64,000 nt of DNA from Rubrobacter calidifluminis. Lineage in GTDB: Bacteria > Actinomycetota > Rubrobacteria > Rubrobacterales > Rubrobacteraceae. Location: NCBI RefSeq assembly GCF_028617075.1, contig NZ_JAQKGV010000003.1:62001-126000 (forward strand). Reading direction: 5' to 3'. This document shows positions 1 through 64,000 of the stretch, in pieces. The position numbers and the translations under genes were made by a program. Numbering within the stretch: position 1 is the stretch's first letter; every line of letters starts with the position of its first letter. The notes beneath the pieces were generated by a model. It saw only the letters and a program-made list of their open reading frames with translations. It did not search any database and was not told the DNA's origin.

Positions 1-2449
1 CGTCCCACCAGACGTACTTCTTACGCTCCGACCAGGGTCTGCCCTCGGGGTCGGCCGAGGCACGGTTGTAGATGATCCTGCGGTTCATCGGCCACGCCCA
101 CGCCCACTCGGGGGCGACGTAGCTCTCCTGCTCCCAGTAGGGCTTCTTGCGCGCGGCCTGGTTCACCTCGTCGGCGTAGACGCCGGCGTAGATCCAGCAG
201 CCGCACGCGGTCGAGCCGTCGTCCTTGAGCGGCAGGTAGCCCGGCAGGGCGTCCCCGTTCTCGTCCCAGCCGCCGATCTCGCGCAGCACGGCCTCCGCGT
301 CGGGCTCCTCGTGCGGCCCTTTGGTCGGGTAGTCCCAGGTGAGGTCGAGCACCGGGCGGTCTTTGGGGTCGTCGGAGCCGGCGAGCTTCTCGCGGATCTT
401 CCGGCCGAGATGGTACATGAACCACAGCTCCGAGCGGCAGTCGCCCTCGGGATCGACGGCCTTGAAGCGCCACTGCAGAAGGCGCTGGGTGTTGGTGAAG
501 GTCCCCTCCTTCTCGGTGTGGGCCGCCGCCGGCAGGAAGAAGACCTCGGTCTTTATCTCCTCGGTCTTGAGCTCCCCGGTCTCGAGCTCGGGGGCGTCGT
601 ACCAGAAGGAGGCCGTCTCGACCTCGGTCATGTCGCGCACGACGAGCCAGTCGAGGTTCGCGAGCGCCAGCCGCTGCAGCTTGCCGTTGGCCGCACCTAC
701 GGCCGGGTTCTCGCCCATCACGAAGAAGCCCTTGCACCAGCCGTCGATCATGCCCATGAGCGCCGGGTAGATCGAGTGATCCCCCGTGAGGCGCGGCAGA
801 TAATCGAAGCAGAAGTCGTTCTCGGCCGTCGCGGCGTCGCCCCAGTAGGCCTTGAGCAGGCTCACCATGTAGGCGCGCATGTTCCCCCAGTAGCCGCTCT
901 TTGCGGCGTTGCGCTCGACGTAGGTGTCGAGGTCCTGGTGCGCGTGGGCGTGGGGCATCGGCAGGTAGCCGGGGAGGATGTTGTAGAGGGTGGGGATGTC
1001 GGTCGAGCCCTGTATGGAGGCGTGCCCCCGCAGGGCCAGTATCCCCCCGCCCGGACGCCCGATGTTGCCGAGGAGCAGCTGGATGATCGAGGCCGCCCGG
1101 ATGTTCTGCACCCCGTGGGTGTGCTGGGTCCAGCCGACCGCGTAGCAGAACGCCGAGGTCCTCTCGCGCCCGGAGTTCTCGCAGAGGGTCTCGGCGACCT
1201 CCAGGAATCGCTCCTTCGGGCAGCCGCAGATCTCCTCGACCTTCTCCGGGGTGTAGCGGCTGAAGTGTTTCTTCAGGATCTGGAAGACGCAGCGGGGATG
1301 TTCGAGCGTGGGATCCAGCTCCGGCGGCTCCCCCTCGACCCCCAGCTCTCCGGCCTGCGCGTAGTGCGCCTGCTCGCCGGTCACCCCGCCCTGCTCGCGC
1401 TGACCGGCGGCGCCGTGCACGGTAGTTCTGGCGTACTGCCAGGTCTCGGTGTCGTAGGCGCCCTTCTCGGGGTCCCATCCGGAGAAGAGCCCGTCGAGGT
1501 CTTCGGTGTCGGCGAACTCTTCGTTCACGATCACCGGCGCGTTGGTGTAGTGGACGACGTAGTCCCTGAAGTAGCGCTCGTTCTCGAGGATGTAGTTGAT
1601 GATCCCGCCGAGGAACGCGATGTCGGTGCCGGCACGGATGGGGACGTGCAGGTCGGCGACCGCGCTCGTACGGGTGAAGCGGGGGTCGACGTGCATTATC
1701 TTCGCACCCCGCAGCTTGGCCTCCATCACCCACTGGAAGCCCACGGGGTGGTTCTCGGCCATGTTGGACCCCATGATCAGGATGGAGTCCGCGTTGGCGA
1801 GGTCCTGCTGAAAGGTGGTCGCCCCGCCCCTACCAAACGAGGTCCCGAGACCCGGGACCGTGGAGGAGTGTCATATGCGGGCCTGGTTCTCGATCTGTAT
1901 GGCGCCGAGCGCGGTGAAGAGCTTCTTTATCAGGTAGTTCTCTTCGTTGTCCAGCGTCGCCCCGCCGAGGTGGGCGAACCCCAGCGTGCGGTGCAGGGGG
2001 CGGCCTTCCTCGTCGGTATCTTCCCAGGTCTCCTCGCGGGTCTTTATGACCCGGTCGGCGATCATGTCCATCGCCGTATCGAGGTCGAGCTCTTCCCACT
2101 CTGTGCCGTAGGGCCTGCGGTACTTGACCTTGTACTCGCGCGTTGGGCTCTGCACGAGGCTGCGCGAGGCAGAACCCTTCGGGCAGAGCCTGCCGCGGGA
2201 GATGGGGCTCGCCGGGTCACCCTCGATCTGGGTTATCTTCCCGTCCCTGACGAAGACGCGCTGCCCGCAGCCGACCGCGCAGTACGGACAGACCGACTGG
2301 ACAACCCGGTCCGCCGTCCGCGTGCGCGGCTCGAGGTCCCGCTGGCGCCGGGACTGCGCCGCCGGCCCGAGCCCCCACCTGTCCGCACTCTTCGCCTGCC
2401 GGAGCACGGACCACTCCGGGATGAAGCTGCGTATGCCCAAAGGTTTCAT
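1..2449 (-). CDS. fdhA: Formate dehydrogenase alpha subunit, selenocysteine-containing (C-terminus beyond window)
   Basis: Molybdopterin oxidoreductase that oxidises formate to CO2. The N-terminus carries a 4Fe-4S binding set C54, C57, C61 and C89. Reading from 2449, an in-frame TGA lies at 1873-1871 (codon 193) in the context NQARI-U-HSST, exactly where FdhF/FdnG-type enzymes place the molybdenum-ligating selenocysteine. The frame stays open after the TGA to the window edge, with typical family sequence (SILIMGSNMAENHPVG). 816 codons are visible of about 1,000 expected. Start: the ATG at 2449 touches its GGAGG, so the TTG three codons later, 8 nt from AAGGAGG, is an alternative. No twin-arginine motif is visible near the N-terminus, which suggests a cytoplasmic enzyme. 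Sec assignment is very likely; the physiological partner subunits are outside the window. Confidence 0.93.
1841..1873 (-). promoter_or_regulatory. Selenocysteine UGA codon and SECIS hairpin of fdhA
   Basis: On the minus strand the UGA (1873-1871) is followed by 11 nt and then GGTCCCGGGTCTCGGGACC, a perfect 7-bp stem (GGTCCCG/CGGGACC) capped by the loop GGTCT. The GGUCU loop and the 11-nt spacing are those of the E. coli fdhF SECIS bound by SelB. This implies that selA, selB, selC and selD exist elsewhere in the genome. Confidence 0.92.
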
Positions 2450-2561
2450 CCTCCTTCTCTCGAAAGAGCCCGCTCCTACACCGGAGCCCGGGCACCTCCG
2501 CCCTCTCTTCCGACTCCACTTTCATTCTAAGCGCAGAGATCCATCAGGCAAAGTTTTCTCC

Positions 2562-2999
2562 CTACCGTGGGCTCAGCAGGGCCAGGCCGGTCTCGGGGTC
2601 CGTCCGGCGCCTGAGGTGCTCCGGAGACTCGATGACGGTGACCTCCAGGATCGGCCTCGCGTACCCCCGGATGAGGTGTCCCCCGCGGGTCGATCCGTCC
2701 CGCCGCCCGACGACCGCGTGGGCGTGCAGGTTGGGCTCCTCTCCGGAGAGCGCGATGTCCCCCACGAGCGAGAGCACCTCGACCTGCTCTTCGACCGGGA
2801 TCTCCTCATATTCCTTCCTCTCCACGTCGAAGTAGCCCAAAGTGGCCCGTGAGAAGGCCCCTATCGCGGTGAGGCTCGCCGCGTCGAGCCGGTTCTCCTT
2901 CGCGAAGTCCGTGATCCCCTCGACGACCTCCTCGCCCGGCTCGAAGGCGAGGACGAAGGTCCTCTGCCCTCGCTGTTCGTGCACCTGTCTCGCCTTCAT
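2562..2999 (-). CDS. PPC-domain (DUF296) DNA-binding-type protein
   Basis: A 145-residue single-domain protein of the plant-and-prokaryote-conserved (PPC/DUF296) family. It has the conserved LHAHAVVG segment (residues 91-98, with H92 and H94 as likely metal ligands) and GGHL at 106-109. Bacterial members are small trimeric proteins with unclear roles, often annotated as DNA-binding. It begins one base before the stop codon of the FAD/Fe-S dehydrogenase gene, so it is probably the last gene of the operon that starts at 12022. Family assignment is firm; function is unknown. Confidence 0.85.
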   Translation of the reverse strand: MKARQVHEQRGQRTFVLAFEPGEEVVEGITDFAKENRLDAASLTAIGAFSRATLGYFDVERKEYEEIPVEEQVEVLSLVGDIALSGEEPNLHAHAVVGRRDGSTRGGHLIRGYARPILEVTVIESPEHLRRRTDPETGLALLSPR

Positions 3000-5900
3000 C
3001 TACGCCCTCCTCCTCAGACCCCAGGCTATCGCGGCCGCAGCGGCGATCCCCCCGGCCGCGGCGAGCGCCTTCGGGTTCGCGCCCCCTCCGTCGAGCACCA
3101 CGTCCGGGTAGCCCCTCTCCGGGTAGGTTCCCCGCGGCGGACCCTCCTCGCCATGATCGAGGGCCATCTTTATGACCTGCGCGAGGTGCAGCGGCCGACG
3201 GTCGGTCCCCTGCTCGACCTGCGTCTTGCAGGAGAAGCCGTCGGCGATGAGCAGCGTCTCGCCCCCGGCCTCGCGGACGGCCGGAAGGAGCCTCCTCTCC
3301 CCGATCTGCATCGAGATGTCGTAGTGGTCGCGCTCGAAGCCGAAGGACCCCGCGAGCCCGCAGCAGCCGGAGTCGAGAACCTCGTAGTCGAGCCCCAGCC
3401 TCTCCATCAGCTCCACGTCGGCCTGGGTCCCGATCACCGCCTCCCCCTGGCAGTGGCTGTGGAAGAGCGCCTTGCGGCCGAGCCTCGGCGGGACGTAGTC
3501 CTCCTCGACGAGGAACTCGCTCAGCGTGCGGGTATTCTTGACCAGGCGGTTCGCGTCCTCGTCGTGGGGCATCATGTTCGGCAGCTCGTCGCGGAAGGCC
3601 GCGGCGCAGCTCGGCTCCACGACGACCACCTTGATCCCCTCCCGCACGTACGGGGCGAGGGTGTCGACCAGCCGCCGCAGGAACGTCTTGGCCGTATCGA
3701 GCATCCCGTAGTCGTAGAGCGGCCGGCCGCAGCAGAGCGCCTCCTGCGGCACGAGCACCCGGTATCCGGCATGCTCCAGCACCTCCACCGAGGCCTTCAT
3801 CGTCTCAGGGTGCAAAAAGTTGTTGAACGTGTCGGGGAAGAGCACCACGGGCGGCCCGTCGGGGTGGCGCGGCGTGCGCTCCCTCATCCAGTCCTTGAAG
3901 GTCCGGGTCGCGAAGGGGGGCATCTCGCGCTCGGCGGCGATCCCGCCGAGCCTCTTGACGAGGGCGCTTATCCCTGGGGTCTGGGTTACGAAATTGGCCA
4001 GGCGCGGGGCGTACTGCGCGATGCGCGCGTGGAGCATGATGAGCCCCATCGTGTAGGCGTACGCCGGGCGCAGACGCCCCTTGTAGTAGCGGGCGAGAAA
4101 CTCCGCCTTGTAGGTCGCCATATCCACGTTGACCGGGCAGTCCCCCTTGCACCCCTTGCACGAGAGGCACAGATCCAGCGCGTCGAAGACCTCCCTGCTC
4201 TTGAAGCCGTCGGTGATCGGCCCCTTCCCCCGCAGCATCTCGTGCAGCAGCCGCGCCCGCCCGCGGGTGGAGTGCTCCTCCTCCCTGGTGACCATGTAGG
4301 AGGGACACATAGTACCCGTCTCTATGTCACGGCACTTGCCCACCCCGACGCAGCGCATCGTCGCGTGGGCGAACGAACCGCCGTCCTCGGGGTAGGAGAA
4401 GTAGAGGTGGTCCGGGTTGTAGGGGTTGTAGTCGGTGCCGTGGCGGAGGTTGCTGGTTATCGGGTAGGCGTCTATGACCTTCCCCGGGTTCATCTTCCAG
4501 TCCGGGTCCCAGATCCGCTTGTACTCCCGGAAGGCCTCCATCAGTTCCTCGCCGTACATCTTCGGCAGCAGCTCGGCGCGTGCCTGACCGTCGCCGTGCT
4601 CGCCGGAGAGCGAGCCGCCGTAGGAGACGACGAGGTCCGCCGCCTCGTCCAGAAAAGCCCGCCACTTCCTGATCCCCCCGGCGGTCTTGAGGTCGAAGTT
4701 GATCCGGCAGTGGATACACCCGTCGCCGAAGTGCCCGTAGAGGGCGGTTCTGTAGTCGTATCTGTCCAGAAGGGCCCGGAAGTCGCGCAGGTAGTCGCCC
4801 ATCCTCTCGGGTGGGACCGCCGCGTCCTCCCAGCCCTCCCAGTAATCACCCGAGCCGGGCACGTAGGCGGTGGCCCCGAGCCCGTCCTCCCGGATACCCC
4901 AGACCTCCTGCGCCTCGGTGGGGTCCGCGAAGACCTTCATCTCCGGCGGGTTATCGGAGCGGCGGATGGCCTCCATCGCCCGGCGGGCCTTCTCCTGGCT
5001 CTCCTCGGGGCTCTCACCGCCGAACTCCGCGAGGAGCCACCCGCCCCCCTCGGGTAGCAGCTTGAGGTCCTCGTGGTGCATGTTCTGCAGCTTCATGTCC
5101 TCGATGAGGGCATCGTCTATCGCCTCGAGCCCGATCGGCCCCTGCTCCATCACCTCCGGCACGTGGTCCCCGGCGTCGAAGATCGTGGGGTATCCGAGAA
5201 CGAGCAGCGTCCGCGCGGGCGGGCTGTGCACCAGGCGCACCTTCGCCCGGAGGATCGTAACCAGCGTCCCCTCGCTCCCGACCACCGCCCGCGCGGTGTT
5301 GAAGCCCTTCTCGGGCAAAAGCTCGTCCAGGTTGTACCCCGAGACCCGGCGTGGGATCTGCGGATAGCGCTCCCGGATCAGTCCAGCGTAGCGGTCGCGA
5401 AGGTCTCTCAGCTTCTGGTAGATCTCACCCTTCCTGCCGCCCTCGCGGATCACCCGCTCGAACTCCCCGTCGCTGGTCTCGCCGAGGGTCATCCTGGTGC
5501 CGTCGTAGAGGACGACGTCGAGCTCGTAGACGTTGTCCGAGGTCCTCCCGGCCATCACCGAGTGCACCCCGCAGGAGTTGTTGCCGATCATGCCGCCGAA
5601 GGTCGCCCACTGGTGGGTGGAAGTATCCGGGGCGAAGAACATGTCGTAGCGCTGCTGGGTCATCTCCGAGAGCTGGTCGCGGACCACCCCCGGCTGCACC
5701 CAGGCGCACCCCTCGTCGGGGTTGACCTCGAGTATCTCGCGCATGTACTTGGAGGTGTCCAGGACCACGGCGGCGTTGGTCGTCTCGCCGGAGAGGCTGG
5801 TGCCGCAGCCTCTCGGCAGGACCGGAGCGCCGTGGCGGTGGCAGACCCTGACCGCCTCGATGACGTCCTCCTCGTCGAGCGGCAGCACCACCCCGAAGGG

Positions 5901-6071
5901 GACCTGCCGGTAGTTGGAGGAGTCGTGGGCGTAGGCGGCGCGGGTGCCGGCGTCGAAGCGCACCTCGCCCCGCACCCGCTCGCGCAGCTCGGCCTGTAGC
6001 GCCAGCGTGTTCAGGTTGAGGCGCTGACGCTGACTCAGGCGCCTGTAACCTTCTCTCGTGGTCTCGGTCAT
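3000..6071 (-). CDS. FAD-binding / Fe-S fused dehydrogenase, YdiJ-like (D-2-hydroxyacid type)
   Basis: A 1023-residue fusion of a GlcD-type FAD-binding oxidase and a GlpC-type Fe-S protein. The N-terminal third has the FAD PP-loop PRGCGTSLSGE (about residue 87). The middle has two ferredoxin-like cysteine sets, around CVGVGKC and CLSCKGCKGDCP. The C-terminal part has two CCG motifs (CCGRPL, CCGLAGSF). Length and order match E. coli YdiJ, a D-2-hydroxyglutarate dehydrogenase; the substrate here is not determined by sequence. The last ~25 residues form a hydrophobic alanine-rich helix ending in RRR, suggesting membrane attachment. The ATG overlaps the stop of the GMC gene by one base (TGATG) and follows AGGAGGAGG, indicating translational coupling. 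Confidence 0.88.
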   Translation of the reverse strand: MTETTREGYRRLSQRQRLNLNTLALQAELRERVRGEVRFDAGTRAAYAHDSSNYRQVPFGVVLPLDEEDVIEAVRVCHRHGAPVLPRGCGTSLSGETTNAAVVLDTSKYMREILEVNPDEGCAWVQPGVVRDQLSEMTQQRYDMFFAPDTSTHQWATFGGMIGNNSCGVHSVMAGRTSDNVYELDVVLYDGTRMTLGETSDGEFERVIREGGRKGEIYQKLRDLRDRYAGLIRERYPQIPRRVSGYNLDELLPEKGFNTARAVVGSEGTLVTILRAKVRLVHSPPARTLLVLGYPTIFDAGDHVPEVMEQGPIGLEAIDDALIEDMKLQNMHHEDLKLLPEGGGWLLAEFGGESPEESQEKARRAMEAIRRSDNPPEMKVFADPTEAQEVWGIREDGLGATAYVPGSGDYWEGWEDAAVPPERMGDYLRDFRALLDRYDYRTALYGHFGDGCIHCRINFDLKTAGGIRKWRAFLDEAADLVVSYGGSLSGEHGDGQARAELLPKMYGEELMEAFREYKRIWDPDWKMNPGKVIDAYPITSNLRHGTDYNPYNPDHLYFSYPEDGGSFAHATMRCVGVGKCRDIETGTMCPSYMVTREEEHSTRGRARLLHEMLRGKGPITDGFKSREVFDALDLCLSCKGCKGDCPVNVDMATYKAEFLARYYKGRLRPAYAYTMGLIMLHARIAQYAPRLANFVTQTPGISALVKRLGGIAAEREMPPFATRTFKDWMRERTPRHPDGPPVVLFPDTFNNFLHPETMKASVEVLEHAGYRVLVPQEALCCGRPLYDYGMLDTAKTFLRRLVDTLAPYVREGIKVVVVEPSCAAAFRDELPNMMPHDEDANRLVKNTRTLSEFLVEEDYVPPRLGRKALFHSHCQGEAVIGTQADVELMERLGLDYEVLDSGCCGLAGSFGFERDHYDISMQIGERRLLPAVREAGGETLLIADGFSCKTQVEQGTDRRPLHLAQVIKMALDHGEEGPPRGTYPERGYPDVVLDGGGANPKALAAAGGIAAAAAIAWGLRRRA

Positions 6072-8608
6072 CAGCCTCCTCCTGCTACAGACGTACTCGC
6101 CGGCCGGGAAAGATCGACCTTCCTCCTTCTGAGCCTCTCGGCCAGCCGCGAGGAGAGCGCCATGATCGTGAGCGCGGGGTTGGCCGAACCCTGGGTCGGG
6201 CACGCGCTCCCGTCGGCGACGAGGAGATTCGGCACCCCCCAGACCCTGTGGTCGGAGTCCACCACGCTGTTCTCTGGTGAGGTGCCCATGCGGCAGCCGC
6301 CGATGAGGTGTGCGTAGCGGTCGATGGTGAGCACGTCCTGCGCCCCGGCGTACTCCCAGATGGCCTGCATCGTCCGCTTGGCGTATTCGATGTTCTTCTT
6401 GTCGTTCTCGCAGAGGGTGTGGTCGAAGCGGGCGACCGGCATCCCGTAAGGGTCTTTCTCGTCGGCGAGCGTGACCCGGTTCTCGGGCTGGGGCAGAAGT
6501 TCGCACAGCGCCCCGAGCACGCTCCAGTGGTTGTAGTCGCGCATGTACTCCCTGAGAGCGCCTCCCCAGTGGCCGTCTGCCAAGACGTGCTCGGACCATC
6601 CGATAGGCAGTGGTCCGACGGTCTGGATCGAGAACCCCCGCGCAAATCCTCTGCGCTCGTCGGTCTCGTAGAACTGTTCGGAGGAGATCTCAGGGGGCGG
6701 CGCCTTGTACATCCGCAATGTCTCGGAGAAGCGCCCAGCGACCTGCGGTGCGCCCTGGACCATCACGTAGCGCCCGACCTGGTCCTCGCCGTTGCCGATC
6801 CCGTTCGGGAACCGGCTCGAGGTGGAGTTGAGCAGCAGCCGGGGCGTCTCGATCGAGTATCCGGCCACGGCCACGGCCGAGGCGCGCTGGAAGCGCTCGC
6901 GGCCGTCCTTCACGTAGACGACGCCCGTGACCCGGCCCCGCCCGTCGGTCTCGATGCGGGTCGCCATGCTATCCGCCCTTATCTCGGCGCCGTGGGCTAT
7001 CGCGTCGGGAACGTGGGTGACGAGCGGGCTGGCCTTGGCGTTGACCTTGCACCCCTGCAGGCAGAACCCGCGGTAGATGCAGTGCGGCCGGTTGCCGAAG
7101 GTGCCGTTGGTGATTCCGACGGGCCCGACCCGCATCTCGATGCCGAACTTCTTCGCCCCCCGGACGGCGTACTCCGCCGCCCCGCCTATCGGGTGGGGGC
7201 CGAAGGTGTAGCGGTGCGGGTCGCCCCACGGCCAGTCCTGACCGGCGACCGGCAGCTCGGCCTCGACGATCTCGTAGTGCTTTCTGAGGTCCCAGTAGGA
7301 GATGGGCCAGTCGGCCCCGACCCCGTCGCGGGTATAGGTCTCGAAGTCCGAGGGGTGGAAGCGCGGGCAGTAGCCGGCGTAGTGGACCATCGAGCCGCCC
7401 ACCCCCCTCCCCGAGTTGTTCTTGCCCATCTCGACCGGATCCTCGCCGCCGATGATCCTCTTCTGGGTCCAGTAGATGTGCGAGGAGCCTTTCTCGTCGG
7501 AGACCCAGTCGCGGTCGGGATCCCAGAACGGACCGGCGTCGAGGACCACGATCTTCCACCCGGCCCGCGCGAGCCGCTGGGCGAGCACCCCGCCCCCGGC
7601 CCCGCACCCGACTATGAGGAGGTCGACCTCTTCATCATCCCGGTAGCGGCGCATCCTCTCCACCCCGGGTACCCCGCGCCGGTGTACGTCGAGCAGGTAG
7701 CGCGAGTCGTTGTCCTTCGGGCCTATGGCGCCCTTCAGGAGACGCCTGGCGTCGGCGAACCTCGCCTCCGCCGGGCGGTTTCTCTCGCGCGTCCTCTCGG
7801 CGATCTCCCTCGCCCGGCGCGCACCCTCGAGCAGCTCCCGGACGTGCCCGGGGACGGGACCTTCGCCGTCCCGACCATCCTCCTGCTCCCCGACGTAGGG
7901 GACCGGGTCGACGTCGGCGGCGGGCTCCCCCTCGTAGGGCTCCTTCTGCCCGGCGGAAAGCCGCATGTATCCGCGGGGGTAGGCCGGCCCGCCGTAGCCG
8001 ATCTCGTTCCACGCCCACGGGTGCGAGTAGAAGGCGGCGAGGACCGAGCGCATCACGACGTTCCAGGCACGCGGGATGCGGTCCCAAGGCTCTCCCGAGA
8101 GTTCGCCTTCCGCAAACGCAGAGCAGATCTCCTTTCTCACCTCCTCGGGCGCGGCGTGGAAGGGGCTTCCGCAGCGGGAGCGGGCCTCTTCGTCGAGCCC
8201 GGTCGCGACGAGATGCCAGGTGTCCCGGTCGTCGGGCATGTCGTAGAACTGGTAGCCGTCGAGCCCCTTCTCGTCGGCCTCGTAGAGCTTCTGGTCGACG
8301 AAGTTTATGAGCGGGATCTTGGGCTCCGAGTCCTGGGCGGTGACCGTGTCGCAGAAGGCGGAGAGGGTTGCGGCCTCCTCGAGCGAGAAGAACCGTATCT
8401 CCGGGACGTTCTCGACCCGATCCATCACGACCCTGCGGGTCACCTCGTCCCAATGTTCCTTCTGCTCGAGCACGTCGTAGTCCGGGTAGCGCCCGTGCAT
8501 CTGCGGCGTGATCCCGCGCCGCTGGCGCGGCAGGCGGTAGGGGTCCGCTGGCTCCCTGCCCTCCCTGCGGTTCGGCAGGTGGTCGGGATCTCTGAAGGAG
8601 TAGGCCAT
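6071..8608 (-). CDS. GMC oxidoreductase fused to gluconate 2-dehydrogenase subunit 3-like domain
   Basis: An 845-residue protein. Residues ~70-230 resemble gluconate 2-dehydrogenase subunit 3 (FSLEEAATLSAFCDTV, then a helical region). From ~330 it is a GMC-family FAD oxidoreductase with the dinucleotide-binding motif VGCGAGGGVLAQRLA and a C-terminal segment RYAHLIGGCRMGTSPENS typical of the family. In proteobacterial gluconate dehydrogenases these are separate subunits; here they are one chain. The expected activity is oxidation of a sugar, polyol or sugar acid, passing electrons to an acceptor. It lies 4 bp after the small membrane protein gene and overlaps the downstream dehydrogenase. The substrate is unknown. 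Confidence 0.87.
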   Translation of the reverse strand: MAYSFRDPDHLPNRREGREPADPYRLPRQRRGITPQMHGRYPDYDVLEQKEHWDEVTRRVVMDRVENVPEIRFFSLEEAATLSAFCDTVTAQDSEPKIPLINFVDQKLYEADEKGLDGYQFYDMPDDRDTWHLVATGLDEEARSRCGSPFHAAPEEVRKEICSAFAEGELSGEPWDRIPRAWNVVMRSVLAAFYSHPWAWNEIGYGGPAYPRGYMRLSAGQKEPYEGEPAADVDPVPYVGEQEDGRDGEGPVPGHVRELLEGARRAREIAERTRERNRPAEARFADARRLLKGAIGPKDNDSRYLLDVHRRGVPGVERMRRYRDDEEVDLLIVGCGAGGGVLAQRLARAGWKIVVLDAGPFWDPDRDWVSDEKGSSHIYWTQKRIIGGEDPVEMGKNNSGRGVGGSMVHYAGYCPRFHPSDFETYTRDGVGADWPISYWDLRKHYEIVEAELPVAGQDWPWGDPHRYTFGPHPIGGAAEYAVRGAKKFGIEMRVGPVGITNGTFGNRPHCIYRGFCLQGCKVNAKASPLVTHVPDAIAHGAEIRADSMATRIETDGRGRVTGVVYVKDGRERFQRASAVAVAGYSIETPRLLLNSTSSRFPNGIGNGEDQVGRYVMVQGAPQVAGRFSETLRMYKAPPPEISSEQFYETDERRGFARGFSIQTVGPLPIGWSEHVLADGHWGGALREYMRDYNHWSVLGALCELLPQPENRVTLADEKDPYGMPVARFDHTLCENDKKNIEYAKRTMQAIWEYAGAQDVLTIDRYAHLIGGCRMGTSPENSVVDSDHRVWGVPNLLVADGSACPTQGSANPALTIMALSSRLAERLRRRKVDLSRPASTSVAGGG

Positions 8609-8612
8609 ACCC

Positions 8613-9113
8613 CTACTTCTCCCGCCGCAGGAGCGCCGCCAGTATTCCCATCCCCCCGACCATCGAGAAGAGGAGCGGGGCCATCACCGGCGGGCCCATG
8701 ACGACGTTGTACGCCGCCTCGCTCCAGCCGCCGGGCTTGCGGGCGACCCCGCGGAAGTGGAAGTAGAGCCCGGAGAGCCCCGTGGCGACGTAGGCCGCCG
8801 AGGCTACGGGCAGCGCGGTCTTGGCAGCCCGCCTGGAGCGCACGCCGGCTATCCCCGCCACGACCACGGGCGGGGTCGCGATGATCGGGCTCCACATGAA
8901 CTTGTTGCCGAAGCTGCCGCGGTAGTGCTCGTAGTAGACCTCCGCGGCGACGACGAGCGCGCTGAAGGCGGTGAGCCCCGAGAGGGAGCGCTCGAAGCGT
9001 CCGTGCTCGACGTTGCGCACCATCCTGTCTATCAGGTGTTCTTCCTCGGGCGGAAGAAACCGCCCGCCGGGCACCTTCGTCTTCCGGGGGAGCATTCTCT
9101 CCAGGATCGTCAT
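8613..9113 (-). CDS. Small multi-spanning membrane protein of the oxidation operon
   Basis: A 166-residue protein with about four hydrophobic segments after a charged N-terminus (FLPPEEEHLIDRMV), and a conserved-looking loop with EVYYEHYRGSFGNKF. I do not recognise a characterised family. I chose the ATG at 9113 because AAAGGAG lies ~10 nt upstream; a GTG at 9146, overlapping the stop of the upstream gene as GTGA, would add 11 residues but lacks a ribosome site. Its place directly before the GMC fusion suggests a membrane anchor or electron-transfer partner, but that is inference from position only. Confidence 0.8.
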   Translation of the reverse strand: MTILERMLPRKTKVPGGRFLPPEEEHLIDRMVRNVEHGRFERSLSGLTAFSALVVAAEVYYEHYRGSFGNKFMWSPIIATPPVVVAGIAGVRSRRAAKTALPVASAAYVATGLSGLYFHFRGVARKPGGWSEAAYNVVMGPPVMAPLLFSMVGGMGILAALLRREK

Positions 9114-9142
9114 CGCCTCAGAACTCCTTTCGGATCTCTCGC

Positions 9143-10231
9143 TCACGCAGCGTACTTCTCAGCCTCGGACCTCCTGAGCTCGAGCCCGAGACCCGGCCGC
9201 GATGGGTCAGGCCGGAGATAGCCGCCGGCGGGCTCGAGGGCCCCCTCGAAGAGCATCCGCTCGATGCGCACGTGGTCGTGGAAGTACTCCAGGTGCAAGA
9301 GCGTCTCCATCGCACAGCAGGCGTGGGCCGAGACGGCCGGGGCGCAGTGGGCGGAGAAGGGTATCTGATACCCCTTGCAGATGCCGTCGGCCCTGAGCAA
9401 ACTCGTGATCCCGCCGCAGCGGGTCACGTCCGCCTGCAGGATGTCCACGCATCCTGCGAGATCGAAGAGCTGCGGCAGGGTCCACTCGTACTCCCCGGCG
9501 GCTATCGCGAGCCCCGCGGGCCCGTGGTCGCGCAGCATCCTCATCCCCTCTCGATCCTCGGAGGAGACCGGCTCCTCGAGGTAGGTGATCCCCTCCCCGG
9601 CGAACCACCCGGCCCAGTAGAGCGCCTGCTTGCGGGAGTAGGCGCCGTTGGCGTCGACGAGGAGCTCTACCCCGTCCCCGATCGCCTCCCGCGCCGCCCT
9701 CACCCTCTCCGGATCCTCCTCCGGCTTTCTGCCCACCTTCATCTTCACCCGCGGGATGCCTTCGGAGGCCCACCCGCCGAGCTGCTCCTGCAGCCTCTCG
9801 AGCGTGTAGGAGGTGAACCCACCGCTGCCGTAGACCGGGACCCGCTCGTGGAAGCGGGGCAAGACGTCGGCGAGCGGGAGGCCGAGCAGCTTAGCCTTGA
9901 GATCCCAGAGCGCTATGTCCACCGCGGAGATCGCCATCGCCCCCACCCCGGGTCGCCCGGCGTTGCGGATCGCAGAGTGCATCTCCTTCCAGACGGCGGG
10001 CGGGTTCATCGCGTCCGAACCCTCGGCCACCCCTTTCAGCTTCGACCCCACGAAATTTCCGACCGAGACGTCGCCGTAGGTGTACCCGAGCCCCCTCTCG
10101 CCACCCCCGGAAACCTCGACCAGGACCATGGTCGTCGAGTCCCACTCGAGGGTCCCGTCCGACTCCGGAGAGTCGGTCGGCACGGTGTAGGCGGAGACCT
10201 CGAGGGTCTCTACCTCAACCTCCGGTGACAT
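9143..10231 (-). CDS. Enolase-superfamily (mandelate racemase / muconate lactonizing) enzyme
   Basis: A 362-residue enolase-superfamily protein: N-terminal capping domain, then the barrel with KMKVG (KxK catalytic lysines, ~164-166), DANGAY (metal Asp), LEEP (metal Glu), AAGEY (third metal ligand) and a late SAHCAPAVSAH segment supplying His. This pattern fits sugar-acid dehydratases or MLE-type enzymes; the reaction cannot be fixed from sequence. The ATG at 10231 directly abuts the TAG of the TPP-enzyme gene, so the two are cotranscribed. Family very likely, substrate unknown. Confidence 0.88.
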   Translation of the reverse strand: MSPEVEVETLEVSAYTVPTDSPESDGTLEWDSTTMVLVEVSGGGERGLGYTYGDVSVGNFVGSKLKGVAEGSDAMNPPAVWKEMHSAIRNAGRPGVGAMAISAVDIALWDLKAKLLGLPLADVLPRFHERVPVYGSGGFTSYTLERLQEQLGGWASEGIPRVKMKVGRKPEEDPERVRAAREAIGDGVELLVDANGAYSRKQALYWAGWFAGEGITYLEEPVSSEDREGMRMLRDHGPAGLAIAAGEYEWTLPQLFDLAGCVDILQADVTRCGGITSLLRADGICKGYQIPFSAHCAPAVSAHACCAMETLLHLEYFHDHVRIERMLFEGALEPAGGYLRPDPSRPGLGLELRRSEAEKYAA

Positions 10232-12022
10232 CTACTCGCCCCGGCCGGAGAGGAACTCCTGCAGCTTGCCCTTTATGGCCTGCCGGACGATCTCGCCGCG
10301 CGCCGGATCTCCCCGGTAGAGCGACCTGAAGATGCCCTGCGCCTGCTCGAAGCGTATGTGCGGCGGCAGCGGCGGCACCTCCGGGTCGGTGATGGCCTCG
10401 TAGAGCACCGGCTTCCCGGAAGAGAGGGCCTCGTCCCACGCCGGGCCGACGTCGTCGGGGTTGTCCACTTTTATCCCCTTGAGCCCGAGCAGCTCGGCAT
10501 ATCCGGCGTAGTCGAAGTCGGGCAAGACCTGCGAGGCTTCGACCTTGGGGTCACCCTCCATCACCCGCTGCTCCCAGGTGACCTGGTTGAGGTCGTCGTT
10601 GTGCAGGACCAGGATGATGCACCGCGGGTCGCTCCAGCGCTCCCAGTAGCGGGCGACGTCGATGAGCGCGTTGACCCCGATCATCTGCATCGCCCCGTCG
10701 CCGAGACAGGCGATGACGGGCCTGTCAGGGTTGGTGAACTTGGCCCCGATGACGTAGGGGACCGCCGGGCCCATCGTCGCGAGCGTCCCGGAGAGCGCCG
10801 CCCGCATCCCCTCACGCAGCTTCAGGTGGCGCGCCCACCAGTTGGTCGCCGACCCGGAGTCGGAGGTGAGGATGCAGCCCTCGGGGAGCCTCGGGGAGAG
10901 CTCGTGGAAGACCCTCTGTGGGTTTATGGGGTTGGCACCCTCCATCGCCCGCCGCTCGAGTATCTCCCACCACTCGGCCACACCCTTCTCGATCTCTTCG
11001 CGCCAGGAGCGGTCCTGCTTGCGCTCGAGCATCGGGATGAGGGCCCGAAGCGTCTCCTTCGCGTCCCCGACCAGGTTGACCTCCATCGGGTAGCGCATCC
11101 CGATGAGCCGGCCGTCTATGTCTATCTGGACGCCTCTCGCCTGCCCCACCTCGGGCAGCCACTCGGCGTAGGGGAAGCTCGACCCGACCATGAAGAAGGT
11201 GTCGCAGTTCTCCATCATGTCGTCGGAGGGTTTGGAGCCCAAAAGCCCTATCGGCCCCGTGACGTATGGCAAATCGTCGGGGAGCACGTCGCGGCCGTTT
11301 AAGGCCTTGGCGACCCCGCAGCCGAGGATCTCCGCGACCTGCTTTATCTCTTCGGCCGCGCCCCTCGCGCCCTGCCCGACGAGCATCGCGACCTTCTCCC
11401 CGGAGTTGAGAACCTCCGCGGCCCGCTCGAGGTCCCGCTGCTGCGGGACGACGCGCGGCATGGTGATGTCGGTGCTCGAGTAGGTCGCCCCGTGGGTCCG
11501 CGGCGGCTCTGAGTACTCCATCTCGGCGACGTCGTTCGGGACGATCACGCAGGTCACCGTGCGCGAGGTCTTAGCGATCCGGTAGGCCCGGTCTATGAGG
11601 TGTCCGATCTGGGTCGGCTCCATGCAGTACTGCACGAACTCGTGCGCCACGTCCTTGAAGAGCGTCTGCAGGTCGACCTCCTGCTGGTAGTCGCTCCCCA
11701 ACGACATCCTCTTCTGCTGCCCGATGATCGCCAGAACCGGCTGCCGGTCGAGCTTGGCGTCGTAGAGGCCGTTGAGGAGGTGTATGGCCCCGGGGCCGGA
11801 GGTCGCCATGCACACCCCCACCTCGCTGCTGAACTTGGCGTGGGCACAGGCTGCGAAGGCCGCCACCTCCTCGTGGCGCAGCTGTATGAACTCCGGGTCG
11901 TTGTTCGCCCGGTTGAACGCCCCCAGGATGCCGTTGATCCCGTCCCCCGGGTAACCGTAGATGCGCTTTACATCGAGCTCTCTTAAGCGCCTGAGTATGA
12001 AGTCTCCCACCGTCTCGGCCAA
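10232..12022 (-). CDS. Thiamine-pyrophosphate enzyme, pyruvate oxidase / PoxB-like
   Basis: A 596-residue three-domain TPP enzyme. The N-terminal PYR domain has the catalytic glutamate in LRHEEVAAF. The central domain binds a nucleotide. The C-terminal PP domain has the TPP signature GDGAMQMIGVNALI ending near HNDDLN. The best family matches are pyruvate:quinone oxidoreductases and acetolactate-synthase-like decarboxylases; the long C-terminal tail (PHIRFEQAQGIF onward) recalls PoxB-type membrane-binding tails, but this is tentative. It is the first gene of the five-gene minus-strand operon, starting 193 bp from the end of the upstream divergent region. A ketoacid generated by the downstream enzymes could be its substrate; that is inference. 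Confidence 0.88.
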   Translation of the reverse strand: MAETVGDFILRRLRELDVKRIYGYPGDGINGILGAFNRANNDPEFIQLRHEEVAAFAACAHAKFSSEVGVCMATSGPGAIHLLNGLYDAKLDRQPVLAIIGQQKRMSLGSDYQQEVDLQTLFKDVAHEFVQYCMEPTQIGHLIDRAYRIAKTSRTVTCVIVPNDVAEMEYSEPPRTHGATYSSTDITMPRVVPQQRDLERAAEVLNSGEKVAMLVGQGARGAAEEIKQVAEILGCGVAKALNGRDVLPDDLPYVTGPIGLLGSKPSDDMMENCDTFFMVGSSFPYAEWLPEVGQARGVQIDIDGRLIGMRYPMEVNLVGDAKETLRALIPMLERKQDRSWREEIEKGVAEWWEILERRAMEGANPINPQRVFHELSPRLPEGCILTSDSGSATNWWARHLKLREGMRAALSGTLATMGPAVPYVIGAKFTNPDRPVIACLGDGAMQMIGVNALIDVARYWERWSDPRCIILVLHNDDLNQVTWEQRVMEGDPKVEASQVLPDFDYAGYAELLGLKGIKVDNPDDVGPAWDEALSSGKPVLYEAITDPEVPPLPPHIRFEQAQGIFRSLYRGDPARGEIVRQAIKGKLQEFLSGRGE

Positions 12023-12256
12023 CGTGGTCCTCCTGTCCGTCAGGTCCGACGGCCGCCAGCGGTCAGTGGCGGCATACAGGATTCATTATTTCCAGGGCCG
12101 GTAAAGCAGGGATAAAGTTCTGTGAGCCTCCGGTAAAGAAGCATTAACGTCTCTTCATCCCCCACAGCCTCTCCTCTAAGTAGTCGGATCTGCTGTAACG
12201 CAAACAATGGTACGATGCACCGGAATCCAACCGCACGAAGAGACCGGGAGAGACGG

Positions 12257-13324
12257 GTGAAGAAATCTCTGCTCAGCATCCTGCTCGGGCTGCTCCTGAG
12301 CGCCGCCGGCGTGATCGTCGCCGCCCTGAGCGTCAAGGGCTCGCTCAGGATAGTAGAGATCTGGCCCATAGTCGTCGGTGGTGTCGTCACGCTCGCGGTG
12401 TGGGTCGTGCAGGGTGCCACCCTGGCCGTGCTCTCACGCCACGACGTGGAGGCGAGTCCTGTCGCAGAGCGGCACCTCCTGGGCCTTCCCCTCTTGAAGA
12501 CGACCCGCGTCTACCTGGTCACCCAGGCGGTCGGCGCGATCACCCCGTTCGCCGGCGGGGAGGTGGCCGCCCAGATCATGGAGCTCAAACGCCTGGGGCT
12601 CCCGGCGGACAAGGGCAGCGCCGTGGCGACCGTCAGGGCGATAGCGAACGTCACCTCCCTCGCCATCGGCGCCGTAATCGGCCTGTTCTTCGTCTCCCAC
12701 GTCCCGTTCGTCGGCAGGGTAGAAGCCAGAGCCCATCAGGCCCAGAACGCCGGCATCCTGTGGCCTCTGGCCGGCGTCTTCGTCGGGGTGGTCGTGCTGC
12801 TCGCCGCGGGCGGCTTCGCGGTGCGTCGCTGGAGGAAGAGGCGCGAGCGGGATGAGCATACCCCAGAGAGCTCATCCCCCTCCTGGAGAGAGCGCCTCAC
12901 CAGATTCTTCCGCAACTACAGGGACGACCTCCTCCTGCTCTGGCACGACAACCCGAAAGGCGTTGTCGCCGCCTTCGCCCTCATGGCCGTCTTCTGGCTG
13001 CTCTACCCCCTGCTCGGGGTTCTCGGCCTGCTCGCCACCGGATGGTCCGGGGAGCACTGGATCGCCGTCTTCACCGCCCAGTACATCCTGTTCATCGTCG
13101 TGCCCTTCGCCCCCACTCCGGGCAACAGCGGCGCCGCCGAGGTCGCCTTCGTCGCGCTCATGAACGCCTACGTCGGCCACGGCTCGCTGCTCGCCGGCGT
13201 CATCGTCTGGCGCTTCCTGAACCACTACTCCGAACTCATTGCCGGAGCCTTCCTCGCCGGACCCAGCATCTGGGACGACATCAAAATAGCCCGGGACGAG
13301 CTGGCCTCCCAGAAATCCGGCTGA
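12257..13324 (+). CDS. YbhN/UPF0104-type integral membrane protein (LPG-synthase TM-domain family)
   Basis: A 355-residue protein with about eight membrane segments, of the lysylphosphatidylglycerol-synthase transmembrane-domain family (YbhN/AglD). Near the C-terminus it has PTPGNSGAAEVAF, a variant of the PxPGGxGxxE motif of this family, and an early AVGAITPFAGGEVAAQ block. It lacks the soluble transferase domain of MprF, so it is probably a lipid-related membrane factor rather than an aminoacyl transferase. The GTG at 12257 follows GGGAGAG and precedes the basic RVKK and first helix; an ATG at 12215 without a ribosome site would add 14 residues. Confidence 0.85.
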   Translation: MKKSLLSILLGLLLSAAGVIVAALSVKGSLRIVEIWPIVVGGVVTLAVWVVQGATLAVLSRHDVEASPVAERHLLGLPLLKTTRVYLVTQAVGAITPFAGGEVAAQIMELKRLGLPADKGSAVATVRAIANVTSLAIGAVIGLFFVSHVPFVGRVEARAHQAQNAGILWPLAGVFVGVVVLLAAGGFAVRRWRKRRERDEHTPESSSPSWRERLTRFFRNYRDDLLLLWHDNPKGVVAAFALMAVFWLLYPLLGVLGLLATGWSGEHWIAVFTAQYILFIVVPFAPTPGNSGAAEVAFVALMNAYVGHGSLLAGVIVWRFLNHYSELIAGAFLAGPSIWDDIKIARDELASQKSG

Positions 13325-13347
13325 AAGATACCGGACAACTCAAAAAC

Positions 13348-13362
13348 CAATAACTGTTATTG
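13348..13362. promoter_or_regulatory. PerR/Fur-family-like 7-1-7 palindrome upstream of manganese catalase
   Basis: CAATAAC-T-GTTATTG is a perfect 7-1-7 inverted repeat, flanked by A and T runs that extend the symmetry. It sits 191 bp before the catalase ATG and just after the upstream gene. The geometry matches PerR/Fur-family boxes. A weak AT-rich terminator for the upstream gene is an alternative. Confidence 0.5.
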
Positions 13363-13553
13363 TTTTCACATCTCCAATCCGGGGGGAGGTTTCGCGGGAC
13401 CGGGCCAGGGGTAGAGGGTAACGGTGAGATGGCCTGCGGGAGAGAAGAGGGGAGGTGATCTCCGGAGCGGGTGGGTACACGCATGGACGGGCGTGTTTAG
13501 ATCAGGGTTGACGGAGAAGATCCGGAAGATCCAACTAGAAAGGGGAGGATCGC

Positions 13554-14453
13554 ATGTATCTCCGGATAGACAAGCTGCAGGTGGAGCTGCCGATGCCGGA
13601 GGAGCCCGATCCCAACGCCGCCGCGGCGGTGCAGGAGCTCCTCGGGGGGCGTTTCGGTGAGATGTCGACGCTCATGAACTACACCTACCAGTCGTTCAAC
13701 TTCCGGGGGCGCAAGAAGGTTAAGCCCTACTACGACCTCATCGCCAATATAGCCACCGAGGAGCTCGGGCACATCGAGCTGGTAGCCGCCACCATAAACA
13801 GCATGCTCACCGGTGCCGCCGGCGAGACCGAGGACGGGCATGCGAACCCGACGAGCACACCTCTCTCCGGGCTCACGGGCGTACGCAACACCCATCACTT
13901 CATCAACAACGGGGCCGGCGCGCTCGTCGCCAACTCAATGGGGCAGCCCTGGCAGGGTGATTACGTGTTCAACTCCGGTGACCTCGTGCTCGACCTCCTG
14001 CACAACTTCTTCCTGGAGAGCGGGGCGAGGATGGGCAAGATCCGCGTCTACGAGATGACCGACCATCCGGTCGCCCGTGCGATGCTCGGTTATCTGCTCG
14101 TGCGCGGTGGCGTGCATCAGGTGGCCTACGCCAAGGCGCTCGAAGAGCTCACCGGCGCCAACGTCACCAAGATGCTCAACATCCCGAACATCCCCAACTC
14201 TGAGTTCCCGGAGACGAAGAAGTTCCTCGACTCGGGCGACCACCGCACCCTCTACCGCTTCTCGCCCGACGACTTCAAGGATATCGGCAAGATCTGGAAG
14301 GGGCCGCACCCCGACGACGGCCAGGAGGTCAGGGTGCAGGACGGCCCGCCGGAGGGTGGTCAGCCGGCCGATCCGCCGGAGGAGCCCAACGTCTACGCAC
14401 CGGGTTATCATCCGGGAGAGCTCGCCGAGATCGCCCAGCGTCTCCTGAAGTAA
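13554..14453 (+). CDS. Manganese catalase (non-haem)
   Basis: A 299-residue dimanganese catalase that disproportionates hydrogen peroxide. Four-helix-bundle metal ligands are visible: E36, E70 and H73 (ATEELGHIE), a glutamate in FFLESGARMGK and a histidine in GGVHQVAYAKALEELTG. A proline-rich C-terminal tail (PPEEPNVYAPGYHPGE) is usual for the longer subfamily. A strong GGGGAGG precedes the ATG by 7 nt. It is monocistronic by layout: a 220-bp leader with a PerR-like box upstream and a strong hairpin terminator downstream. A peroxide-responsive promoter would fit. Confidence 0.95.
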   Translation: MYLRIDKLQVELPMPEEPDPNAAAAVQELLGGRFGEMSTLMNYTYQSFNFRGRKKVKPYYDLIANIATEELGHIELVAATINSMLTGAAGETEDGHANPTSTPLSGLTGVRNTHHFINNGAGALVANSMGQPWQGDYVFNSGDLVLDLLHNFFLESGARMGKIRVYEMTDHPVARAMLGYLLVRGGVHQVAYAKALEELTGANVTKMLNIPNIPNSEFPETKKFLDSGDHRTLYRFSPDDFKDIGKIWKGPHPDDGQEVRVQDGPPEGGQPADPPEEPNVYAPGYHPGELAEIAQRLLK

Positions 14454-14475
14454 CGTCTGAAAACCCGGAGGACGG

Positions 14476-14505
14476 GGGCGGTGCGGAAGGCCTTCCGCGC
14501 CGCCC
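14476..14505 (+). terminator. Hairpin terminator after manganese catalase
   Basis: A 30-nt near-perfect palindrome: arm GGGCGGTGCGGAAGG pairs with CCTTCCGCGCCGCCC with a single T-G wobble. It is followed by TTCGTACGTTCTT. It lies 23 bp after the catalase stop codon. Confidence 0.75.
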
Positions 14506-14580
14506 TTCGTACGTTCTTCCACAGGCTCGGGCGCCGGAGCGGATAGAATCAGGGTGCCAGGCGAACAGAAGGAGGGTTTC

Positions 14581-15129
14581 GTGCCCGGAGAAGCAAGCGG
14601 CATAGAGGATTTCGGAGAGGTGACGTTCAAGCGTGCCGACGGGACGGAGGTAAACCTCACCGAATTGCACGGCGGGCGTCCCCTCGTCCTCGCCTTTCTG
14701 CGGCACCTCGGGTGAATATTCTGCCGCCGGTGGGTCGCGCAGTTGCGCGGCGGGAGCAGAGAGTTCGAGAAGAGAGGCGCCCGGGTGGCGCTGGTGAGCA
14801 TGGCCGATCCTGAGCAGACCGCGCGGTTCTGCGAGAAGATGGACCTGCCCTTCGAGTGCCTCTCCGACCCGGAGCGGCACGCCTACCGGGCATTCGGTCT
14901 CAGGCGCGGCAACATCCTGGAGGTCGCGGGGCCGCGCAACTGGGGCAGCGGGATCCGGGCGGTACTCGAGGGACAGAGACAGGGACCGACGGCGGGTGAC
15001 CCGATGCAGCTACCCGGGGCCTTTGTCTTCGACGCCTCAGGGAGGCTGCGCCTGGCGCACTACGCCCGCGCCTCGGCGGACAACCCACCAAACGAGGTGC
15101 TCCTCGAAGCGCTCGACGGTGGCCGGTAG
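14581..15129 (+). CDS. SelL/peroxiredoxin-like selenoprotein (UxxC)
   Basis: A thioredoxin-fold, peroxiredoxin-like protein. From the GTG at 14581, which has a strong AGAAGGAGGG six bases upstream, the frame encodes a normal AhpC/TSA-type N-terminus (GRPLVLAFLRHLG), meets TGA at 14713-14715 (codon 45), and continues as IFCRRW and on to 15129, 182 residues in all. The TGA stands exactly at the peroxidatic cysteine position of the LRHxGCxFCR motif, giving U45-I-F-C48. Residues 60-180 continue the fold (FDASGRLRLAHYAR near the end). Standard gene callers would report only the 128-residue piece from the ATG at 14743. A TGA nonsense mutation is the alternative, made unlikely by exact Cys replacement and a downstream hairpin. 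It lies between manganese catalase and a small unknown gene, consistent with peroxide defence. Confidence 0.85.
14713..14760 (+). promoter_or_regulatory. Selenocysteine codon and candidate SECIS of the SelL-like gene
   Basis: After the UGA at 14713-14715, bases 14734-14740 (GTCGCGC) pair with 14745-14751 (GCGCGGC; one U-G wobble), giving a 7-bp stem with apical loop AGUU at 14741-14744, 26 nt after the UGA. An outer helix CTGC (14721-14724) with GCAG (14756-14759) can close it. A G within the first two loop positions and this distance fit general bacterial SECIS rules, but the match is less exact than for fdhA. Confidence 0.65.
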
Positions 15130-15153
15130 CGGAGGATCAGGAGCAGGTTCCCC

Positions 15154-15585
15154 TTGAATGACGCGCTTCAGAAGGCGCAAGCCTATCTGGACATGCTCTC
15201 CCGGGATACCATGGAGCTCGCCTGGGGCCGGAGAACCGCTCAGGATCGGTACAGGATCATGCTCGCCGCCCTCCTCTTCGGGGACGAATTCGAGCGTCGC
15301 ACCCGGCATGGCCTACCAGCCGACGAGCCGGGAGAACGCCGGCTCCTGATGGATCTCATGAGCGCGGTCATAGACCGCTTCGCGGATCTGGAGGGTCTGG
15401 ACCGGGAGGAGGCCGCCGCCTTCCTCGGAGATCTCACCAACCGCGACCACATACTGGAGCTCAACGAGGTCATCGAAACCTTCGAGCAGGAAGACTGCCA
15501 GAGGAGCCTCGACGAGGTGTTACGCGAGGCCGTCGGGCGGCGGAAGGAACGCCGGGTCTGGGCCCGGCACTGGAGCTCAGGATAA
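15154..15585 (+). CDS. Hypothetical helical protein
   Basis: 143 residues from a TTG start preceded by AGGAGCAGG at ~6 nt. I do not recognise the family. The sequence is predominantly helical and acidic (SAVIDRFADLEGLDREEAAAFLGDL), with one cysteine near the C-terminus and no signal peptide or membrane segment. It begins 24 bp after the SelL-like gene and is probably cotranscribed with it, so a redox or stress association is possible, but only from position. Confidence 0.65.
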   Translation: MNDALQKAQAYLDMLSRDTMELAWGRRTAQDRYRIMLAALLFGDEFERRTRHGLPADEPGERRLLMDLMSAVIDRFADLEGLDREEAAAFLGDLTNRDHILELNEVIETFEQEDCQRSLDEVLREAVGRRKERRVWARHWSSG

Positions 15586-15590
15586 AGACA

Positions 15591-16152
15591 TCAGAAAGGG
15601 GCCTCGGGTCCCGAGAGAAACTCCAGCTCTTCCGGCGTCGAACGCCGACCCAGGATCTCGTTGCGGTGCGGGAAACGTCCGAAGCGCGCGATCACCGCCT
15701 CGTGCCTGAGCGCGTACTCCAGCACCTCGGGCCTCCCGAGCTCCTCTTCCAGCGCCCGAAACAGCCTGACAGAGAGGCGCTGGTCTTCGAGATCCTCACT
15801 GTGCTCGAAAGGCAGGTAGACGAACATCCTCTCCATCGGGGTGAGGAGACGGTCGAAGCCCTTCTCGAGCGCCTCGCGGGCGACCTCGCGCGCCAGATGG
15901 TCGGTTGTGTAGGAGCGCGGGTCGCCCCGGAACATGTTGCGGGGGAACTGGTCGAGCAGCAGGATCAGGGCGAGGCAACCCCTGGGCGTCTCCTTCCAGT
16001 CTCCGAGCTCCCTGGAGGCAGCCCACTCGTAGTCGGCGCGGAACCGTTCGCTCACCTCACGGTCGAAGTCCTCGCCACCCCCGAACCACTCCTCGCGGAA
16101 CTCCCGGCCCTCCCCGAACCAGAAGCGGAGTATCTCCTCCATGCGGTCCAGA

Positions 16153-16160
<8 letters not shown>
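15591..16160 (-). CDS. DUF924 family protein
   Basis: A 189-residue TPR-like helical protein of the DUF924 family, recognisable by ILRFWFGE near the N-terminus, [19 protein letters not shown], and [13 protein letters not shown]. Function is unknown in the literature known to me. The GTG at 16160 overlaps the stop of the permease gene by 8 bp; an ATG at 16142 gives a start six residues shorter. It converges on the hypothetical gene ending at 15585. Confidence 0.88.
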
Positions 16161-18095
<1,935 letters not shown>

Positions 18096-18099
<4 letters not shown>

Positions 18100-18158
18100 C
18101 TCGAAACGCTCCGTGCGGGTTCTCCCACCCGCGGACAGCGAAAGATGGTTCTCATCAT
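18096..18158 (-). CDS. Short upstream ORF (20 codons) coupled to the permease
   Basis: Immediately after the riboswitch, AGAGGAAGGGG is followed by ATG ATG AGA, a 20-codon frame ending in TGA that overlaps the permease ATG as ATGA. This strong ribosome site lies outside the permease frame, so ribosomes probably load here and reinitiate on the permease. A sequencing frameshift extending the permease N-terminus is the other explanation. Confidence 0.45.
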
Positions 18159-18168
18159 CCCCTTCCTC

Positions 18169-18303
18169 TCACGCCTGCGGGGTTAGCTGTCGGGTTCGGG
18201 CCGGAAGAGAAAGCCCTACGCTCTCGTGGCGATTCACCCCGGAGGGAAAACCCCTCTTTCTACGGGTCCCCCGTCCTCCGGTCTCCCCGGAGGTTCGGCG
18301 ACG
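18169..18303 (-). promoter_or_regulatory. ydaO-yuaA (cyclic di-AMP) riboswitch
   Basis: On the minus strand the element runs from CGCCGAACCTCCGGGG through ACGGGGGACCC, GGGGTGAATCG and GTAGGG to CCCGAACCCGACAGCTAAC followed by CCCGCAGGCG. These are the conserved blocks of actinobacterial c-di-AMP riboswitches, with CGCC/GGCG forming the P1 ends. The 3' end lies about 10 nt before the ribosome site of the leader ORF. This class normally turns expression off when c-di-AMP is high. Confidence 0.93.
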
Positions 18304-18331
18304 GTCTGGCTCTCCGTCCATGGCTTCCGGA

Positions 18332-18360
18332 GATATACCCCCCAGCCACACCGTTGTCAA
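18332..18360 (-). promoter_or_regulatory. Sigma-70-type promoter of the riboswitch-permease unit
   Basis: On the minus strand TTGACA (18360-18355), a 17-bp spacer and TATATC (18337-18332) form a near-consensus housekeeping promoter. The predicted start near 18325 lies ~20 nt upstream of the riboswitch, as expected. Confidence 0.8.
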
Positions 18361-18375
18361 CACGGCGGTGTGGCT
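18344..18375. repeat. 10-bp inverted repeat enclosing the -35 box
   Basis: AGCCACACCG (18344-18353) and CGGTGTGGCT (18366-18375) are perfect inverted repeats separated by 12 bp that contain the TTGACA box. The placement suggests a repressor operator, possibly shared with the divergent phosphate genes. A cruciform or RNA hairpin is unlikely to matter because most of it lies upstream of transcription. Confidence 0.55.
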
Positions 18376-18468
18376 CGTATCGCGTCGGGGCGGGTACGAA
18401 ACCGCAAGTTTGGTTAGTATTTAGCCTAGAGGAGGTCATACAACGAGAGAGCAGGAGCCAAAGAGGTC

Positions 18469-19143
18469 ATGTCCGAGGAGAGCAAACCGAATCCGCCGAC
18501 TTCCGGGCGGCTGCGTCGGGCCTTGGGAACAATCTCACTGGTCCCGCGCGAGCGCCGCTTCTACGAGTACTTCGAGGAGCAGTCGAAGAACATCTCACGC
18601 TCTGCCCGGCTGCTCGAGGTGGCATTCTCGAACCCCGGTGAGCTCGCCGGACACCAGAAGCGGATCAAGGAACTCGAGCATCGGGGAGACGACACCACCC
18701 ACGAGATAATCTCCGCCCTGCACCGGACCTTCGTCACCCCCTTCGACCGGGAGGACATATACTCGCTCGCCGCGGGCATGGACGACATAGTGGATTACAT
18801 AGAGGAGATAGCCGACACGGCCAACCTCTACGACATCGGCGAGATCACACCCCCCGCCCGGGAACTGGCGGATCTCCTCGTCCAGGCCGCATCCCAGCTC
18901 GAGGAGGCGACGAAGAAGCTCGGTTCGGGCAAGCCCTACAAGGATCACATAATCGAGGTGCACAGGCTGGAGGACGTGGGAGACGCGGTCTCCCGGCGCG
19001 CGATAGCCGAACTCTTCGGGGGGAGCTACAGGACGCTGGAGGTGCTCAAGCTGAAGGATCTCTACGGATTGCTGGAGGATGCGCTCGACCGCTGCGAGGA
19101 CGTGGCCAACGTACTCGAGGGGATCGCGATAAAGAATGCATGA
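18469..19143 (+). CDS. DUF47 / PhoU-like Pit accessory protein
   Basis: A 224-residue all-helical DUF47 protein, the PhoU-like partner of Pit phosphate transporters. The usual blocks are visible: RRFYEYFEEQSKNI near residue 25, KELEHRGDDTTHEI near 65, FDREDIYSLAAGMDDIVDYIEE near 95, and LKDLYGLLEDALDRCEDVAN at the end. It overlaps the transporter gene by 8 bp, so the two are translationally coupled. It presumably gates phosphate flux at the inner face of the membrane. Confidence 0.93.
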   Translation: MSEESKPNPPTSGRLRRALGTISLVPRERRFYEYFEEQSKNISRSARLLEVAFSNPGELAGHQKRIKELEHRGDDTTHEIISALHRTFVTPFDREDIYSLAAGMDDIVDYIEEIADTANLYDIGEITPPARELADLLVQAASQLEEATKKLGSGKPYKDHIIEVHRLEDVGDAVSRRAIAELFGGSYRTLEVLKLKDLYGLLEDALDRCEDVANVLEGIAIKNA

Positions 19144-20239
19144 GGCGCAGGTCGTTCTGCTGCTCTTCACGCTGGCAACCGCCCTCGGCTTCGACTTCAC
19201 CAACGGCTTCCACGACACCGCCAACGCCATCGCCACGACGGTCGGCACCCGGGCACTACCGCCCTATGTCGCGGTCCTTTTCTCGGCCGCGCTCAACCTG
19301 ATCGGGGCGGTCGTCGCGACCCAGCTGTTGCACGCCACGGTCGCCAACACGATCGGCAGTCTGGTTGGACCTTCGGGGGGTGTCGGGCTCGCGGAGATCA
19401 TAGCCGTCCTGTTCGGGGCGATAGCGTGGAACCTGATCACCTGGAGGGCCGGTCTGCCATCCAGCTCCTCGCACGCGTTGATCGGTGCGCTCATCGGGAT
19501 GGGCATCGCGGCCTACGGGGCGGGCGCGGTGGCCTGGGACGAGGTCTACCCGGTGTTCGTCGCGCTCGTCGCCTCCCCGGTGATCGGGCTCGTCGCGGCG
19601 TACATAGCCACCGTCGTGCTGCTCAACGTCTTCCGAAGGGCCCGCCCGAGCCGCGCCAACGACGCCTTCCGCAAGCTCCAGATCCTCTCCAGCGCTTTCG
19701 TCTCCTTCAGCCACGGGGCGAACGACGCCCAGAAGACCATGGCGATCATAACGCTGGCGCTGCTCAGTTCCGGCTTCATAGGCAGCTTCGCGGTGCCCCT
19801 GTGGGTCGTTCTGGCCTCCGCGCTCGCGATCGCGCTCGGCACCTGGGCCGGCGGGTGGAGGATCATCCGCACGCTCGGCAGCAGGATCATCCAGATGGAG
19901 CCGGTCCACGGCTTCGCGGCCCAGACGGTCGGAGCCCTGGTGATCCAGGCGGCCACCTCCTGGGGCTTTCCGGTCAGCACGACGCACGTGATCTCCGGCT
20001 CGGTGATGGGGGCAGGTGCGACGAAGAGGTTCAGCGCGGTGCGCTGGGGGGTGGCCTGGCGGATAGTGTGGGCCTGGATCCTCACGGTACCAGCCTCCGC
20101 GGCGCTCGCGGCGCTGGCGACGCTTTTCGCCCAAACCGAGTGGTACGCGAGTGCCGTCCTGGTCCTCCTGCTCGCGGCCGCTGCGGTCTACTACTTCGTC
20201 CTGCGCACCCGCCGCCGCAAGGCCAAAGGCACGCTCTAG
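19136..20239 (+). CDS. pit: Pit family low-affinity inorganic phosphate transporter
   Basis: A 367-residue PiT/PHO-4 permease with about ten membrane helices. It carries both halves of the signature repeat: GFDFTNGFHDTANAIATTVGTR at the N-terminus and SFSHGANDAQKTM in the second half, plus VSTTHVISGSVMGAG. It imports phosphate or metal-phosphate driven by protons. It is coupled to the DUF47 gene. Its stop overlaps by 4 bp the stop of the convergent hydrolase gene. Confidence 0.95.
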   Translation: MHEAQVVLLLFTLATALGFDFTNGFHDTANAIATTVGTRALPPYVAVLFSAALNLIGAVVATQLLHATVANTIGSLVGPSGGVGLAEIIAVLFGAIAWNLITWRAGLPSSSSHALIGALIGMGIAAYGAGAVAWDEVYPVFVALVASPVIGLVAAYIATVVLLNVFRRARPSRANDAFRKLQILSSAFVSFSHGANDAQKTMAIITLALLSSGFIGSFAVPLWVVLASALAIALGTWAGGWRIIRTLGSRIIQMEPVHGFAAQTVGALVIQAATSWGFPVSTTHVISGSVMGAGATKRFSAVRWGVAWRIVWAWILTVPASAALAALATLFAQTEWYASAVLVLLLAAAAVYYFVLRTRRRKAKGTL

Positions 20240-21114
20240 CGCGTCCAGCCTTCGAGGAGCACCCCGGCCCACCGGCCGACGGCCGGCTCCCACATGAGCG
20301 TGTAGTGGTTGGTGTCCTCCAGGAGGATCGACCCTCTCACGTCGAACGAGTCCTCCATCCGACGCCGCACGTTCTCGGAGATGAGCGGCGCGCTCCCCGG
20401 GAAGAACCCCTCCGCGGCGCGCACCAGCGCGACCGGGCACGAGATGCGGCCCATCTCCGCGGTGGTCAACGCCGAGCGGGCGACGTCCTCCGCATCCTCC
20501 GTACAGGCCACTAAAGAGGCCTTGGGCCGGTAGCCACCTTCGACCTCCTCCAGGTCGTAGCGGTAGTAATCGGCGAGTTCAGGCGTCAGATCCCGCATCG
20601 TCACCCCCTCTTCCGGATACCAGAAACGGAGGTAATCGTCGGGGCTCTCGAAGGTCATCCGGAGCCGGCTGAAGGAGCGGGCGAGCCCCTCGGAGACCCC
20701 GCCGGAGAGCTCTTCCCGCCCCTCCACCCGCGGCCAGCCGCCGTCGAGAAGCACGAGCGCCCGCACCCGTTCGGGGTGCGAGAGCGCCACCCTCTGCGCG
20801 ACGAACGCCCCCATCGAATGTCCGGCGAGCGTGGCCCGCTCCAGGCCGAAATGGTCTAGCACCCGCACCACGTCGCGCGCGTGGGCCTCGAGCCCGTAGG
20901 AGCCGGGGCCGGGCTTCTCCGAGTCCCCCCGGCCCCGCAGGTCAACCCCGATGAGCGGCCGCCCGCCGGCAAGACGCCTCGCGAGCGCGTTGAACGAGCG
21001 GTGCTGGGAGCTGATCCCGTGCAGGCAAACCACCGGCTCGTCCCCTCTGCCGGACCACCAGACGGCGAGCCCGACCTCCCCGTCTACCAGCTCTCTCCGC
21101 CAGAGATCAGACAA
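20236..21114 (-). CDS. Alpha/beta hydrolase
   Basis: A 292-residue alpha/beta-hydrolase: oxyanion region VVCLHGISSQHRSF, nucleophile elbow GHSMGAFVAQ, an acidic residue in the ALVRAAEGFF region and a terminal DTNHYTLMWEP that supplies the catalytic histidine. The substrate is unknown; relatives include epoxide hydrolases and esterases. The TTG at 21114 has GGGAGGGAGG six bases upstream; a GTG at 21144 would add ten residues without a ribosome site. Confidence 0.85.
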   Translation of the reverse strand: MSDLWRRELVDGEVGLAVWWSGRGDEPVVCLHGISSQHRSFNALARRLAGGRPLIGVDLRGRGDSEKPGPGSYGLEAHARDVVRVLDHFGLERATLAGHSMGAFVAQRVALSHPERVRALVLLDGGWPRVEGREELSGGVSEGLARSFSRLRMTFESPDDYLRFWYPEEGVTMRDLTPELADYYRYDLEEVEGGYRPKASLVACTEDAEDVARSALTTAEMGRISCPVALVRAAEGFFPGSAPLISENVRRRMEDSFDVRGSILLEDTNHYTLMWEPAVGRWAGVLLEGWTR

Positions 21115-21171
21115 GATCCGCCTCCCTCCCGTACGCCTGAGCACGCCCGCATCCCTTCACCTCATAGCAGT

Positions 21172-22065
21172 TCATCGACCCGACGCCTTGCGCCAGACCA
21201 GCTCCGCCGTCGCCAAATCCTCCACCGCGAGCCCCACCGACTTGAACAGCGTGATCTCCTCTTCCGACCGCCGGCCGGGCTTCACCCCGGCGACGACCTC
21301 CCCGATCTCGGCGAAGATCTCCCCGGCGGCCCTCACGTCTCCCGCCTCCTTCATCGCGGCCTCCCGGGAATCCACGTAGAGGATAGCCCTCCGCAGCACC
21401 CCGTCGTCGAGTTCCCGCCACTCGGGGCGGGGTGCGCCGACCGCGTTCACGTGCGCTCCCGGTGAGAGCCATTCCCCGAAGAGCACGGGATCGGGCGAAG
21501 TCGTCGCCGTTACCACAACATCCGCCCCCCGCACCGCCTCCTCCGCTGAGGCTGTCGCGATCGCCCCGTGCTCCTCGGCGAACGCCCTGGCCCGGCGCGG
21601 GCTCCACACCCTCACCTCCCGGAAATCCCGCACCAGTCCGAGCGCCTCCAGGTGGCTGCGTGCCTGCGCGCCGGCCCCGAGGATCGCGAGCACAGCTGCA
21701 TCACGCCGGGCGAGGTACTCCGTGGCTACTGCAGAGACCGCCGCGGTACGCACCTCGGTTATGAGCCGCCCGTCCATGCTCACCAGCGGCTCACCGGTCT
21801 CGGGCCTGAAGAGCAGGATCTCGGCGTGGTGGGTCGGAACCCCCTCGTTGTGCGGGTAGAGCGAGACCAGCTTGGCCCCGAGCGCGCTACCGGTGTACGC
21901 GGGCATGACGCCGAGAAAGCCCCGGTAATCTAAGACCGGGACCATGACGCGCCCGGGCTGTACCACCCTGCCGCCCGAGAAGTCCGCGAGGGCGTGCTCC
22001 ATCGCGGAGATCACCTCTTCCATGCTCAGGAAACGCCCGACACCCGCCTCGTCGAGCCTCAGCAA
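21172..22065 (-). CDS. Ornithine cyclodeaminase / mu-crystallin family protein
   Basis: A 297-residue NAD(P)-dependent enzyme of the OCD family. The N-terminal half has GAKLVSLYPHNEGVPTHHAE with the family lysine and EVRTAAVSAVAT; the Rossmann half has LAILGAGAQARSHLEAL. Family members include ornithine cyclodeaminase, alanine dehydrogenase and ketimine reductases; the exact reaction is not predictable. The TTG start at 22065 has GAGAGG at 8 nt. It is divergent from the hydrolase at 22206 and upstream of the hydrolase ending at 20236, probably in one operon. Confidence 0.88.
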   Translation of the reverse strand: MLRLDEAGVGRFLSMEEVISAMEHALADFSGGRVVQPGRVMVPVLDYRGFLGVMPAYTGSALGAKLVSLYPHNEGVPTHHAEILLFRPETGEPLVSMDGRLITEVRTAAVSAVATEYLARRDAAVLAILGAGAQARSHLEALGLVRDFREVRVWSPRRARAFAEEHGAIATASAEEAVRGADVVVTATTSPDPVLFGEWLSPGAHVNAVGAPRPEWRELDDGVLRRAILYVDSREAAMKEAGDVRAAGEIFAEIGEVVAGVKPGRRSEEEITLFKSVGLAVEDLATAELVWRKASGR

Positions 22066-22205
22066 CGGAGTTCCCTCTCCCAGGTCTCCACCATGTGTTC
22101 ATGATGCCACCCTTTCGTACCGGCTGCACCCCGAGGACCGGGCGCGTGGCAATCCACGCCGCTAAACTTCCTTCCATACTGGAGACCACACGAGGAGGAG
22201 AGACG

Positions 22206-23267
22206 TTGCAGGACAACACGCCGCTTCTGGAAGGCGTTCGTTCGAAAACCGTGCAGACCTCCCGCCTCCGCACGCACCTGCTGGAGAGCGGCCCCGAAGA
22301 GGGGATACCGGTGCTCATGATCCACGGGAACGTCTCCTCCTCGCGCTTCTTCGAGGAGACGCTCGCGGCCTTCCCGCAGGGTTTCCGTGGCCTCGCCCCC
22401 GACCTCAGGGGCTTCGGCGATTCCGAGGTCGCCCCCGTGGACGCCACCCGCGGCCTCAGGGACTTCTCCGATGACCTCTTCGCGCTGGTCGAGTCACTCG
22501 GGCTCCAGGGAACGCGGCTGCACCTCGCCGGCTGGTCCATGGGAGGTGCGATCGCGCTGCAATACACCATGGACCACCCGCAGAAGGTCGCCTCGATCAC
22601 GCTCATAGACCCCATGTCACCCTACGGTTTCGGGGGAACGAAAGACGAGGGCGGCACCCCCTGCTGGCCGGACTTCGCCGGCTCCGGAGGCGGGACCGCC
22701 AACCCGGAGTTCGTCCGCCGTCTCTCGGAGGGCGATCGCACGGACGAGGACGCAAACTCTCCGCGCAACGTGATGCGGCAGTTCTACTTCAAGCCTCCCT
22801 TCGAGCCGGAACGGGAAGAGGTCTACCTCTCCTCGATGCTCTCCACCGCGACCGGTGAGGACAACTACCCCGGCGACCTCACCACCTCCCCCAACTGGCC
22901 CGGTCTCGCCCCCGGCAGGCGCGGCGTCAACAACGCAATCTCCCCCAGGTACTGCAACCTCTCCGGTTTCGCCGGGATCGAACCGAAACCGCCCGTGCTC
23001 TGGGTGCGGGGCGCAGACGATGTGATCGTCTCCGACGAATCGCTATTAGATTTCGGGACCCTCGGACGACTCGGGGCCGTCCCGGACTGGCCGGGTGAGG
23101 AAGTCTACCCCCCGCAGCCGATGGTCTCGCAGATGCGGGTCCTGCTCGAGAACTACGCCGCCGTGGGCGGCTCATTCCGGGAAGAGGTCATCGAGGACTG
23201 CGGCCACTCCCCGCACGTCGAGAAGCCGGACGTCTTCCGCAACCTCTTCTTCGGCTTCCTCTCATGA
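22206..23267 (+). CDS. Alpha/beta hydrolase
   Basis: 353 residues from a TTG start with GAGGAGGAG at ~7 nt; the open frame extends upstream to 22095 but that stretch has no ribosome site and no family sequence. Signatures: VLMIHGNVSSSRFF, DLRGFGDSE, nucleophile elbow LAGWSMGGAIALQ, and terminal IEDCGHSPHVEKP with the catalytic histidine. A large cap region (residues ~135-270) rich in aromatic and acidic residues sets it apart from small esterases. It overlaps the haloacid-dehalogenase-like gene by 4 bp (ATGA), implying shared function. Confidence 0.87.
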   Translation: MQDNTPLLEGVRSKTVQTSRLRTHLLESGPEEGIPVLMIHGNVSSSRFFEETLAAFPQGFRGLAPDLRGFGDSEVAPVDATRGLRDFSDDLFALVESLGLQGTRLHLAGWSMGGAIALQYTMDHPQKVASITLIDPMSPYGFGGTKDEGGTPCWPDFAGSGGGTANPEFVRRLSEGDRTDEDANSPRNVMRQFYFKPPFEPEREEVYLSSMLSTATGEDNYPGDLTTSPNWPGLAPGRRGVNNAISPRYCNLSGFAGIEPKPPVLWVRGADDVIVSDESLLDFGTLGRLGAVPDWPGEEVYPPQPMVSQMRVLLENYAAVGGSFREEVIEDCGHSPHVEKPDVFRNLFFGFLS

Positions 23268-23980
23268 CGATGGAGATCAGGGCGCTCGCCTTCGACGTCT
23301 TCGGGACCGTGGTCGACTGGCGTTCCTCGATCATCCGGGAGGGCGAGGAGCTGAGCAGAAAGAAGGATCTCGCCGTGGATTGGGCCGCCTTCGCCGACGC
23401 CTGGCGCGCCGGCTACCGGCCCTCACTGGAGCGGGTGCGGCGAGGTGAGATCCCATGGAAGAAACTCGACGCCCTGCACCGCGCCTCGCTCGAAGAGCTC
23501 GTGGAGAGGTTCGGGATCGAAGGTTTGGACGAGGCCGAGAAGGACCATCTGAACAAAGTCTGGCACCGGCTCGACCCCTGGCCGGACGTTCCGGAGGGTC
23601 TCGCGCGCCTGCGGGAAAGACACATACTTGCCACCCTCTCCAACGGCAACGTCTCGCTGTTGGTCGAGATGGCGAAGCGGTCCTCCCTCCCGTGGGACCT
23701 CATCCTCTCGGCCGAGCTCGTCCGGCGCTACAAGCCGGACCCGGAGGTCTACCTGATGGTCCCCCGGCTGCTCGACCTGGAGCCGCAGGAGGTGATGATG
23801 GTCGCCGCCCACCCCGACGACCTGCGCGCCGCCGCAGACGTCGGGCTCGCCACCGCGCTGGTGCGGCGGCCGCTGGAGTTCGGGCCCGGCAGGAGCTTCC
23901 GGATACCGGAGTCCGGCTTCGACCTCGTCGCGGGAGACTTCGTCGAGCTGGCGCGAAGGCTCTCTGGCCAGAGGGACTAA
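23264..23980 (+). CDS. HAD-superfamily hydrolase, haloacid dehalogenase type II-like
   Basis: A 238-residue HAD protein resembling (S)-2-haloacid dehalogenases. Motif I is FDVFGTVVDWR (nucleophile Asp), motif II ATLSNGN, motif III lysine in RRYKPDPEVY and motif IV MMVAAHPDDLRAA, all as in the DehII/HAD-type II group. A phosphatase or another HAD activity is possible. It is translationally coupled to the preceding alpha/beta hydrolase and converges with the siroheme decarboxylase gene, overlapping its stop by 4 bp. Confidence 0.88.
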   Translation: MTMEIRALAFDVFGTVVDWRSSIIREGEELSRKKDLAVDWAAFADAWRAGYRPSLERVRRGEIPWKKLDALHRASLEELVERFGIEGLDEAEKDHLNKVWHRLDPWPDVPEGLARLRERHILATLSNGNVSLLVEMAKRSSLPWDLILSAELVRRYKPDPEVYLMVPRLLDLEPQEVMMVAAHPDDLRAAADVGLATALVRRPLEFGPGRSFRIPESGFDLVAGDFVELARRLSGQRD

Positions 23981-25032
23981 CGCAGGACCCCGGCGTAGAG
24001 GCGCTCCCAGGCCTCCATCTCCGGGGTGAAGTAGCGCACGCGGGTCTTCTTGTACTCGCGGGTCGAGTAGAGCGAGTCGTACTCGGTGATGCCGCTCTCC
24101 TCGGACATCGCTTTCAGCACCGCCTCGCACTCCTCCTTCGAGCGGCCGTGGACCATCGAGAAGATCGAGTACGGCCAGTCCTCGTAGACGGGCCGCTCGT
24201 AACAGTGCGAGACCGCCTGATAGCCGGCGAACATCGCCCCCACCTCGTCCACCCGCTCCCTGGGCACCTTCCAGACCCCCATCGCATTCGCCCGGAAGCC
24301 GGCCTTGCGGTGGTAGAGCACGGCCGCGAAGCGCCGCATGATCCTGCGCGATCTGAGATCCTGCGCCCGCTCGATCAGCTCGGCAGCGTCCATCCCTGCC
24401 TGCTCGGCCCACAGGTCGAAGGGCCTGGGGGTCAGCGGCAGGTCCTCCTGCAGGATGCGGATCGCTGCCTTGTCCTCCTCGGTTATGTTGCGGTCAGCCG
24501 CCTGACGGTCGCCCTCGCCGTACGCCGGGGTCTCCTTGCGGGGCGTGGCGCCCTCCTTCATGTCCAGCGTCACCCCGATCTTGAACAGCTTCAGGGTGGG
24601 AAGGATGCGGGTCTTCTCTGCTCCGCTGATCCTGTGCAGAACCTCCACTGTACCCTCCAGCCCGAGCCTGGAGTCCGGCGGCACCGCGACCGTGTACCAG
24701 AGGTTGAACTCGTTGTCCCTCTCGTAGTTGTGCGAGACACCGGGGTGGGAGTTTATGGCCTTCGCCCCCTCCCGCAGGTGTTCCGGGGGTATCCTGGAGG
24801 CCACCAGGCTCGAGTCATAGCCCAGCACACGGGTGTCGAAGATGGCGCTTATCTGTCTTATGACCCTCGTTCTCTTCAGGGCTTCTATACGCCGGATCAC
24901 GTCGTGATCTGACAGCCCGAGCCCGGCTCCCAGCTCCGCGAAAGGTTCCCTCACCAGCGGCAGGTCACGCTGGAGGAGGTTGAGAATCTCTTTGTCTGCC
25001 GTATCCATCATGCGAGACGTCGTGCTTATCAA
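23977..25032 (-). CDS. Fused siroheme decarboxylase (AhbA-AhbB / NirD-NirL-like)
   Basis: A 351-residue tandem of two Lrp/AsnC-like units. Each unit has an N-terminal winged-helix (ILNLLQRDLPL, IRILQEDLPL) and a ferredoxin-like domain with the hallmark PGVSHNYER (unit 1) and QAVSHCYERP (unit 2) histidine motifs of siroheme decarboxylases. Such enzymes convert siroheme to 12,18-didecarboxysiroheme for haem or haem d1. Here the two subunits are fused. Generic annotation as an Lrp regulator is the usual misnaming. TTG at 25032 or ATG at 25011 may be the start. No ahbC, ahbD or nir genes are nearby, so the pathway is not shown by the window. Confidence 0.85.
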   Translation of the reverse strand: MISTTSRMMDTADKEILNLLQRDLPLVREPFAELGAGLGLSDHDVIRRIEALKRTRVIRQISAIFDTRVLGYDSSLVASRIPPEHLREGAKAINSHPGVSHNYERDNEFNLWYTVAVPPDSRLGLEGTVEVLHRISGAEKTRILPTLKLFKIGVTLDMKEGATPRKETPAYGEGDRQAADRNITEEDKAAIRILQEDLPLTPRPFDLWAEQAGMDAAELIERAQDLRSRRIMRRFAAVLYHRKAGFRANAMGVWKVPRERVDEVGAMFAGYQAVSHCYERPVYEDWPYSIFSMVHGRSKEECEAVLKAMSEESGITEYDSLYSTREYKKTRVRYFTPEMEAWERLYAGVLR

Positions 25033-25084
25033 GGCTGCAGATCCCTCTCAAAAACGTTTCTCCCTTTGCAAACAGATAATATCA

Positions 25085-25118
25085 GCCCGCACTCGGGCAA
25101 TACCAGTAAAATTTTTAC
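25085..25118. promoter_or_regulatory. Hairpin and palindrome between uracil-DNA glycosylase and siroheme decarboxylase
   Basis: Two symmetrical elements lie in the 93-bp gap: GCCCG-CACT-CGGGC (25085-25098), a 5-bp stem that could end the glycosylase transcript, and GTAAAA-T-TTTTAC (25106-25118), a perfect 6-1-6 palindrome of operator type. The assignment is tentative. Confidence 0.35.
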
Positions 25119-25125
25119 CCCGCCT

Positions 25126-25773
25126 CTAGCCTCGCCGGGCCTCCAGCGCCTTCAGGTACTCGGCGTGGACTGCCTGGATGTCCTTCCAGACCAGGCGTTT
25201 GGTCTGCTTGAGCTCTTCCCCGTGCTGGCGCAGGACGTAGGCCGGGTGAAAGGTCGCCATCGCCTTCGCTCCGAAGGCCTCGTACCAGCGCCCGCGGTCG
25301 CGGGTGATCCTGAAGTCCCTGTCTATTATCGTCTTGGCCGCGGGCCCACCGAGACAAAGTATGATATCCGGCTTTATAGCTTCGATCTGGGCTCGCAGGT
25401 AGGGGTTGCAGGCGTTTATCTCCGCGGTCCGGGGTTGCCGGTTTCTCACCCGCCCGTTCTCCTCGATGGCGGCGCGGCACTTCACTATGTTGGTCAGGTA
25501 AACGTCGTCGCGGGTCAGATTGACAGCGGCGAGTATGTCGTCGAGCAGCTTTCCGGCCCTGCCGACGAAGGGCAGACCCGTGGCATCCTCATTCTCCCCA
25601 GGCCCCTCGCCGACGAGCATCAGAGGCGAGTAGGGGTCACCACTACCGAAGACGGTGTTGGTGCGTGTGCTCGCGAGGTCGCACTTGGTACACACCGAGA
25701 CCTGGCGCGCCAGCTCGGCGAGTCTTCCCTCGCGGTCCTCCCCTCCCTCCAGGGTGTCGAACAGGCTATCCAA
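25126..25773 (-). CDS. Uracil-DNA glycosylase, family 4 (Fe-S type)
   Basis: A 215-residue type-4 uracil-DNA glycosylase that removes uracil from DNA in base excision repair. Visible are the N-terminal cysteines VCTKCDLASTRT, the active-site block GEGPGENEDATGLPFVGRAGKLLD, a third cysteine in TNIVKCR and a fourth in ACNPYL for the 4Fe-4S cluster, and AMATFHPAYVLR near the C-terminus. The start is chosen as TTG at 25773 because GGAGGG lies 4-5 nt upstream; a GTG at 25824 would add 17 residues. Confidence 0.92.
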   Translation of the reverse strand: MDSLFDTLEGGEDREGRLAELARQVSVCTKCDLASTRTNTVFGSGDPYSPLMLVGEGPGENEDATGLPFVGRAGKLLDDILAAVNLTRDDVYLTNIVKCRAAIEENGRVRNRQPRTAEINACNPYLRAQIEAIKPDIILCLGGPAAKTIIDRDFRITRDRGRWYEAFGAKAMATFHPAYVLRQHGEELKQTKRLVWKDIQAVHAEYLKALEARRG

Positions 25774-25852
25774 GATCCCTCCAGCACCTAGGTTCTCTCT
25801 GCTCCACAATCTCCGGCCCCACACATTCTACATGTCCGCGTGGAGGGGGCTT

Positions 25853-26429
25853 CTAGAGGCTGGCGTACAGGCAGACCGGCCCCCCATCTTCTCCACCCGG
25901 CGGCCGGGCGGTGACGTCGATGGCGCGGCGCTTCTACGGGGACCGGCATCTCCCCTGTCATCCGTCTGGTGCCATCCCAGCTGGCATGCATCGTGCCGAG
26001 GGAGACGGCTCGACCTCCCTCTCTGATGGGTCAGACCCGGTGGGCCAACTTCTGAGGCAGGCTCGGCACGTTGTATACGTCAAGCACCACATCTCCGTTC
26101 GCAGCGTCGATCACGAGCGTGTCGGCGGACGAGATGCCCCGCGTGATGCTGGGTCTGGTGCAATCGCGCCTCCAGAGCCGCCGGCTCTCCTGGTAGAGTC
26201 CGTAATATGCCCAGCCGAGCCCCACCAGAACGGCGAAGGCGGCGAGCGCGGCCCGAGGTCTATCATCCCCGGCCTGTTCCTCACCTCCGGAACTGCGGGC
26301 GAAAACGCGCTCCCTGACATGCTTCGGCGGCTCGACAGGGGCGACGGGGAAGGACAGGAAGCCGAGCCTGCCCGCAGCCTCCCCCAGCCCGGCCCGGCAT
26401 TCCCGGCAGACCGCCAGGGGGGACCTCAC
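25853..26429 (-). pseudogene. Decayed RskA-like anti-sigma factor gene
   Basis: The readable frame has a CRECRAGLGE zinc-finger remnant, a VEPPKHVRERVFAR linker, one membrane helix (~residues 61-78) and an extracytoplasmic start (NGDVVLDVYNVPSLPQK) like RskA-type anti-sigma factors. It stops at a TGA (26033-26031) standing where the family has Trp of the QLW/QVW motif: HRV-stop-PIREGGRAVSLGTM continues in frame. Further on, about 25930, one frameshift is needed to reach DVTARPPGGEDGGPV and a stop at 25853. The 5' part with the first zinc-binding His is missing. No sigma factor gene is adjacent. Confidence 0.7.
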
Positions 26430-26457
26430 GCCGGGTGAACCCCGCTCTCCGGCCGGC

Positions 26458-26811
26458 TCAATCCTCCTCTTCCTCGTCCTCCTCCAGGCTCACGACCGGC
26501 GTACCGAGAGAGAGCCCCTGGCTCTCGATCAGACGCCGCTCGGAGGTGTACGCCTGGACCATCATGACCAGCTCCAGCCGGTCGCGGTCGAGGGGCATGT
26601 TCCCTTCTTGCTCCTGCCTGACGAGCTCCTCGCCCTTCACCTCGAGGGTGCTCTCGAGCTCGCCGATCTTCTTGCGCATCTTGAGCCTGCCGCCGGGGGT
26701 AAGGCGCAGGAAGAGCCGGTTCTCCGGCCCGCGCACGGGGTAGACCCAGGCACTCCTGAGCCAGGACTGCAGTATCTCGTTCCTCATCTCTTCTTTGCTC
26801 TTGAGTTCCAT
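26458..26811 (-). CDS. Hypothetical protein with acidic tail
   Basis: 117 residues, no recognised family. The N-terminal half is amphipathic (EILQSWLRSAWVYPV), the middle is a probable coiled coil (KMRKKIGELESTLEVKGEEL), and the last 10 residues are almost all Glu/Asp. No signal peptide or membrane span. GGAGGAG lies about 12 nt before the ATG. It stands between the anti-sigma factor remnant and the Ser/Thr kinase; no function can be inferred. Confidence 0.6.
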   Translation of the reverse strand: MELKSKEEMRNEILQSWLRSAWVYPVRGPENRLFLRLTPGGRLKMRKKIGELESTLEVKGEELVRQEQEGNMPLDRDRLELVMMVQAYTSERRLIESQGLSLGTPVVSLEEDEEEED

Positions 26812-26895
26812 GGAGATACGATTCTCCTCCAGTAGGGATCATTCACTCACCAAACTCTAACCCCTGGCGGCCACAAACTCTACCAGGAGCTTATC

Positions 26896-28212
26896 TCAGT
26901 AGGTGGGCTGGGGCAGGACCTTCGGTGTCGCGTAGACGGTAACCGTCGAACCCTCTGGCGCCCTGGTTCCAATCGCCGGACGCGTCGCCCAGGTGACCCC
27001 GCGGTTGGCGAATCGGGAGTGCTGCTCGTAGACGAAGCGCACCCTGAACCCCCGCTCCTCCAGAACCCTCTGCGCGGCGTAGTCGAAGTACGCCCGTACA
27101 TCGGGGATGACCGCGTAGGAGGTCTGCGACCTTCCCGAGGCAGGCCTCTTCCGGTCTGTCGTGGTATGCCCGGAGGATGCTTTCTCCTGATGTACGTCCG
27201 AGGCCCGCTTCTCCTGCGTGGGGTGCCCGGCGGCCGCGGCTGCGCGGTGCGTGCCGGAGACCGGCTGGATGAGGTTCGCAGCCAGGGAGACCCCACCACC
27301 GAAGACCACCAGCACGGCCAGCGAGGCGGCGGCGAGCATCCGCCTCCCGCGCAGGATCTGGTGACGCACCCCGCCGGGACGCTCTTCTTCGAGATCTCGC
27401 AGCATCTGCTCGGCCGAGGCGTACCGGTCCGACGGGTCTTTGGAGAGGGCTTTGAGGATCACGGCCTCCATGTGGGCGGAGATCTTTCTGTTCATCTGCC
27501 GGGGCGGCCGGGGGGGCTTGCGGAGCTGATCCCGCATGATCTTCTTGAGGCTGCCGTTGAACGGGGGACGCCCCACCAGGCAGTGGTACAGAAGCACCCC
27601 CACCGCATAGATATCGCTGCGGGGGGTCGCCTCCTCGCCCCGCAGCTGCTCCGGGGACATGTAGCGGGCGCTGCCGACTATCTCACCGCTCTCCGCTCCC
27701 TCTTCTTCGAGCATGCGCGCGATGCCGAAGTCGGCGACCTTCACCCGGCCGTCCCAGGTCGAGAGCACGTTCTGCGGCTTTATGTCCCGGTGGATAATGC
27801 CCCGGGCGTGGGCGTAGGAGAGAGCCCGGAGCACCTGCACTGCTATGTTCTTCGCGTGCTGCTCGCTCAGACGACCGCGCCGCTCTATCAGCTTCCCCAC
27901 GTCGTTGCCGTCGACGTACTCGGCGACGATGAAGGGCAGCTGTCCGTCCCGGTAGATGTCGTAGATGCGCACGATGTTCTCATGGTCGAGGGAAGCCATC
28001 GCCCTCGCCTCCTGACGGAAGCGCACCCTGAAGGTCGCATCCTCGGCGTAGGCCTCGCGCAGCGTCTTGAGCGCGACCAGGCGGCCGAGCACGGTGTCCT
28101 CCGCCCGGTAGACTACGGCCATACCACCGGACCCGAGCGTGCTCTGGACCCTGTAGCGCCCCACGAGGGCGCTTTCGAGCCCGTCATCTAGCGCTTTACC
28201 GCCTCCTGACAT
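26896..28212 (-). CDS. Membrane Ser/Thr protein kinase with PASTA-like sensor domain
   Basis: A 438-residue PknB-type Hanks kinase. Kinase domain ~19-275: glycine loop GSGGMAVVY, lysine K49, HRDIKPQN catalytic loop, DFG, and SARYMSPEQL. A single membrane helix follows (~302-322), then a Thr/Lys-rich linker and one C-terminal PASTA-like domain (AQRVLEERGFRV to GSTVTVYATP). PASTA domains bind muropeptides, so a cell-wall sensing role is likely. The ATG at 28212 has GGGAGG four bases upstream; the open frame extends to 28284. It lies next to the orphan peptide-binding lipoprotein and murein genes. Confidence 0.9.
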   Translation of the reverse strand: MSGGGKALDDGLESALVGRYRVQSTLGSGGMAVVYRAEDTVLGRLVALKTLREAYAEDATFRVRFRQEARAMASLDHENIVRIYDIYRDGQLPFIVAEYVDGNDVGKLIERRGRLSEQHAKNIAVQVLRALSYAHARGIIHRDIKPQNVLSTWDGRVKVADFGIARMLEEEGAESGEIVGSARYMSPEQLRGEEATPRSDIYAVGVLLYHCLVGRPPFNGSLKKIMRDQLRKPPRPPRQMNRKISAHMEAVILKALSKDPSDRYASAEQMLRDLEEERPGGVRHQILRGRRMLAAASLAVLVVFGGGVSLAANLIQPVSGTHRAAAAAGHPTQEKRASDVHQEKASSGHTTTDRKRPASGRSQTSYAVIPDVRAYFDYAAQRVLEERGFRVRFVYEQHSRFANRGVTWATRPAIGTRAPEGSTVTVYATPKVLPQPTY

Positions 28213-28303
28213 CCATCCTCCCTGGGGGCACATTATATACTCCGCCGGCAACGAGCACCGCCGCAGGATACCACCAGCCACCACAAAATGTAGGTGCTCG
28301 CAG

Positions 28304-28320
28304 GCCCCGTGAGGCGGGGC
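28304..28320 (-). terminator. Weak hairpin after the peptide-binding lipoprotein gene
   Basis: GCCCCG-TGAGG-CGGGGC, a perfect 6-bp stem with a 5-nt loop, 8 bp after the stop of the minus-strand lipoprotein gene. No U-tract follows, so an intrinsic terminator role is uncertain. Confidence 0.4.
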
Positions 28321-28327
28321 GCAGGAG

Positions 28328-29989
28328 TCAGCTCCGCTTCAGGTACCACTGGGCGTAGAGCGAACCGGTCCAAACCGGGTGCACCCTGAAACCGCCCACC
28401 TTCGGCGAGACGAAGTCGTACTCGACCGGGTAGTAGAGCGGGACTATGGGATCGTCGGAGAGGATCTGGCGCTGGATCTTCTGGTAGAGCGCGAGCCTCT
28501 TCCTGCGGTCGAGCATGTACTGCGCCCGCTCCAGCTCCCGGTCGACCTTCGGGTTGGAGTATCTGGAGTAGTTGTTGGCCGGGATCTGATCTGAGTTGAA
28601 CAGGATGTCGAGGAAGTCCGAGGGATCCGGGTAGTCCTGATACCAGTTCGCGAGCCCGGCGTCGGTCTTCCCGGCCTTGGTCTGGCTGAGATACTCGCTG
28701 AAGGAGACGTTCCTTATGGTGGCGTCTATCCCGATGTCCGAGAGGTTCTGCTGAATCACCTGCGAGATCTTGTCCCCATCGGGGTCTTTGGCGGTCCAGA
28801 AGTCGAGCGGCGTCCCTTTCTTGAAACCGGCATCCCGCAGCAGGCTGCGGGCCTTCTCCGGATCATAGGGGTATCCTTTTATGCTCCTGTCGTAGCCGGG
28901 CATGTTGGGCGGCAGGATCTGATCCGCCACCGTGGCCCGGCCGTTTATGACCTGAACGACGCGCTTCTTGTCTATGGCGTACTGCAGCGCCCGGCGCACC
29001 CTGGGATCGCTCCAGGGTTTCTTCTGGGTGTTGACGTAGAAGTACTCGAGCACGTTGAGCGTGCCGTGCTTTATGTAGTCCTTCCACTTGGGATTGTTCA
29101 TCACCGCGGCAAAGTCCGAGGAGGGAATGCCTCCCCCGGCCACCTGAGAAGAGCCCTGCTCCACCCGCAGAAGGGCGACGTGCGGATCCACGCCGATGGC
29201 GAAGTCTATCTCGTCCAGCCTCGCCTCCGTGGTCTCGGGTCGACCCGAAGGGTTCTTGTAGTCGTCGTTCTTCTTGAGGACGAGCCTCGCCCCTCTCTTC
29301 CACTCGCCGAGCTTGAAGGGACCGTTGGCCACGACATGCCCGGCGAAGTCATCCCCGTACTTCTCGACGGCCTTCCGGGGCACCGCGGAGGCCGAAGGGA
29401 CGCACATGGTCTGCAGGAAGACCTGATCCGGCTTCTCCAGGTCGAACTGCAGCCGGTACCTCGAGAGCACCTTTATCCCTTTTATGCCGCCCCTGGGCCT
29501 TTTCTGGTACGCTTTCGCCCCGACGATGTTGGTGTAGAACCCGGTCACAGGACTCTTGGTCTTGGGGTCCATTATGCGCTCTATGGCGTACTTGAACGCC
29601 GCCGCGTCGGTCGGCTCGTCGTCGACGAACTTTATCCCGGGCCGGATATCGAAGACGTACCTCCTGCCCCCGTTCTCGGGCCTGGGGACCTCCTTCGCCG
29701 CCCAGGGCACGAAACCCTTCCCGCTCTGATCATAGGTTATGGGCGTGAGGAACATCGCGTGGATGAGCGGCCAGCTCACGAAATCGTAGGCGAGCGCCGG
29801 GTCGAGCGTCGGGGGATCGCTGTCCAGACTCGTCCTGATGGTCCCCCCGCTCTTTGCCTGGCCCCCCTGGTCGCTACCGCCACAACCCGAAGCCCCGAAC
29901 AGCACCGCACCGGCGAGACCCAGCCCTCCGGCCCTGAGAAAGCTCCTGCGGTCCATCAAACCCTGGGGCCCTTCGCCGCTCGCTCCCAT
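28328..29989 (-). CDS. ABC transporter peptide/solute-binding lipoprotein (SBP family 5)
   Basis: A 553-residue extracellular substrate-binding protein of the DppA/OppA type. The N-terminus combines a twin-arginine motif (RRSFLRAGG) with a lipobox ending in GASGC, so it is probably a Tat-exported lipoprotein. Mature sequence starts GGTIRTSLDSDPPTLDPALA, typical of the family, and has NGPFKLGEW and SDPRVRRALQYAIDK. No permease or ATPase genes are adjacent: an orphan binding protein that must share a transporter or act as a sensor. ATG at 29989 follows GGGGAGGAG; a GTG at 30004 is the alternative. Confidence 0.9.
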   Translation of the reverse strand: MGASGEGPQGLMDRRSFLRAGGLGLAGAVLFGASGCGGSDQGGQAKSGGTIRTSLDSDPPTLDPALAYDFVSWPLIHAMFLTPITYDQSGKGFVPWAAKEVPRPENGGRRYVFDIRPGIKFVDDEPTDAAAFKYAIERIMDPKTKSPVTGFYTNIVGAKAYQKRPRGGIKGIKVLSRYRLQFDLEKPDQVFLQTMCVPSASAVPRKAVEKYGDDFAGHVVANGPFKLGEWKRGARLVLKKNDDYKNPSGRPETTEARLDEIDFAIGVDPHVALLRVEQGSSQVAGGGIPSSDFAAVMNNPKWKDYIKHGTLNVLEYFYVNTQKKPWSDPRVRRALQYAIDKKRVVQVINGRATVADQILPPNMPGYDRSIKGYPYDPEKARSLLRDAGFKKGTPLDFWTAKDPDGDKISQVIQQNLSDIGIDATIRNVSFSEYLSQTKAGKTDAGLANWYQDYPDPSDFLDILFNSDQIPANNYSRYSNPKVDRELERAQYMLDRRKRLALYQKIQRQILSDDPIVPLYYPVEYDFVSPKVGGFRVHPVWTGSLYAQWYLKRS

Positions 29990-30066
29990 CTCTCCTCCCC
30001 GCACGCGTTCTCCGGACGATACCCGGAAGCATACAACAGGCTTCCGCGTTTTGGAACCGCTACAGC

Positions 30067-30519
30067 CTAGGAGATAGTGCCGGTGCCCTCGAACCAGGAC
30101 CTCCCCCGCCCCAGAATGGGCTCCAGAAAGACCTCACGCCCGATACAGGAGACCCTGAGCGCCTCCTCCACCTGGAGATCAGACGGAGGATCCAGAGCCA
30201 CCACGCCACACCCCCTGCACGGCCCGAAGAGCACCGAGATGAGCTCCCCCGCACCCGTCCTGCGCGCCCGCCATCCCGTCTCCCCACAACGCCCGGCGAA
30301 ACCAGCAGCATCTCCCTCCGAGCTGAACACCGGCAGTACCACCTCACCACCGCCCAACACCCTGGTGAAGACCTCCATCCGACCGGGCAGATACCTCACA
30401 ACGATCCAGTAGTATGGCATGCGTACTTGGTGCCGGCCTCCGGCCGGCCTCAGCGTACGGGTCGTCTCTCCCATCCGCACCGCCTTCCTCTTCTGCCGCA
30501 CCCGACGAAGCAAGTTCAT
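30067..30519 (-). CDS. Hypothetical protein
   Basis: 150 residues; no family recognised. A basic N-terminus (RRVRQKRKAVR) precedes a mixed alpha/beta region with YYWIVVRYLPGRMEVFTRVLGGGE and a cysteine pair CRGCG near residue 100. GGTGGAG precedes the ATG by ~5 nt; internal ATGs would give shorter products. It is divergent from the amidase pair, sharing a 188-bp AT-richer gap. Confidence 0.6.
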   Translation of the reverse strand: MNLLRRVRQKRKAVRMGETTRTLRPAGGRHQVRMPYYWIVVRYLPGRMEVFTRVLGGGEVVLPVFSSEGDAAGFAGRCGETGWRARRTGAGELISVLFGPCRGCGVVALDPPSDLQVEEALRVSCIGREVFLEPILGRGRSWFEGTGTIS

Positions 30520-30707
30520 GTTATCTCCACCGGCTTCCTCACGCAGCGTGTCCGGCGACTTCTTAACAGAGAGTTAATTCCCGGTAACAACCGTGCACAT
30601 ATTCGCAAAGTAACGTCCTGTAAGCGGTGGTCCTGTTAAAGCTTGTTGCTTTGGAGCCTGCATCTGATGTATATTGGCGCCCGATTGTGGCGAACCTGGA
30701 GGGGAGG

Positions 30708-31361
30708 ATGGGCTTTTCCAGGCAGTATCAGGGTGCACCTGAGTTTTGCGAGCGTCTCTTCGGGCGCAGGGAATTTCTGAAGCTGGGGTCAACTTTTACC
30801 GTGGGAGCGCTCCTGGTGGGGGCATTGCCCGGAAAGGGCGAGGCACAGACGGCGGCCCTCTCGGGGATCGAGGAAGAATTCACCCGGGCGGCGGCCAGAT
30901 ATCGCCTGCCGGTCGAGCTGCTTTTGGCGATGGGCTACGTCAACACCCGCTGGGAGATGCCCCCTCCTGCCGCGAACGGCTACCGGGAGGGAGACCCGGA
31001 CGCGCGCGGCGTCTACGGCATCATGGCGCTCGTGCAGAACCCCTCGGCCGACACACTGGGCGCGGCCTCCAGGCTCACCGGGCTCTCCCGGCAGAGCCTC
31101 GTCTCGGACCGCTTCTCCAACATCCTCGGCGGGGCGGCCCTGCTCGCCTCCTCCCAGGGCAGCGCGAGGCCCGTGACCCTCGCCGGCTGGTACGGGGCGG
31201 TCGCCGGCAACGGCGGAGGCGGGATAAGTTACAGCGCCACGGCGGGCGTGGGCGGCGGGGAGCTCTACGCTGCGCAGGTCTTCGGGACGCTACAGAGTGG
31301 GGCTTCGAAGGTAATCAGCACCGGAGAGAGTGTGACCCTCGAGCCCCAGGAGGTCTCCTAG
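30708..31361 (+). CDS. Tat-exported lytic-transglycosylase-like domain protein (first half of a split murein hydrolase)
   Basis: 217 residues with a twin-arginine signal (GRREFLKLGSTFTVGALLVG). The mature part (IEEEFTRAAARYRLPVELLLAMGYVNTRWE) resembles a transglycosylase-like helical domain. It aligns along its length with residues ~45-220 of the murein hydrolase at 44037, including the ends EGQRVTLRPQEG and GESVTLEPQEVS. There the chain continues into an amidase; here a TAG stops it and the amidase is encoded in another frame from an overlapping GTG (TAGTG). GGAGGGGAGG precedes the ATG. An upstream ATG at 30627 has no ribosome site. Confidence 0.78.
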   Translation: MGFSRQYQGAPEFCERLFGRREFLKLGSTFTVGALLVGALPGKGEAQTAALSGIEEEFTRAAARYRLPVELLLAMGYVNTRWEMPPPAANGYREGDPDARGVYGIMALVQNPSADTLGAASRLTGLSRQSLVSDRFSNILGGAALLASSQGSARPVTLAGWYGAVAGNGGGGISYSATAGVGGGELYAAQVFGTLQSGASKVISTGESVTLEPQEVS

Positions 31362-32338
31362 TGGCGGCCGACTACCCCTACGCAGGCTACTACCCGGCGA
31401 GCACGGCGAACTACACCCCCGCAAACCGCCCCACCGACTACTCAATAGACAGGGTCATAATCCACGTCACCCAGGGCTCCTGGTCGGCCACGATAAACTG
31501 GTTCGAAAACCCCGCAGCCCAGTCCTCGGCCCACTACGTGGTGCGCTCCTCCGACGGCTACATAGGACAGTCGGTTCTCGAGAAGGACATCGCCTGGCAC
31601 GCGGGCAACTGGTACTACAACGAGCACTCGGTAGGGATAGAGCACGAGGGCTACATAGACGACCCTTCGTGGTTCACGGATGCGATGTACCGCTCTTCGG
31701 CGAGGCTGACGGCGTATCTGTGCGAGAAGTACAGGATAGCGGTAGACCGCGAGCACATAATCGGGCATGATGAGGTACCGGACCCGAACAACCCTGGTGA
31801 GTATGGAGGGGCCGACCATCACAAGGACCCCGGTCCCTACTGGAACTGGGACCTCTACATGAGCTACGTCGCACAGTACGCGGGCTCGGTAGCGTCCGGC
31901 GGCGGGAACGGCGGCATAAACTACAAGCGCGTGATAGACAACGCGGACGACACCACCTCCGGCCGCTTCAGCGCCTCGGGCAACTGGCGCTGGAGCTCGT
32001 GGAACCCCGAGCGCTACTACTGGAACTACCGCTTCACGACGCCGAAGGCGGTGAGCGACACCGCGAAGTATCGCTTCGATCTTCCCCAGAGCGGAAGCTA
32101 CGACGTCTACGCCTGGTGGCCGGCCAACCGCGGCTACAACAACTCGGTTCCCATCGGGGTCCTCACCACCTCCGGCTGGAGGTGGGTGCGGGTGAACCAG
32201 CGCAGGAACGGCGGCCGCTGGAATCACATCGGCACCTTCGAGATGCCGGCCGGCGATCAGTGGAACGTGCTCGTCTCCCGCTGGACGGCGGGCAAAGGGT
32301 ACATCATCGCCGACGCGATCAAGATAGTGGGCAGGTAG
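31361..32338 (+). CDS. N-acetylmuramoyl-L-alanine amidase (Amidase_2) with golvesin-like C-terminal domain (second half of the split hydrolase)
   Basis: 325 residues from GTG 31361. The catalytic part has VIIHVTQGSWSATINWF, SAHYVVRSSDGYIGQ, HSVGIEHEGY, REHIIGHDEVP and a late DPGPYWNW, giving the zinc ligands and catalytic residues of Amidase_2 peptidoglycan amidases. From ~190 a beta-rich domain (RFDLPQSGSYDVYAWWPANRGYNNSVP) resembles the golvesin/Xly-type C-terminal domain that binds polymers. No signal peptide of its own is present, although its substrate is outside the membrane, so it needs either a frameshifted fusion to the upstream Tat protein or a sequencing error to be explained. Confidence 0.85.
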   Translation: MAADYPYAGYYPASTANYTPANRPTDYSIDRVIIHVTQGSWSATINWFENPAAQSSAHYVVRSSDGYIGQSVLEKDIAWHAGNWYYNEHSVGIEHEGYIDDPSWFTDAMYRSSARLTAYLCEKYRIAVDREHIIGHDEVPDPNNPGEYGGADHHKDPGPYWNWDLYMSYVAQYAGSVASGGGNGGINYKRVIDNADDTTSGRFSASGNWRWSSWNPERYYWNYRFTTPKAVSDTAKYRFDLPQSGSYDVYAWWPANRGYNNSVPIGVLTTSGWRWVRVNQRRNGGRWNHIGTFEMPAGDQWNVLVSRWTAGKGYIIADAIKIVGR

Positions 32339-32369
32339 AGGGGACGGCCCGGGTGTCGGCCGTCCCCTC
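32338..32369. terminator. Bidirectional hairpin between convergent genes
   Basis: GAGGGGACGGCC pairs perfectly with GGCCGTCCCCTC (12 bp) around an 8-nt loop, in the 51-bp gap between the amidase stop and the stop of the convergent exported-protein gene. No strong U-tract is present on either side. Confidence 0.65.
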
Positions 32370-32389
32370 CGTAGAGGCTCCTCCGCCGG

Positions 32390-33751
32390 CTAGAACCGGT
32401 AGGCCTTCGTGTCGGCGTGGGCGACTATGATCTCGGTCCCGACCGGGATCCCGAGGAGGTTCTGGGTCGTCACGTAGACGTGCAACCCGTTGACCTGTGT
32501 CCTCGCCGTCGAGGTCGGTTTCGGGATGATCTGCTGGTTTATCACCACGTAGCCGATCCCCGGGAGGGATATTCTGGTGTTGGGGCGGACGTTTATGGGA
32601 AGCGGGACATTGAGCACCTTGAGGTTCGCGAACTGTGTGCCCGCCGTCGAGCTCGTGCGCACGCCGTTTCTGTAGGTATCCTGCGCCGCGGCGGTTATCG
32701 TGTCGGCCTTGATGAGCCCGCCGAGCAGATCGACCCCGGCAACCCGCGCGCTCGTCTTCGCGACGCCGCCGCTCACGAGCTGCCGGCCGTAGGCCGTGGT
32801 ATCCCCGGCCCCGAGGGAGAGGATGCCATCGATACCGACGTCACTTATGTTGTTGCGCTTGACTTTGCCGCCAGTACCCTCGCACCCGACGAAGATGAAG
32901 GCCGCCCGCCCCACCTCGTTGGCGAGCAGCGGGCTACTGGTCTTCGCGTAAGCGGTGTAGGCCTGCCCGCCGAGGTTGGCCTTGGGCTGGGTGCGCGAGA
33001 AACCGCTCGCGGCGTGTCCGACGACTATCCTGGCCCCAACCGGCAGTCCAAAAGAATTGTTCTGCGTGACCACCACGGTGATCATGTCCACCGAGATACG
33101 GCCGGTCTGCCTGCCGTTGCCACCTTTCTGAACGTGCTTGAGCTCGACGTAGCCTATGCCGGGCAGGTTGAGCTTGGAATTGGGCGACACGTTGGCCTTC
33201 ACCGGCTTCCCGGCTATCTTGAGGTTGACGAGGCTGGAGCCGTTCGTGTTGCTCGTTATCCTCTTCGTGTTTGCGGAGGTGTTCGCAACGGCCTTTATCG
33301 CGTCGGCCTTGACGAGCCCGTTGAGCAGGCTCACCCCGGTGATGGTGGAGGTGTTGTGGACCGCGGCGGAGGTCGCGCTCTTCTTGGTGTAGACCGTGCT
33401 GCGGGTTACGCTGGCGCTGAGCACCCTGCCGTTCGCAGGGGCCTTGACGCTGTCGACGGTGTTGGAGAGCGTCTTCCCGTTGGTGCCGTTGCACGGACAG
33501 GGGATGAAAGCCGAACGTCCGAGAGAAGCTGCCACAGGTCCCGCCACGGCATTAGCGTAGGTAGCGTAGGCGTTGCCCTGGAAGGACCCCTTGATCGGGG
33601 CCTCCGCACCGGCCCGTCCCACCGTCATGACTAGCGCAAAGACGCTCAGAAGAACGCCGGCGACGAAAAGCGCCATGAGCCTCAGGGGAGCACCCCTAGA
33701 GGCGTGAGGCCCGGCCTCACGTACCGCGACACGTTCGATGGATCTCTTCAA
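32390..33751 (-). CDS. Exported protein with two choice-of-anchor-P-type repeats
   Basis: 453 residues from TTG 33751 (AAGGAGGAG at ~6 nt). An N-terminal hydrophobic helix (LMALFVAGVLLSVFALVMTV) ends in AGAEA, a signal peptide or anchor. Two homologous ~190-residue repeats follow: each starts with a G-x-A-Y-x-x-Y-A segment and contains ALLGRSAFIPC / EVGRAAFIFVGC, ITGVSLLNGLVKADAI / VAGVDLLGGLIKADTI, NLPGIGYV / SLPGIGYVVIN and PVGARIVVGHA / PVGTEIIVAHA. The family resembles choice-of-anchor P proteins. Function unknown; probably displayed outside the membrane. Confidence 0.75.
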   Translation of the reverse strand: MKRSIERVAVREAGPHASRGAPLRLMALFVAGVLLSVFALVMTVGRAGAEAPIKGSFQGNAYATYANAVAGPVAASLGRSAFIPCPCNGTNGKTLSNTVDSVKAPANGRVLSASVTRSTVYTKKSATSAAVHNTSTITGVSLLNGLVKADAIKAVANTSANTKRITSNTNGSSLVNLKIAGKPVKANVSPNSKLNLPGIGYVELKHVQKGGNGRQTGRISVDMITVVVTQNNSFGLPVGARIVVGHAASGFSRTQPKANLGGQAYTAYAKTSSPLLANEVGRAAFIFVGCEGTGGKVKRNNISDVGIDGILSLGAGDTTAYGRQLVSGGVAKTSARVAGVDLLGGLIKADTITAAAQDTYRNGVRTSSTAGTQFANLKVLNVPLPINVRPNTRISLPGIGYVVINQQIIPKPTSTARTQVNGLHVYVTTQNLLGIPVGTEIIVAHADTKAYRF

Positions 33752-33929
33752 GAGAGACTCCTCCTTCCCAAGAATGTTGATGTCAGAGCCCGGATGCAGG
33801 TTGAGCATCTTATCTCAATACCTCGATCACCTTCCTTTCCAGGACACTTTAGTTTCAACACCCTGTGTTTAGATTTATCGACCGCACACGGCACAATATT
33901 TAGGTCCTGGCGGTCTTTTTTACAAAGAA

Positions 33930-33957
33930 GCGCGGGGAGCGATCCTGCTCCCCGCGC
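33930..33957 (-). terminator. Rho-independent terminator of the ABC exporter operon
   Basis: GCGCGGGGAGC and GCTCCCCGCGC form a perfect 11-bp stem with a 6-nt loop, 21 bp after the permease stop codon, and on the minus strand are followed by TTCTTTGTAAAAAAG. A strong terminator closing the five- or six-gene unit that begins near 39267. Confidence 0.88.
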
Positions 33958-33978
33958 TGGAGGTTCTCCAGCAGAAGC

Positions 33979-35079
33979 TCAGTTCGCCCCGGCGTCCCAG
34001 CGGAAGAAGCGAACGGCGAGGATGAGGCCCAGGAGGGCGGTGGCGAGCAGAGCAGCCGCGTCGGTCCAGAGGTGGGTGAACGGTGTACCGTAGACCATCG
34101 CCTGGCGCAACCCATCCGCCAGGTAGGAGAGCGGCAGAGCCTTCGATACCTCCTGCATCCACTGTGGGGCCTGGTTGATCGGGAAGAAGATCCCGGTCAG
34201 GAAGAGCATGGGGAAGGTGATCAGGTTACCCAGTGTGTTCGCGCTTTCGACCTTGCGCGAGATTCCCGCGACGAAAAACCCTATGGCCAGAAAGGCGAGC
34301 GCCCCAAGAAGCGAGAATACGGCGACACCCGTGGCGACCGAGACGATATCACCGCCCACGCGGAGGTCGAAGAGCGCCCGGGCCATACCGAGCAGGATCC
34401 CGACCTGGCAGAGCACCACGATGAGGTTGGAAACGATCCTGGCCCCGATGAAGCTCACGAGCGGGAAGGGCGTCATCCGGATGCGCCTGAGCACCCCCCG
34501 CTCGCGCAGGGCCACGAAAGCCGCCGAGAGGCCGAGGATCCCGTTTTGCATGATGCTCATCGCGACGAAGCCGGGCACCAGGTAGTCGATGGTGCTCAGG
34601 TGGTGGCTCTGCACCCCGCGCGTGTCCAGGGAGATCAGCCGCGGCCCCCGTTCCGGGCCCTGGTTGAACCGGTCGGCTATCTGCTGGAGAGCCGCCGAGA
34701 CCGCCTGCGAGGTGGAGACTCTGGATCGGTCCACATAGGAGGTCACGTGTAGCGGGCGGCCGGGCGAGGCGCGCTCCGGGAAGACCAGGACTGCGTCCAC
34801 GTCCCCCTGCTCGAGCTTCTTGAGCTCGGCCTCACGGTCCCCCGAACGCTGGACCTTGAAGAAACTCGACTTCTGCATCGCCTTCGTCATCTGGGCGGCG
34901 ACAGGTGTCGAGTTGCCGTTCACCACGCCCACGGAGACGGTGATGTCCGAATTATTCTTGAAGAGAAAACCGAAAAGCAGAATGAAGAGTGCCGGGAAGG
35001 CCAGAAGCCAGAAAAGAGCGGTGCGGTTGCGCACCTGCATCTTGAGGTTGGCCCTGACCATCGACAGGAAAGCTCTCAT
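33979..35079 (-). CDS. ABC-2 type permease (DrrB-like exporter)
   Basis: A 366-residue ABC-2 permease: N-terminal helix (NRTALFWLLAFPALFILLFGFLF), a ~130-residue extracytoplasmic domain, and five C-terminal helices, with the family block PGFVAMSIMQNGILGL and SANTLGNLITFPMLFLTGIFFP. It exports an unknown amphiphile together with the ATPase of the next gene, whose stop overlaps its ATG by one base (TAATG). Drug or lipid export is usual for relatives. Confidence 0.9.
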   Translation of the reverse strand: MRAFLSMVRANLKMQVRNRTALFWLLAFPALFILLFGFLFKNNSDITVSVGVVNGNSTPVAAQMTKAMQKSSFFKVQRSGDREAELKKLEQGDVDAVLVFPERASPGRPLHVTSYVDRSRVSTSQAVSAALQQIADRFNQGPERGPRLISLDTRGVQSHHLSTIDYLVPGFVAMSIMQNGILGLSAAFVALRERGVLRRIRMTPFPLVSFIGARIVSNLIVVLCQVGILLGMARALFDLRVGGDIVSVATGVAVFSLLGALAFLAIGFFVAGISRKVESANTLGNLITFPMLFLTGIFFPINQAPQWMQEVSKALPLSYLADGLRQAMVYGTPFTHLWTDAAALLATALLGLILAVRFFRWDAGAN

Positions 35080-36050
35080 TACTCCCTGAGGCTCCTTCCC
35101 GTGTAGGAGATGAACACGTCCTCGAGGTTCGCGCTCTGCACCGAGAGGTTGCGCAGCCTGACGCCCCTCTCGGAGGCGAGCCGCATCAGGGCGGTGATGG
35201 TGTCCTGGGCGTCGGACGTCTGCAGCCGCACATCGGTCCCTTCGTGCTCAACACCGCGCACCCCCGGCAGCCGCTCGAGCTCCCCGTCCAGCAAGCCGTC
35301 CACCGTCACCAGAACGGTGGCGTCCACATCCAGCGAACGGATCAGGGAGAGGGGGGTATCACAGACGAGCACCCGACCGTGGTCCATCACCGCGACCCGG
35401 TCGCACAGCTCCTCGGCCTCCTCCATGTAGTGGGTGGTCAGCACCACCGTGCGGCCTTCGGAGCGGATCTTTCGCACCAGATCCCACATGTTGCGCCGGG
35501 CCTGCGGGTCGAGCCCTGTGGTCGGCTCGTCCAGGAAGACAACCCGCGGGTCGTTGATCAGCGCGAGCGCCATCGAGAGCCGCTGCCGCTGGCCGCCGGA
35601 GAGCTGGTCCACGCGTGAATCCTTCTTCTCGGTGAGCGAGACCATCTTCAAGAGGCGCCAGACGTTCTCCCTGGAGCCATCGACCCCGTAGAGGTCTGCG
35701 AATAGCGAGAGCGTCTCCTCGACCGAGAGGTAGTCGAAGAGCGCGGTCGTCTGCAGCTGCACCCCGATGATCTCCTTGAGCCGCCCGGACTCCCTGACCG
35801 CATCATACCCCGCAACCTCTATACTCCCGGCGTCGGGCTTTCTCAGGCCCTCGATCATCTCCAGCGTCGTCGTCTTGCCCGCGCCGTTGGGCCCGAGGAT
35901 GCCGAAGATCTCCCCCCGGTAGACGGTGAGGTCCACCCCATCGACGGCGACGACCTGCCCGTAGCTCTTGCGCAGGCCCTCCACCTGGATGACGGCCTCC
36001 GGGGGGCTGCCCGTTCCAGGCCCCGTTCCTGCAGACTCCGGCATACTCAA
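35079..36050 (-). CDS. ABC transporter ATP-binding protein (DrrA-like)
   Basis: A 323-residue ATPase with Walker A GPNGAGKTTT, Q-loop in GVQLQTT, signature LSGGQRQRLSMALALI, Walker B VVFLDEPTTGLD and H-loop in TTHYMEEAEE. A C-terminal ~80-residue extension (VLVTVDGLLDGELERLPG) is typical of DrrA-like ATPases. It energises the ABC-2 permease encoded directly downstream. An ABC exporter beside a two-component system is often induced by cell-envelope or antibiotic stress. Confidence 0.93.
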   Translation of the reverse strand: MSMPESAGTGPGTGSPPEAVIQVEGLRKSYGQVVAVDGVDLTVYRGEIFGILGPNGAGKTTTLEMIEGLRKPDAGSIEVAGYDAVRESGRLKEIIGVQLQTTALFDYLSVEETLSLFADLYGVDGSRENVWRLLKMVSLTEKKDSRVDQLSGGQRQRLSMALALINDPRVVFLDEPTTGLDPQARRNMWDLVRKIRSEGRTVVLTTHYMEEAEELCDRVAVMDHGRVLVCDTPLSLIRSLDVDATVLVTVDGLLDGELERLPGVRGVEHEGTDVRLQTSDAQDTITALMRLASERGVRLRNLSVQSANLEDVFISYTGRSLRE

Positions 36051-36158
36051 TCCAAACCTCCCAACTCTCGAACCTTACGCCCGAATGTTAGGGTCGGAAC
36101 CGCCAGGCATCATCGGACGAAAGGAGGATCGTGGGAGGAAAACCACCTCCCCCGGGAG

Positions 36159-36773
36159 TCATGTGACCCCGCGGGAGGCGCGGCGTCCAAGCAGCCCGGG
36201 CCGCGCGACGAACAGCAGAATCAGGGTGAACTCTGCCACGGTGGTACTGAAAAAGGATGCGGCGATGGCGAGCGCGAAGACTGCGATCATCGCCAGCATG
36301 CGGTGGCTGTACTGGCGGCGGAAGGAGCGTGGGTCCACGCCCGGCTCCATCAGGTGCGGGTTCCGTGCGGCGTGCAGCCCCAGCCAGGAAAGGGTGAATG
36401 TCGCGAGCATGAGGTGCACCGCGTAGACGACGAACGGGAGCTGCAGGTCCCCGTACCCGCCTATCAGGGACGAAGAGAACGGCATCAGCACGATCCACAT
36501 CAAGAACAAGAAGTTGATCCTGAGCAGCCCGCCGTCGTAGGCCCTTATGCAGTTGAAGATGCGGTGGTGGGCCATCCAGTAAGCCGCGATGACCCAGAAG
36601 CTGATCAGGAACGCGTACAGTCTGGGGAGCAGCCCGACCAGATGCCGCACAATCTCACCGGAGGCCAGATCCTGCGGCAGCCTCAGCTCGAGCGCGAGCA
36701 GCGTGATCGCGATGGCTATCACCGCGTCGCTGAAGTAGATCGTGCGTTCGATCTCGCGGCCGCGCTCGATCAC
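36159..36773 (-). CDS. TMEM175-like (DUF1211) potassium-channel family protein
   Basis: A 204-residue membrane protein with the TMEM175/DUF1211 pore signature FSDAVIAIAITLLALELRLP at its N-terminus and about six membrane helices (e.g. YAFLISFWVIAAYWMAHHRIF). Bacterial members form tetrameric K+-selective channels. I prefer the GTG at 36773, which follows AAAAGGGGGAG; the frame stays open to 36854 but would overlap the upstream gene. It lies between the ABC genes and a CcdC-like gene. Confidence 0.86.
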   Translation of the reverse strand: MIERGREIERTIYFSDAVIAIAITLLALELRLPQDLASGEIVRHLVGLLPRLYAFLISFWVIAAYWMAHHRIFNCIRAYDGGLLRINFLFLMWIVLMPFSSSLIGGYGDLQLPFVVYAVHLMLATFTLSWLGLHAARNPHLMEPGVDPRSFRRQYSHRMLAMIAVFALAIAASFFSTTVAEFTLILLFVARPGLLGRRASRGVT

Positions 36774-36837
36774 CGCTCCCCCTTTTGTCCGGTTACACCG
36801 TACCCTGCCCGGCTCCGTGCGGCAGCACTGCAGCTCC

Positions 36838-37347
36838 TCATCCGGCACGTTCACCGCGGAACCGCAGCAGGATGCCCAGATAGTAGAAGACGTAATAGCC
36901 GACGAACGCGAACAAGAGGGCCGAGGTCAGCGGGCCGTAACCGTGGTTCGCCAACACGAACCCTCCCACGCCGGGCGAAGACCCGGCCCTCTTCACCTCG
37001 AAAATCCTGTACGCCAGCCGTCCCACGAACAGCGCGAAGACCACGAAACCCAGGTAGGGATTCGGTATGTAGAATCTTTCCCCGGGCCCACCCTCGAACC
37101 GCGTGAGCCGGAGCCCGAAAAACGCCAGCACGACCCCGAACGCGAGCCCGGCTGCGGCCCCCGCGATGTCCAGCGGGCTCCCGGCGATCCCCACGAACAC
37201 CGCCACGCCGATGATGACGAAAAGCATGGCCCGGAAGACGAGACGTCCCGGTATGATCGGCTGTCGGCCCACCATCTTCCTGAACCTCCGGTACAACATG
37301 AACAGGAACAGCAGTACCGCGGCCGCGGGCCCCAGCCACCCGCTCAT
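36838..37347 (-). CDS. CcdC/DUF1453-like membrane protein
   Basis: A 169-residue protein with about five membrane helices, including a LFLFMLYRRFRKMVGRQPI start and IPNPYLGFVVFALFVGRLAYRI, which recalls the CcdC/DUF1453 family; the assignment is moderate. The ATG at 37347 lies just after the response-regulator stop, avoiding overlap. It is probably cotranscribed with the two-component genes; its role is unknown. Confidence 0.7.
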   Translation of the reverse strand: MSGWLGPAAAVLLFLFMLYRRFRKMVGRQPIIPGRLVFRAMLFVIIGVAVFVGIAGSPLDIAGAAAGLAFGVVLAFFGLRLTRFEGGPGERFYIPNPYLGFVVFALFVGRLAYRIFEVKRAGSSPGVGGFVLANHGYGPLTSALLFAFVGYYVFYYLGILLRFRGERAG

Positions 37348-37360
37348 CCGGCCACACTTT

Positions 37361-38020
37361 TCACGGCACCTCGATCCAACCACGCTCCGCCGCGTAGAGC
37401 GCGGCCTGGGTGCGGTCCCGGAAGCCGAGCTTGCGAAGTATGCTCGAGATGTGGTTTTTCACAGTACCCTCGGTGATGTAGAGGGTGCGGGCGATCTCGC
37501 GGTTGGAGGCCCCGGAGGCGACGAGCCTGAGCACCTCCATCTCACGCTCGGAGAGAACCTCCGAGCCCCCGCGCTGCGCGGCGGGCCCGGCCAGACGCCC
37601 GATCTCTGAGATGACCTTGAGCGTGATCGGACCATCCAGCACCGCCTCGCCGCGGTGGACCTTCTTTATCGCCGCCGCGAGCTCTTCGGAGGGCGTGTCC
37701 TTCAGGATGTAGCCCCTGGCTCCGGCCCGCAGCCCCCTGAAGACGTACTCGTCATCGTCGAAGGTGGTCAGGATGATCGCAGCGACCTTTGGGTGTTCCC
37801 GCCCGAGGCGTTCTATGAGCTCTATCCCGTCCATCCGGGGCATCCTCACATCCACGAGCGCCACGTCCGGCCTGACGTCCGGGATGATCTCCAGAGCCTC
37901 CACCCCATCCGAAGCCTCGCCCACCACCCGAACGCCCTCCTCGAGCTCCAGGAGCGTTCTCAAGCCCTCGCGCATGAGGGCCTGATCCTCTACGATCATC
38001 ACCCGTACCGGCCCGCTCAC
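37361..38020 (-). CDS. NarL/LuxR-family response regulator
   Basis: A 219-residue regulator. Receiver domain: phospho-acceptor D57 in VALVDVRMPR, acidic pocket EDQ near residue 11, and conserved lysine in YILKDTPSEE. The C-terminal LuxR helix-turn-helix is VASGASNREIARTLYITEGTVKNHISSILRKLG. Its GTG overlaps the histidine-kinase stop as GTGA, so the pair is co-translated. The downstream ABC exporter and membrane genes are likely targets. Confidence 0.94.
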   Translation of the reverse strand: MSGPVRVMIVEDQALMREGLRTLLELEEGVRVVGEASDGVEALEIIPDVRPDVALVDVRMPRMDGIELIERLGREHPKVAAIILTTFDDDEYVFRGLRAGARGYILKDTPSEELAAAIKKVHRGEAVLDGPITLKVISEIGRLAGPAAQRGGSEVLSEREMEVLRLVASGASNREIARTLYITEGTVKNHISSILRKLGFRDRTQAALYAAERGWIEVP

Positions 38021-39267
38021 ACCCTCACCCCCACCGGAAGCTCCACCTCGAGCCTGAAGCCGCCACCGGGTTCACCCACCGCCTTCATGACGCCGCCCGC
38101 ACCCTCGACCCGCTCCCGCAGTCCCCTGAGCCCGAATCCTCCACCGGGCTGGCCGCCGACGCCCCGACCGTCGTCTTTCACCGAGAGCCGCACGGACTCT
38201 CCGCAGAGGTCCAGCCTCACGTCCACCCTGTCTGCATCCGCGTGCCTGAAGGCATTCGTGAGCCCCTCCTGCAACGCCCGGTAGAGGATCAACTCCGTCT
38301 CCGGCGCGAGCGGTCGCTTCTCCCCGGCCACCTCGAAGGATACTGCCACCCCCGAGTCGCGGAACTTCCGTACCAGATCGTCCAGCGCCCGTAACCCCAC
38401 TCGGCGCTCCATCGCGAGCGGCTTGAGCGACCGCACCGCCCTCCGTGCCTCCGAGAGGGCCTCGCTCGCGGCATCCTTCGCGCGGGCCAAAGCCTCGGCC
38501 GCCCGACCGGGGTCACGGGAGAGGAGCTTGCCGGCCGCCTCGAGCTGAACATTGACCACGGTCAGGTGATGTCCGACGGAGTCGTGGATCTCACGCGCCA
38601 TCCTGTTCCTCTCCTCAGAGATGGCCAGCTCCCGGTCCTGCTCGGCGTAGCGCTTGAGCTCCGCGTGCGCGGTCTCCAGCTCCGCCAGGAGCTCCTGGGC
38701 GCGAGCCTGTTTCCTCATGGCCTCGACCGCAAGCGTGCACATCCCGATGACGAACGCGAAAGTCCAGGAGAAAGAGGCCGCCTGCTCCAGCGCCCACAGC
38801 GGTCCCCTCCCAGGGTGGGCCCAGAAGACGTCCCCAGCTACGAGGAGCATGATGAACCCCGCGTATACCATCCCACGACCGAAACCGAACACGAAGACGC
38901 CGTTGGCCACGGCGACGCAGAAGAACCCCACCGAAAGCCCGAACCCTGTCATGTGGACTATCAGGAAGGAGAGGAGGGCGAAGGCCGGGATGGCAAGCAA
39001 CCCCAGTACCCCCGCCTCGAACCGCCACCAGGGCATGACCTCCATAAGGACCGCGACTCCCACGAACGCTGCCGTCACGGGCAGTATCCCGAACTCCCGC
39101 TCCCCGAAGAGGTAGATCGCGTAGGTTGCCAGCACGTAAGAGAACCCCGCAACCCGCATCAGAACCACCCCACGCCGCCTCTCCAGGCTCATCCGCACGG
39201 TATGACCGCCGAGCAGGCACCAGATCAAGGCACCCGCATGGCCCCCGGTCTTTACGTCCTTCTGCAC
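38017..39267 (-). CDS. Sensor histidine kinase (HisKA_3 / DesK-NarX type)
   Basis: A 416-residue kinase. Residues ~35-185 hold about five or six membrane helices with little extracellular loop, so it is an intramembrane-sensing type. A short coiled coil then leads to the HisKA_3 domain with H228 in MAREIHDSVGHH, and an ATPase domain with ALQEGLTNAFRHA (N box) and VKDDGRGVG (G1 box). GTG 39267 with GGAAG; an ATG 25 codons later is possible. It probably phosphorylates the overlapping NarL-type regulator. Confidence 0.9.
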   Translation of the reverse strand: MQKDVKTGGHAGALIWCLLGGHTVRMSLERRRGVVLMRVAGFSYVLATYAIYLFGEREFGILPVTAAFVGVAVLMEVMPWWRFEAGVLGLLAIPAFALLSFLIVHMTGFGLSVGFFCVAVANGVFVFGFGRGMVYAGFIMLLVAGDVFWAHPGRGPLWALEQAASFSWTFAFVIGMCTLAVEAMRKQARAQELLAELETAHAELKRYAEQDRELAISEERNRMAREIHDSVGHHLTVVNVQLEAAGKLLSRDPGRAAEALARAKDAASEALSEARRAVRSLKPLAMERRVGLRALDDLVRKFRDSGVAVSFEVAGEKRPLAPETELILYRALQEGLTNAFRHADADRVDVRLDLCGESVRLSVKDDGRGVGGQPGGGFGLRGLRERVEGAGGVMKAVGEPGGGFRLEVELPVGVRV

Positions 39268-39370
39268 AGCAACTTCCTGCCGCTAGAGTTCTCCAGATCC
39301 AACGAAGGTATGCTACCGTCGCCGGCGCCCACGCGCATGTGTCGGAAGTCATGGAGAAGTCATATTACGC

Positions 39371-39406
39371 CTGGAGGAGGGGTGCCTCGAGGCATCCCTC
39401 CTCCAG
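39371..39406 (-). terminator. Long hairpin after the peptidoglycan-binding protein gene
   Basis: CTGGAGGAGGGGTGCC and GGCATCCCTCCTCCAG form a 16-bp stem (one G-U) with a TCGA loop, 29 bp beyond the stop of the minus-strand gene and ~100 bp before the kinase start. No U-tract follows on the minus strand, so it may terminate or stabilise RNA. Confidence 0.6.
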
Positions 39407-39434
39407 TGATGGACGGGCTCCGGGCCGGCGGAGA

Positions 39435-39953
39435 CTACCTGGTCGAGATGATTGCCTGCCAGGTCGCGGCATCGGTGTTACCCGTGACCGCAAGGCCGTG
39501 CTTCTTCTGGAAGTCCTTAACGTCCGCCCGGGTCTGATCCCCGTAGTAACCGGTCACGGGGAGATTGTAGCCGTACTGGTTGGCCAGCTCGTACTGCAGG
39601 GCCCTTACCGCCTGGTTCCTCGCCCCGTAACGCAGGGGCTTTATCAGCTTCTGCCAGGTTGCCCCGTCGATGACGCCGGTCACCTTCAGCCCCTCGACGC
39701 TCTGAAACTTCTGCACCGCTGCGCGGGTCTGTGTCCCGAAATATCCGTTGTTGGGGGTGAGATTCTGCGCCCCGTGGTAGAGCAACAGGTACTGGGCGGC
39801 AGCCACGTCGGTGTCCACGTCCCGGTAGGAATAGACCGGCCAGCACCCCTTTGGCTCACAGCCGACCTGCGGTCTCATCTGGGCCTGGGCCACGGCCGCA
39901 AGCGAGAGAACGAGCAGCCCGGCCACCACGGCCAGAAACGAGAGTCTCCTCAT
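39435..39953 (-). CDS. Secreted protein with two peptidoglycan-binding (PG_binding_1) domains
   Basis: 172 residues. A Sec signal peptide (MRRLSFLAVVAGLLVLSLAAVAQAQ-like) precedes two PG_binding_1 repeats: AAQYLLLYHGAQNLTPNNGYFG...TRAAVQKFQ and VRALQYELANQYGYNL...DVKDFQKKHGL. No catalytic domain follows, so it may be a wall-binding accessory protein. ATG 39953 has GGGAGG at ~12 nt and GGAAGG closer. It is probably monocistronic, with a hairpin downstream. Confidence 0.82.
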   Translation of the reverse strand: MRRLSFLAVVAGLLVLSLAAVAQAQMRPQVGCEPKGCWPVYSYRDVDTDVAAAQYLLLYHGAQNLTPNNGYFGTQTRAAVQKFQSVEGLKVTGVIDGATWQKLIKPLRYGARNQAVRALQYELANQYGYNLPVTGYYGDQTRADVKDFQKKHGLAVTGNTDAATWQAIISTR

Positions 39954-40246
39954 CACCTTCCAACACCTCCCTCTCGCGGGGCTATGATCTCCGGCCCCAT
40001 ACTCTCCCTGTTTTTTCATATTACCCGAGGCACATAACAGGACGGGCACAGCAGGGTAACACTCTGGCAACATCCGATCTGGCCCGACCCGGCAAAACGT
40101 GGCAAAATCCCGGGGGTGAGCATCGACCAGACTGCGGCGGGGCAACCGGATCCCCCCAGGCATTCCTCCTGGATGCGGGTTCCTGCACATACCCGGGAGA
40201 TGCGCTGAGCCGCCCCGGGGAAAACGTGCGGCCGCGGAGGGACCTG

Positions 40247-40615
40247 GTGGAGCGAGCAACCCCCCTGCTCCCCCCGGGCAGTGAGATCAGGCAGGCCTTT
40301 ATCTGCCAGAGCGCGCCAAACTTCGCCTTCTTCATAATCACCTACCTCACAGGACTCACCATGTTCTGGATCAGGTACCGCTGCGTTGCGGTGACCCCGG
40401 AAGCGATCTACGTACTCGAGAGCAGCAAGCTCTCCGGAGGAGCCAGGCCGCGGGCCCTGATCGGCACGATGCCGCGTCGCACCCGGCTCGGGCCGGTCTA
40501 TGGCCGGTGGGCAACGGTCGAACTTCTCGGCAAACGGCACTGGGTGCACCGGCGCTTCCACGATCAGATCACCGCCGCCGATCGAGAGGCAGGCTTCACA
40601 CAGCCGCCGCGGTGA
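40247..40615 (+). CDS. Small membrane-associated hypothetical protein
   Basis: 122 residues from GTG 40247 (GGAGGG ~5 nt upstream). Recognisable pattern VERATPLLPPGSEIRQAFICQ, a hydrophobic stretch (FAFFIITYLTGLTMFW), then RYRCVAVTPEAIYVLESSKL, found in uncharacterised actinobacterial proteins with a PH-like C-terminal part. The frame is open further upstream to 39851 but that stretch lacks a ribosome site and is antisense to the peptidoglycan-binding gene. Function unknown. Confidence 0.65.
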   Translation: MERATPLLPPGSEIRQAFICQSAPNFAFFIITYLTGLTMFWIRYRCVAVTPEAIYVLESSKLSGGARPRALIGTMPRRTRLGPVYGRWATVELLGKRHWVHRRFHDQITAADREAGFTQPPR

Positions 40616-40694
40616 GGAAGATGATCCGGCGGGAGATCCGCGGAACATCGGGATGCAAAGACCCCCTCGCGCCACTCCGGTTAGAGTAATATCG

Positions 40695-41861
40695 ATGGAA
40701 GGCAGAGGGAAGGGACGTCCGGCAAAAGAGAATAGGCTCCTCACCTACCCTCTCGTACTCCTCATCCTCTCGGCCTTCGCCTCCTTCTTCGGCTACCAGC
40801 TACTCCTCTCGGTGATACCGCTCTACGCTGGCCGGATCGGCGGCGGCAACACGGGTGCGGGGCTCGCCACGGGGCTGTTCATGCTCTCGACGGTCCTGAC
40901 GCAGATCCAGATGCCGCGCATCCTCCCCCGTCTGGGCTACCGGCTATCTCTGGTGTCCGGGCTGGTGTTTCTCGGGCTCCCGGCGCTCGCCTACCCCTCC
41001 ACCGGAACCCTCCTCACCGTGCTGGTCGTCACGCTCACCAGGGGCATAGGTTTCGGGATCATCACCGTGCTCTTCTCCGCGCTCGTCGCCGAACTCGCCC
41101 CCGAGGACCGCCGCGGTGAGGCTATAGGCATACTCGGGATCTCCATCACGATCCCCACGATCTTCTGCAATTCCCTCGGTCTCTGGCTCGTCCACCACGC
41201 CGGCTACGCAGTGACCTTCGTTATCGGAGGTGCCGCCCCCCTCGCCGGTCTGTTCGCCGCGGCGGGGATCGGCGCACCCCCGCCGGGGCGGGATGACTCG
41301 GGCGGCTTTCTGGAAGGCCTCCGGCGCGGACCGCTCCTCGGGATCCTGCTGCTCTTTACAGCCTCCACCATGGCTCTCGGGGTCTTCTTCACCTTCCTGC
41401 CGCTCCACAACCCCGGCTCCGGGGTCTACTCGGCGACGGGAGCTCTCCTCGCGGAGGGAGCCTCCTCCACCCTCGCCCGATGGTGGGCGGGCAGGTTCGG
41501 CGACCGGCACGACCCCCGTGCCCCGCTCGTCCCCGGGATGCTCGCGGGCGCCATCGGGATGGTGCTCATGACGTCCGGCGGTCCTCTCCTCCTGGTAGGC
41601 GCGCTGCTCTTCGGCTCCGGGCTCGGCGCGGTGCAGAACTCTACCTTGCTCGTCATCATGGCGCGCGTCCCGCGAACTGAATACGGCCTCGCGAGCGCCC
41701 TGTGGAACGCAGCCTTCGACGGTGGGACCGGGATAGGCGCCTTCATCTTCGGGCTCGTCATCTCCGGCTGGGGCTTCTCCCCGGCCTTCTACCTCTGCGC
41801 CCTGTCGCTGGCCTGCGCCACCCTGATCGTACCGCTCGACCGGCGTAGACTTTCCTCCTGA
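40695..41861 (+). CDS. MFS transporter (12-TM type)
   Basis: A 388-residue major facilitator with 12 predicted helices. The loop between helices 2 and 3 is PRILPRLGYRLSL, where the family has GxLaDrxGRR; a second partial copy is RWWAGRFGDRHD. Substrate is unknown; drug or metabolite export is the usual assignment. The ATG at 40695 lacks a clear ribosome site. It is followed 43 bp later by the bcp gene. Confidence 0.87.
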   Translation: MEGRGKGRPAKENRLLTYPLVLLILSAFASFFGYQLLLSVIPLYAGRIGGGNTGAGLATGLFMLSTVLTQIQMPRILPRLGYRLSLVSGLVFLGLPALAYPSTGTLLTVLVVTLTRGIGFGIITVLFSALVAELAPEDRRGEAIGILGISITIPTIFCNSLGLWLVHHAGYAVTFVIGGAAPLAGLFAAAGIGAPPPGRDDSGGFLEGLRRGPLLGILLLFTASTMALGVFFTFLPLHNPGSGVYSATGALLAEGASSTLARWWAGRFGDRHDPRAPLVPGMLAGAIGMVLMTSGGPLLLVGALLFGSGLGAVQNSTLLVIMARVPRTEYGLASALWNAAFDGGTGIGAFIFGLVISGWGFSPAFYLCALSLACATLIVPLDRRRLSS

Positions 41862-41904
41862 CGGGAAGTATTTACGCTGAGACCAAACCAGAGAAGGAGG
41901 GACG

Positions 41905-42336
41905 ATGCTGCAGGAAGGCGAGCAGTTCCCCGAGCTGAGCTTCCTGACCGAGGATGGGAAGACCATCTCTACCGAAGACCTCAAGGGCAGGACCACGGTC
42001 CTCTACTTCTACCCGAAGGACGCGACCCCCGGCTGCACGAAGGAGGCCTGCGCCTTCAGGGACCGCATGCAGGACTACGAGCGCGCCGGCGTTCGGGTCT
42101 ACGGCGTCTCGCTCGACCCGCCCGAGTCCCACCGCCGCTTCCGCGAGAAGAACGGCCTGAACTTCCCCCTCCTCACCGACGAGGACGGCAAGGCCGCCCG
42201 CTCCCTCGGCATCCTCTCCGAGAGAGGCACGGCGAAGCGGGTCACCTTCGTGCTCGACCCCGAAGGTCGGGTGTCGAAGGTCTACCCGGAGGTCTCGCCC
42301 GAGACGCACGCCGACGAGATCCTGCAGAGCCTCTAG
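41905..42336 (+). CDS. bcp: Thioredoxin-dependent peroxiredoxin (Bcp/PrxQ type)
   Basis: A 143-residue atypical 2-Cys peroxiredoxin. The peroxidatic cysteine is in YPKDATPGCTKEACAFRD, with the second cysteine five residues later (PGCTKEAC), characteristic of PrxQ/Bcp. It reduces hydroperoxides using thioredoxin. GAGAAGGAGGG precedes the ATG by ~4 nt. It is 11 bp from the amidohydrolase GTG and likely cotranscribed with it. Unlike the SelL-like protein it has Cys, not Sec. Confidence 0.95.
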   Translation: MLQEGEQFPELSFLTEDGKTISTEDLKGRTTVLYFYPKDATPGCTKEACAFRDRMQDYERAGVRVYGVSLDPPESHRRFREKNGLNFPLLTDEDGKAARSLGILSERGTAKRVTFVLDPEGRVSKVYPEVSPETHADEILQSL

Positions 42337-42347
42337 GGGCAGACACC

Positions 42348-43949
42348 GTGCCGGGCGGCCTGATCCTCACCGGGGGACGCCTGATCACCGCCGACCCCGA
42401 ACTCCCGGAGGCCGGGGCGATCGCGATCAGGGGAGGCATCATCGTCGCGGTCGGCTCGAACGCGGACGCCCTCGCCTTCCGGGCCCCGGGCGTAGAGGTG
42501 ATAGACCTCCGGGGCCGGACCGCGCTCCCCGCCTTCAATGACGCCCACTGCCACCCGATGGCCATCGGGCTCGCCGCCGGGCAGGTGGACGTGTCCCCGG
42601 ACGAGGCCCCCGATATCGGAACCCTGCTGGGGCGCATCCGGGATCGGGCCGCCTCGACCCCGCCCGGCAGGTGGATTCTCGCCCGCGGTTACGACGACAC
42701 CCGCCTCGCCGAACGCCGCCATCCGTCTCGGGAGGAGCTCGACCGGGCGGCGCCGCACAACCCGGTCCTCATCACCCGCGCCTGCCTGCACGTCGGCGCG
42801 GCGAACACGCAGGCGCTGCAGGAGGCCGGGATAACCCGCGACACCCCCGATCCTCCCGGCGGCACGATAGACCGCGACTCCCGCGGCGAGCCCACCGGCG
42901 TGGTGCGCGAGGCGGCGCTGGAGATGGCGCGGCGCGCGGTCCCAAAGCCCACGGTCGGCGAGCTCGAAGACGCCCTGCGGCGGGCCGCGAAGATCTACCA
43001 CTCCCACGGGGTGACGAGCGTCGCCGAGGCCGGGGTACGCCGCACGGAGGAGATGGAGGCCTACCAGCGGGTGCGGGAATCCGGCGGTCCCCTCCTCCTG
43101 CGGACCTACCTCATGATCATCCTGGACGACATGCTGGAGGAGTTCTCCGGAACGGGACTGCGTACCGGCTTCGGGGACGACCTGTTGCGCCTCGGGCCGG
43201 CCAAGATCTTCCTCGACGGATCCATAGGCGGTCACACCGCCCGTATGCGCGAGCACTACGCCGGAGAACCAGAGAATCGTGGCCTCTGGATGCAGGACCC
43301 CGAAGAGATGAAGGCGAAGATAAGGCGGGCCCACGCTTTGGGCTGGCAGTGCACCGCCCACGCCATCGGCGACGCCGCGATAGACCTGCTGCTCGACGCC
43401 TACGAGGAGGCGCTCGCCGAGAACCCCCGCCGGAACACCCGCCACCGCATAGAGCACTGCGAGTTCGTGACCGACCCGCAGGCCTTCGACCGGATAGCGC
43501 GCCTCGGCTGCGTCCCCGTTCCCGGGACCACCTTCCTGCACGACTTCCGGCCCCTCTACGACGCCAGCCTGGGCGGAGACCGCCTCCGGTACGCCAACGC
43601 GATGCGCTCGTTCATCGAACACGGGATCGTCGCCGCCGCCTCGAGCGATGCTCCGGTGTGCAGCGTGGACCCCCTGCTCGGCATCCAGACCATGATGACC
43701 CGCAAAGATTTCGCGGGAGAAGAAGCCTTCCCGGAGGAATCCATATCATTCGAGGAGGCCGTCTACGCCTACACCGCCGCCGGAGCCTACGCCTCCTTCG
43801 AGGAGCATCTGAAAGGCAGCCTCACCCCCGGTAAGATCGGGGACGTCACCGTGCTCGGAGCGGACGTCCGGCAGGTGAAGCCCGAGGAGATCCCGGAAGT
43901 CGGCGTGGACCTCACGGTGATGGCCGGTAGTGTCGTTCACCCGGCCTGA
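42348..43949 (+). CDS. Metal-dependent amidohydrolase, YtcJ-like
   Basis: A 533-residue amidohydrolase-superfamily enzyme of the YtcJ/DUF3 subgroup: LPAFNDAHCHPMAIG with the two metal histidines, KIFLDGSIGGHTARM around the carboxylated lysine position, CTAHAIGDAAIDLLLDAY and HRIEHCEF, and ASSDAPVCSVDPL with the catalytic aspartate. It hydrolyses C-N bonds of unknown substrates. GTG start 12 bp after the bcp stop; proposed operon with the MFS and bcp genes. Confidence 0.9.
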   Translation: MPGGLILTGGRLITADPELPEAGAIAIRGGIIVAVGSNADALAFRAPGVEVIDLRGRTALPAFNDAHCHPMAIGLAAGQVDVSPDEAPDIGTLLGRIRDRAASTPPGRWILARGYDDTRLAERRHPSREELDRAAPHNPVLITRACLHVGAANTQALQEAGITRDTPDPPGGTIDRDSRGEPTGVVREAALEMARRAVPKPTVGELEDALRRAAKIYHSHGVTSVAEAGVRRTEEMEAYQRVRESGGPLLLRTYLMIILDDMLEEFSGTGLRTGFGDDLLRLGPAKIFLDGSIGGHTARMREHYAGEPENRGLWMQDPEEMKAKIRRAHALGWQCTAHAIGDAAIDLLLDAYEEALAENPRRNTRHRIEHCEFVTDPQAFDRIARLGCVPVPGTTFLHDFRPLYDASLGGDRLRYANAMRSFIEHGIVAAASSDAPVCSVDPLLGIQTMMTRKDFAGEEAFPEESISFEEAVYAYTAAGAYASFEEHLKGSLTPGKIGDVTVLGADVRQVKPEEIPEVGVDLTVMAGSVVHPA

Positions 43950-44036
43950 GCCCTCCGGGTAGGAGGTTGACCGGAGACGGGGGCGGGTCTATCATCCCGG
44001 GGTCGGCGGGGTGATGCGGCAGGAGAGGGGGAAGGC

Positions 44037-45968
44037 ATGCGGTTTTCGGGACGTTCGGGCATCCGGCTGATGCTGGTCCTCGCCGCGGCGCTCCTGCTCG
44101 TATCCTCGGGGTCGGCGCTCGCCTCCAGGCAGCATACCGACGCCGTTTCCCGCAAACCTTCCGGGAGGCTCGAAGCTGCTTTCGCCCATGCCTCGCGTGA
44201 GTTCGGGGTGCCGGAGAGCGTGCTCAAGTCCGTAGCGTACAACGAGTCCCGCTGGGACGAGCACCTCGGAGAGGTCAACACCTCTGGCGGGTACGGTGTC
44301 ATGAACCTCACCGACGTCAGGACCACTTCGCAGGCCGGAAATAAGGGAACCAGAGGCCCGCGCTCCGGGGTCCCGAGCTCCCCGGGGCTGCATACTTTAG
44401 GCACCGCATCTAAGCTGCTTGGGGTCGGGCCGGGTGTCCTGAAGAGAGACCCGGCGCAGAACGTACGCGGCGGGGCGGCGCTTCTTGCCCTCTACGCCCG
44501 CCAGACGACGGGCCACCTCCCGAAGGACCCCGCGGAGTGGTACGGCGCCGTCGCGAAGTACAGCGGGTCCACGCTCGCGGGTCCGGCGGAGCTGTTCGCA
44601 AACGACGTCTACGCGACGATCAGGCACGGAGCCTCGCGGACCAACGAGGAGGGCCAGCGCGTGACGCTGCGCCCGCAGGAGGGCCTGCAGCCGGACCGGG
44701 CGACGGCGAAGCCGCTCGGACTCGCGACCCCCGCCTCCGGCCCGAAGACCGACTGCCCCGCCGGGCTCGACTGCCGGTTCATCCCGGCGGCGTACAAGCA
44801 GAACAGCCCCAACGACCCCTCGGACTACGGCAACTACGACCTCGCCGACCGCGAGCGCGACGGGCTCGACATCCGCTACATCGTCATCCACGACACCGAG
44901 GAGACCTACGCGAAGACCATCCAGATCTTCCGGGACCCCATGTCCTACGTCAGTGCGCACTACGTCTTGAGCTCGCGCAACGGGCAGGTGACCGAGATGG
45001 TCCGTCCCAGGAACATAGCCTGGCAGGCGGGCAACTGGGATATCAACGCCCACTCGATCGGTGTTGAGCACGAGGGCTTCGCGATAGACGGCGCGAGCTG
45101 GTACACCGAGCAGATGTACCGCGCCTCGGCCCGCCTCGTGCGCTACCTCGCCGCCAGATACAACGTCCCGCTCGACCGGGAGCACATCATCGGCCACGAC
45201 AACGTCCCCGGCCCCCTGCCCGCTTACGTCGCCGGGATGCACTGGGACCCAGGCCCCTTCTGGGACTGGGGACACTACATGCAGCTCATCGGGGCGAAAG
45301 CTCCCAGGAAGGGGAACTCGGCCAGAAGCGCCGTGGTGGTCATAGACCCGTACTTCGCCACCAACCGCCAGCGGGTAAAGGACTGCGGGGGAAGCGGCAA
45401 GCTGCTCGCGCCGCAGCCGGCGAGCTTCGTCTACCTGCACACCGCGCCAAGCAACCGCGCCCCGCTCGTGAGCGACCCGGCGCTGCACCCGAACGGCTCC
45501 CCCGGTACCAGATGCGCCGACGACTGGGGAGACAAGGCCTCGTGGGGCCAGGTGTTCTACCGGGCCGGGAACCAGGGAGACTGGGAGGCCATCTACTACG
45601 GCGGCAGGAAGGTCTGGTTCTACAACCCCCAGGACATAAACGCCGACCCGGCCAGCGGTACGCTCGTCACCCCGAAGGCGGGTAAACACTCCATCCCGGT
45701 CTACGGCCAGGCCTACCCCGAGGGTTCCGCCTATCCAAAGAGCGTGCCCAAACAGGACATCGTGCCGCTGCAGTACAGGATCCCCTCCGGACAGGTCTAC
45801 GTCGCAGACGGACTCGTGCGCGGCCAGTACTACTACGCGCCCACCTACACCCGCACCCCGGCGACCCACACGCTCGTAACCGGGAAGACCGCCTATTACG
45901 AGATCTCCTTCAACCACCGGGTAGCCTTCGTCAAGAAGAGCGACGTGCAGGTGATCTCACACCGCTGA
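44037..45968 (+). CDS. Secreted bifunctional murein hydrolase (transglycosylase-like domain plus Amidase_2)
   Basis: 643 residues. A Sec signal peptide (LMLVLAAALLLVSSGSALA). Residues ~45-200: helical transglycosylase-like domain (FGVPESVLKSVAYNESRWDEH). Residues ~270-430: zinc amidase with YIVIHDTEE, SAHYVLSSRNGQVTEMV, HSIGVEHEGF, REHIIGHDNVPG and HWDPGPFWDW. The last ~200 residues are SH3-like (VVVIDPYFATN, YYYAPTYTRTPATH), probably wall binding. It is a full-length homologue of the split pair at 30708-32338, showing that the fused form is the norm. GAGAGGGGGAAGG precedes the ATG. Confidence 0.9.
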   Translation: MRFSGRSGIRLMLVLAAALLLVSSGSALASRQHTDAVSRKPSGRLEAAFAHASREFGVPESVLKSVAYNESRWDEHLGEVNTSGGYGVMNLTDVRTTSQAGNKGTRGPRSGVPSSPGLHTLGTASKLLGVGPGVLKRDPAQNVRGGAALLALYARQTTGHLPKDPAEWYGAVAKYSGSTLAGPAELFANDVYATIRHGASRTNEEGQRVTLRPQEGLQPDRATAKPLGLATPASGPKTDCPAGLDCRFIPAAYKQNSPNDPSDYGNYDLADRERDGLDIRYIVIHDTEETYAKTIQIFRDPMSYVSAHYVLSSRNGQVTEMVRPRNIAWQAGNWDINAHSIGVEHEGFAIDGASWYTEQMYRASARLVRYLAARYNVPLDREHIIGHDNVPGPLPAYVAGMHWDPGPFWDWGHYMQLIGAKAPRKGNSARSAVVVIDPYFATNRQRVKDCGGSGKLLAPQPASFVYLHTAPSNRAPLVSDPALHPNGSPGTRCADDWGDKASWGQVFYRAGNQGDWEAIYYGGRKVWFYNPQDINADPASGTLVTPKAGKHSIPVYGQAYPEGSAYPKSVPKQDIVPLQYRIPSGQVYVADGLVRGQYYYAPTYTRTPATHTLVTGKTAYYEISFNHRVAFVKKSDVQVISHR

Positions 45969-46045
45969 ACCTCATAACCTCCGCAGGTTCCCTTATCCCT
46001 CGGAGCCGGTCATATCCGGTAGTCCTCATCTGACGCCTCTTCTCC

Positions 46046-46093
46046 TTGACATTCGAAAGGTTGAGATATATTGTTGAAATATACGATATATCT
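46046..46093 (+). promoter_or_regulatory. Promoter with operator-like inverted repeat before the MFS gene
   Basis: TTGACA (46046-46051) with TATTGT (46069-46074, 17-bp spacer) or TATATT (46067-46072) gives a good housekeeping promoter. AGATATAT (46064-46071) and ATATATCT (46086-46093) are perfect 8-bp inverted repeats 14 bp apart that overlap the -10 and the start site, the position of a TetR- or PadR-type operator. Confidence 0.7.
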
Positions 46094-46111
46094 TAATCAG
46101 AGGAGGCTTTC

Positions 46112-47509
46112 ATGACCACGAAGGGAGTAGAGCGACGCCGTCTCCGTTGGGCTGTTGCCGTGGTGGTGCTGGCGGCGAATACGATGGACATACTGGATGC
46201 GACCATCGTCAACGTGGCGGCGCCCTCCGTTCACCAGGATCTCGGAGGGAGCACGAGTAGTGTACAGTGGCTCAGCGCCGGCTATACCCTGGCCTTTGCT
46301 GTTCTCCTCGTGACCGCTGCCAGGCTCGGTGACATCTTCGGCCGTCGCCGGATATTTCTGGCTGGTCTGGCCGGGTTTACGCTGACTTCGGCGGCATGCG
46401 CGGTGGCTCCGAACGTGGTGCTGCTCATCGGCGCCCGGGTGTTGCAGGGTGGTTTCGGGGCGCTCATGCTCCCCCAAAGTTTCGGGCTAATAAAGGAGGT
46501 CTTCGACGACGAAGAGATTGTAAAGGTTACCAACCTGTTCGGCCCCTCGACCGGTCTGGCGATGCTCGGTGCTCCGGTACTCGCCGGAGCGTTGATCGAC
46601 GCAGATCTCTGGGGAATCGGGTGGCGATTGGTCTTCCTGATAAACGTCCCGATCGGGCTGCTCGCGCTGCCGCTGGCGCTGTGCTCGTTGCCGCGCAGCA
46701 TAAGCCATCCGGGGCTCAGACTGGATATCTGGGGCGTATGGCTCATTGGGCTGGCGCTGGTCGCGATCATCTACCCCCTCATCCAGGGACGGTCCGAGGG
46801 ATGGCCGATGTGGACTCTCGCGCTTTTCGCTGTGGGCGTGGTGCTGCTGTACACGTTTGTGCATTACGAGAGGACACGGTGTCACAACGCATTGATAGAG
46901 CCCGCGCTGTTCACCAACCGCGACTACCTGAGCGGCATCGCAATCGTGCTGTGCATCTTCGGTGCCTTCGGTGGTCTACTCTTCTGCATCTCCCTCTACG
47001 GGCAGCTCGGCGAGGGCTGGTCGGCGATTCGGTCGGGCCTCGCCCTGACACCGATGGTCGTCGGGATGATCCTGGGGATGCCAGCTTCCTCGACGCTGGC
47101 AAGAAGGATCGGACGTCGTGTGCTCTACTTCGGGACGCTGTTGATGGCATCCGGTGTGCTCGTGCTCTCCGGGATGCTTACCGTCGGATGGGGTGGCTCG
47201 ATGTGGAGCCTCTTCCCCGGCCTCTTCCTTGTAGGGGCAGGGGCTGGCGCAACCTTCGGGCAGCTCTTCCAGTTCGTGCTCAACAGCGTGAGCATGGAAG
47301 AGGTGGGCTCGGCCTCGGGCATCATGGATGCCGCAGAGCAGCTCTCGACGGCGCTCGGGGTCGCTGTGCTCGGAACGATCTTCTTCGCGCTCTTCCAGCA
47401 CCCGGGGGATGCACTGCGGGTGACTGCCCTGGCCTGTCTGCCGTCTCTTGGAGTTGCTCTGGTCTTCGTCTCCCGGCTGCCCGTATGGCCCGACTCGGAG
47501 AATAACTAG
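46112..47509 (+). CDS. DHA2-type MFS drug:H+ antiporter (14-TM)
   Basis: A 465-residue EmrB/QacA-type exporter with about 14 helices. Motif D1 is in MDILDATIVNVAAPSV, motif A in RLGDIFGRRRIFL and motif C in GPSTGLAMLGAPVLAGALI. It exports unknown hydrophobic compounds. AGAGGAGG lies ~8 nt before the ATG. The tight operator-like repeat suggests ligand-induced derepression, but no adjacent regulator gene is present. Codon use is slightly less GC-biased than in the neighbours. Confidence 0.93.
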   Translation: MTTKGVERRRLRWAVAVVVLAANTMDILDATIVNVAAPSVHQDLGGSTSSVQWLSAGYTLAFAVLLVTAARLGDIFGRRRIFLAGLAGFTLTSAACAVAPNVVLLIGARVLQGGFGALMLPQSFGLIKEVFDDEEIVKVTNLFGPSTGLAMLGAPVLAGALIDADLWGIGWRLVFLINVPIGLLALPLALCSLPRSISHPGLRLDIWGVWLIGLALVAIIYPLIQGRSEGWPMWTLALFAVGVVLLYTFVHYERTRCHNALIEPALFTNRDYLSGIAIVLCIFGAFGGLLFCISLYGQLGEGWSAIRSGLALTPMVVGMILGMPASSTLARRIGRRVLYFGTLLMASGVLVLSGMLTVGWGGSMWSLFPGLFLVGAGAGATFGQLFQFVLNSVSMEEVGSASGIMDAAEQLSTALGVAVLGTIFFALFQHPGDALRVTALACLPSLGVALVFVSRLPVWPDSENN

Positions 47510-47544
47510 CGGAAGCCTGCGGATGCCTGGACGTCGGTGGGCAT

Positions 47545-47584
47545 TTTACATCTATAGTTTACGCTGGTTTAGGCCCTCTTTAAC
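47545..47584 (+). promoter_or_regulatory. Candidate PHO box upstream of phoD
   Basis: Four TTTA-type direct repeats, TTTACA (47545), TTTACG (47558), TTTAGG (47568) and TTTAAC (47579), occur at 13-, 10- and 11-bp spacing, close to the 11-bp period of PhoP-bound boxes in Gram-positives. They lie 70-110 bp before the phosphatase ATG. A possible phosphate-starvation control site. Confidence 0.45.
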
Positions 47585-47653
47585 ATCGTCCAGAGACGGC
47601 GAGGGTACACTGCGCCCGCAGCCGTAAGCGGGACGAAGAGAGGGAGGGACGGG

Positions 47654-49480
47654 ATGGTCTCAAATGGTGACGAAGGGAAGGGAGCTGCCTTCTCCCGGGC
47701 GCAGTTTCTCAGGTATTCGCTCGCCGGGATGGTCGCGGTATGGGCTGGTACGGAACCGCCGTTCGGCGTCGACCGGGCGCTCGCCGAGAAACTGTTTTAT
47801 TGCAGGGGGATCAGCCCGAAGAGGTTCCCGCTGAGTGTGGCCTCCGGGGATCCCTCGCCGCACGGGATCGTGCTGTGGACGAGAGTCGATCCCGGCGTGG
47901 AGCGGATGAAAGAGCAGCTGGTCGGCTATGAAATCTCCGCGGATAGAAACTTCAGAAAACCCCTTCTGAGGGGGGTGGCGAAGACCGGCCCGGAGCGGGA
48001 TTACACGGTCAAGGTCCAGATCGCCGGCAGGAAGGAGCTCAGGCCCTTCTCCGTCTACTACTACAGGTTCATCCACGGTGGGTGGGCGAGCCGGACCGGT
48101 CGGTTCAAGACGCTCCCCGAGCCGGACCAGCAGGTTCCGGCGCTCGCGCTCGGGTATGTGTCCTGCCAGGATTACACGAACGGCTACTACACCGCCTTTG
48201 CTCATCTGGCGCAGGAAGACGTGGATTACGTGGTCCATCTCGGAGACTACATCTACGAGACCACCTCCGCGGGCTTTCAGGGAGGTCAGGTGCGCACGAT
48301 CTCTCTGCCGGGTGGGTCCGACCGGGCCAGGACCCTCTCCGACTACAGGTTCCTCTACAGAACCTACAGGTCAGACCGTAACCTGCAGAAGGTGCAAGAA
48401 AACTTTGCGATGATCGCGATCTGGGACGATCATGAGTTCGCGAACGACTGCTACCAGGCATACGACGACGATACCTCCGACCCGAAGAAAAACTTTGCCC
48501 CCAGACGCAGGAAAAACGCGAGCAGAGCCTGGGCAGAGTACATGCCGGTCGGAGTGCCCTTCGAAGCTGAGGCGGGACCGCTGGGCGACATAGTCATCTA
48601 CAGGTCGGTGAGGTTCGGCCGGCTCGCGGAGCTGATCCTGACGGACGAGCGTCTCTACCGGGACGCCCATCCCTGTGGAGAGTCGACACCGGACAAATAT
48701 CTCACCCCGGGTTGCGGTAGAGAGAAGGCCCGGGACAGGTCCATGCTTGGTCAAAAGCAGCGGGGGTGGTTCCTGAACAGGCTGGAGACTTCGCCGGCGC
48801 GATGGAAGCTCTGGGCGAACGAGGTCATGTTCATGCAGTTCAAGCTGCTGGATACTTACCTGCTGGGCAGCCTCACCACGACCGGGCTTGAGGATCTCAC
48901 CGGCTCCGTCCTGCTGGGCCTGACGGGCTCCCGCACCGGAGACGGGGGACTTGGCGCCGTGGCTGAAATAGTGAAGAGGATCGAGAGCGCGGTGGGCGGG
49001 GTTTACCTGAACCTCGACCAGTGGGACGGGTTCCAGGCCGAGCGCAGTCTCATACTGGAGAGGGTCAAAAGAAAAGGCGTGGAGAACCTCGTCCTGATCA
49101 CGGGCGACATACACTCCTTCGCCGCAGGGTACGCCAAGAAGGACTTCGAGAATCCCTTCAACGGAGATGCAAACGTGGTCGCCCCGGAGTTCGTGGGAGG
49201 TTCGATCACCTCCTCCAACCTGACGGAACTGCTGACCTCAGGCAAGTTCACGGCTCCCCCCAAAGTCGCGGACTTCACGCAGGCGGTCCGCATAGCCAAC
49301 CCGCACATGCTGTTCTTCGATTCCTCGACCCACGGGTACAACGTGATGCGTATCGAGCCGGCGAAGATCCTCTGCACCATGAAGGCCGTGGAGAGCGTAA
49401 AGCGCCCACATTCGGGCATAAGGCAGCTCGCTGCCTTTGAGGTCTCCGCCGGGAGTCCACTGATCTCACGCGTCGGCTGA
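47654..49480 (+). CDS. phoD: PhoD-type alkaline phosphatase/phosphodiesterase
   Basis: A 608-residue metallophosphatase of the PhoD family. N-terminal Tat-like signal SRAQFLRYSLAGMVAVWAG has only one arginine where the twin pair is expected. Mature domains: PhoD N-terminal fold (FPLSVASGDPSPHGIVLWTRV) and the metal site with YVSCQDYTNG, VVHLGDYIYE, WDDHEFANDCY and ITGDIHSF. Calcium/iron-dependent hydrolysis of phosphodiesters outside the cell is expected. The C-terminal half contains an insertion (residues ~395-445). It probably serves phosphate scavenging together with Pit. Confidence 0.93.
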   Translation: MVSNGDEGKGAAFSRAQFLRYSLAGMVAVWAGTEPPFGVDRALAEKLFYCRGISPKRFPLSVASGDPSPHGIVLWTRVDPGVERMKEQLVGYEISADRNFRKPLLRGVAKTGPERDYTVKVQIAGRKELRPFSVYYYRFIHGGWASRTGRFKTLPEPDQQVPALALGYVSCQDYTNGYYTAFAHLAQEDVDYVVHLGDYIYETTSAGFQGGQVRTISLPGGSDRARTLSDYRFLYRTYRSDRNLQKVQENFAMIAIWDDHEFANDCYQAYDDDTSDPKKNFAPRRRKNASRAWAEYMPVGVPFEAEAGPLGDIVIYRSVRFGRLAELILTDERLYRDAHPCGESTPDKYLTPGCGREKARDRSMLGQKQRGWFLNRLETSPARWKLWANEVMFMQFKLLDTYLLGSLTTTGLEDLTGSVLLGLTGSRTGDGGLGAVAEIVKRIESAVGGVYLNLDQWDGFQAERSLILERVKRKGVENLVLITGDIHSFAAGYAKKDFENPFNGDANVVAPEFVGGSITSSNLTELLTSGKFTAPPKVADFTQAVRIANPHMLFFDSSTHGYNVMRIEPAKILCTMKAVESVKRPHSGIRQLAAFEVSAGSPLISRVG

Positions 49481-50211
49481 GAAAGGACGCCCTGGAATCG
49501 ATGTCCTGCAAACCTGTTTGTGCGTAGATGTCACGCTCAGCGTGAGCAAAGAACTGTTTACCGACGAGTTGTATAGATCATCGAAGCTCTCTGCAGTCCG
49601 AACCAAGCATGCAGGCATGCCTCCCTGCCTGCATTACCTTTGTGCTCAAAGAGCAGCATGTCGCAGGAGCTGCTATCCAAAAGAGACGGGTTGCGGAAGC
49701 GGGAGCGCCTGCTGACGTCTCGCGCGGGTGACAGGAGGTGGGGAAAGAGCTGTGACAGGGTACTCCTGAACCGCCTTCGCAAGGCCGACCGGATCTAATT
49801 GGAGAAAGCCTCTTTGAACCTGGCGACTGTGAAGCTGCACACGGACAGGGTCTCCGACGCCTCGATGCCGCCAGGTGCTCTGGTTTCGCGCGGTACTCCT
49901 GGCCGACGTGCCATCGGGCTGCCAGGAGATCTCTGGCACGAGCGCTTTATCGCGCATCGGGTTGTAATGTAGCCAGCATGGAAGCCTTCCGGGCGTCAGA
50001 CTCGCATTGAACACCCTCAACTACCAGATCATGCCCTACGACTGTAGCCCCTGAGAGATTACTGGGTTGATGACACGCTTCACCGCCGCTTCAAAAAGAG
50101 AGCGCAGCCGGCTTTCATCTCGTTTCCCATAGCCTGCAAAACGGGCCTTGACACCCTGCATCCTCCCCTATATGGTTGGTTAGTTACGAATTTCGGGGAA
50201 AGGAGGGCTTG
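49481..50211. other. Gene-poor intergenic region
   Basis: 731 bp without a supported gene; the short open frames on both strands have no ribosome site or family sequence. It contains palindromes CACGCT-C-AGCGTG (near 49532) and ATGCAGGCA-TGCCTCCC-TGCCTGCAT (near 49610), a 9-bp stem. It may be a decayed remnant between the PhoD gene and the aco operon; the aco promoter must lie near its end. Confidence 0.6.
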
Positions 50212-51204
50212 ATGACAGAGGTCGTCGGCGCGGGAGCGCTCAGCAGGGAGGATCTCCTCGAAGCCTACCGCACGATGCGTACGATCCGCGAGTTCGAGGA
50301 GAGGCTGCACACGGAGTTCGCCACCGGGGAGATCCCGGGCTTCGTACACCTGTACGCCGGTGAAGAGGCGGTCGCCGTCGGGGTGATCTCGCACCTCGGC
50401 CCCGGGGACTACGTGGCGAGCACCCACCGGGGCCACGGGCACGCCATCGCCAAGGGCTGCGACGTCAAGGCGATGATGAAGGAGATCTACGGCAAGGCCG
50501 GCGGGATATGCAAGGGCAAGGGCGGGAGCATGCATATCGCGGATCTGGACAAAGGCATGCTCGGGGCCAACGGGATCGTCGGCGGCGGGCCGCCGCTGGT
50601 CTGTGGTGCCGGTCTCTCGGCCAAGATGCGCGGCACGCGGGGGGTCGCCGTCTCGTTCACCGGCGACGGCGGCTCGAACCAGGGCACCACCCTGGAGAGC
50701 ATGAACCTCGCCAGCGTGTGGAACCTCCCGGTAGTCTTCGTCATCGAGAACAACGGCTACGCCGAGGCCACCTCGACGAACTACTCGGTCAAGGGCCTGG
50801 ACATAGCCAAGCGGGCCGAGGGGTTCGGCATACCGGGGGTGGTCGTCGACGGATTCGACTTCTTCGCCGTCCACGAGGCCGCAGGAGAGGCGATAAGGCG
50901 CGCCCGCGAGGGGGGCGGCCCCTCGCTCATCGAGTGCAAGACGAGCCGCTACTACGGCCACTTCGAGGGCGACGCCCAGACCTACCGCGCCCCGGGTGAG
51001 GTCGAGGAGCTTAGGCGCGAGAAGGACTGTCTCAAGCGTTTCTCCGAGAGGGTCGTCTCGGCCGGGCTCGTCGAGAAAGAGGAGCTGGAGAGGATAGACG
51101 ATGAGGTGAGGAACCTCATAGACGAGGCCGTCCGGGAGGCCAAGGCCGCGCCTGACCCGAGGGCGGAGGACCTCCTCGCGGACGTGTACGTCAGCTACCG
51201 GTAA
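50212..51204 (+). CDS. acoA: Acetoin/pyruvate dehydrogenase E1 component alpha subunit
   Basis: A 330-residue TPP-dependent E1 alpha. Visible are GFVHLYAGEEAVAVG, GRGHxxx-type STHRGHGHAIAKG, GGSMHIAD, and the TPP motif FTGDGGSNQGTTLESMNLASVWNLPVVFVIENN. In the acetoin system it cleaves acetoin to acetaldehyde and hydroxyethyl-TPP. AAAGGAGGG lies 4 nt before the ATG. It is followed 10 bp later by the beta subunit, then AcoC- and AcoX-like genes, which favours acetoin over pyruvate. Confidence 0.9.
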   Translation: MTEVVGAGALSREDLLEAYRTMRTIREFEERLHTEFATGEIPGFVHLYAGEEAVAVGVISHLGPGDYVASTHRGHGHAIAKGCDVKAMMKEIYGKAGGICKGKGGSMHIADLDKGMLGANGIVGGGPPLVCGAGLSAKMRGTRGVAVSFTGDGGSNQGTTLESMNLASVWNLPVVFVIENNGYAEATSTNYSVKGLDIAKRAEGFGIPGVVVDGFDFFAVHEAAGEAIRRAREGGGPSLIECKTSRYYGHFEGDAQTYRAPGEVEELRREKDCLKRFSERVVSAGLVEKEELERIDDEVRNLIDEAVREAKAAPDPRAEDLLADVYVSYR

Positions 51205-51214
51205 GGAGGCGACC

Positions 51215-52234
51215 GTGGCGCGCAGCATCACCTTCATGCAGGCGATAAACGAGGCGCTCGCGCAGGAGATGGAGCGCGACGAGCGCGTGATCGTCATGGG
51301 AGAAGACAACGCGGGCGGCGCGGGATCCCCCGGAGAGGACGACGCCTGGGGCGGCGTGATGGGCGTCACCAAGGGCCTCTACCAGAAGTTCCCCGGACGC
51401 GTGCTCGACACCCCGATCAGCGAGTCGGCTTTCATCGGAGCCGCGGCGGGAGCGGCCGCCTCGGGTCTCAGGCCCGTCGCCGAGCTGATGTTCGTCGACT
51501 TCTTCGGGGTGTGCATGGACCAGATCTACAACCAGGCCGCCAAGTTCCGCTACATGTTCGGCGGCAAGGCCGTGACCCCCCTCGTCATAAGGACGATGTA
51601 CGGGGCGGGGATCCGCGCCGCGGCCCAGCACTCCCAGAGCCTCTACCCCATCTTCACCCACATCCCCGGCCTCAAGGTCGTCGTCCCCTCCAACCCCTAC
51701 GATGCGAAGGGGCTCATGATCGCCTCTATCCGCGACGATGACCCCGTGATGTTTTTCGAGAACAAGGTCCTCTACGCCACCGAGGGCGAGGTGCCAGAGG
51801 AGCCCTACGAGATACCTCTGGGCGAGGCCGAGTACGTGCGCGAGGGAGACGACGTCACCATCGTCGCGATAGGCCGGATGGTGCAGATGGCCCAGGAAGC
51901 CGCGGAGGCGCTCGCCGACGAGGGTATAGAGTGCGAGATCGTCGACCCCAGAACCACCTCGCCGCTCGACACGGAGACGATCTTCGAGAGCGTCGAGAAC
52001 ACCGGAAGGCTCGTCGTGGTCGACGAGTCGAACCCGCGCTGCAGCCTCGCCGCGGACATCTGCGCGCAGGTCGCCCAGGAGCTCTTCGACGATCTCGAAG
52101 CCGCGCCGAAGATGGTCACCGCCCCCCACACCCCACCGCCGTTCTCCCCGGTGCTCGAGGACCTCTACGTCCCCGACGCGGAGAGGGTCGCCGCGGCGGT
52201 GAGGGAGGTCACGGGTGCGGGGGCGAAGGCTTGA
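51215..52234 (+). CDS. acoB: Acetoin/pyruvate dehydrogenase E1 component beta subunit
   Basis: A 339-residue E1 beta of the TPP-dependent 2-oxoacid family: VIVMGEDN at the start, ISESAFIGAAAGAAASGLRPVAELMF, PHSxx-type AAQHSQSLYPIFTHIPGLKVVVPSNPYDAKGL, and a transketolase C-domain with DPRTTSPLD. GTG start with AAGGAGG. It forms the E1 heterotetramer with the preceding subunit. Its stop overlaps the next TTG start by 4 bp. Confidence 0.92.
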   Translation: MARSITFMQAINEALAQEMERDERVIVMGEDNAGGAGSPGEDDAWGGVMGVTKGLYQKFPGRVLDTPISESAFIGAAAGAAASGLRPVAELMFVDFFGVCMDQIYNQAAKFRYMFGGKAVTPLVIRTMYGAGIRAAAQHSQSLYPIFTHIPGLKVVVPSNPYDAKGLMIASIRDDDPVMFFENKVLYATEGEVPEEPYEIPLGEAEYVREGDDVTIVAIGRMVQMAQEAAEALADEGIECEIVDPRTTSPLDTETIFESVENTGRLVVVDESNPRCSLAADICAQVAQELFDDLEAAPKMVTAPHTPPPFSPVLEDLYVPDAERVAAAVREVTGAGAKA

Positions 52235-53355
52235 GCGAGACGCAGCAGATCATCCGCCTCACCATGCCCAAATGGGGTCTCACCATGACCGAGGGAACGG
52301 TCGTGCGGTGGCTCGTCGGTGAGGGCGAGGAGGTCTCGAAGGGCGACGAAATAATCGAGGTGGAGAGCGAGAAGATCAACAACGCCGTCGAGTCCCCGGC
52401 CTCCGGCGTCCTGAGGCGGCACGTCGCGCAAGAAGGCGACGTGCTGCCCGTCGGGGGTCTCCTCGGCGTGATCGCCGACGCCTCGGTGCCGGACTCCGAG
52501 ATCGAAGCCTTCGTCGAGGGGTTCCGCGAGAGCTTCGTCCCACAGGAAGAGGAGGCGGCGGGCCCCGCACCCGAGACCGTCGAGGTCGACGGGAGGGAGA
52601 TCCAATACCTGAAGATGGGCGAGGGAGCCGCCACGCCGCTCATCCTCATCCCGGGCTTCGGCGGCGACATAAACATCTTCGTCTTCAACCAGCAGACCCT
52701 CTCGGCCGAACGCCCGGTCTACGCCGTAGACCTCCCGGGGCACGGCGGCTCCTCGAAGGACGTCGACGGCGGGAACCTCGCCTTCTTCGTCCATACCGTA
52801 GCGGGCTTCCTGGACGCTCTCGGAATCGAGCGGGCACACCTGGCGGGGCACTCGATGGGCGGGCTCGTGGCGGCGGCGTTCGCGCTCGAGCACCCCGGGA
52901 GGGTGTCATCGCTCACCCTGATCTCGAGCGCCGGGCTCGGGGAGGAGATAAACGGCGATTACATCGAAGGCTTCATCGCGGCGAACCGCCGCAGGCAGAT
53001 GAAGGACGTCCTCGGGCTCCTCTTCGCGAACCCCGAGCTGGTGAACCGCCAGCTCGTGAACGACGTGCTGCGCTACAAGCGGCTCGACGGGGTGGACAAC
53101 GCGCTGCGCACGATAGCGGAGAACCTCTTCCCCGGGGGACATCAGGCGAACGTGCTCGACCTCGGATCGCTCGGAGTGCCGGTCCTCGCGGTCTGGGGCT
53201 CGGAAGATGCGATCGTACCGGTCTCGCACACTGAGAACCTCCCCGAAGGCGCCCGGGTGGAGGTGATCGAAGGCTCCGGGCACATGTCTCACATGGAGGA
53301 GGCCGGGAGGTTCAACCGCATCCTCTCGGGGTTCCTCGCCGAAGCAGAGCGTTGA
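52231..53355 (+). CDS. acoC: AcoC-like E2: lipoyl domain fused to alpha/beta hydrolase
   Basis: 374 residues from a TTG that overlaps the acoB stop. Residues ~8-85 form a lipoyl domain with lipoylation lysine K48 in EVESEKINNAVESP. From ~115 an alpha/beta-hydrolase fold replaces the usual E2 catalytic core: LILIPGFGGDINIF, elbow GHSMGGLVAAAFA, acid in AVWGSEDAIVPV and GSGHMSHMEE. This architecture is that of acetoin dehydrogenase AcoC, which transfers acetyl groups to CoA. No E3 (dihydrolipoyl dehydrogenase) gene is in the cluster. Confidence 0.9.
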   Translation: MSETQQIIRLTMPKWGLTMTEGTVVRWLVGEGEEVSKGDEIIEVESEKINNAVESPASGVLRRHVAQEGDVLPVGGLLGVIADASVPDSEIEAFVEGFRESFVPQEEEAAGPAPETVEVDGREIQYLKMGEGAATPLILIPGFGGDINIFVFNQQTLSAERPVYAVDLPGHGGSSKDVDGGNLAFFVHTVAGFLDALGIERAHLAGHSMGGLVAAAFALEHPGRVSSLTLISSAGLGEEINGDYIEGFIAANRRRQMKDVLGLLFANPELVNRQLVNDVLRYKRLDGVDNALRTIAENLFPGGHQANVLDLGSLGVPVLAVWGSEDAIVPVSHTENLPEGARVEVIEGSGHMSHMEEAGRFNRILSGFLAEAER

Positions 53356-54392
53356 CGAGCGCAGGCATCATCGCCAACCCGGCCTCCGGGCGCGACATCC
53401 GCAGGCTCGTCTCCGGGGCCTCGGTCTTCGACAACGCGGAGAAGGGCAACATGGTCTACCGCCTGATGGTGGGCCTCGGCGCGGCAGGCGTCGAGCGGGT
53501 CGTGATGATGCCCGGCGCCTCCGGGATCTCGGAGAGCCTCAGGCGCAACCTGCTCGGCAACTCTTCGAGGGGAAAAGACGCCCAGGCTCTCCCGGAGCTC
53601 GAGGTCCTAAAGATGCGGCTGCGCCACGACCCGCGCGACACGGCGGAGGCGACGGAGGAGATGTGCGAGCGGGACGTGTCGGTCCTGATCGTGCTCGGGG
53701 GCGACGGGACCAACAGGATCGTCGCCGGGCACTGCGGAGAGGTCCCGCTCTGCCCGCTCTCGACCGGCACCAACAACGCCTTCCCGGAGATGCGCGAGGC
53801 GACCGTGGCCGGCATCGCCTCGGGACTCGTCGCGACCGGCCGGGTGAAGGGCGCGCTGCGCCGGGAGAAGCTGCTGCGCGTCGCGGTGAACGGGGACCAG
53901 GAGGATCTCGCGCTCGTGGACGTCGCGACGAGCACCGACGCCTTCGTGGGGGCACGGGCCCTCTGGCGGCCGTCGGAAGTCTCCGAAGTCTTCGTCACCC
54001 GCGCCTCCCCGGAGTCGACCGGGTTCTCGGCGGTGGCGGGTCTCATCGAACCTGTCCCACCCGAGGCGCCGTACGGGCTCCACCTGAGGCTCGTCGCACC
54101 AGGGGAGGCGAAGATCACCATCCCGGCCCCGCTCGCGCCGGGGCTCGTCGTGCCGGTCGGGGTGGCCGAGGTACGGCGCCTGGAGCCAGAAGAGGAGGTC
54201 GAGCTCGCACCCTTCTCCGGATGTGTGGCGCTGGACGGCGAGCGCGAGCTTGAGGTCTCGGAGCGGGACCGGGTTACGGTGCGGCTGGATCCCGACGGAC
54301 CGTTCACCATCGACGTGGGGAAGGCCATGCGCGAAGCGGCGCGGTGGGGCCTGATGAACGGCGGCATCCCCGGAAAGGAGGACGAAGGATGA
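53352..54392 (+). CDS. acoX: AcoX-like NAD kinase-fold protein
   Basis: A 346-residue ATP-NAD kinase-family protein of the AcoX type that accompanies acetoin genes. It has the kinase motif LIVLGGDGTNRIVA and the following STGTNNAFPE, plus an N-terminal GIIANPASGRDIRRLVSGASVF. The TTG start overlaps the acoC stop by 4 bp. The role of AcoX in acetoin catabolism is not established. Confidence 0.9.
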   Translation: MTSAGIIANPASGRDIRRLVSGASVFDNAEKGNMVYRLMVGLGAAGVERVVMMPGASGISESLRRNLLGNSSRGKDAQALPELEVLKMRLRHDPRDTAEATEEMCERDVSVLIVLGGDGTNRIVAGHCGEVPLCPLSTGTNNAFPEMREATVAGIASGLVATGRVKGALRREKLLRVAVNGDQEDLALVDVATSTDAFVGARALWRPSEVSEVFVTRASPESTGFSAVAGLIEPVPPEAPYGLHLRLVAPGEAKITIPAPLAPGLVVPVGVAEVRRLEPEEEVELAPFSGCVALDGERELEVSERDRVTVRLDPDGPFTIDVGKAMREAARWGLMNGGIPGKEDEG

Positions 54393-55303
54393 GCCTGAAC
54401 CCGCAGACGGAGCAGCTGCTCAGGCAGATGGAGCAGGAGCAGGTTCCGGACATCTCCGAGATGGACGTACCGCGGGCGCGGAAATTCCTGGAGGAGGCGT
54501 TCGGTGAGGCCGGCGCGGAGGAGGTCGCGCGGGTACACTCCCTCACAGTCCCGGGCCCTGCGGGGCGGCTCCCGGTCAGGATCTACGACCCGGGCGGCGA
54601 CGGACGGCGGCCGCTGCTCGTCTTCTACCACGGTGGCGGCTGGGTGATCGGCAACATCGAGAGCCACGATCCCGTCTGCCGGGCGCTCGCGCGGGCCTCA
54701 GGGTACGCGGTCGCCTCGGTCGAGTACCGGCTCGCCCCGGAGAGCGCCTTCCCCGCCGCCCCGGAGGACTGCTACGCGGCGACCCGCTGGCTCGCCGGGA
54801 ACGCCCGGGAGATGGGCTACGACGCCTCGCGCCTGGTGGTCGCCGGTGATTCGGCCGGTGGGAACCTGGCCGCGGTCGTCGCGCTCATGGCCCGCAGGCA
54901 GGGAGGGCCGGAGATCTCCCGGCAGGTCCTCATCTACCCCGCAGTGGACCTAGGGGGCCGTTACCCCTCCCACGAGGAGAACGGCGAGGGGTACTTCCTG
55001 ACCACGGCGGCGATGGAGTGGTTCGTGACCCACTACATCCAGGACGAGGCCGCAGCGAAGAGCTGGATGGCCTCTCCGCTGCTGGCGGAGGACCACTCCG
55101 GGCTCCCGCCGGCTGTCGTCCTCACCGCCGGCTTCGACCCCCTGCGCGACGAGGGACGGGCTTACGCCCGGAAGCTGCGCGAGGCCGGGGTCAAGGTGGA
55201 GGAGATCCGCCACGACGACCAGATCCACGGCTTCGTCTCGATGCTCGGCCTCCTCGACGACGCCCGCTCCGCGATAGAGGAGCTGGCCGAGAGGATCAGA
55301 TGA
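54389..55303 (+). CDS. Alpha/beta hydrolase of the hormone-sensitive-lipase family (esterase)
   Basis: A 304-residue HSL-family esterase: oxyanion motif FYHGGGWVIG, nucleophile GDSAGGNLAAVVAL, acid in GFDPLRDEG and histidine in DDQIHGFVSM. Substrates of relatives are short-chain esters. The ATG overlaps the acoX stop (ATGA) and AAAGGAGG precedes it, so it is the fifth gene of the aco operon, which is unusual. The 3' end overlaps the convergent amidase gene by 8 bp. Confidence 0.91.
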   Translation: MSLNPQTEQLLRQMEQEQVPDISEMDVPRARKFLEEAFGEAGAEEVARVHSLTVPGPAGRLPVRIYDPGGDGRRPLLVFYHGGGWVIGNIESHDPVCRALARASGYAVASVEYRLAPESAFPAAPEDCYAATRWLAGNAREMGYDASRLVVAGDSAGGNLAAVVALMARRQGGPEISRQVLIYPAVDLGGRYPSHEENGEGYFLTTAAMEWFVTHYIQDEAAAKSWMASPLLAEDHSGLPPAVVLTAGFDPLRDEGRAYARKLREAGVKVEEIRHDDQIHGFVSMLGLLDDARSAIEELAERIR

Positions 55304-56420
55304 AGATATCCAGCGGCAGGAGCGCCGAGACCAGCATGTTCGGCACGTCGACGGTCTGGCTTATCCTGAGGTCCACCGCCACGCTGCACAGGGCGTAGGC
55401 CTGCTGGCGATCGTAGCCCCGCTCGCCGAGGTGTTCGATCATGTTGAGCAGCGCGTTCTTCGCAGCCAGGGTGATGTCCTCCCCCGTACTCTCCCCGTCC
55501 CGGCTCACCCCGATACCGGTGGTGGCGTAGAAGCGGCGCGGGGCGGCGAGCTCTGGCGCGGTGAAGTAGTCGTCGCGGTAGAAGCGCAGGTCGCGGATGC
55601 CCCTCCTCTCCGCCTCGCCCTTGTGGACGAAGAAGCGCAGGTGCACCCGGGAACGCATCTCTATCCCGGTACCGCACGCCTCGCAGTCTCCCTGCGCGTA
55701 GTGGATGTCCCCGGTCGAGACGAGCGCCCCTTCCCGGTAGACCGGGATCAGGACGGTGACCCCCGGAGAGAGCTGCTTGATGTCCAGGTTCCCCGCGATC
55801 TCACGCGGCGGGATGGTCCTCAGCCCCTCCTCCGCGATGCGCCCGCCGGGGACGGCCCCGGCGGGGTCCGGTGGGAGAGCAAACCCGCCGCGCGAGGCCA
55901 CCGCCGCCTCCCGCTCGGTGATCGTGCGCCGGAGCTCCGCGCTCGGGGCGAGGCCGAGGGAGGCTAGGTGCGGGTTGTAGCGCAACCTCACGCCGGGGAG
56001 TTGTTCGGACTCGGCGTACTCGGTGCCGTTGAGACGCCAGTGGACTATGTAGGGCTCTGGAAACTCGTCGCGCAGGAAGCCGAAGCCGGGCACCTCGACG
56101 GTGTACCCCCACTGGTCCCACGGGTCGGGCTCTATGGCCAGCGCCTTGACCTCCAGCAGGTCTCCGGGTTCGGCGCCTTTGACGTAGACCGGCCCGGTCA
56201 GCGGGTGGACGGGACCGAGGTCGAGTCTGCCGACGTCATCGGCGGTCGATGTGGGGTCGAGCTGCCCGTCGAAGGCGTCGCGGGTCTCGTAGATCACGGC
56301 ATCTCCGGGGTCCACCTCGACCACCGGCTCCAGGTCCTCGTGCCAGCGGTTGTGCCCGGTGTGGGGCTCGTCGGCGAGCCGCTTCGACGGATCTATCGAG
56401 ATGATGTGCTCTTTGGGCAT
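55296..56420 (-). CDS. Acetamidase/formamidase family protein
   Basis: A 374-residue FmdA/AmdA-type amidase that hydrolyses short amides to ammonia and the acid. Conserved blocks: HNRWHEDLEPVVEVDPGDAVIYETRDA, GPVHPLTGPVYVKGAEPGDLLEV, GGNLDIKQLSPG-like IAGNLDIKQLSPGVTVLIPV and STGDIHYAQGDCEACGTGIEM. It is transcribed against the aco operon; its expression is probably independent. Confidence 0.93.
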   Translation of the reverse strand: MPKEHIISIDPSKRLADEPHTGHNRWHEDLEPVVEVDPGDAVIYETRDAFDGQLDPTSTADDVGRLDLGPVHPLTGPVYVKGAEPGDLLEVKALAIEPDPWDQWGYTVEVPGFGFLRDEFPEPYIVHWRLNGTEYAESEQLPGVRLRYNPHLASLGLAPSAELRRTITEREAAVASRGGFALPPDPAGAVPGGRIAEEGLRTIPPREIAGNLDIKQLSPGVTVLIPVYREGALVSTGDIHYAQGDCEACGTGIEMRSRVHLRFFVHKGEAERRGIRDLRFYRDDYFTAPELAAPRRFYATTGIGVSRDGESTGEDITLAAKNALLNMIEHLGERGYDRQQAYALCSVAVDLRISQTVDVPNMLVSALLPLDIFI

Positions 56421-56546
56421 CCTCTCCCCTCTCTATCAGTCCGTGCCCACTTGAGGCTCATTTTAGCCGTTTTCACGCCCCGGACGCCCGGGATATAATC
56501 GCCGGGGATCAGGCGGAACTGCAGAGTCTCGTTCCCGGAGGTGCGG

Positions 56547-58241
56547 GTGGCGAAGAGGTTCTTGTACGGGCGCAGCGATGTAGGGGCTCACGGGAAGCCC
56601 GGGCGCCGGCGACCGATTTGGTGGGCGGGTGTGGCCGTGCTCACCCTGGCCCTGCTCGTACTCCTCGCCGCGGCGGGCGAGTGGTTCGTCTACCGGGACA
56701 GGATCTACCCTGGAATCACGGTTGCGGGCGTCTCCCTCTCCGGGAAGACCCCACAACAGGCAGCCGCAATCCTGCGCCAGCGCGCAAAAGGCCTCCCTGG
56801 AAAGTTCATCATCAGGCTGCCCGGAGGCAGGAGCGTCGCCCTCGACTCCTCCCAACTCGGCCTGAATCTCGACGCCGGAAAGAGTGCGAGGCGGGCCTAC
56901 GAGGTGGGACGGGAGGGTTGGATCGGATCCCGCCTGGCGGGGATGGCCGGGGCCCTGCTCGGTTCGGGGCGCGTCGAGCCCGTCATAAGCTTTCGCGAGA
57001 AGTCGGCACGTCATGCCGTCGAGCAGCTCGCGGCGAAGCTCGACCACGGGCCCCGCGATGCCTCGGTAAATATAGACGGGGCCGATGTCAAGGTGATCCC
57101 CTCCCATACGGGGTACTGGCTCGACGTCTCCGCGACCGTGAGGAACATACACCGGGCGTCGGAGAACCTGAAGGCCCGGGCCGGGGCCGTCGGGCGCACC
57201 CTGGAACCGCGGGTCCGCACCCCGGCGGCGGAGGCTGCATCGGGCCAGATCCGGGCCGCCCTCTCCTCCCCGCTCACGCTCACGGCTGCGAACCACAGGT
57301 GGGTCTTCGATCCCGCTCAGGTCGCCCGGATGATAGACGTCTCCTCCCACGGCTCCCGGCTCGACGTAGGGCTGAGCAGGGAGGGCTTCGAGCGGGTGGC
57401 CTCCGGCATGCTCTCCTCCCTCGAGGTCTCCCCGCAGAGCGCCTCCTACAGTGTCTCCGGCGACGCCGTCGAGGTTCTGCCCTCGCACACCGGCCGCAGG
57501 GTGGAGGAGAAGAAGCTCCTCGCCGCCATGGAAGGCGGCCTGTTCTCCGGGGACCATTCCTTCCGCGTCCAGACCAGGATGGTAAAACCGAAGCTTACCA
57601 CCCGGGAGGCACAGCGCCTGAAGCCCACCACGCTCCTCGGCTCTTACGAGACCGACTACACCTGGGATACCGAACCGGGACAGATGGCCAACTACAGGAT
57701 AGCCTCCAACGCGATCAACAACACCCTCGTCGCACCGGGGCAGGTCTTCTCCTTCGACGACAAGACAGAGGGGCTACACTACCAGCCCTCCAAGGTGATC
57801 GAGAACGGCAAGGTCAAGGAGGCACTGGGCGGGGGGATGTGTCAGATCTCCTCGACGCTCTACATGGCGGCGAACTACGCGGGCCTCAAGGTCCTCGAAC
57901 GCCACCCCCACTACGCCCAGCTCCCCTACATCCGGCCCGGCTTCGACGCGACGGTGTGGTTCGGCAGCGGGAGCGGCCCGGACTCCGGCAGGCTGGACAT
58001 GAAGTTCAAGAACAACACGTCGGGGTATCTGCTCCTGAAGGAGTGGGTCGGGAGCGACGGCTACGTCCACGCCCAGATCTGGGGCCGCCCGACCGGCAGG
58101 CACGTCACGATGTGGTCGAAGGAGGTCGCCTCGGGTCCCGGCTACACCCGCTGGGTCACCTACAAAAAGGTCACGAAGGACGGCAGGGTCCTCTTCGACG
58201 GCGTGCTGCACGTGGACACCTACAAACCCCTGAGCATCTGA
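56547..58241 (+). CDS. VanW family protein with PG_binding_4 domains
   Basis: A 564-residue membrane-anchored exported protein. One N-terminal helix (WWAGVAVLTLALLVLLAAAG) is followed by two PG_binding_4-like segments (residues ~55-150 and ~200-345, GITVAGVSLSGKTPQQAAAIL; DAVEVLPSHTGRRVE) and a VanW domain (~370-510, FSFDDKTEGLHYQPSKVIENGK, GGGMCQISSTLYMAANYAGL). Related YoaR-like proteins have unclear cell-wall functions. GTG 56547 has CGGAGGTGC upstream; GTG 56541 is an alternative. Confidence 0.9.
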   Translation: MAKRFLYGRSDVGAHGKPGRRRPIWWAGVAVLTLALLVLLAAAGEWFVYRDRIYPGITVAGVSLSGKTPQQAAAILRQRAKGLPGKFIIRLPGGRSVALDSSQLGLNLDAGKSARRAYEVGREGWIGSRLAGMAGALLGSGRVEPVISFREKSARHAVEQLAAKLDHGPRDASVNIDGADVKVIPSHTGYWLDVSATVRNIHRASENLKARAGAVGRTLEPRVRTPAAEAASGQIRAALSSPLTLTAANHRWVFDPAQVARMIDVSSHGSRLDVGLSREGFERVASGMLSSLEVSPQSASYSVSGDAVEVLPSHTGRRVEEKKLLAAMEGGLFSGDHSFRVQTRMVKPKLTTREAQRLKPTTLLGSYETDYTWDTEPGQMANYRIASNAINNTLVAPGQVFSFDDKTEGLHYQPSKVIENGKVKEALGGGMCQISSTLYMAANYAGLKVLERHPHYAQLPYIRPGFDATVWFGSGSGPDSGRLDMKFKNNTSGYLLLKEWVGSDGYVHAQIWGRPTGRHVTMWSKEVASGPGYTRWVTYKKVTKDGRVLFDGVLHVDTYKPLSI

Positions 58242-58248
58242 ACCCGCG

Positions 58249-59037
58249 CTACAGCGCCCGCACCATGCCCCCGTCCACCAGCACGGCCTGCCCGGTGACG
58301 TAGGAGTTCGCCGGAGAGACGAGGAAGGTCGCGAGCCGGGCGAGCTCTTCCGGGGTGCCGTACCTGCCGAGCGGGATCCCGGCCTCGGATCGGGCCTTTG
58401 CTTCCTCGGGCGTGACGCCCATCTCCCGGGCCCGCGCCTCGTCGAGCTGCCTGACGCGGTCGGTCGAGATCCTGCCGGGTCCGATAGTGTTGACGAGTAT
58501 CCCCTCGGGGGCGAGCTCCGCTGCCAGGCTCTTGGCGAGCCCGGCCACCCCGGCCCGGAAGGTATTGGAGAGCACGAGCCCCTCTATGGGCTGTTTTATC
58601 GAGGAGGAGGCGATGTTGAGGATTCGCCCGCTCCTGCTCGCACGCAGGTGGGGCAGCGCCTCGCGCACCAGCCGCACGACGCTGAGCAGGTTGAGCTCGA
58701 ACGCCTCCCGCCAGGCCTCATCCCCGAAGTCCTCGAAATCCCCCGCCGGAGGCCCCCCGGAGTTGGTGACCAGCACGTCGAGCCCGCCGAGACGGCCCGC
58801 GGCCTCCGCGACCAGACGCCTCACATCCTCCGCCCGACGGAGGTCGGCCGCAACCCATCCGACCTGGCCCCCGGTTTCCCCGGCGATCCCGGCGGCGGCC
58901 TCCTCCAGCGTCCCTTTGCTCCGGCTCGTGATCACGACCCGCGCCCCCTCCGCCGCGAGCTCACGGGCCACCGCCCGCCCGAGCCCCCGGCTGGAGGCCG
59001 CGACCAGCGCTCTGCTCCCTTCGAGACCGAGATCCAT
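58249..59037 (-). CDS. Short-chain dehydrogenase/reductase family protein with atypical active site
   Basis: A 262-residue SDR with the usual cofactor loop AASSRGLG (13-20), NSGG in place of NAG (92-95) and serines S144-S146. At the position of the catalytic Tyr-x3-Lys it reads S157-N-T-F-R161, so neither Tyr nor Lys is present. A divergent subfamily with LSNxxR at this site exists; its catalytic mechanism is unclear. It ends VTGQAVLVDGGMVRAL, the family C-terminus. The gene is 3 bp from the hemerythrin stop and may belong to the same operon. Confidence 0.88.
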   Translation of the reverse strand: MDLGLEGSRALVAASSRGLGRAVARELAAEGARVVITSRSKGTLEEAAAGIAGETGGQVGWVAADLRRAEDVRRLVAEAAGRLGGLDVLVTNSGGPPAGDFEDFGDEAWREAFELNLLSVVRLVREALPHLRASRSGRILNIASSSIKQPIEGLVLSNTFRAGVAGLAKSLAAELAPEGILVNTIGPGRISTDRVRQLDEARAREMGVTPEEAKARSEAGIPLGRYGTPEELARLATFLVSPANSYVTGQAVLVDGGMVRAL

Positions 59038-59040
59038 CGC

Positions 59041-59493
59041 CTAACCAGCCTCCTCCACCCGACGCCCTATCTCCCCCAGCTGCTCCTCCGAAAGGCTCCG
59101 CTCGACGAGCGGGAAGAGCCGGCGCTCCTCGAGCCGGATGTGCTCGTCGAGCCGCTCCCCGATCTCGCTCAGTACATCAGCGTGTACTTCGTTTCTCTCC
59201 ACCTGCTCCTCCAGCTCCATCACGAGCCCGCGTATGATGGCGTGGTCCCGCGCCGTGAGCACGACGGGCTCGGCCCCGAGATCCCCGCCGTAGCGGGCGT
59301 AGACCGGCAAGAGCACCTCCTCCTCGAGCCTGAAGTGCCCGCTCGTCTCCTCCCGCCAGAACGGCAGGAAGGCACGTCCGGCTCCGATCCTGGCCTCCAC
59401 ATCCTCACCCGCCGCCCGTCGCAACCTCCTGGCCTGCACGAGCCCCTGATGGTGGTCCTCGGAGAATTTCCTGAGCGCAGGATGCCGCTTCAC
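59041..59493 (-). CDS. Hemerythrin domain protein (HHE)
   Basis: A 150-residue diiron hemerythrin-like protein with ligand histidines in FSEDHHQGL (residues 14-15), HFRLEEEVLLPVYARYGG, LTARDHAIIRGLVMELEE and LDEHIRLEERRLFPLVE. Binds oxygen, NO or senses iron/redox in relatives. Its GTG overlaps the cupin stop by 4 bp. It is the first of three hemerythrin-fold proteins within 3.6 kb. Confidence 0.9.
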   Translation of the reverse strand: MKRHPALRKFSEDHHQGLVQARRLRRAAGEDVEARIGAGRAFLPFWREETSGHFRLEEEVLLPVYARYGGDLGAEPVVLTARDHAIIRGLVMELEEQVERNEVHADVLSEIGERLDEHIRLEERRLFPLVERSLSEEQLGEIGRRVEEAG

Positions 59494-59852
59494 GCCTCAC
59501 CCCCGCCGCGTCCGATCCGGATCGGACCCTTCCGACGGTGCACCGAGAGATACGACACCCCCTCAGGCCTGGCCTCGAACGACCGGCGTGCCCCTTTGGG
59601 TACGAAGACGAACCTCCCAGGCCCGATCTCGCACCTCTCCCCCTCGACCTCCACGGTGCCGCTCCCGAAGACCCCGATCACCAGCACATCCACCTCCCCG
59701 TTCACGTGCTCCCCGATGCCCCCTCCACCCGGCAACCGCACCAGGTTGGCGTTCAGATCCTCGCTCCCCTCCAGTTTCCAGACCGTCCCCACCCCCGAAC
59801 CCGCCACACGTCCCAGATCCTCCGAGACCACCGAACCATGACCTCTGCTCAT
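59490..59852 (-). CDS. Cupin domain protein
   Basis: A 120-residue single cupin: IGEHVNGEVDVLVIGVFGSGTVEVEGE for cupin motif 1 and IGPGRFVFVPKGARRSFEA for motif 2; metal ligands are degenerate (few histidines). Function unknown. It overlaps the hemerythrin gene, giving a cupin-hemerythrin pair. ATG start; the ORF reads toward the hemerythrin gene from the 158-bp divergent gap that it shares with the RIC gene. Confidence 0.85.
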   Translation of the reverse strand: MSRGHGSVVSEDLGRVAGSGVGTVWKLEGSEDLNANLVRLPGGGGIGEHVNGEVDVLVIGVFGSGTVEVEGERCEIGPGRFVFVPKGARRSFEARPEGVSYLSVHRRKGPIRIGRGGGEA

Positions 59853-59969
59853 CCCGGCCTCCCTCGACGAACGCCTCCAGAGTCCATCCCAGCCATCCTA
59901 GCACCGGCCCCGGCGTGTGACCCCTCACACCTCCTCCTTGCACCCACCAACCCGTGGTGTCAATATACT

Positions 59970-59981
59970 ATTACGTTTTAT
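59970..59981. promoter_or_regulatory. Shared motif ATTACGTTTT upstream of the RIC gene
   Basis: ATTACGTTTTAT, 30 bp before the RIC ATG, just after a TATACT that may be a -10 box. The same ten bases ATTACGTTTT recur at 63159, upstream of the TehA-like gene, and the reverse complement ATAAAACGT occurs at 61295 before the ferredoxin. Candidate regulator site; statistical significance is not computed. Confidence 0.45.
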
Positions 59982-60010
59982 GTGTCGTTTACTGGAGAAA
60001 GAGGTGGTGG

Positions 60011-60715
60011 ATGATGATCCCGACCTGGAGGAAGGTTGGTGAGCTCGTGGCGGAGGTGCCCGGCCGGTCACGGGTGTTCGAGGAGGTGGGGATAGACTAC
60101 TGCTGCGGCGGGGACGTCTCCCTTGCGGATGCCTGCGAGGCGGCCGGGGTAACCGTGGAGGAGATCGCGAAGAGGCTGGAGGGAGAAACGGGTACGGCCG
60201 GTGAGAAGCCGGACCTTGTGAGCATGGGCATGGGGGAGCTGGTCGAGCACATCGTGAAGGTCCATCACGACTACCTGCGCTCCGAGCTTCCCAGGCTGGA
60301 GCGGCTGATCGGGAAGGTGGAGGCGGCGCACGGGGAGACCCATCCGGAGCTCGGTGAGCTGAAGGAAGAGTTCGGGCGGCTGCGGGCGGAGCTCGAGGAG
60401 CACACCGCGGAGGAAGAGGCGGTGATCTTCCCGGCCGGGGTGAGGCTCGAGCGCGGGGAACCGGCCGGTGTGGAAGGCTCCCTCGGCGATCTGCTGGGGA
60501 AGAGCGTGAGGGAGCACATAGCGACCGGACGTCGGCTGCAGAAGATCCGGAAGCTCACCGACGGCTACCGCATACCGGAGGACGCCTGCAATTCCTACCG
60601 GGCGATGCTCGACGGTCTCGCCGAGCTCGAGCGCGACACCCACCATCACATCTTCAAAGAGAACAGCCTGCTCTTCCCCAGGATGAAATCCCGTGAAGAG
60701 GAGATGCGCGGATGA
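60011..60715 (+). CDS. Iron-sulfur cluster repair diiron protein (RIC/ScdA/YtfE)
   Basis: A 234-residue RIC-type protein that repairs Fe-S clusters after NO or oxidative damage. N-terminal ScdA_N domain with GIDYCCGGDVSLADAC (C31, C32), then a hemerythrin domain with EHIVKVHHDYLRSELPRLE, EHTAEEEAVIFP, REHIATGRR and THHHIFKENSLLFPRM. Two ATGs at 60011/60014; AGAAAGAGGTGG precedes. It overlaps the zinc-ribbon gene by 4 bp and starts a five-gene plus-strand set. Confidence 0.94.
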   Translation: MMIPTWRKVGELVAEVPGRSRVFEEVGIDYCCGGDVSLADACEAAGVTVEEIAKRLEGETGTAGEKPDLVSMGMGELVEHIVKVHHDYLRSELPRLERLIGKVEAAHGETHPELGELKEEFGRLRAELEEHTAEEEAVIFPAGVRLERGEPAGVEGSLGDLLGKSVREHIATGRRLQKIRKLTDGYRIPEDACNSYRAMLDGLAELERDTHHHIFKENSLLFPRMKSREEEMRG

Positions 60716-60933
60716 TAGACGCAAATTTTCCCCAGCCGGTGTGGGCCTGCACGGGGTGCGGAACCTCCTACGCCCCAGAAGAAGTCCTCTTCCTCTACTC
60801 CGACGAGTCAGGCCCCCGTTGCAGGGAGTGCGGGAGCATCCTTCTCGGGCCCCTGATCCCTGCCGTCATGACCGGTGAGAAGAGCGCACAAATTCTCGTC
60901 GCTTCCGGCGAGCGTATCCAGACAGGAGGTTGA
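60712..60933 (+). CDS. Small zinc-ribbon protein
   Basis: 73 residues with two CxxC knuckles, C13-x2-C16 and C37-x2-C40, spaced like a rubredoxin-like or zinc-ribbon fold. No family name is certain. The ATG overlaps the RIC stop (ATGA), so it is co-translated with the repair protein; a metal-binding partner is plausible but unproven. Confidence 0.8.
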   Translation: MIDANFPQPVWACTGCGTSYAPEEVLFLYSDESGPRCRECGSILLGPLIPAVMTGEKSAQILVASGERIQTGG

Positions 60934-60935
60934 GC

Positions 60936-61247
60936 ATGCAAAAGACCGTAAGCGAAGAGCGCGTCAGAGACCAGCTCAGGACCGTGATAGACCCCGAGCT
61001 CGGCCTCGATATAGTCGAGCTCGGGCTCGTCTACGACATAAAGGTGGAGCAGGATGGACGCCACGTCGACGTGACGTTCTCCCTGACGAGCCCGATGTGC
61101 CCCGTGGGCGACATGATCCAGGAGCAGGTCGAAAACGAGGTGCTCTCCATCGAAGGAGTCGAGACAGTCGACGCCCACCTCTCCTTCGAACCCCACTGGA
61201 ACCCGGACATGATAAGCCCCGCCGCCAAGCTCTTCTTCGGCCGCTAG
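60936..61247 (+). CDS. MIP18/DUF59 Fe-S assembly factor (SufT-like)
   Basis: A 103-residue DUF59 protein: TVIDPELGLDIVELGLVYDI, then TSPMCPVGDMI with the conserved cysteine C55. Relatives (SufT, PaaD, MIP18) help insert or transfer Fe-S clusters. AGGAGG six bases before the ATG. It is part of the RIC operon, consistent with cluster repair. Confidence 0.9.
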   Translation: MQKTVSEERVRDQLRTVIDPELGLDIVELGLVYDIKVEQDGRHVDVTFSLTSPMCPVGDMIQEQVENEVLSIEGVETVDAHLSFEPHWNPDMISPAAKLFFGR

Positions 61248-61300
61248 AAATCACACAGCCGCGTGATCCCGGTCATGCAGCCCTTGCCTCGCAAATAAAA

Positions 61301-61319
61301 CGTTACATAATCAGTAACG
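61301..61319. promoter_or_regulatory. Inverted repeat upstream of the ferredoxin gene
   Basis: CGTTAC-ATAATCA-GTAACG, a perfect 6-7-6 inverted repeat 30 bp before the ATG, immediately preceded by ATAAAA. The 6-7-6 layout suits a dimeric regulator; overlap with the promoter would allow repression or activation. Confidence 0.6.
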
Positions 61320-61348
61320 GTTAGTGGTCGAGGAAGAGAGGAGGCGCG

Positions 61349-61585
61349 ATGCCCTACGTGATCACGGAGCCGTGCATCGGGACGAAGAACCAGGCGTGTG
61401 TGGAGGTCTGTCCGGTCGACTGCATATATGATGCGGGGGATCAGTTCATGATCAACCCGGAGGAGTGCATCGACTGCGGGGCGTGCGAGCCGGAGTGCCC
61501 GGTCGAGGCGATCTTCCCGGAGGACGAGGTCCCCGAGGACATGCGGTCGTTCATAACCAAGGCGCAGGAGTTCTTCTCGTCCTGA
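61349..61585 (+). CDS. fdxA: Ferredoxin, FdxA-type with two iron-sulfur clusters
   Basis: A 78-residue 7Fe-type ferredoxin. Cysteines C9, C17 and C50 match the 3Fe-4S ligands of Azotobacter FdI, C21, C40, C43 and C46 the 4Fe-4S set, and C25 the extra cysteine, each shifted by one residue. Low-potential electron carrier. AGAGGAGG precedes the ATG. A separate inverted-repeat promoter region lies upstream. Confidence 0.94.
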
Positions 61586-61651
61586 GGCGTGGGATGGCGC
61601 GGGCGGGGGAGCGCAGGATGTTTCCCCGCCTGCTTTGGTGTGAGGAGGGAG

Positions 61652-61921
61652 ATGGCGAAGACGCACAGGGTAACCTTCAAGAAGAGCGGCATCACCATAG
61701 AGTGCTCCGAGGACGAGTACATCCTCGAGAAGGCCGAGGAGAACGGGTTAGACCTCCCCTACGACTGCAGGAGCGGCACCTGCACCACCTGCATGCAGAT
61801 GTGCCTCGAGGGAGAGATAGACCAGGATCTTGCGTTTGCGATCTCCGACGAGGAGCTTGCGGAGGGATATCGTCTGATCTGCATCGGCAGCCCCCTCTCC
61901 GACGTCGTGCTCGACGCCTGA
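61652..61921 (+). CDS. 2Fe-2S plant-type ferredoxin
   Basis: An 89-residue ferredoxin with the plant-type ligands C39, C44, C47 and C77 (DCRSGTCTTC and YRLICIG). Start at ATG 61652 after GAGGAGG; the frame extends upstream to 61589 without a ribosome site. The gap to fdxA is 66 bp, so both ferredoxins are probably cotranscribed. It ends 7 bp from the convergent hemerythrin stop. Confidence 0.93.
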   Translation: MAKTHRVTFKKSGITIECSEDEYILEKAEENGLDLPYDCRSGTCTTCMQMCLEGEIDQDLAFAISDEELAEGYRLICIGSPLSDVVLDA

Positions 61922-61928
61922 GATAGGC

Positions 61929-62612
61929 TCACAGGCACCTCTCGAGCAGCTCCCGGCGCTCCTCTTCCGTCGTCACCCGGTCGAGGACGGGATAAAGGAT
62001 GCTCTCCTCCCTCTCGTCGTGATGCTCGAGCAGCCGCTTGAACCAGTATCCCTCGTCGAAGAGCTCAATCACCCGGCGTCTCATGGTCCCCTGCCCTTCG
62101 TCCATCAGACGGGGCAGCATCTCTTCGAAGTGGTCGAGGATTCTGACCATCTTGCGGTGCTCGTTGATGTAGAACTTCGGGTCCCCTCCCGGGATCTTCC
62201 CGGCACGGGCGTACACCGGCAGCAGGATCTCCTCCTCGACCTTTATGTGTTCTCTCTGCCCCTCGCTCACCTGCTTCAAAAGCTCGGCGGCGAGAGGAAT
62301 GTCCTGCGCGAGCAGGGCCTCCTGGTGCAGCAGGAAAAGCTCGTTCAGGTGCTCGTGGGTCTCCAGCAGCGCGAGGAAACTCGCCGGCGGCGGCTCGCGA
62401 CGCGAGAGATCGAGCACCCGTTCGATCTCCCCGACCAACCTCTCCGGCGGGATGCCCCGCTCCCCGGCAAACCCCGCGACCGAACCCGCAGGCGGCTCCT
62501 CATCCTCGTAAGATCCGAACCCGTAGCGGGAGAGCACGACCCTCACCGCCGGATACCTCGCAGCGAGCTCCGCTACCGGCGTATCCGGCCCGATGATGGC
62601 ACCCTCACCCAT
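61929..62612 (-). CDS. Hemerythrin domain protein with degenerate ScdA_N-like N-terminus
   Basis: A 227-residue RIC-like protein. The N-terminal ~60 residues (PVAELAARYPAVRVVLSRYGF) align with ScdA_N/DUF1858 but the CCGG cysteines are replaced by GSYEDE. Then a hemerythrin domain with LLETHEHLNELFLLHQEALL, REHIKVEEEILLPVYARAG, NEHRKMVRILDHF and EHHDEREESILYPVLD. It may bind O2 or NO without Fe-S repair activity. The ATG overlaps the cupin stop by 8 bp. Confidence 0.88.
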   Translation of the reverse strand: MGEGAIIGPDTPVAELAARYPAVRVVLSRYGFGSYEDEEPPAGSVAGFAGERGIPPERLVGEIERVLDLSRREPPPASFLALLETHEHLNELFLLHQEALLAQDIPLAAELLKQVSEGQREHIKVEEEILLPVYARAGKIPGGDPKFYINEHRKMVRILDHFEEMLPRLMDEGQGTMRRRVIELFDEGYWFKRLLEHHDEREESILYPVLDRVTTEEERRELLERCL

Positions 62613-62994
62613 CTCCACCGTCTCTCTTGGCGATCGTGATGAGACCGACCGACTCCTCGAGCGCCTCCACCCTGTGCCTGACACCCGCATCACACGCCAC
62701 CAGGGTCCCCGCCCCAGCCTCCATCTCCTCCCCGGCGGCCGCAAAGCGCACCCTGCCGCTCACCACGTTCAGGCTGAAAGGCCCCGGCGCCGCATGCTCG
62801 TCCAGCACATCCCCGGCACGCATCACCAGAAGAACCACGTTCATCCCCTGCCCCTTGCGCAGCGTGATCGCGTTCCTCCCACCCCGCTTCCACGCCTCCT
62901 CGGACCTGAGCCTGCCCGCCTCCTCCTCGATGTCGAACCTCTGTACCGGCCCGTGCAGCGCTCGACCGGATACAGGACGCTCCCTGCCACTCAT
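62605..62994 (-). CDS. Cupin domain protein
   Basis: A 129-residue cupin with RAGDVLDEHAAPGPFSLNVVSGRVRF (motif 1, one histidine) and GAGTLVACDAGVRHRVEAL (motif 2, one histidine). Related to the cupin at 59490 only distantly, but in the same relation to a hemerythrin gene. AAGGAG seven bases before ATG 62994. A -10-like TATAAT lies upstream with an inverted repeat. Confidence 0.86.
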   Translation of the reverse strand: MSGRERPVSGRALHGPVQRFDIEEEAGRLRSEEAWKRGGRNAITLRKGQGMNVVLLVMRAGDVLDEHAAPGPFSLNVVSGRVRFAAAGEEMEAGAGTLVACDAGVRHRVEALEESVGLITIAKRDGGDG

Positions 62995-63024
62995 CCTCCC
63001 ACTCCTTCCAGACATCCTCACACA

Positions 63025-63041
63025 ACTATGATCATTATAGT
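63025..63041. promoter_or_regulatory. Operator-like inverted repeat and -10 box of the cupin-hemerythrin pair
   Basis: ACTAT-GATCATT-ATAGT is a perfect 5-7-5 inverted repeat; on the minus strand it contains TATAAT (63039-63034), a consensus -10 hexamer 40 bp before the cupin ATG. The 7-bp spacer equals that of the repeat before fdxA, although the half-sites differ. Confidence 0.5.
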
Positions 63042-63158
63042 AATTCTATCGTCGAACCCTCCAGCCGGGAGAGAATTCGGGCACACCGGCGAGCGCAAAA
63101 GGCAAAACGGGGCTACTTCTCCAGGACCTTCGAACACATTCCTCACATCCTCAAAACC

Positions 63159-63168
63159 ATTACGTTTT
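63159..63168. promoter_or_regulatory. Second copy of motif ATTACGTTTT
   Basis: Identical ten bases to 59970-59979, located 52 bp before the TehA-like ATG and ~165 bp from the divergent cupin start. Candidate common regulatory site. Confidence 0.4.
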
Positions 63169-63219
63169 CCGAGCCTCTTTTCTGCTCCATCCTCCGTTGC
63201 TAGACTAACGGTGGTCGGA

Positions 63220-64000
63220 ATGAGAAAAACGGAATTATCAGAGGCTCTGAGCGGGCTGAACCCGGCATGGTTTTCTCTGGTCATGGCCACCGGAATCGTT
63301 GGACTTGCGGCTCACACGCAGGGGATTTCGGTCGTTCCGACGGTTTTGATGTGGGTCAACGTCGTTTTTTATGCTCTGTCGTGGGCAGTCTACATGGCCC
63401 GGCTGGTTTTGTTTCCGCGTGACTTCTTCGGAGACTTCCGCAAGCACATGAGGGCCATGGGATACTTCACCGTGGTCGCCGGCAGCGGCGTGTTGGGAAC
63501 GCAGCTCCTTCTGGTCGGCGGCTACCGTGGCGCGGCTCTGGCGCTGTGGGTCCTGGCGCTCGTACTCTGGTGTGTGCTCGTCTACGCCATCCCCGCCGCG
63601 CTGATCGCGCAGAGGGAGGGGAAGCCCACTCTGCAGCGGGGGATACAGGGCAACTGGCTCTTATGGACCGTTGGGACAGCCAGCGTCTCGGTGCTGGGCA
63701 CACGGGTAGCACCCTCTTTCGGATCAGGGGCGAGCCAGGTGGTGTTCTGGAGTTTTTTGCTCTGGCTCATCAGCGTGATCTTCTATCTGTGGGTCATAGC
63801 GATGATCATCCAGCGTCTCTTCTTTTACGACCTCGAGGCTGGAGACCTCCTTCCCACATATTGGATAGACATGGGTGCCTTTGCCATCGCCACGCTCGCA
63901 GGAGCCGTACTCCTCTCTTCCCACGTCTCTTCCCCCCTTTTGAGACAACTCGAGCCCTTCACGATGGGCCTGACGCTGGTGCTGTGGGCCATCGCATCCT
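63220..64000 (+). CDS. TehA/SLAC1-family transporter (C-terminus beyond window)
   Basis: 260 codons visible, running open to the window end. SLAC1/TehA family: LNPAWFSLVMATGIVGLAAH, then repeated membrane helices (e.g. LALWVLALVLWCVLVYAIP). These are anion channels or malate/sulfite/tellurite-linked transporters. It has more A/T-ending codons (TTA, TCA, TTT) than most neighbours, a possible sign of different ancestry. ATG at 63220, or GTG at 63211 in frame. It is divergent from the cupin-hemerythrin pair. Confidence 0.85.
   Translation, partial: MRKTELSEALSGLNPAWFSLVMATGIVGLAAHTQGISVVPTVLMWVNVVFYALSWAVYMARLVLFPRDFFGDFRKHMRAMGYFTVVAGSGVLGTQLLLVGGYRGAALALWVLALVLWCVLVYAIPAALIAQREGKPTLQRGIQGNWLLWTVGTASVSVLGTRVAPSFGSGASQVVFWSFLLWLISVIFYLWVIAMIIQRLFFYDLEAGDLLPTYWIDMGAFAIATLAGAVLLSSHVSSPLLRQLEPFTMGLTLVLWAIAS

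Follow-up and report, generated by a model that had tools for sequence, protein, structure and literature searches.

A SelL-related, peroxiredoxin-like selenoprotein gene with a UxxC active site in Rubrobacter calidifluminis

Within the 64,000-nucleotide stretch of DNA analysed here (the window), we found a peroxiredoxin-like gene whose reading frame runs through a UGA at codon 45. Judging from comparison with homologous sequences, this codon almost certainly encodes selenocysteine, which would make the product a true selenoprotein (Table 1). The encoded protein has a thioredoxin/peroxiredoxin fold and a UxxC active site, in which Sec45 probably serves as the nucleophile and Cys48 as the resolving residue, with re-reduction by a thiol. 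A Sec protein with this proposed chemistry is, taken as a whole, the best explanation of the locus, and one that we regard as highly likely.

Table 1 Features of the selenoprotein locus and its surroundings in the window
Feature	Position	Strand	Basis or remark
Sec formate dehydrogenase alpha subunit, fdhA	5-2521, TGA at 1873	-	NF041513 (formate_DH_Act), 1501 bits; cut by window edge
Manganese catalase, upstream neighbour	13554-14453	+	Also adjacent in a single congener
Region of the ribosome binding site, AAGGAGGGTTTC, ahead of GTG	14569-14580	+	Sequence
SelL-related, peroxiredoxin-like selenoprotein gene, 182 residues	14581-15129	+	GTG start, TAG stop
In-frame TGA, codon 45, read as selenocysteine (UxxC with Cys48)	14713-14715	+	Homologue alignment
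Cys48 codon, second residue of UxxC	14722-14724	+	Aligned with Cys of FSPVC (2cx3) and DWSSVC (L026)
Bacterial SECIS hairpin, 7-bp stem, AGUU loop 14741-14744	14734-14751	+	Position kept in relatives; stem covaries; not found in Cys forms

As the initial annotation described, the gene opens at a GTG preceded by a AAGGAGGG ribosome site and meets a TGA at codon 45; from the GTG (14581) to the TAG (15129) it forms one frame, in which that TGA is the sole in-frame stop. Past the TGA, the next available start is a TTG at 14743, which yields a 128-aa ORF and costs exactly the 54 codons that ordinary gene calling had been expected to miss, so that automatic annotation of the gene would drop the active site. 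This shorter ORF lends some credit to the view that the locus is a decayed gene, in which a once Cys-containing peroxiredoxin-like gene has acquired the TGA as a nonsense mutation and at most the 128 downstream codons are translated. The TTG ORF, however, has neither the active site nor the first strands of the fold, and dN/dS upstream of the TGA is 0.07 (37 codons, against the closest relative, the congener G001), indicating purifying selection and thus a coding constraint that reaches upstream of the TGA. A start conserved only after the TGA, a pattern that had been named in advance as speaking against a selenoprotein, was accordingly not what we found. Downstream of the TGA, dN/dS against the same congener is 0.15, and comparisons with more distant relatives gave noisier values of 0.13-0.44.

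We surveyed relatives together with 296 genomes of the phylum and aligned 32 homologues, with identities ranging from 89% down to about 30%. At the column of codon 45, TGA is present in 26 of them, spread over many families of the phylum, and Cys (TGT or TGC) in the remaining six, with no other codon observed. The proposed alignment of U45 with Cys in homologues was thereby borne out, and the relatives carry Sec or Cys rather than lacking both. An in-frame UGA in a column that holds Cys in homologues is one mark by which we recognised a bacterial selenoprotein, along with a SECIS hairpin just downstream and the presence of selA, selB, selC and selD in the genome; all three were found. The recurrence of the identical TGA across so many families refutes gene decay in practice and, with the conserved and covarying SECIS described below, leaves that explanation very improbable. 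Less probable still is that the UGA is read as another amino acid (e.g. Trp) or by near-cognate read-through, given that the column alternates with Cys only, that a SECIS is present and that the Sec machinery is complete. In one genome, two adjacent SelL-related TGA genes (L005 and L057, G059:C130:56113-57197) apparently represent a tandem duplication.

The hairpin that follows the TGA has the sequence GUCGCGC-AGUU-GCGCGGC. A 7-bp hairpin with an AGUU loop had been reported 26 nt past the UGA, and it is real, but nucleotide 26 marks the start of the loop and not that of the hairpin. By the criteria of bSECISearch, a bacterial SECIS is a hairpin just downstream of the UGA, with a G within the first two loop bases and a loop 16-37 nt after the UGA; here the loop starts at nucleotide 26, G occupies its second position and the stem covaries. 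Because folding of the single sequence against dinucleotide shuffles gave a weak signal (z -1.4), we relied on comparative tests. The position of the hairpin is kept in most Sec forms, and the hairpin is absent in the Cys forms. Across 19 distinct Sec-form sequences with the AGUU apex, 94.7% of cells pair and compensatory changes occur in five of the seven pairs, a covariation score reached by none of 500 shuffles; when the stem partner was slid, covariation was lower on every measure except one tie. With codons redrawn and the protein held fixed, the hairpin of this gene had p = 0.03 and the Sec forms exceeded chance (pooled p about 1e-10, a value overstated since the sequences are related), while in the Cys forms the hairpin did no better than chance under the same randomisation (0.68).

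The apex itself is read as CAG-TTG at +25 to +30 in 20 of the 26 Sec forms, and TTG is rare here, used for 16 of the 342 Leu codons of the neighbouring genes. The other six TGA forms are missing the AGUU apex: four constitute a second subgroup with a CGUGA loop at nucleotide 21 (G019, G218, G281 and G299), G197 has a GUC loop instead, and G139 has no clear hairpin after the TGA. In G059b the AGUU apex is present and the stem is interrupted.

The genome carries the genes for decoding. selA, selB and the tRNA-Sec gene (selC) are clustered at G000:C16:75877-79158, all over their cut-offs, and selD, likewise over its cut-off (L038, G000:C2:170543-171460), itself has an in-frame UGA in an AGUASK (UxxK) motif, so that SelD is probably a selenoprotein as well. 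All four genes that the initial annotation had proposed to search for are therefore present, including selB and selC, whose absence it would have taken as evidence against Sec. The Sec-encoding fdhA that it had noted in the same window is also there, at the window start on the minus strand, with the Sec motif IENQARI-U-HSSTVPGL. SelB and tRNA-Sec almost certainly decode the UGA of codon 45 as selenocysteine, guided by the hairpin that follows it inside the coding sequence.

Among the more distant Sec-form genomes, selB was found over cut-off in 14 of 19, and tRNA-Sec in one of the remaining five. Four draft genomes carrying the TGA form thus had neither selB (1e-60) nor tRNA-Sec (1e-9); two of these are 83% complete, and G100 and G218 are rated 98% and 94%. 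They may have missing contigs or may contain genes without a decoder. The presence of selB was rejected as a discriminator between Sec and Cys forms, as most Cys-form genomes carry it too. Elsewhere in the genome we observed a second Prx-like selenoprotein candidate, L070 (G000:C8, near 12986-13219, minus strand), with the motif FYRGDW-U-PYCNGQL. Its relatives carry TGA in G002 (L075) and nine other genomes of the family (L013, L016-L019, L021, L022, L027 and L030) and Cys in L008, L010-L012, L014, L015 and L020. Most of these L070-type TGA genes have AGCU-GGUC-AGCU downstream of the TGA, with a GGUC loop like that of E. coli fdhF.

Read through the UGA, the protein scored 157 bits against NCBIfam NF040769 (SelL-related redox protein) over nearly the full length, exceeding the curated cut-off of 120 bits and placing it in that family. 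Its Pfam matches are AhpC-TSA (72 bits), AhpC-TSA_2 and Redoxin. Among solved structures, the best sequence matches are to prostamide/prostaglandin F synthase (PDB 9us9, E 4e-8) and to the Bcp-type peroxiredoxin 2cx3. An AlphaFold model built from the single sequence, with a modest pLDDT of 63 and taken for fold class only, matched Bcp1 (a BCP-type peroxiredoxin), AhpE and ResA. A search for related loci among genome contigs and viral contigs returned no relatives, and tblastn against plasmids gave only distant matches of ~30% identity, annotated as peroxiredoxin-like. The earlier description as a SelL/peroxiredoxin-like protein with UxxC stands as regards the peroxiredoxin likeness and the motif, but the family is SelL-related and not SelL, which has a diselenide-forming UxxU; here a TGA is followed by TGC.

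The claim that the TGA falls exactly at the peroxidatic-Cys position did not survive alignment. Ser of FSPVC in 2cx3 lies opposite Sec45 and its Cys opposite Cys48, and the peroxiredoxin L026 reads GDW-S-SV-C against GDW-U-PY-C in a related selenoprotein; Sec45 stands where T/SxxC has its Thr/Ser, and Cys48 where it has the peroxidatic Cys. Peroxiredoxins use the Cys of T/SxxC as their peroxidatic residue; in thioredoxin-like CxxC motifs, nucleophilic attack comes from the N-terminal residue. Peroxiredoxins (T/SxxC or TxxU) have Thr/Ser three residues before the peroxidatic Cys, the place that Sec45 takes here. Published reviews likewise list TxxU for Prx and UxxC for the Prx-like group (PMC13188914).

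This register makes the motif a UxxC in the thioredoxin CxxC register, with Sec at the attacking N-terminal place, and as a sequence-based prediction it speaks for a reductase, of the thiol:disulfide or the peroxide type, that would pass through a selenenylsulfide intermediate. Sec45 would attack the oxidised substrate, be it a disulfide, a hydroperoxide or an endoperoxide, Cys48 would resolve the intermediate as a selenenylsulfide, and a thioredoxin-type or low-molecular-weight thiol would re-reduce the protein. The alignment of Cys48 with the Bcp-type peroxidatic Cys might instead point to a true peroxidase selenoprotein, in which Cys48 is peroxidatic and Sec45 resolving. We consider this unlikely, because Sec, the better nucleophile, sits at the position of the CxxC nucleophile and the protein has RHLGU in place of the Pro-x3-Thr motif that peroxiredoxins carry. 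Placing the selenium relative to the peroxidatic Cys, with Sec45 as the putative nucleophile, moves the expected chemistry from a peroxiredoxin-type peroxidase towards a thioredoxin-like reductase.

Selenium-based defence next to manganese catalase had also been suggested. The adjacency is real, in this genome and, judged by the size and order of the ORFs, in G001, but it is a genus-level link that says little on function. Other neighbours flank the selenoprotein gene in G009 and G055, for which reason we discarded the catalase neighbourhood as a clue to function, and the catalase is probably not a functional part of the locus. In the congener G002, the survey of relatives and phylum genomes found the selenoprotein gene to be absent. 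Directly downstream, a 143-aa ORF (window 15154-15585) has no Pfam or NCBIfam match, and farther on a c-di-AMP (ydaO/yuaA) riboswitch (window 18157-18310, minus strand, 88 bits) precedes a large membrane permease-like gene (16153-18099).

Compared with known systems, the protein resembles the other NF040769 members of the phylum, whose first motif position is occupied by Sec or Cys, and we found nothing that separates it from them. SelL, a diselenide protein of aquatic organisms (PMC2397514) described from fish, invertebrates and marine bacteria (Shchedrina 2007, as cited in PMC2397514), is likewise peroxiredoxin-like with Sec first in the motif, but is characterised there by UxxU with a diselenide, in contrast to UxxC here. 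SelU/PRXL2, the prostamide/prostaglandin F synthase (9us9), shares the LRRxGCxxCR motif; it is distant, has Cys where this protein has Sec, and its prostaglandin substrate is not expected in bacteria. Rather speculatively, and with a low chance of both being right, the near-fixed CAGUUG apex of the SECIS might constrain the protein (AQLR) and be usable as a phylum-wide signature for unannotated selenoproteins, and the protein might be the bacterial, Sec-dependent equivalent of prostamide/PGF synthase, with lipid endoperoxides or hydroperoxides as its substrates. Peroxiredoxin Q/Bcp (2cx3, 3drn) has the same fold, with its peroxidatic Cys in the place of Cys48, but carries T/SxxC, so that Sec here stands in the Thr/Ser place. 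Pfam family and motif are shared with the Prx-like thiol:disulfide oxidoreductase selenoprotein (PF00578, UxxC/UxxU), a high-confidence entry in catalogues of bacterial selenoproteins (PMC13188914, PMC9312934); that entry is broader than the protein studied here, and we liken the two by its description. Several Prx-like UxxC groups were also recorded in the GOS survey (PMC2398784), and a 2006 survey listed five selenoproteins in Rubrobacter xylanophilus (PMC1794560). Since UxxC Prx-like selenoproteins are already catalogued, the gene at 14581-15129 adds a solid, well-documented member to a known group, together with a clean set of SECIS elements that can train predictors.
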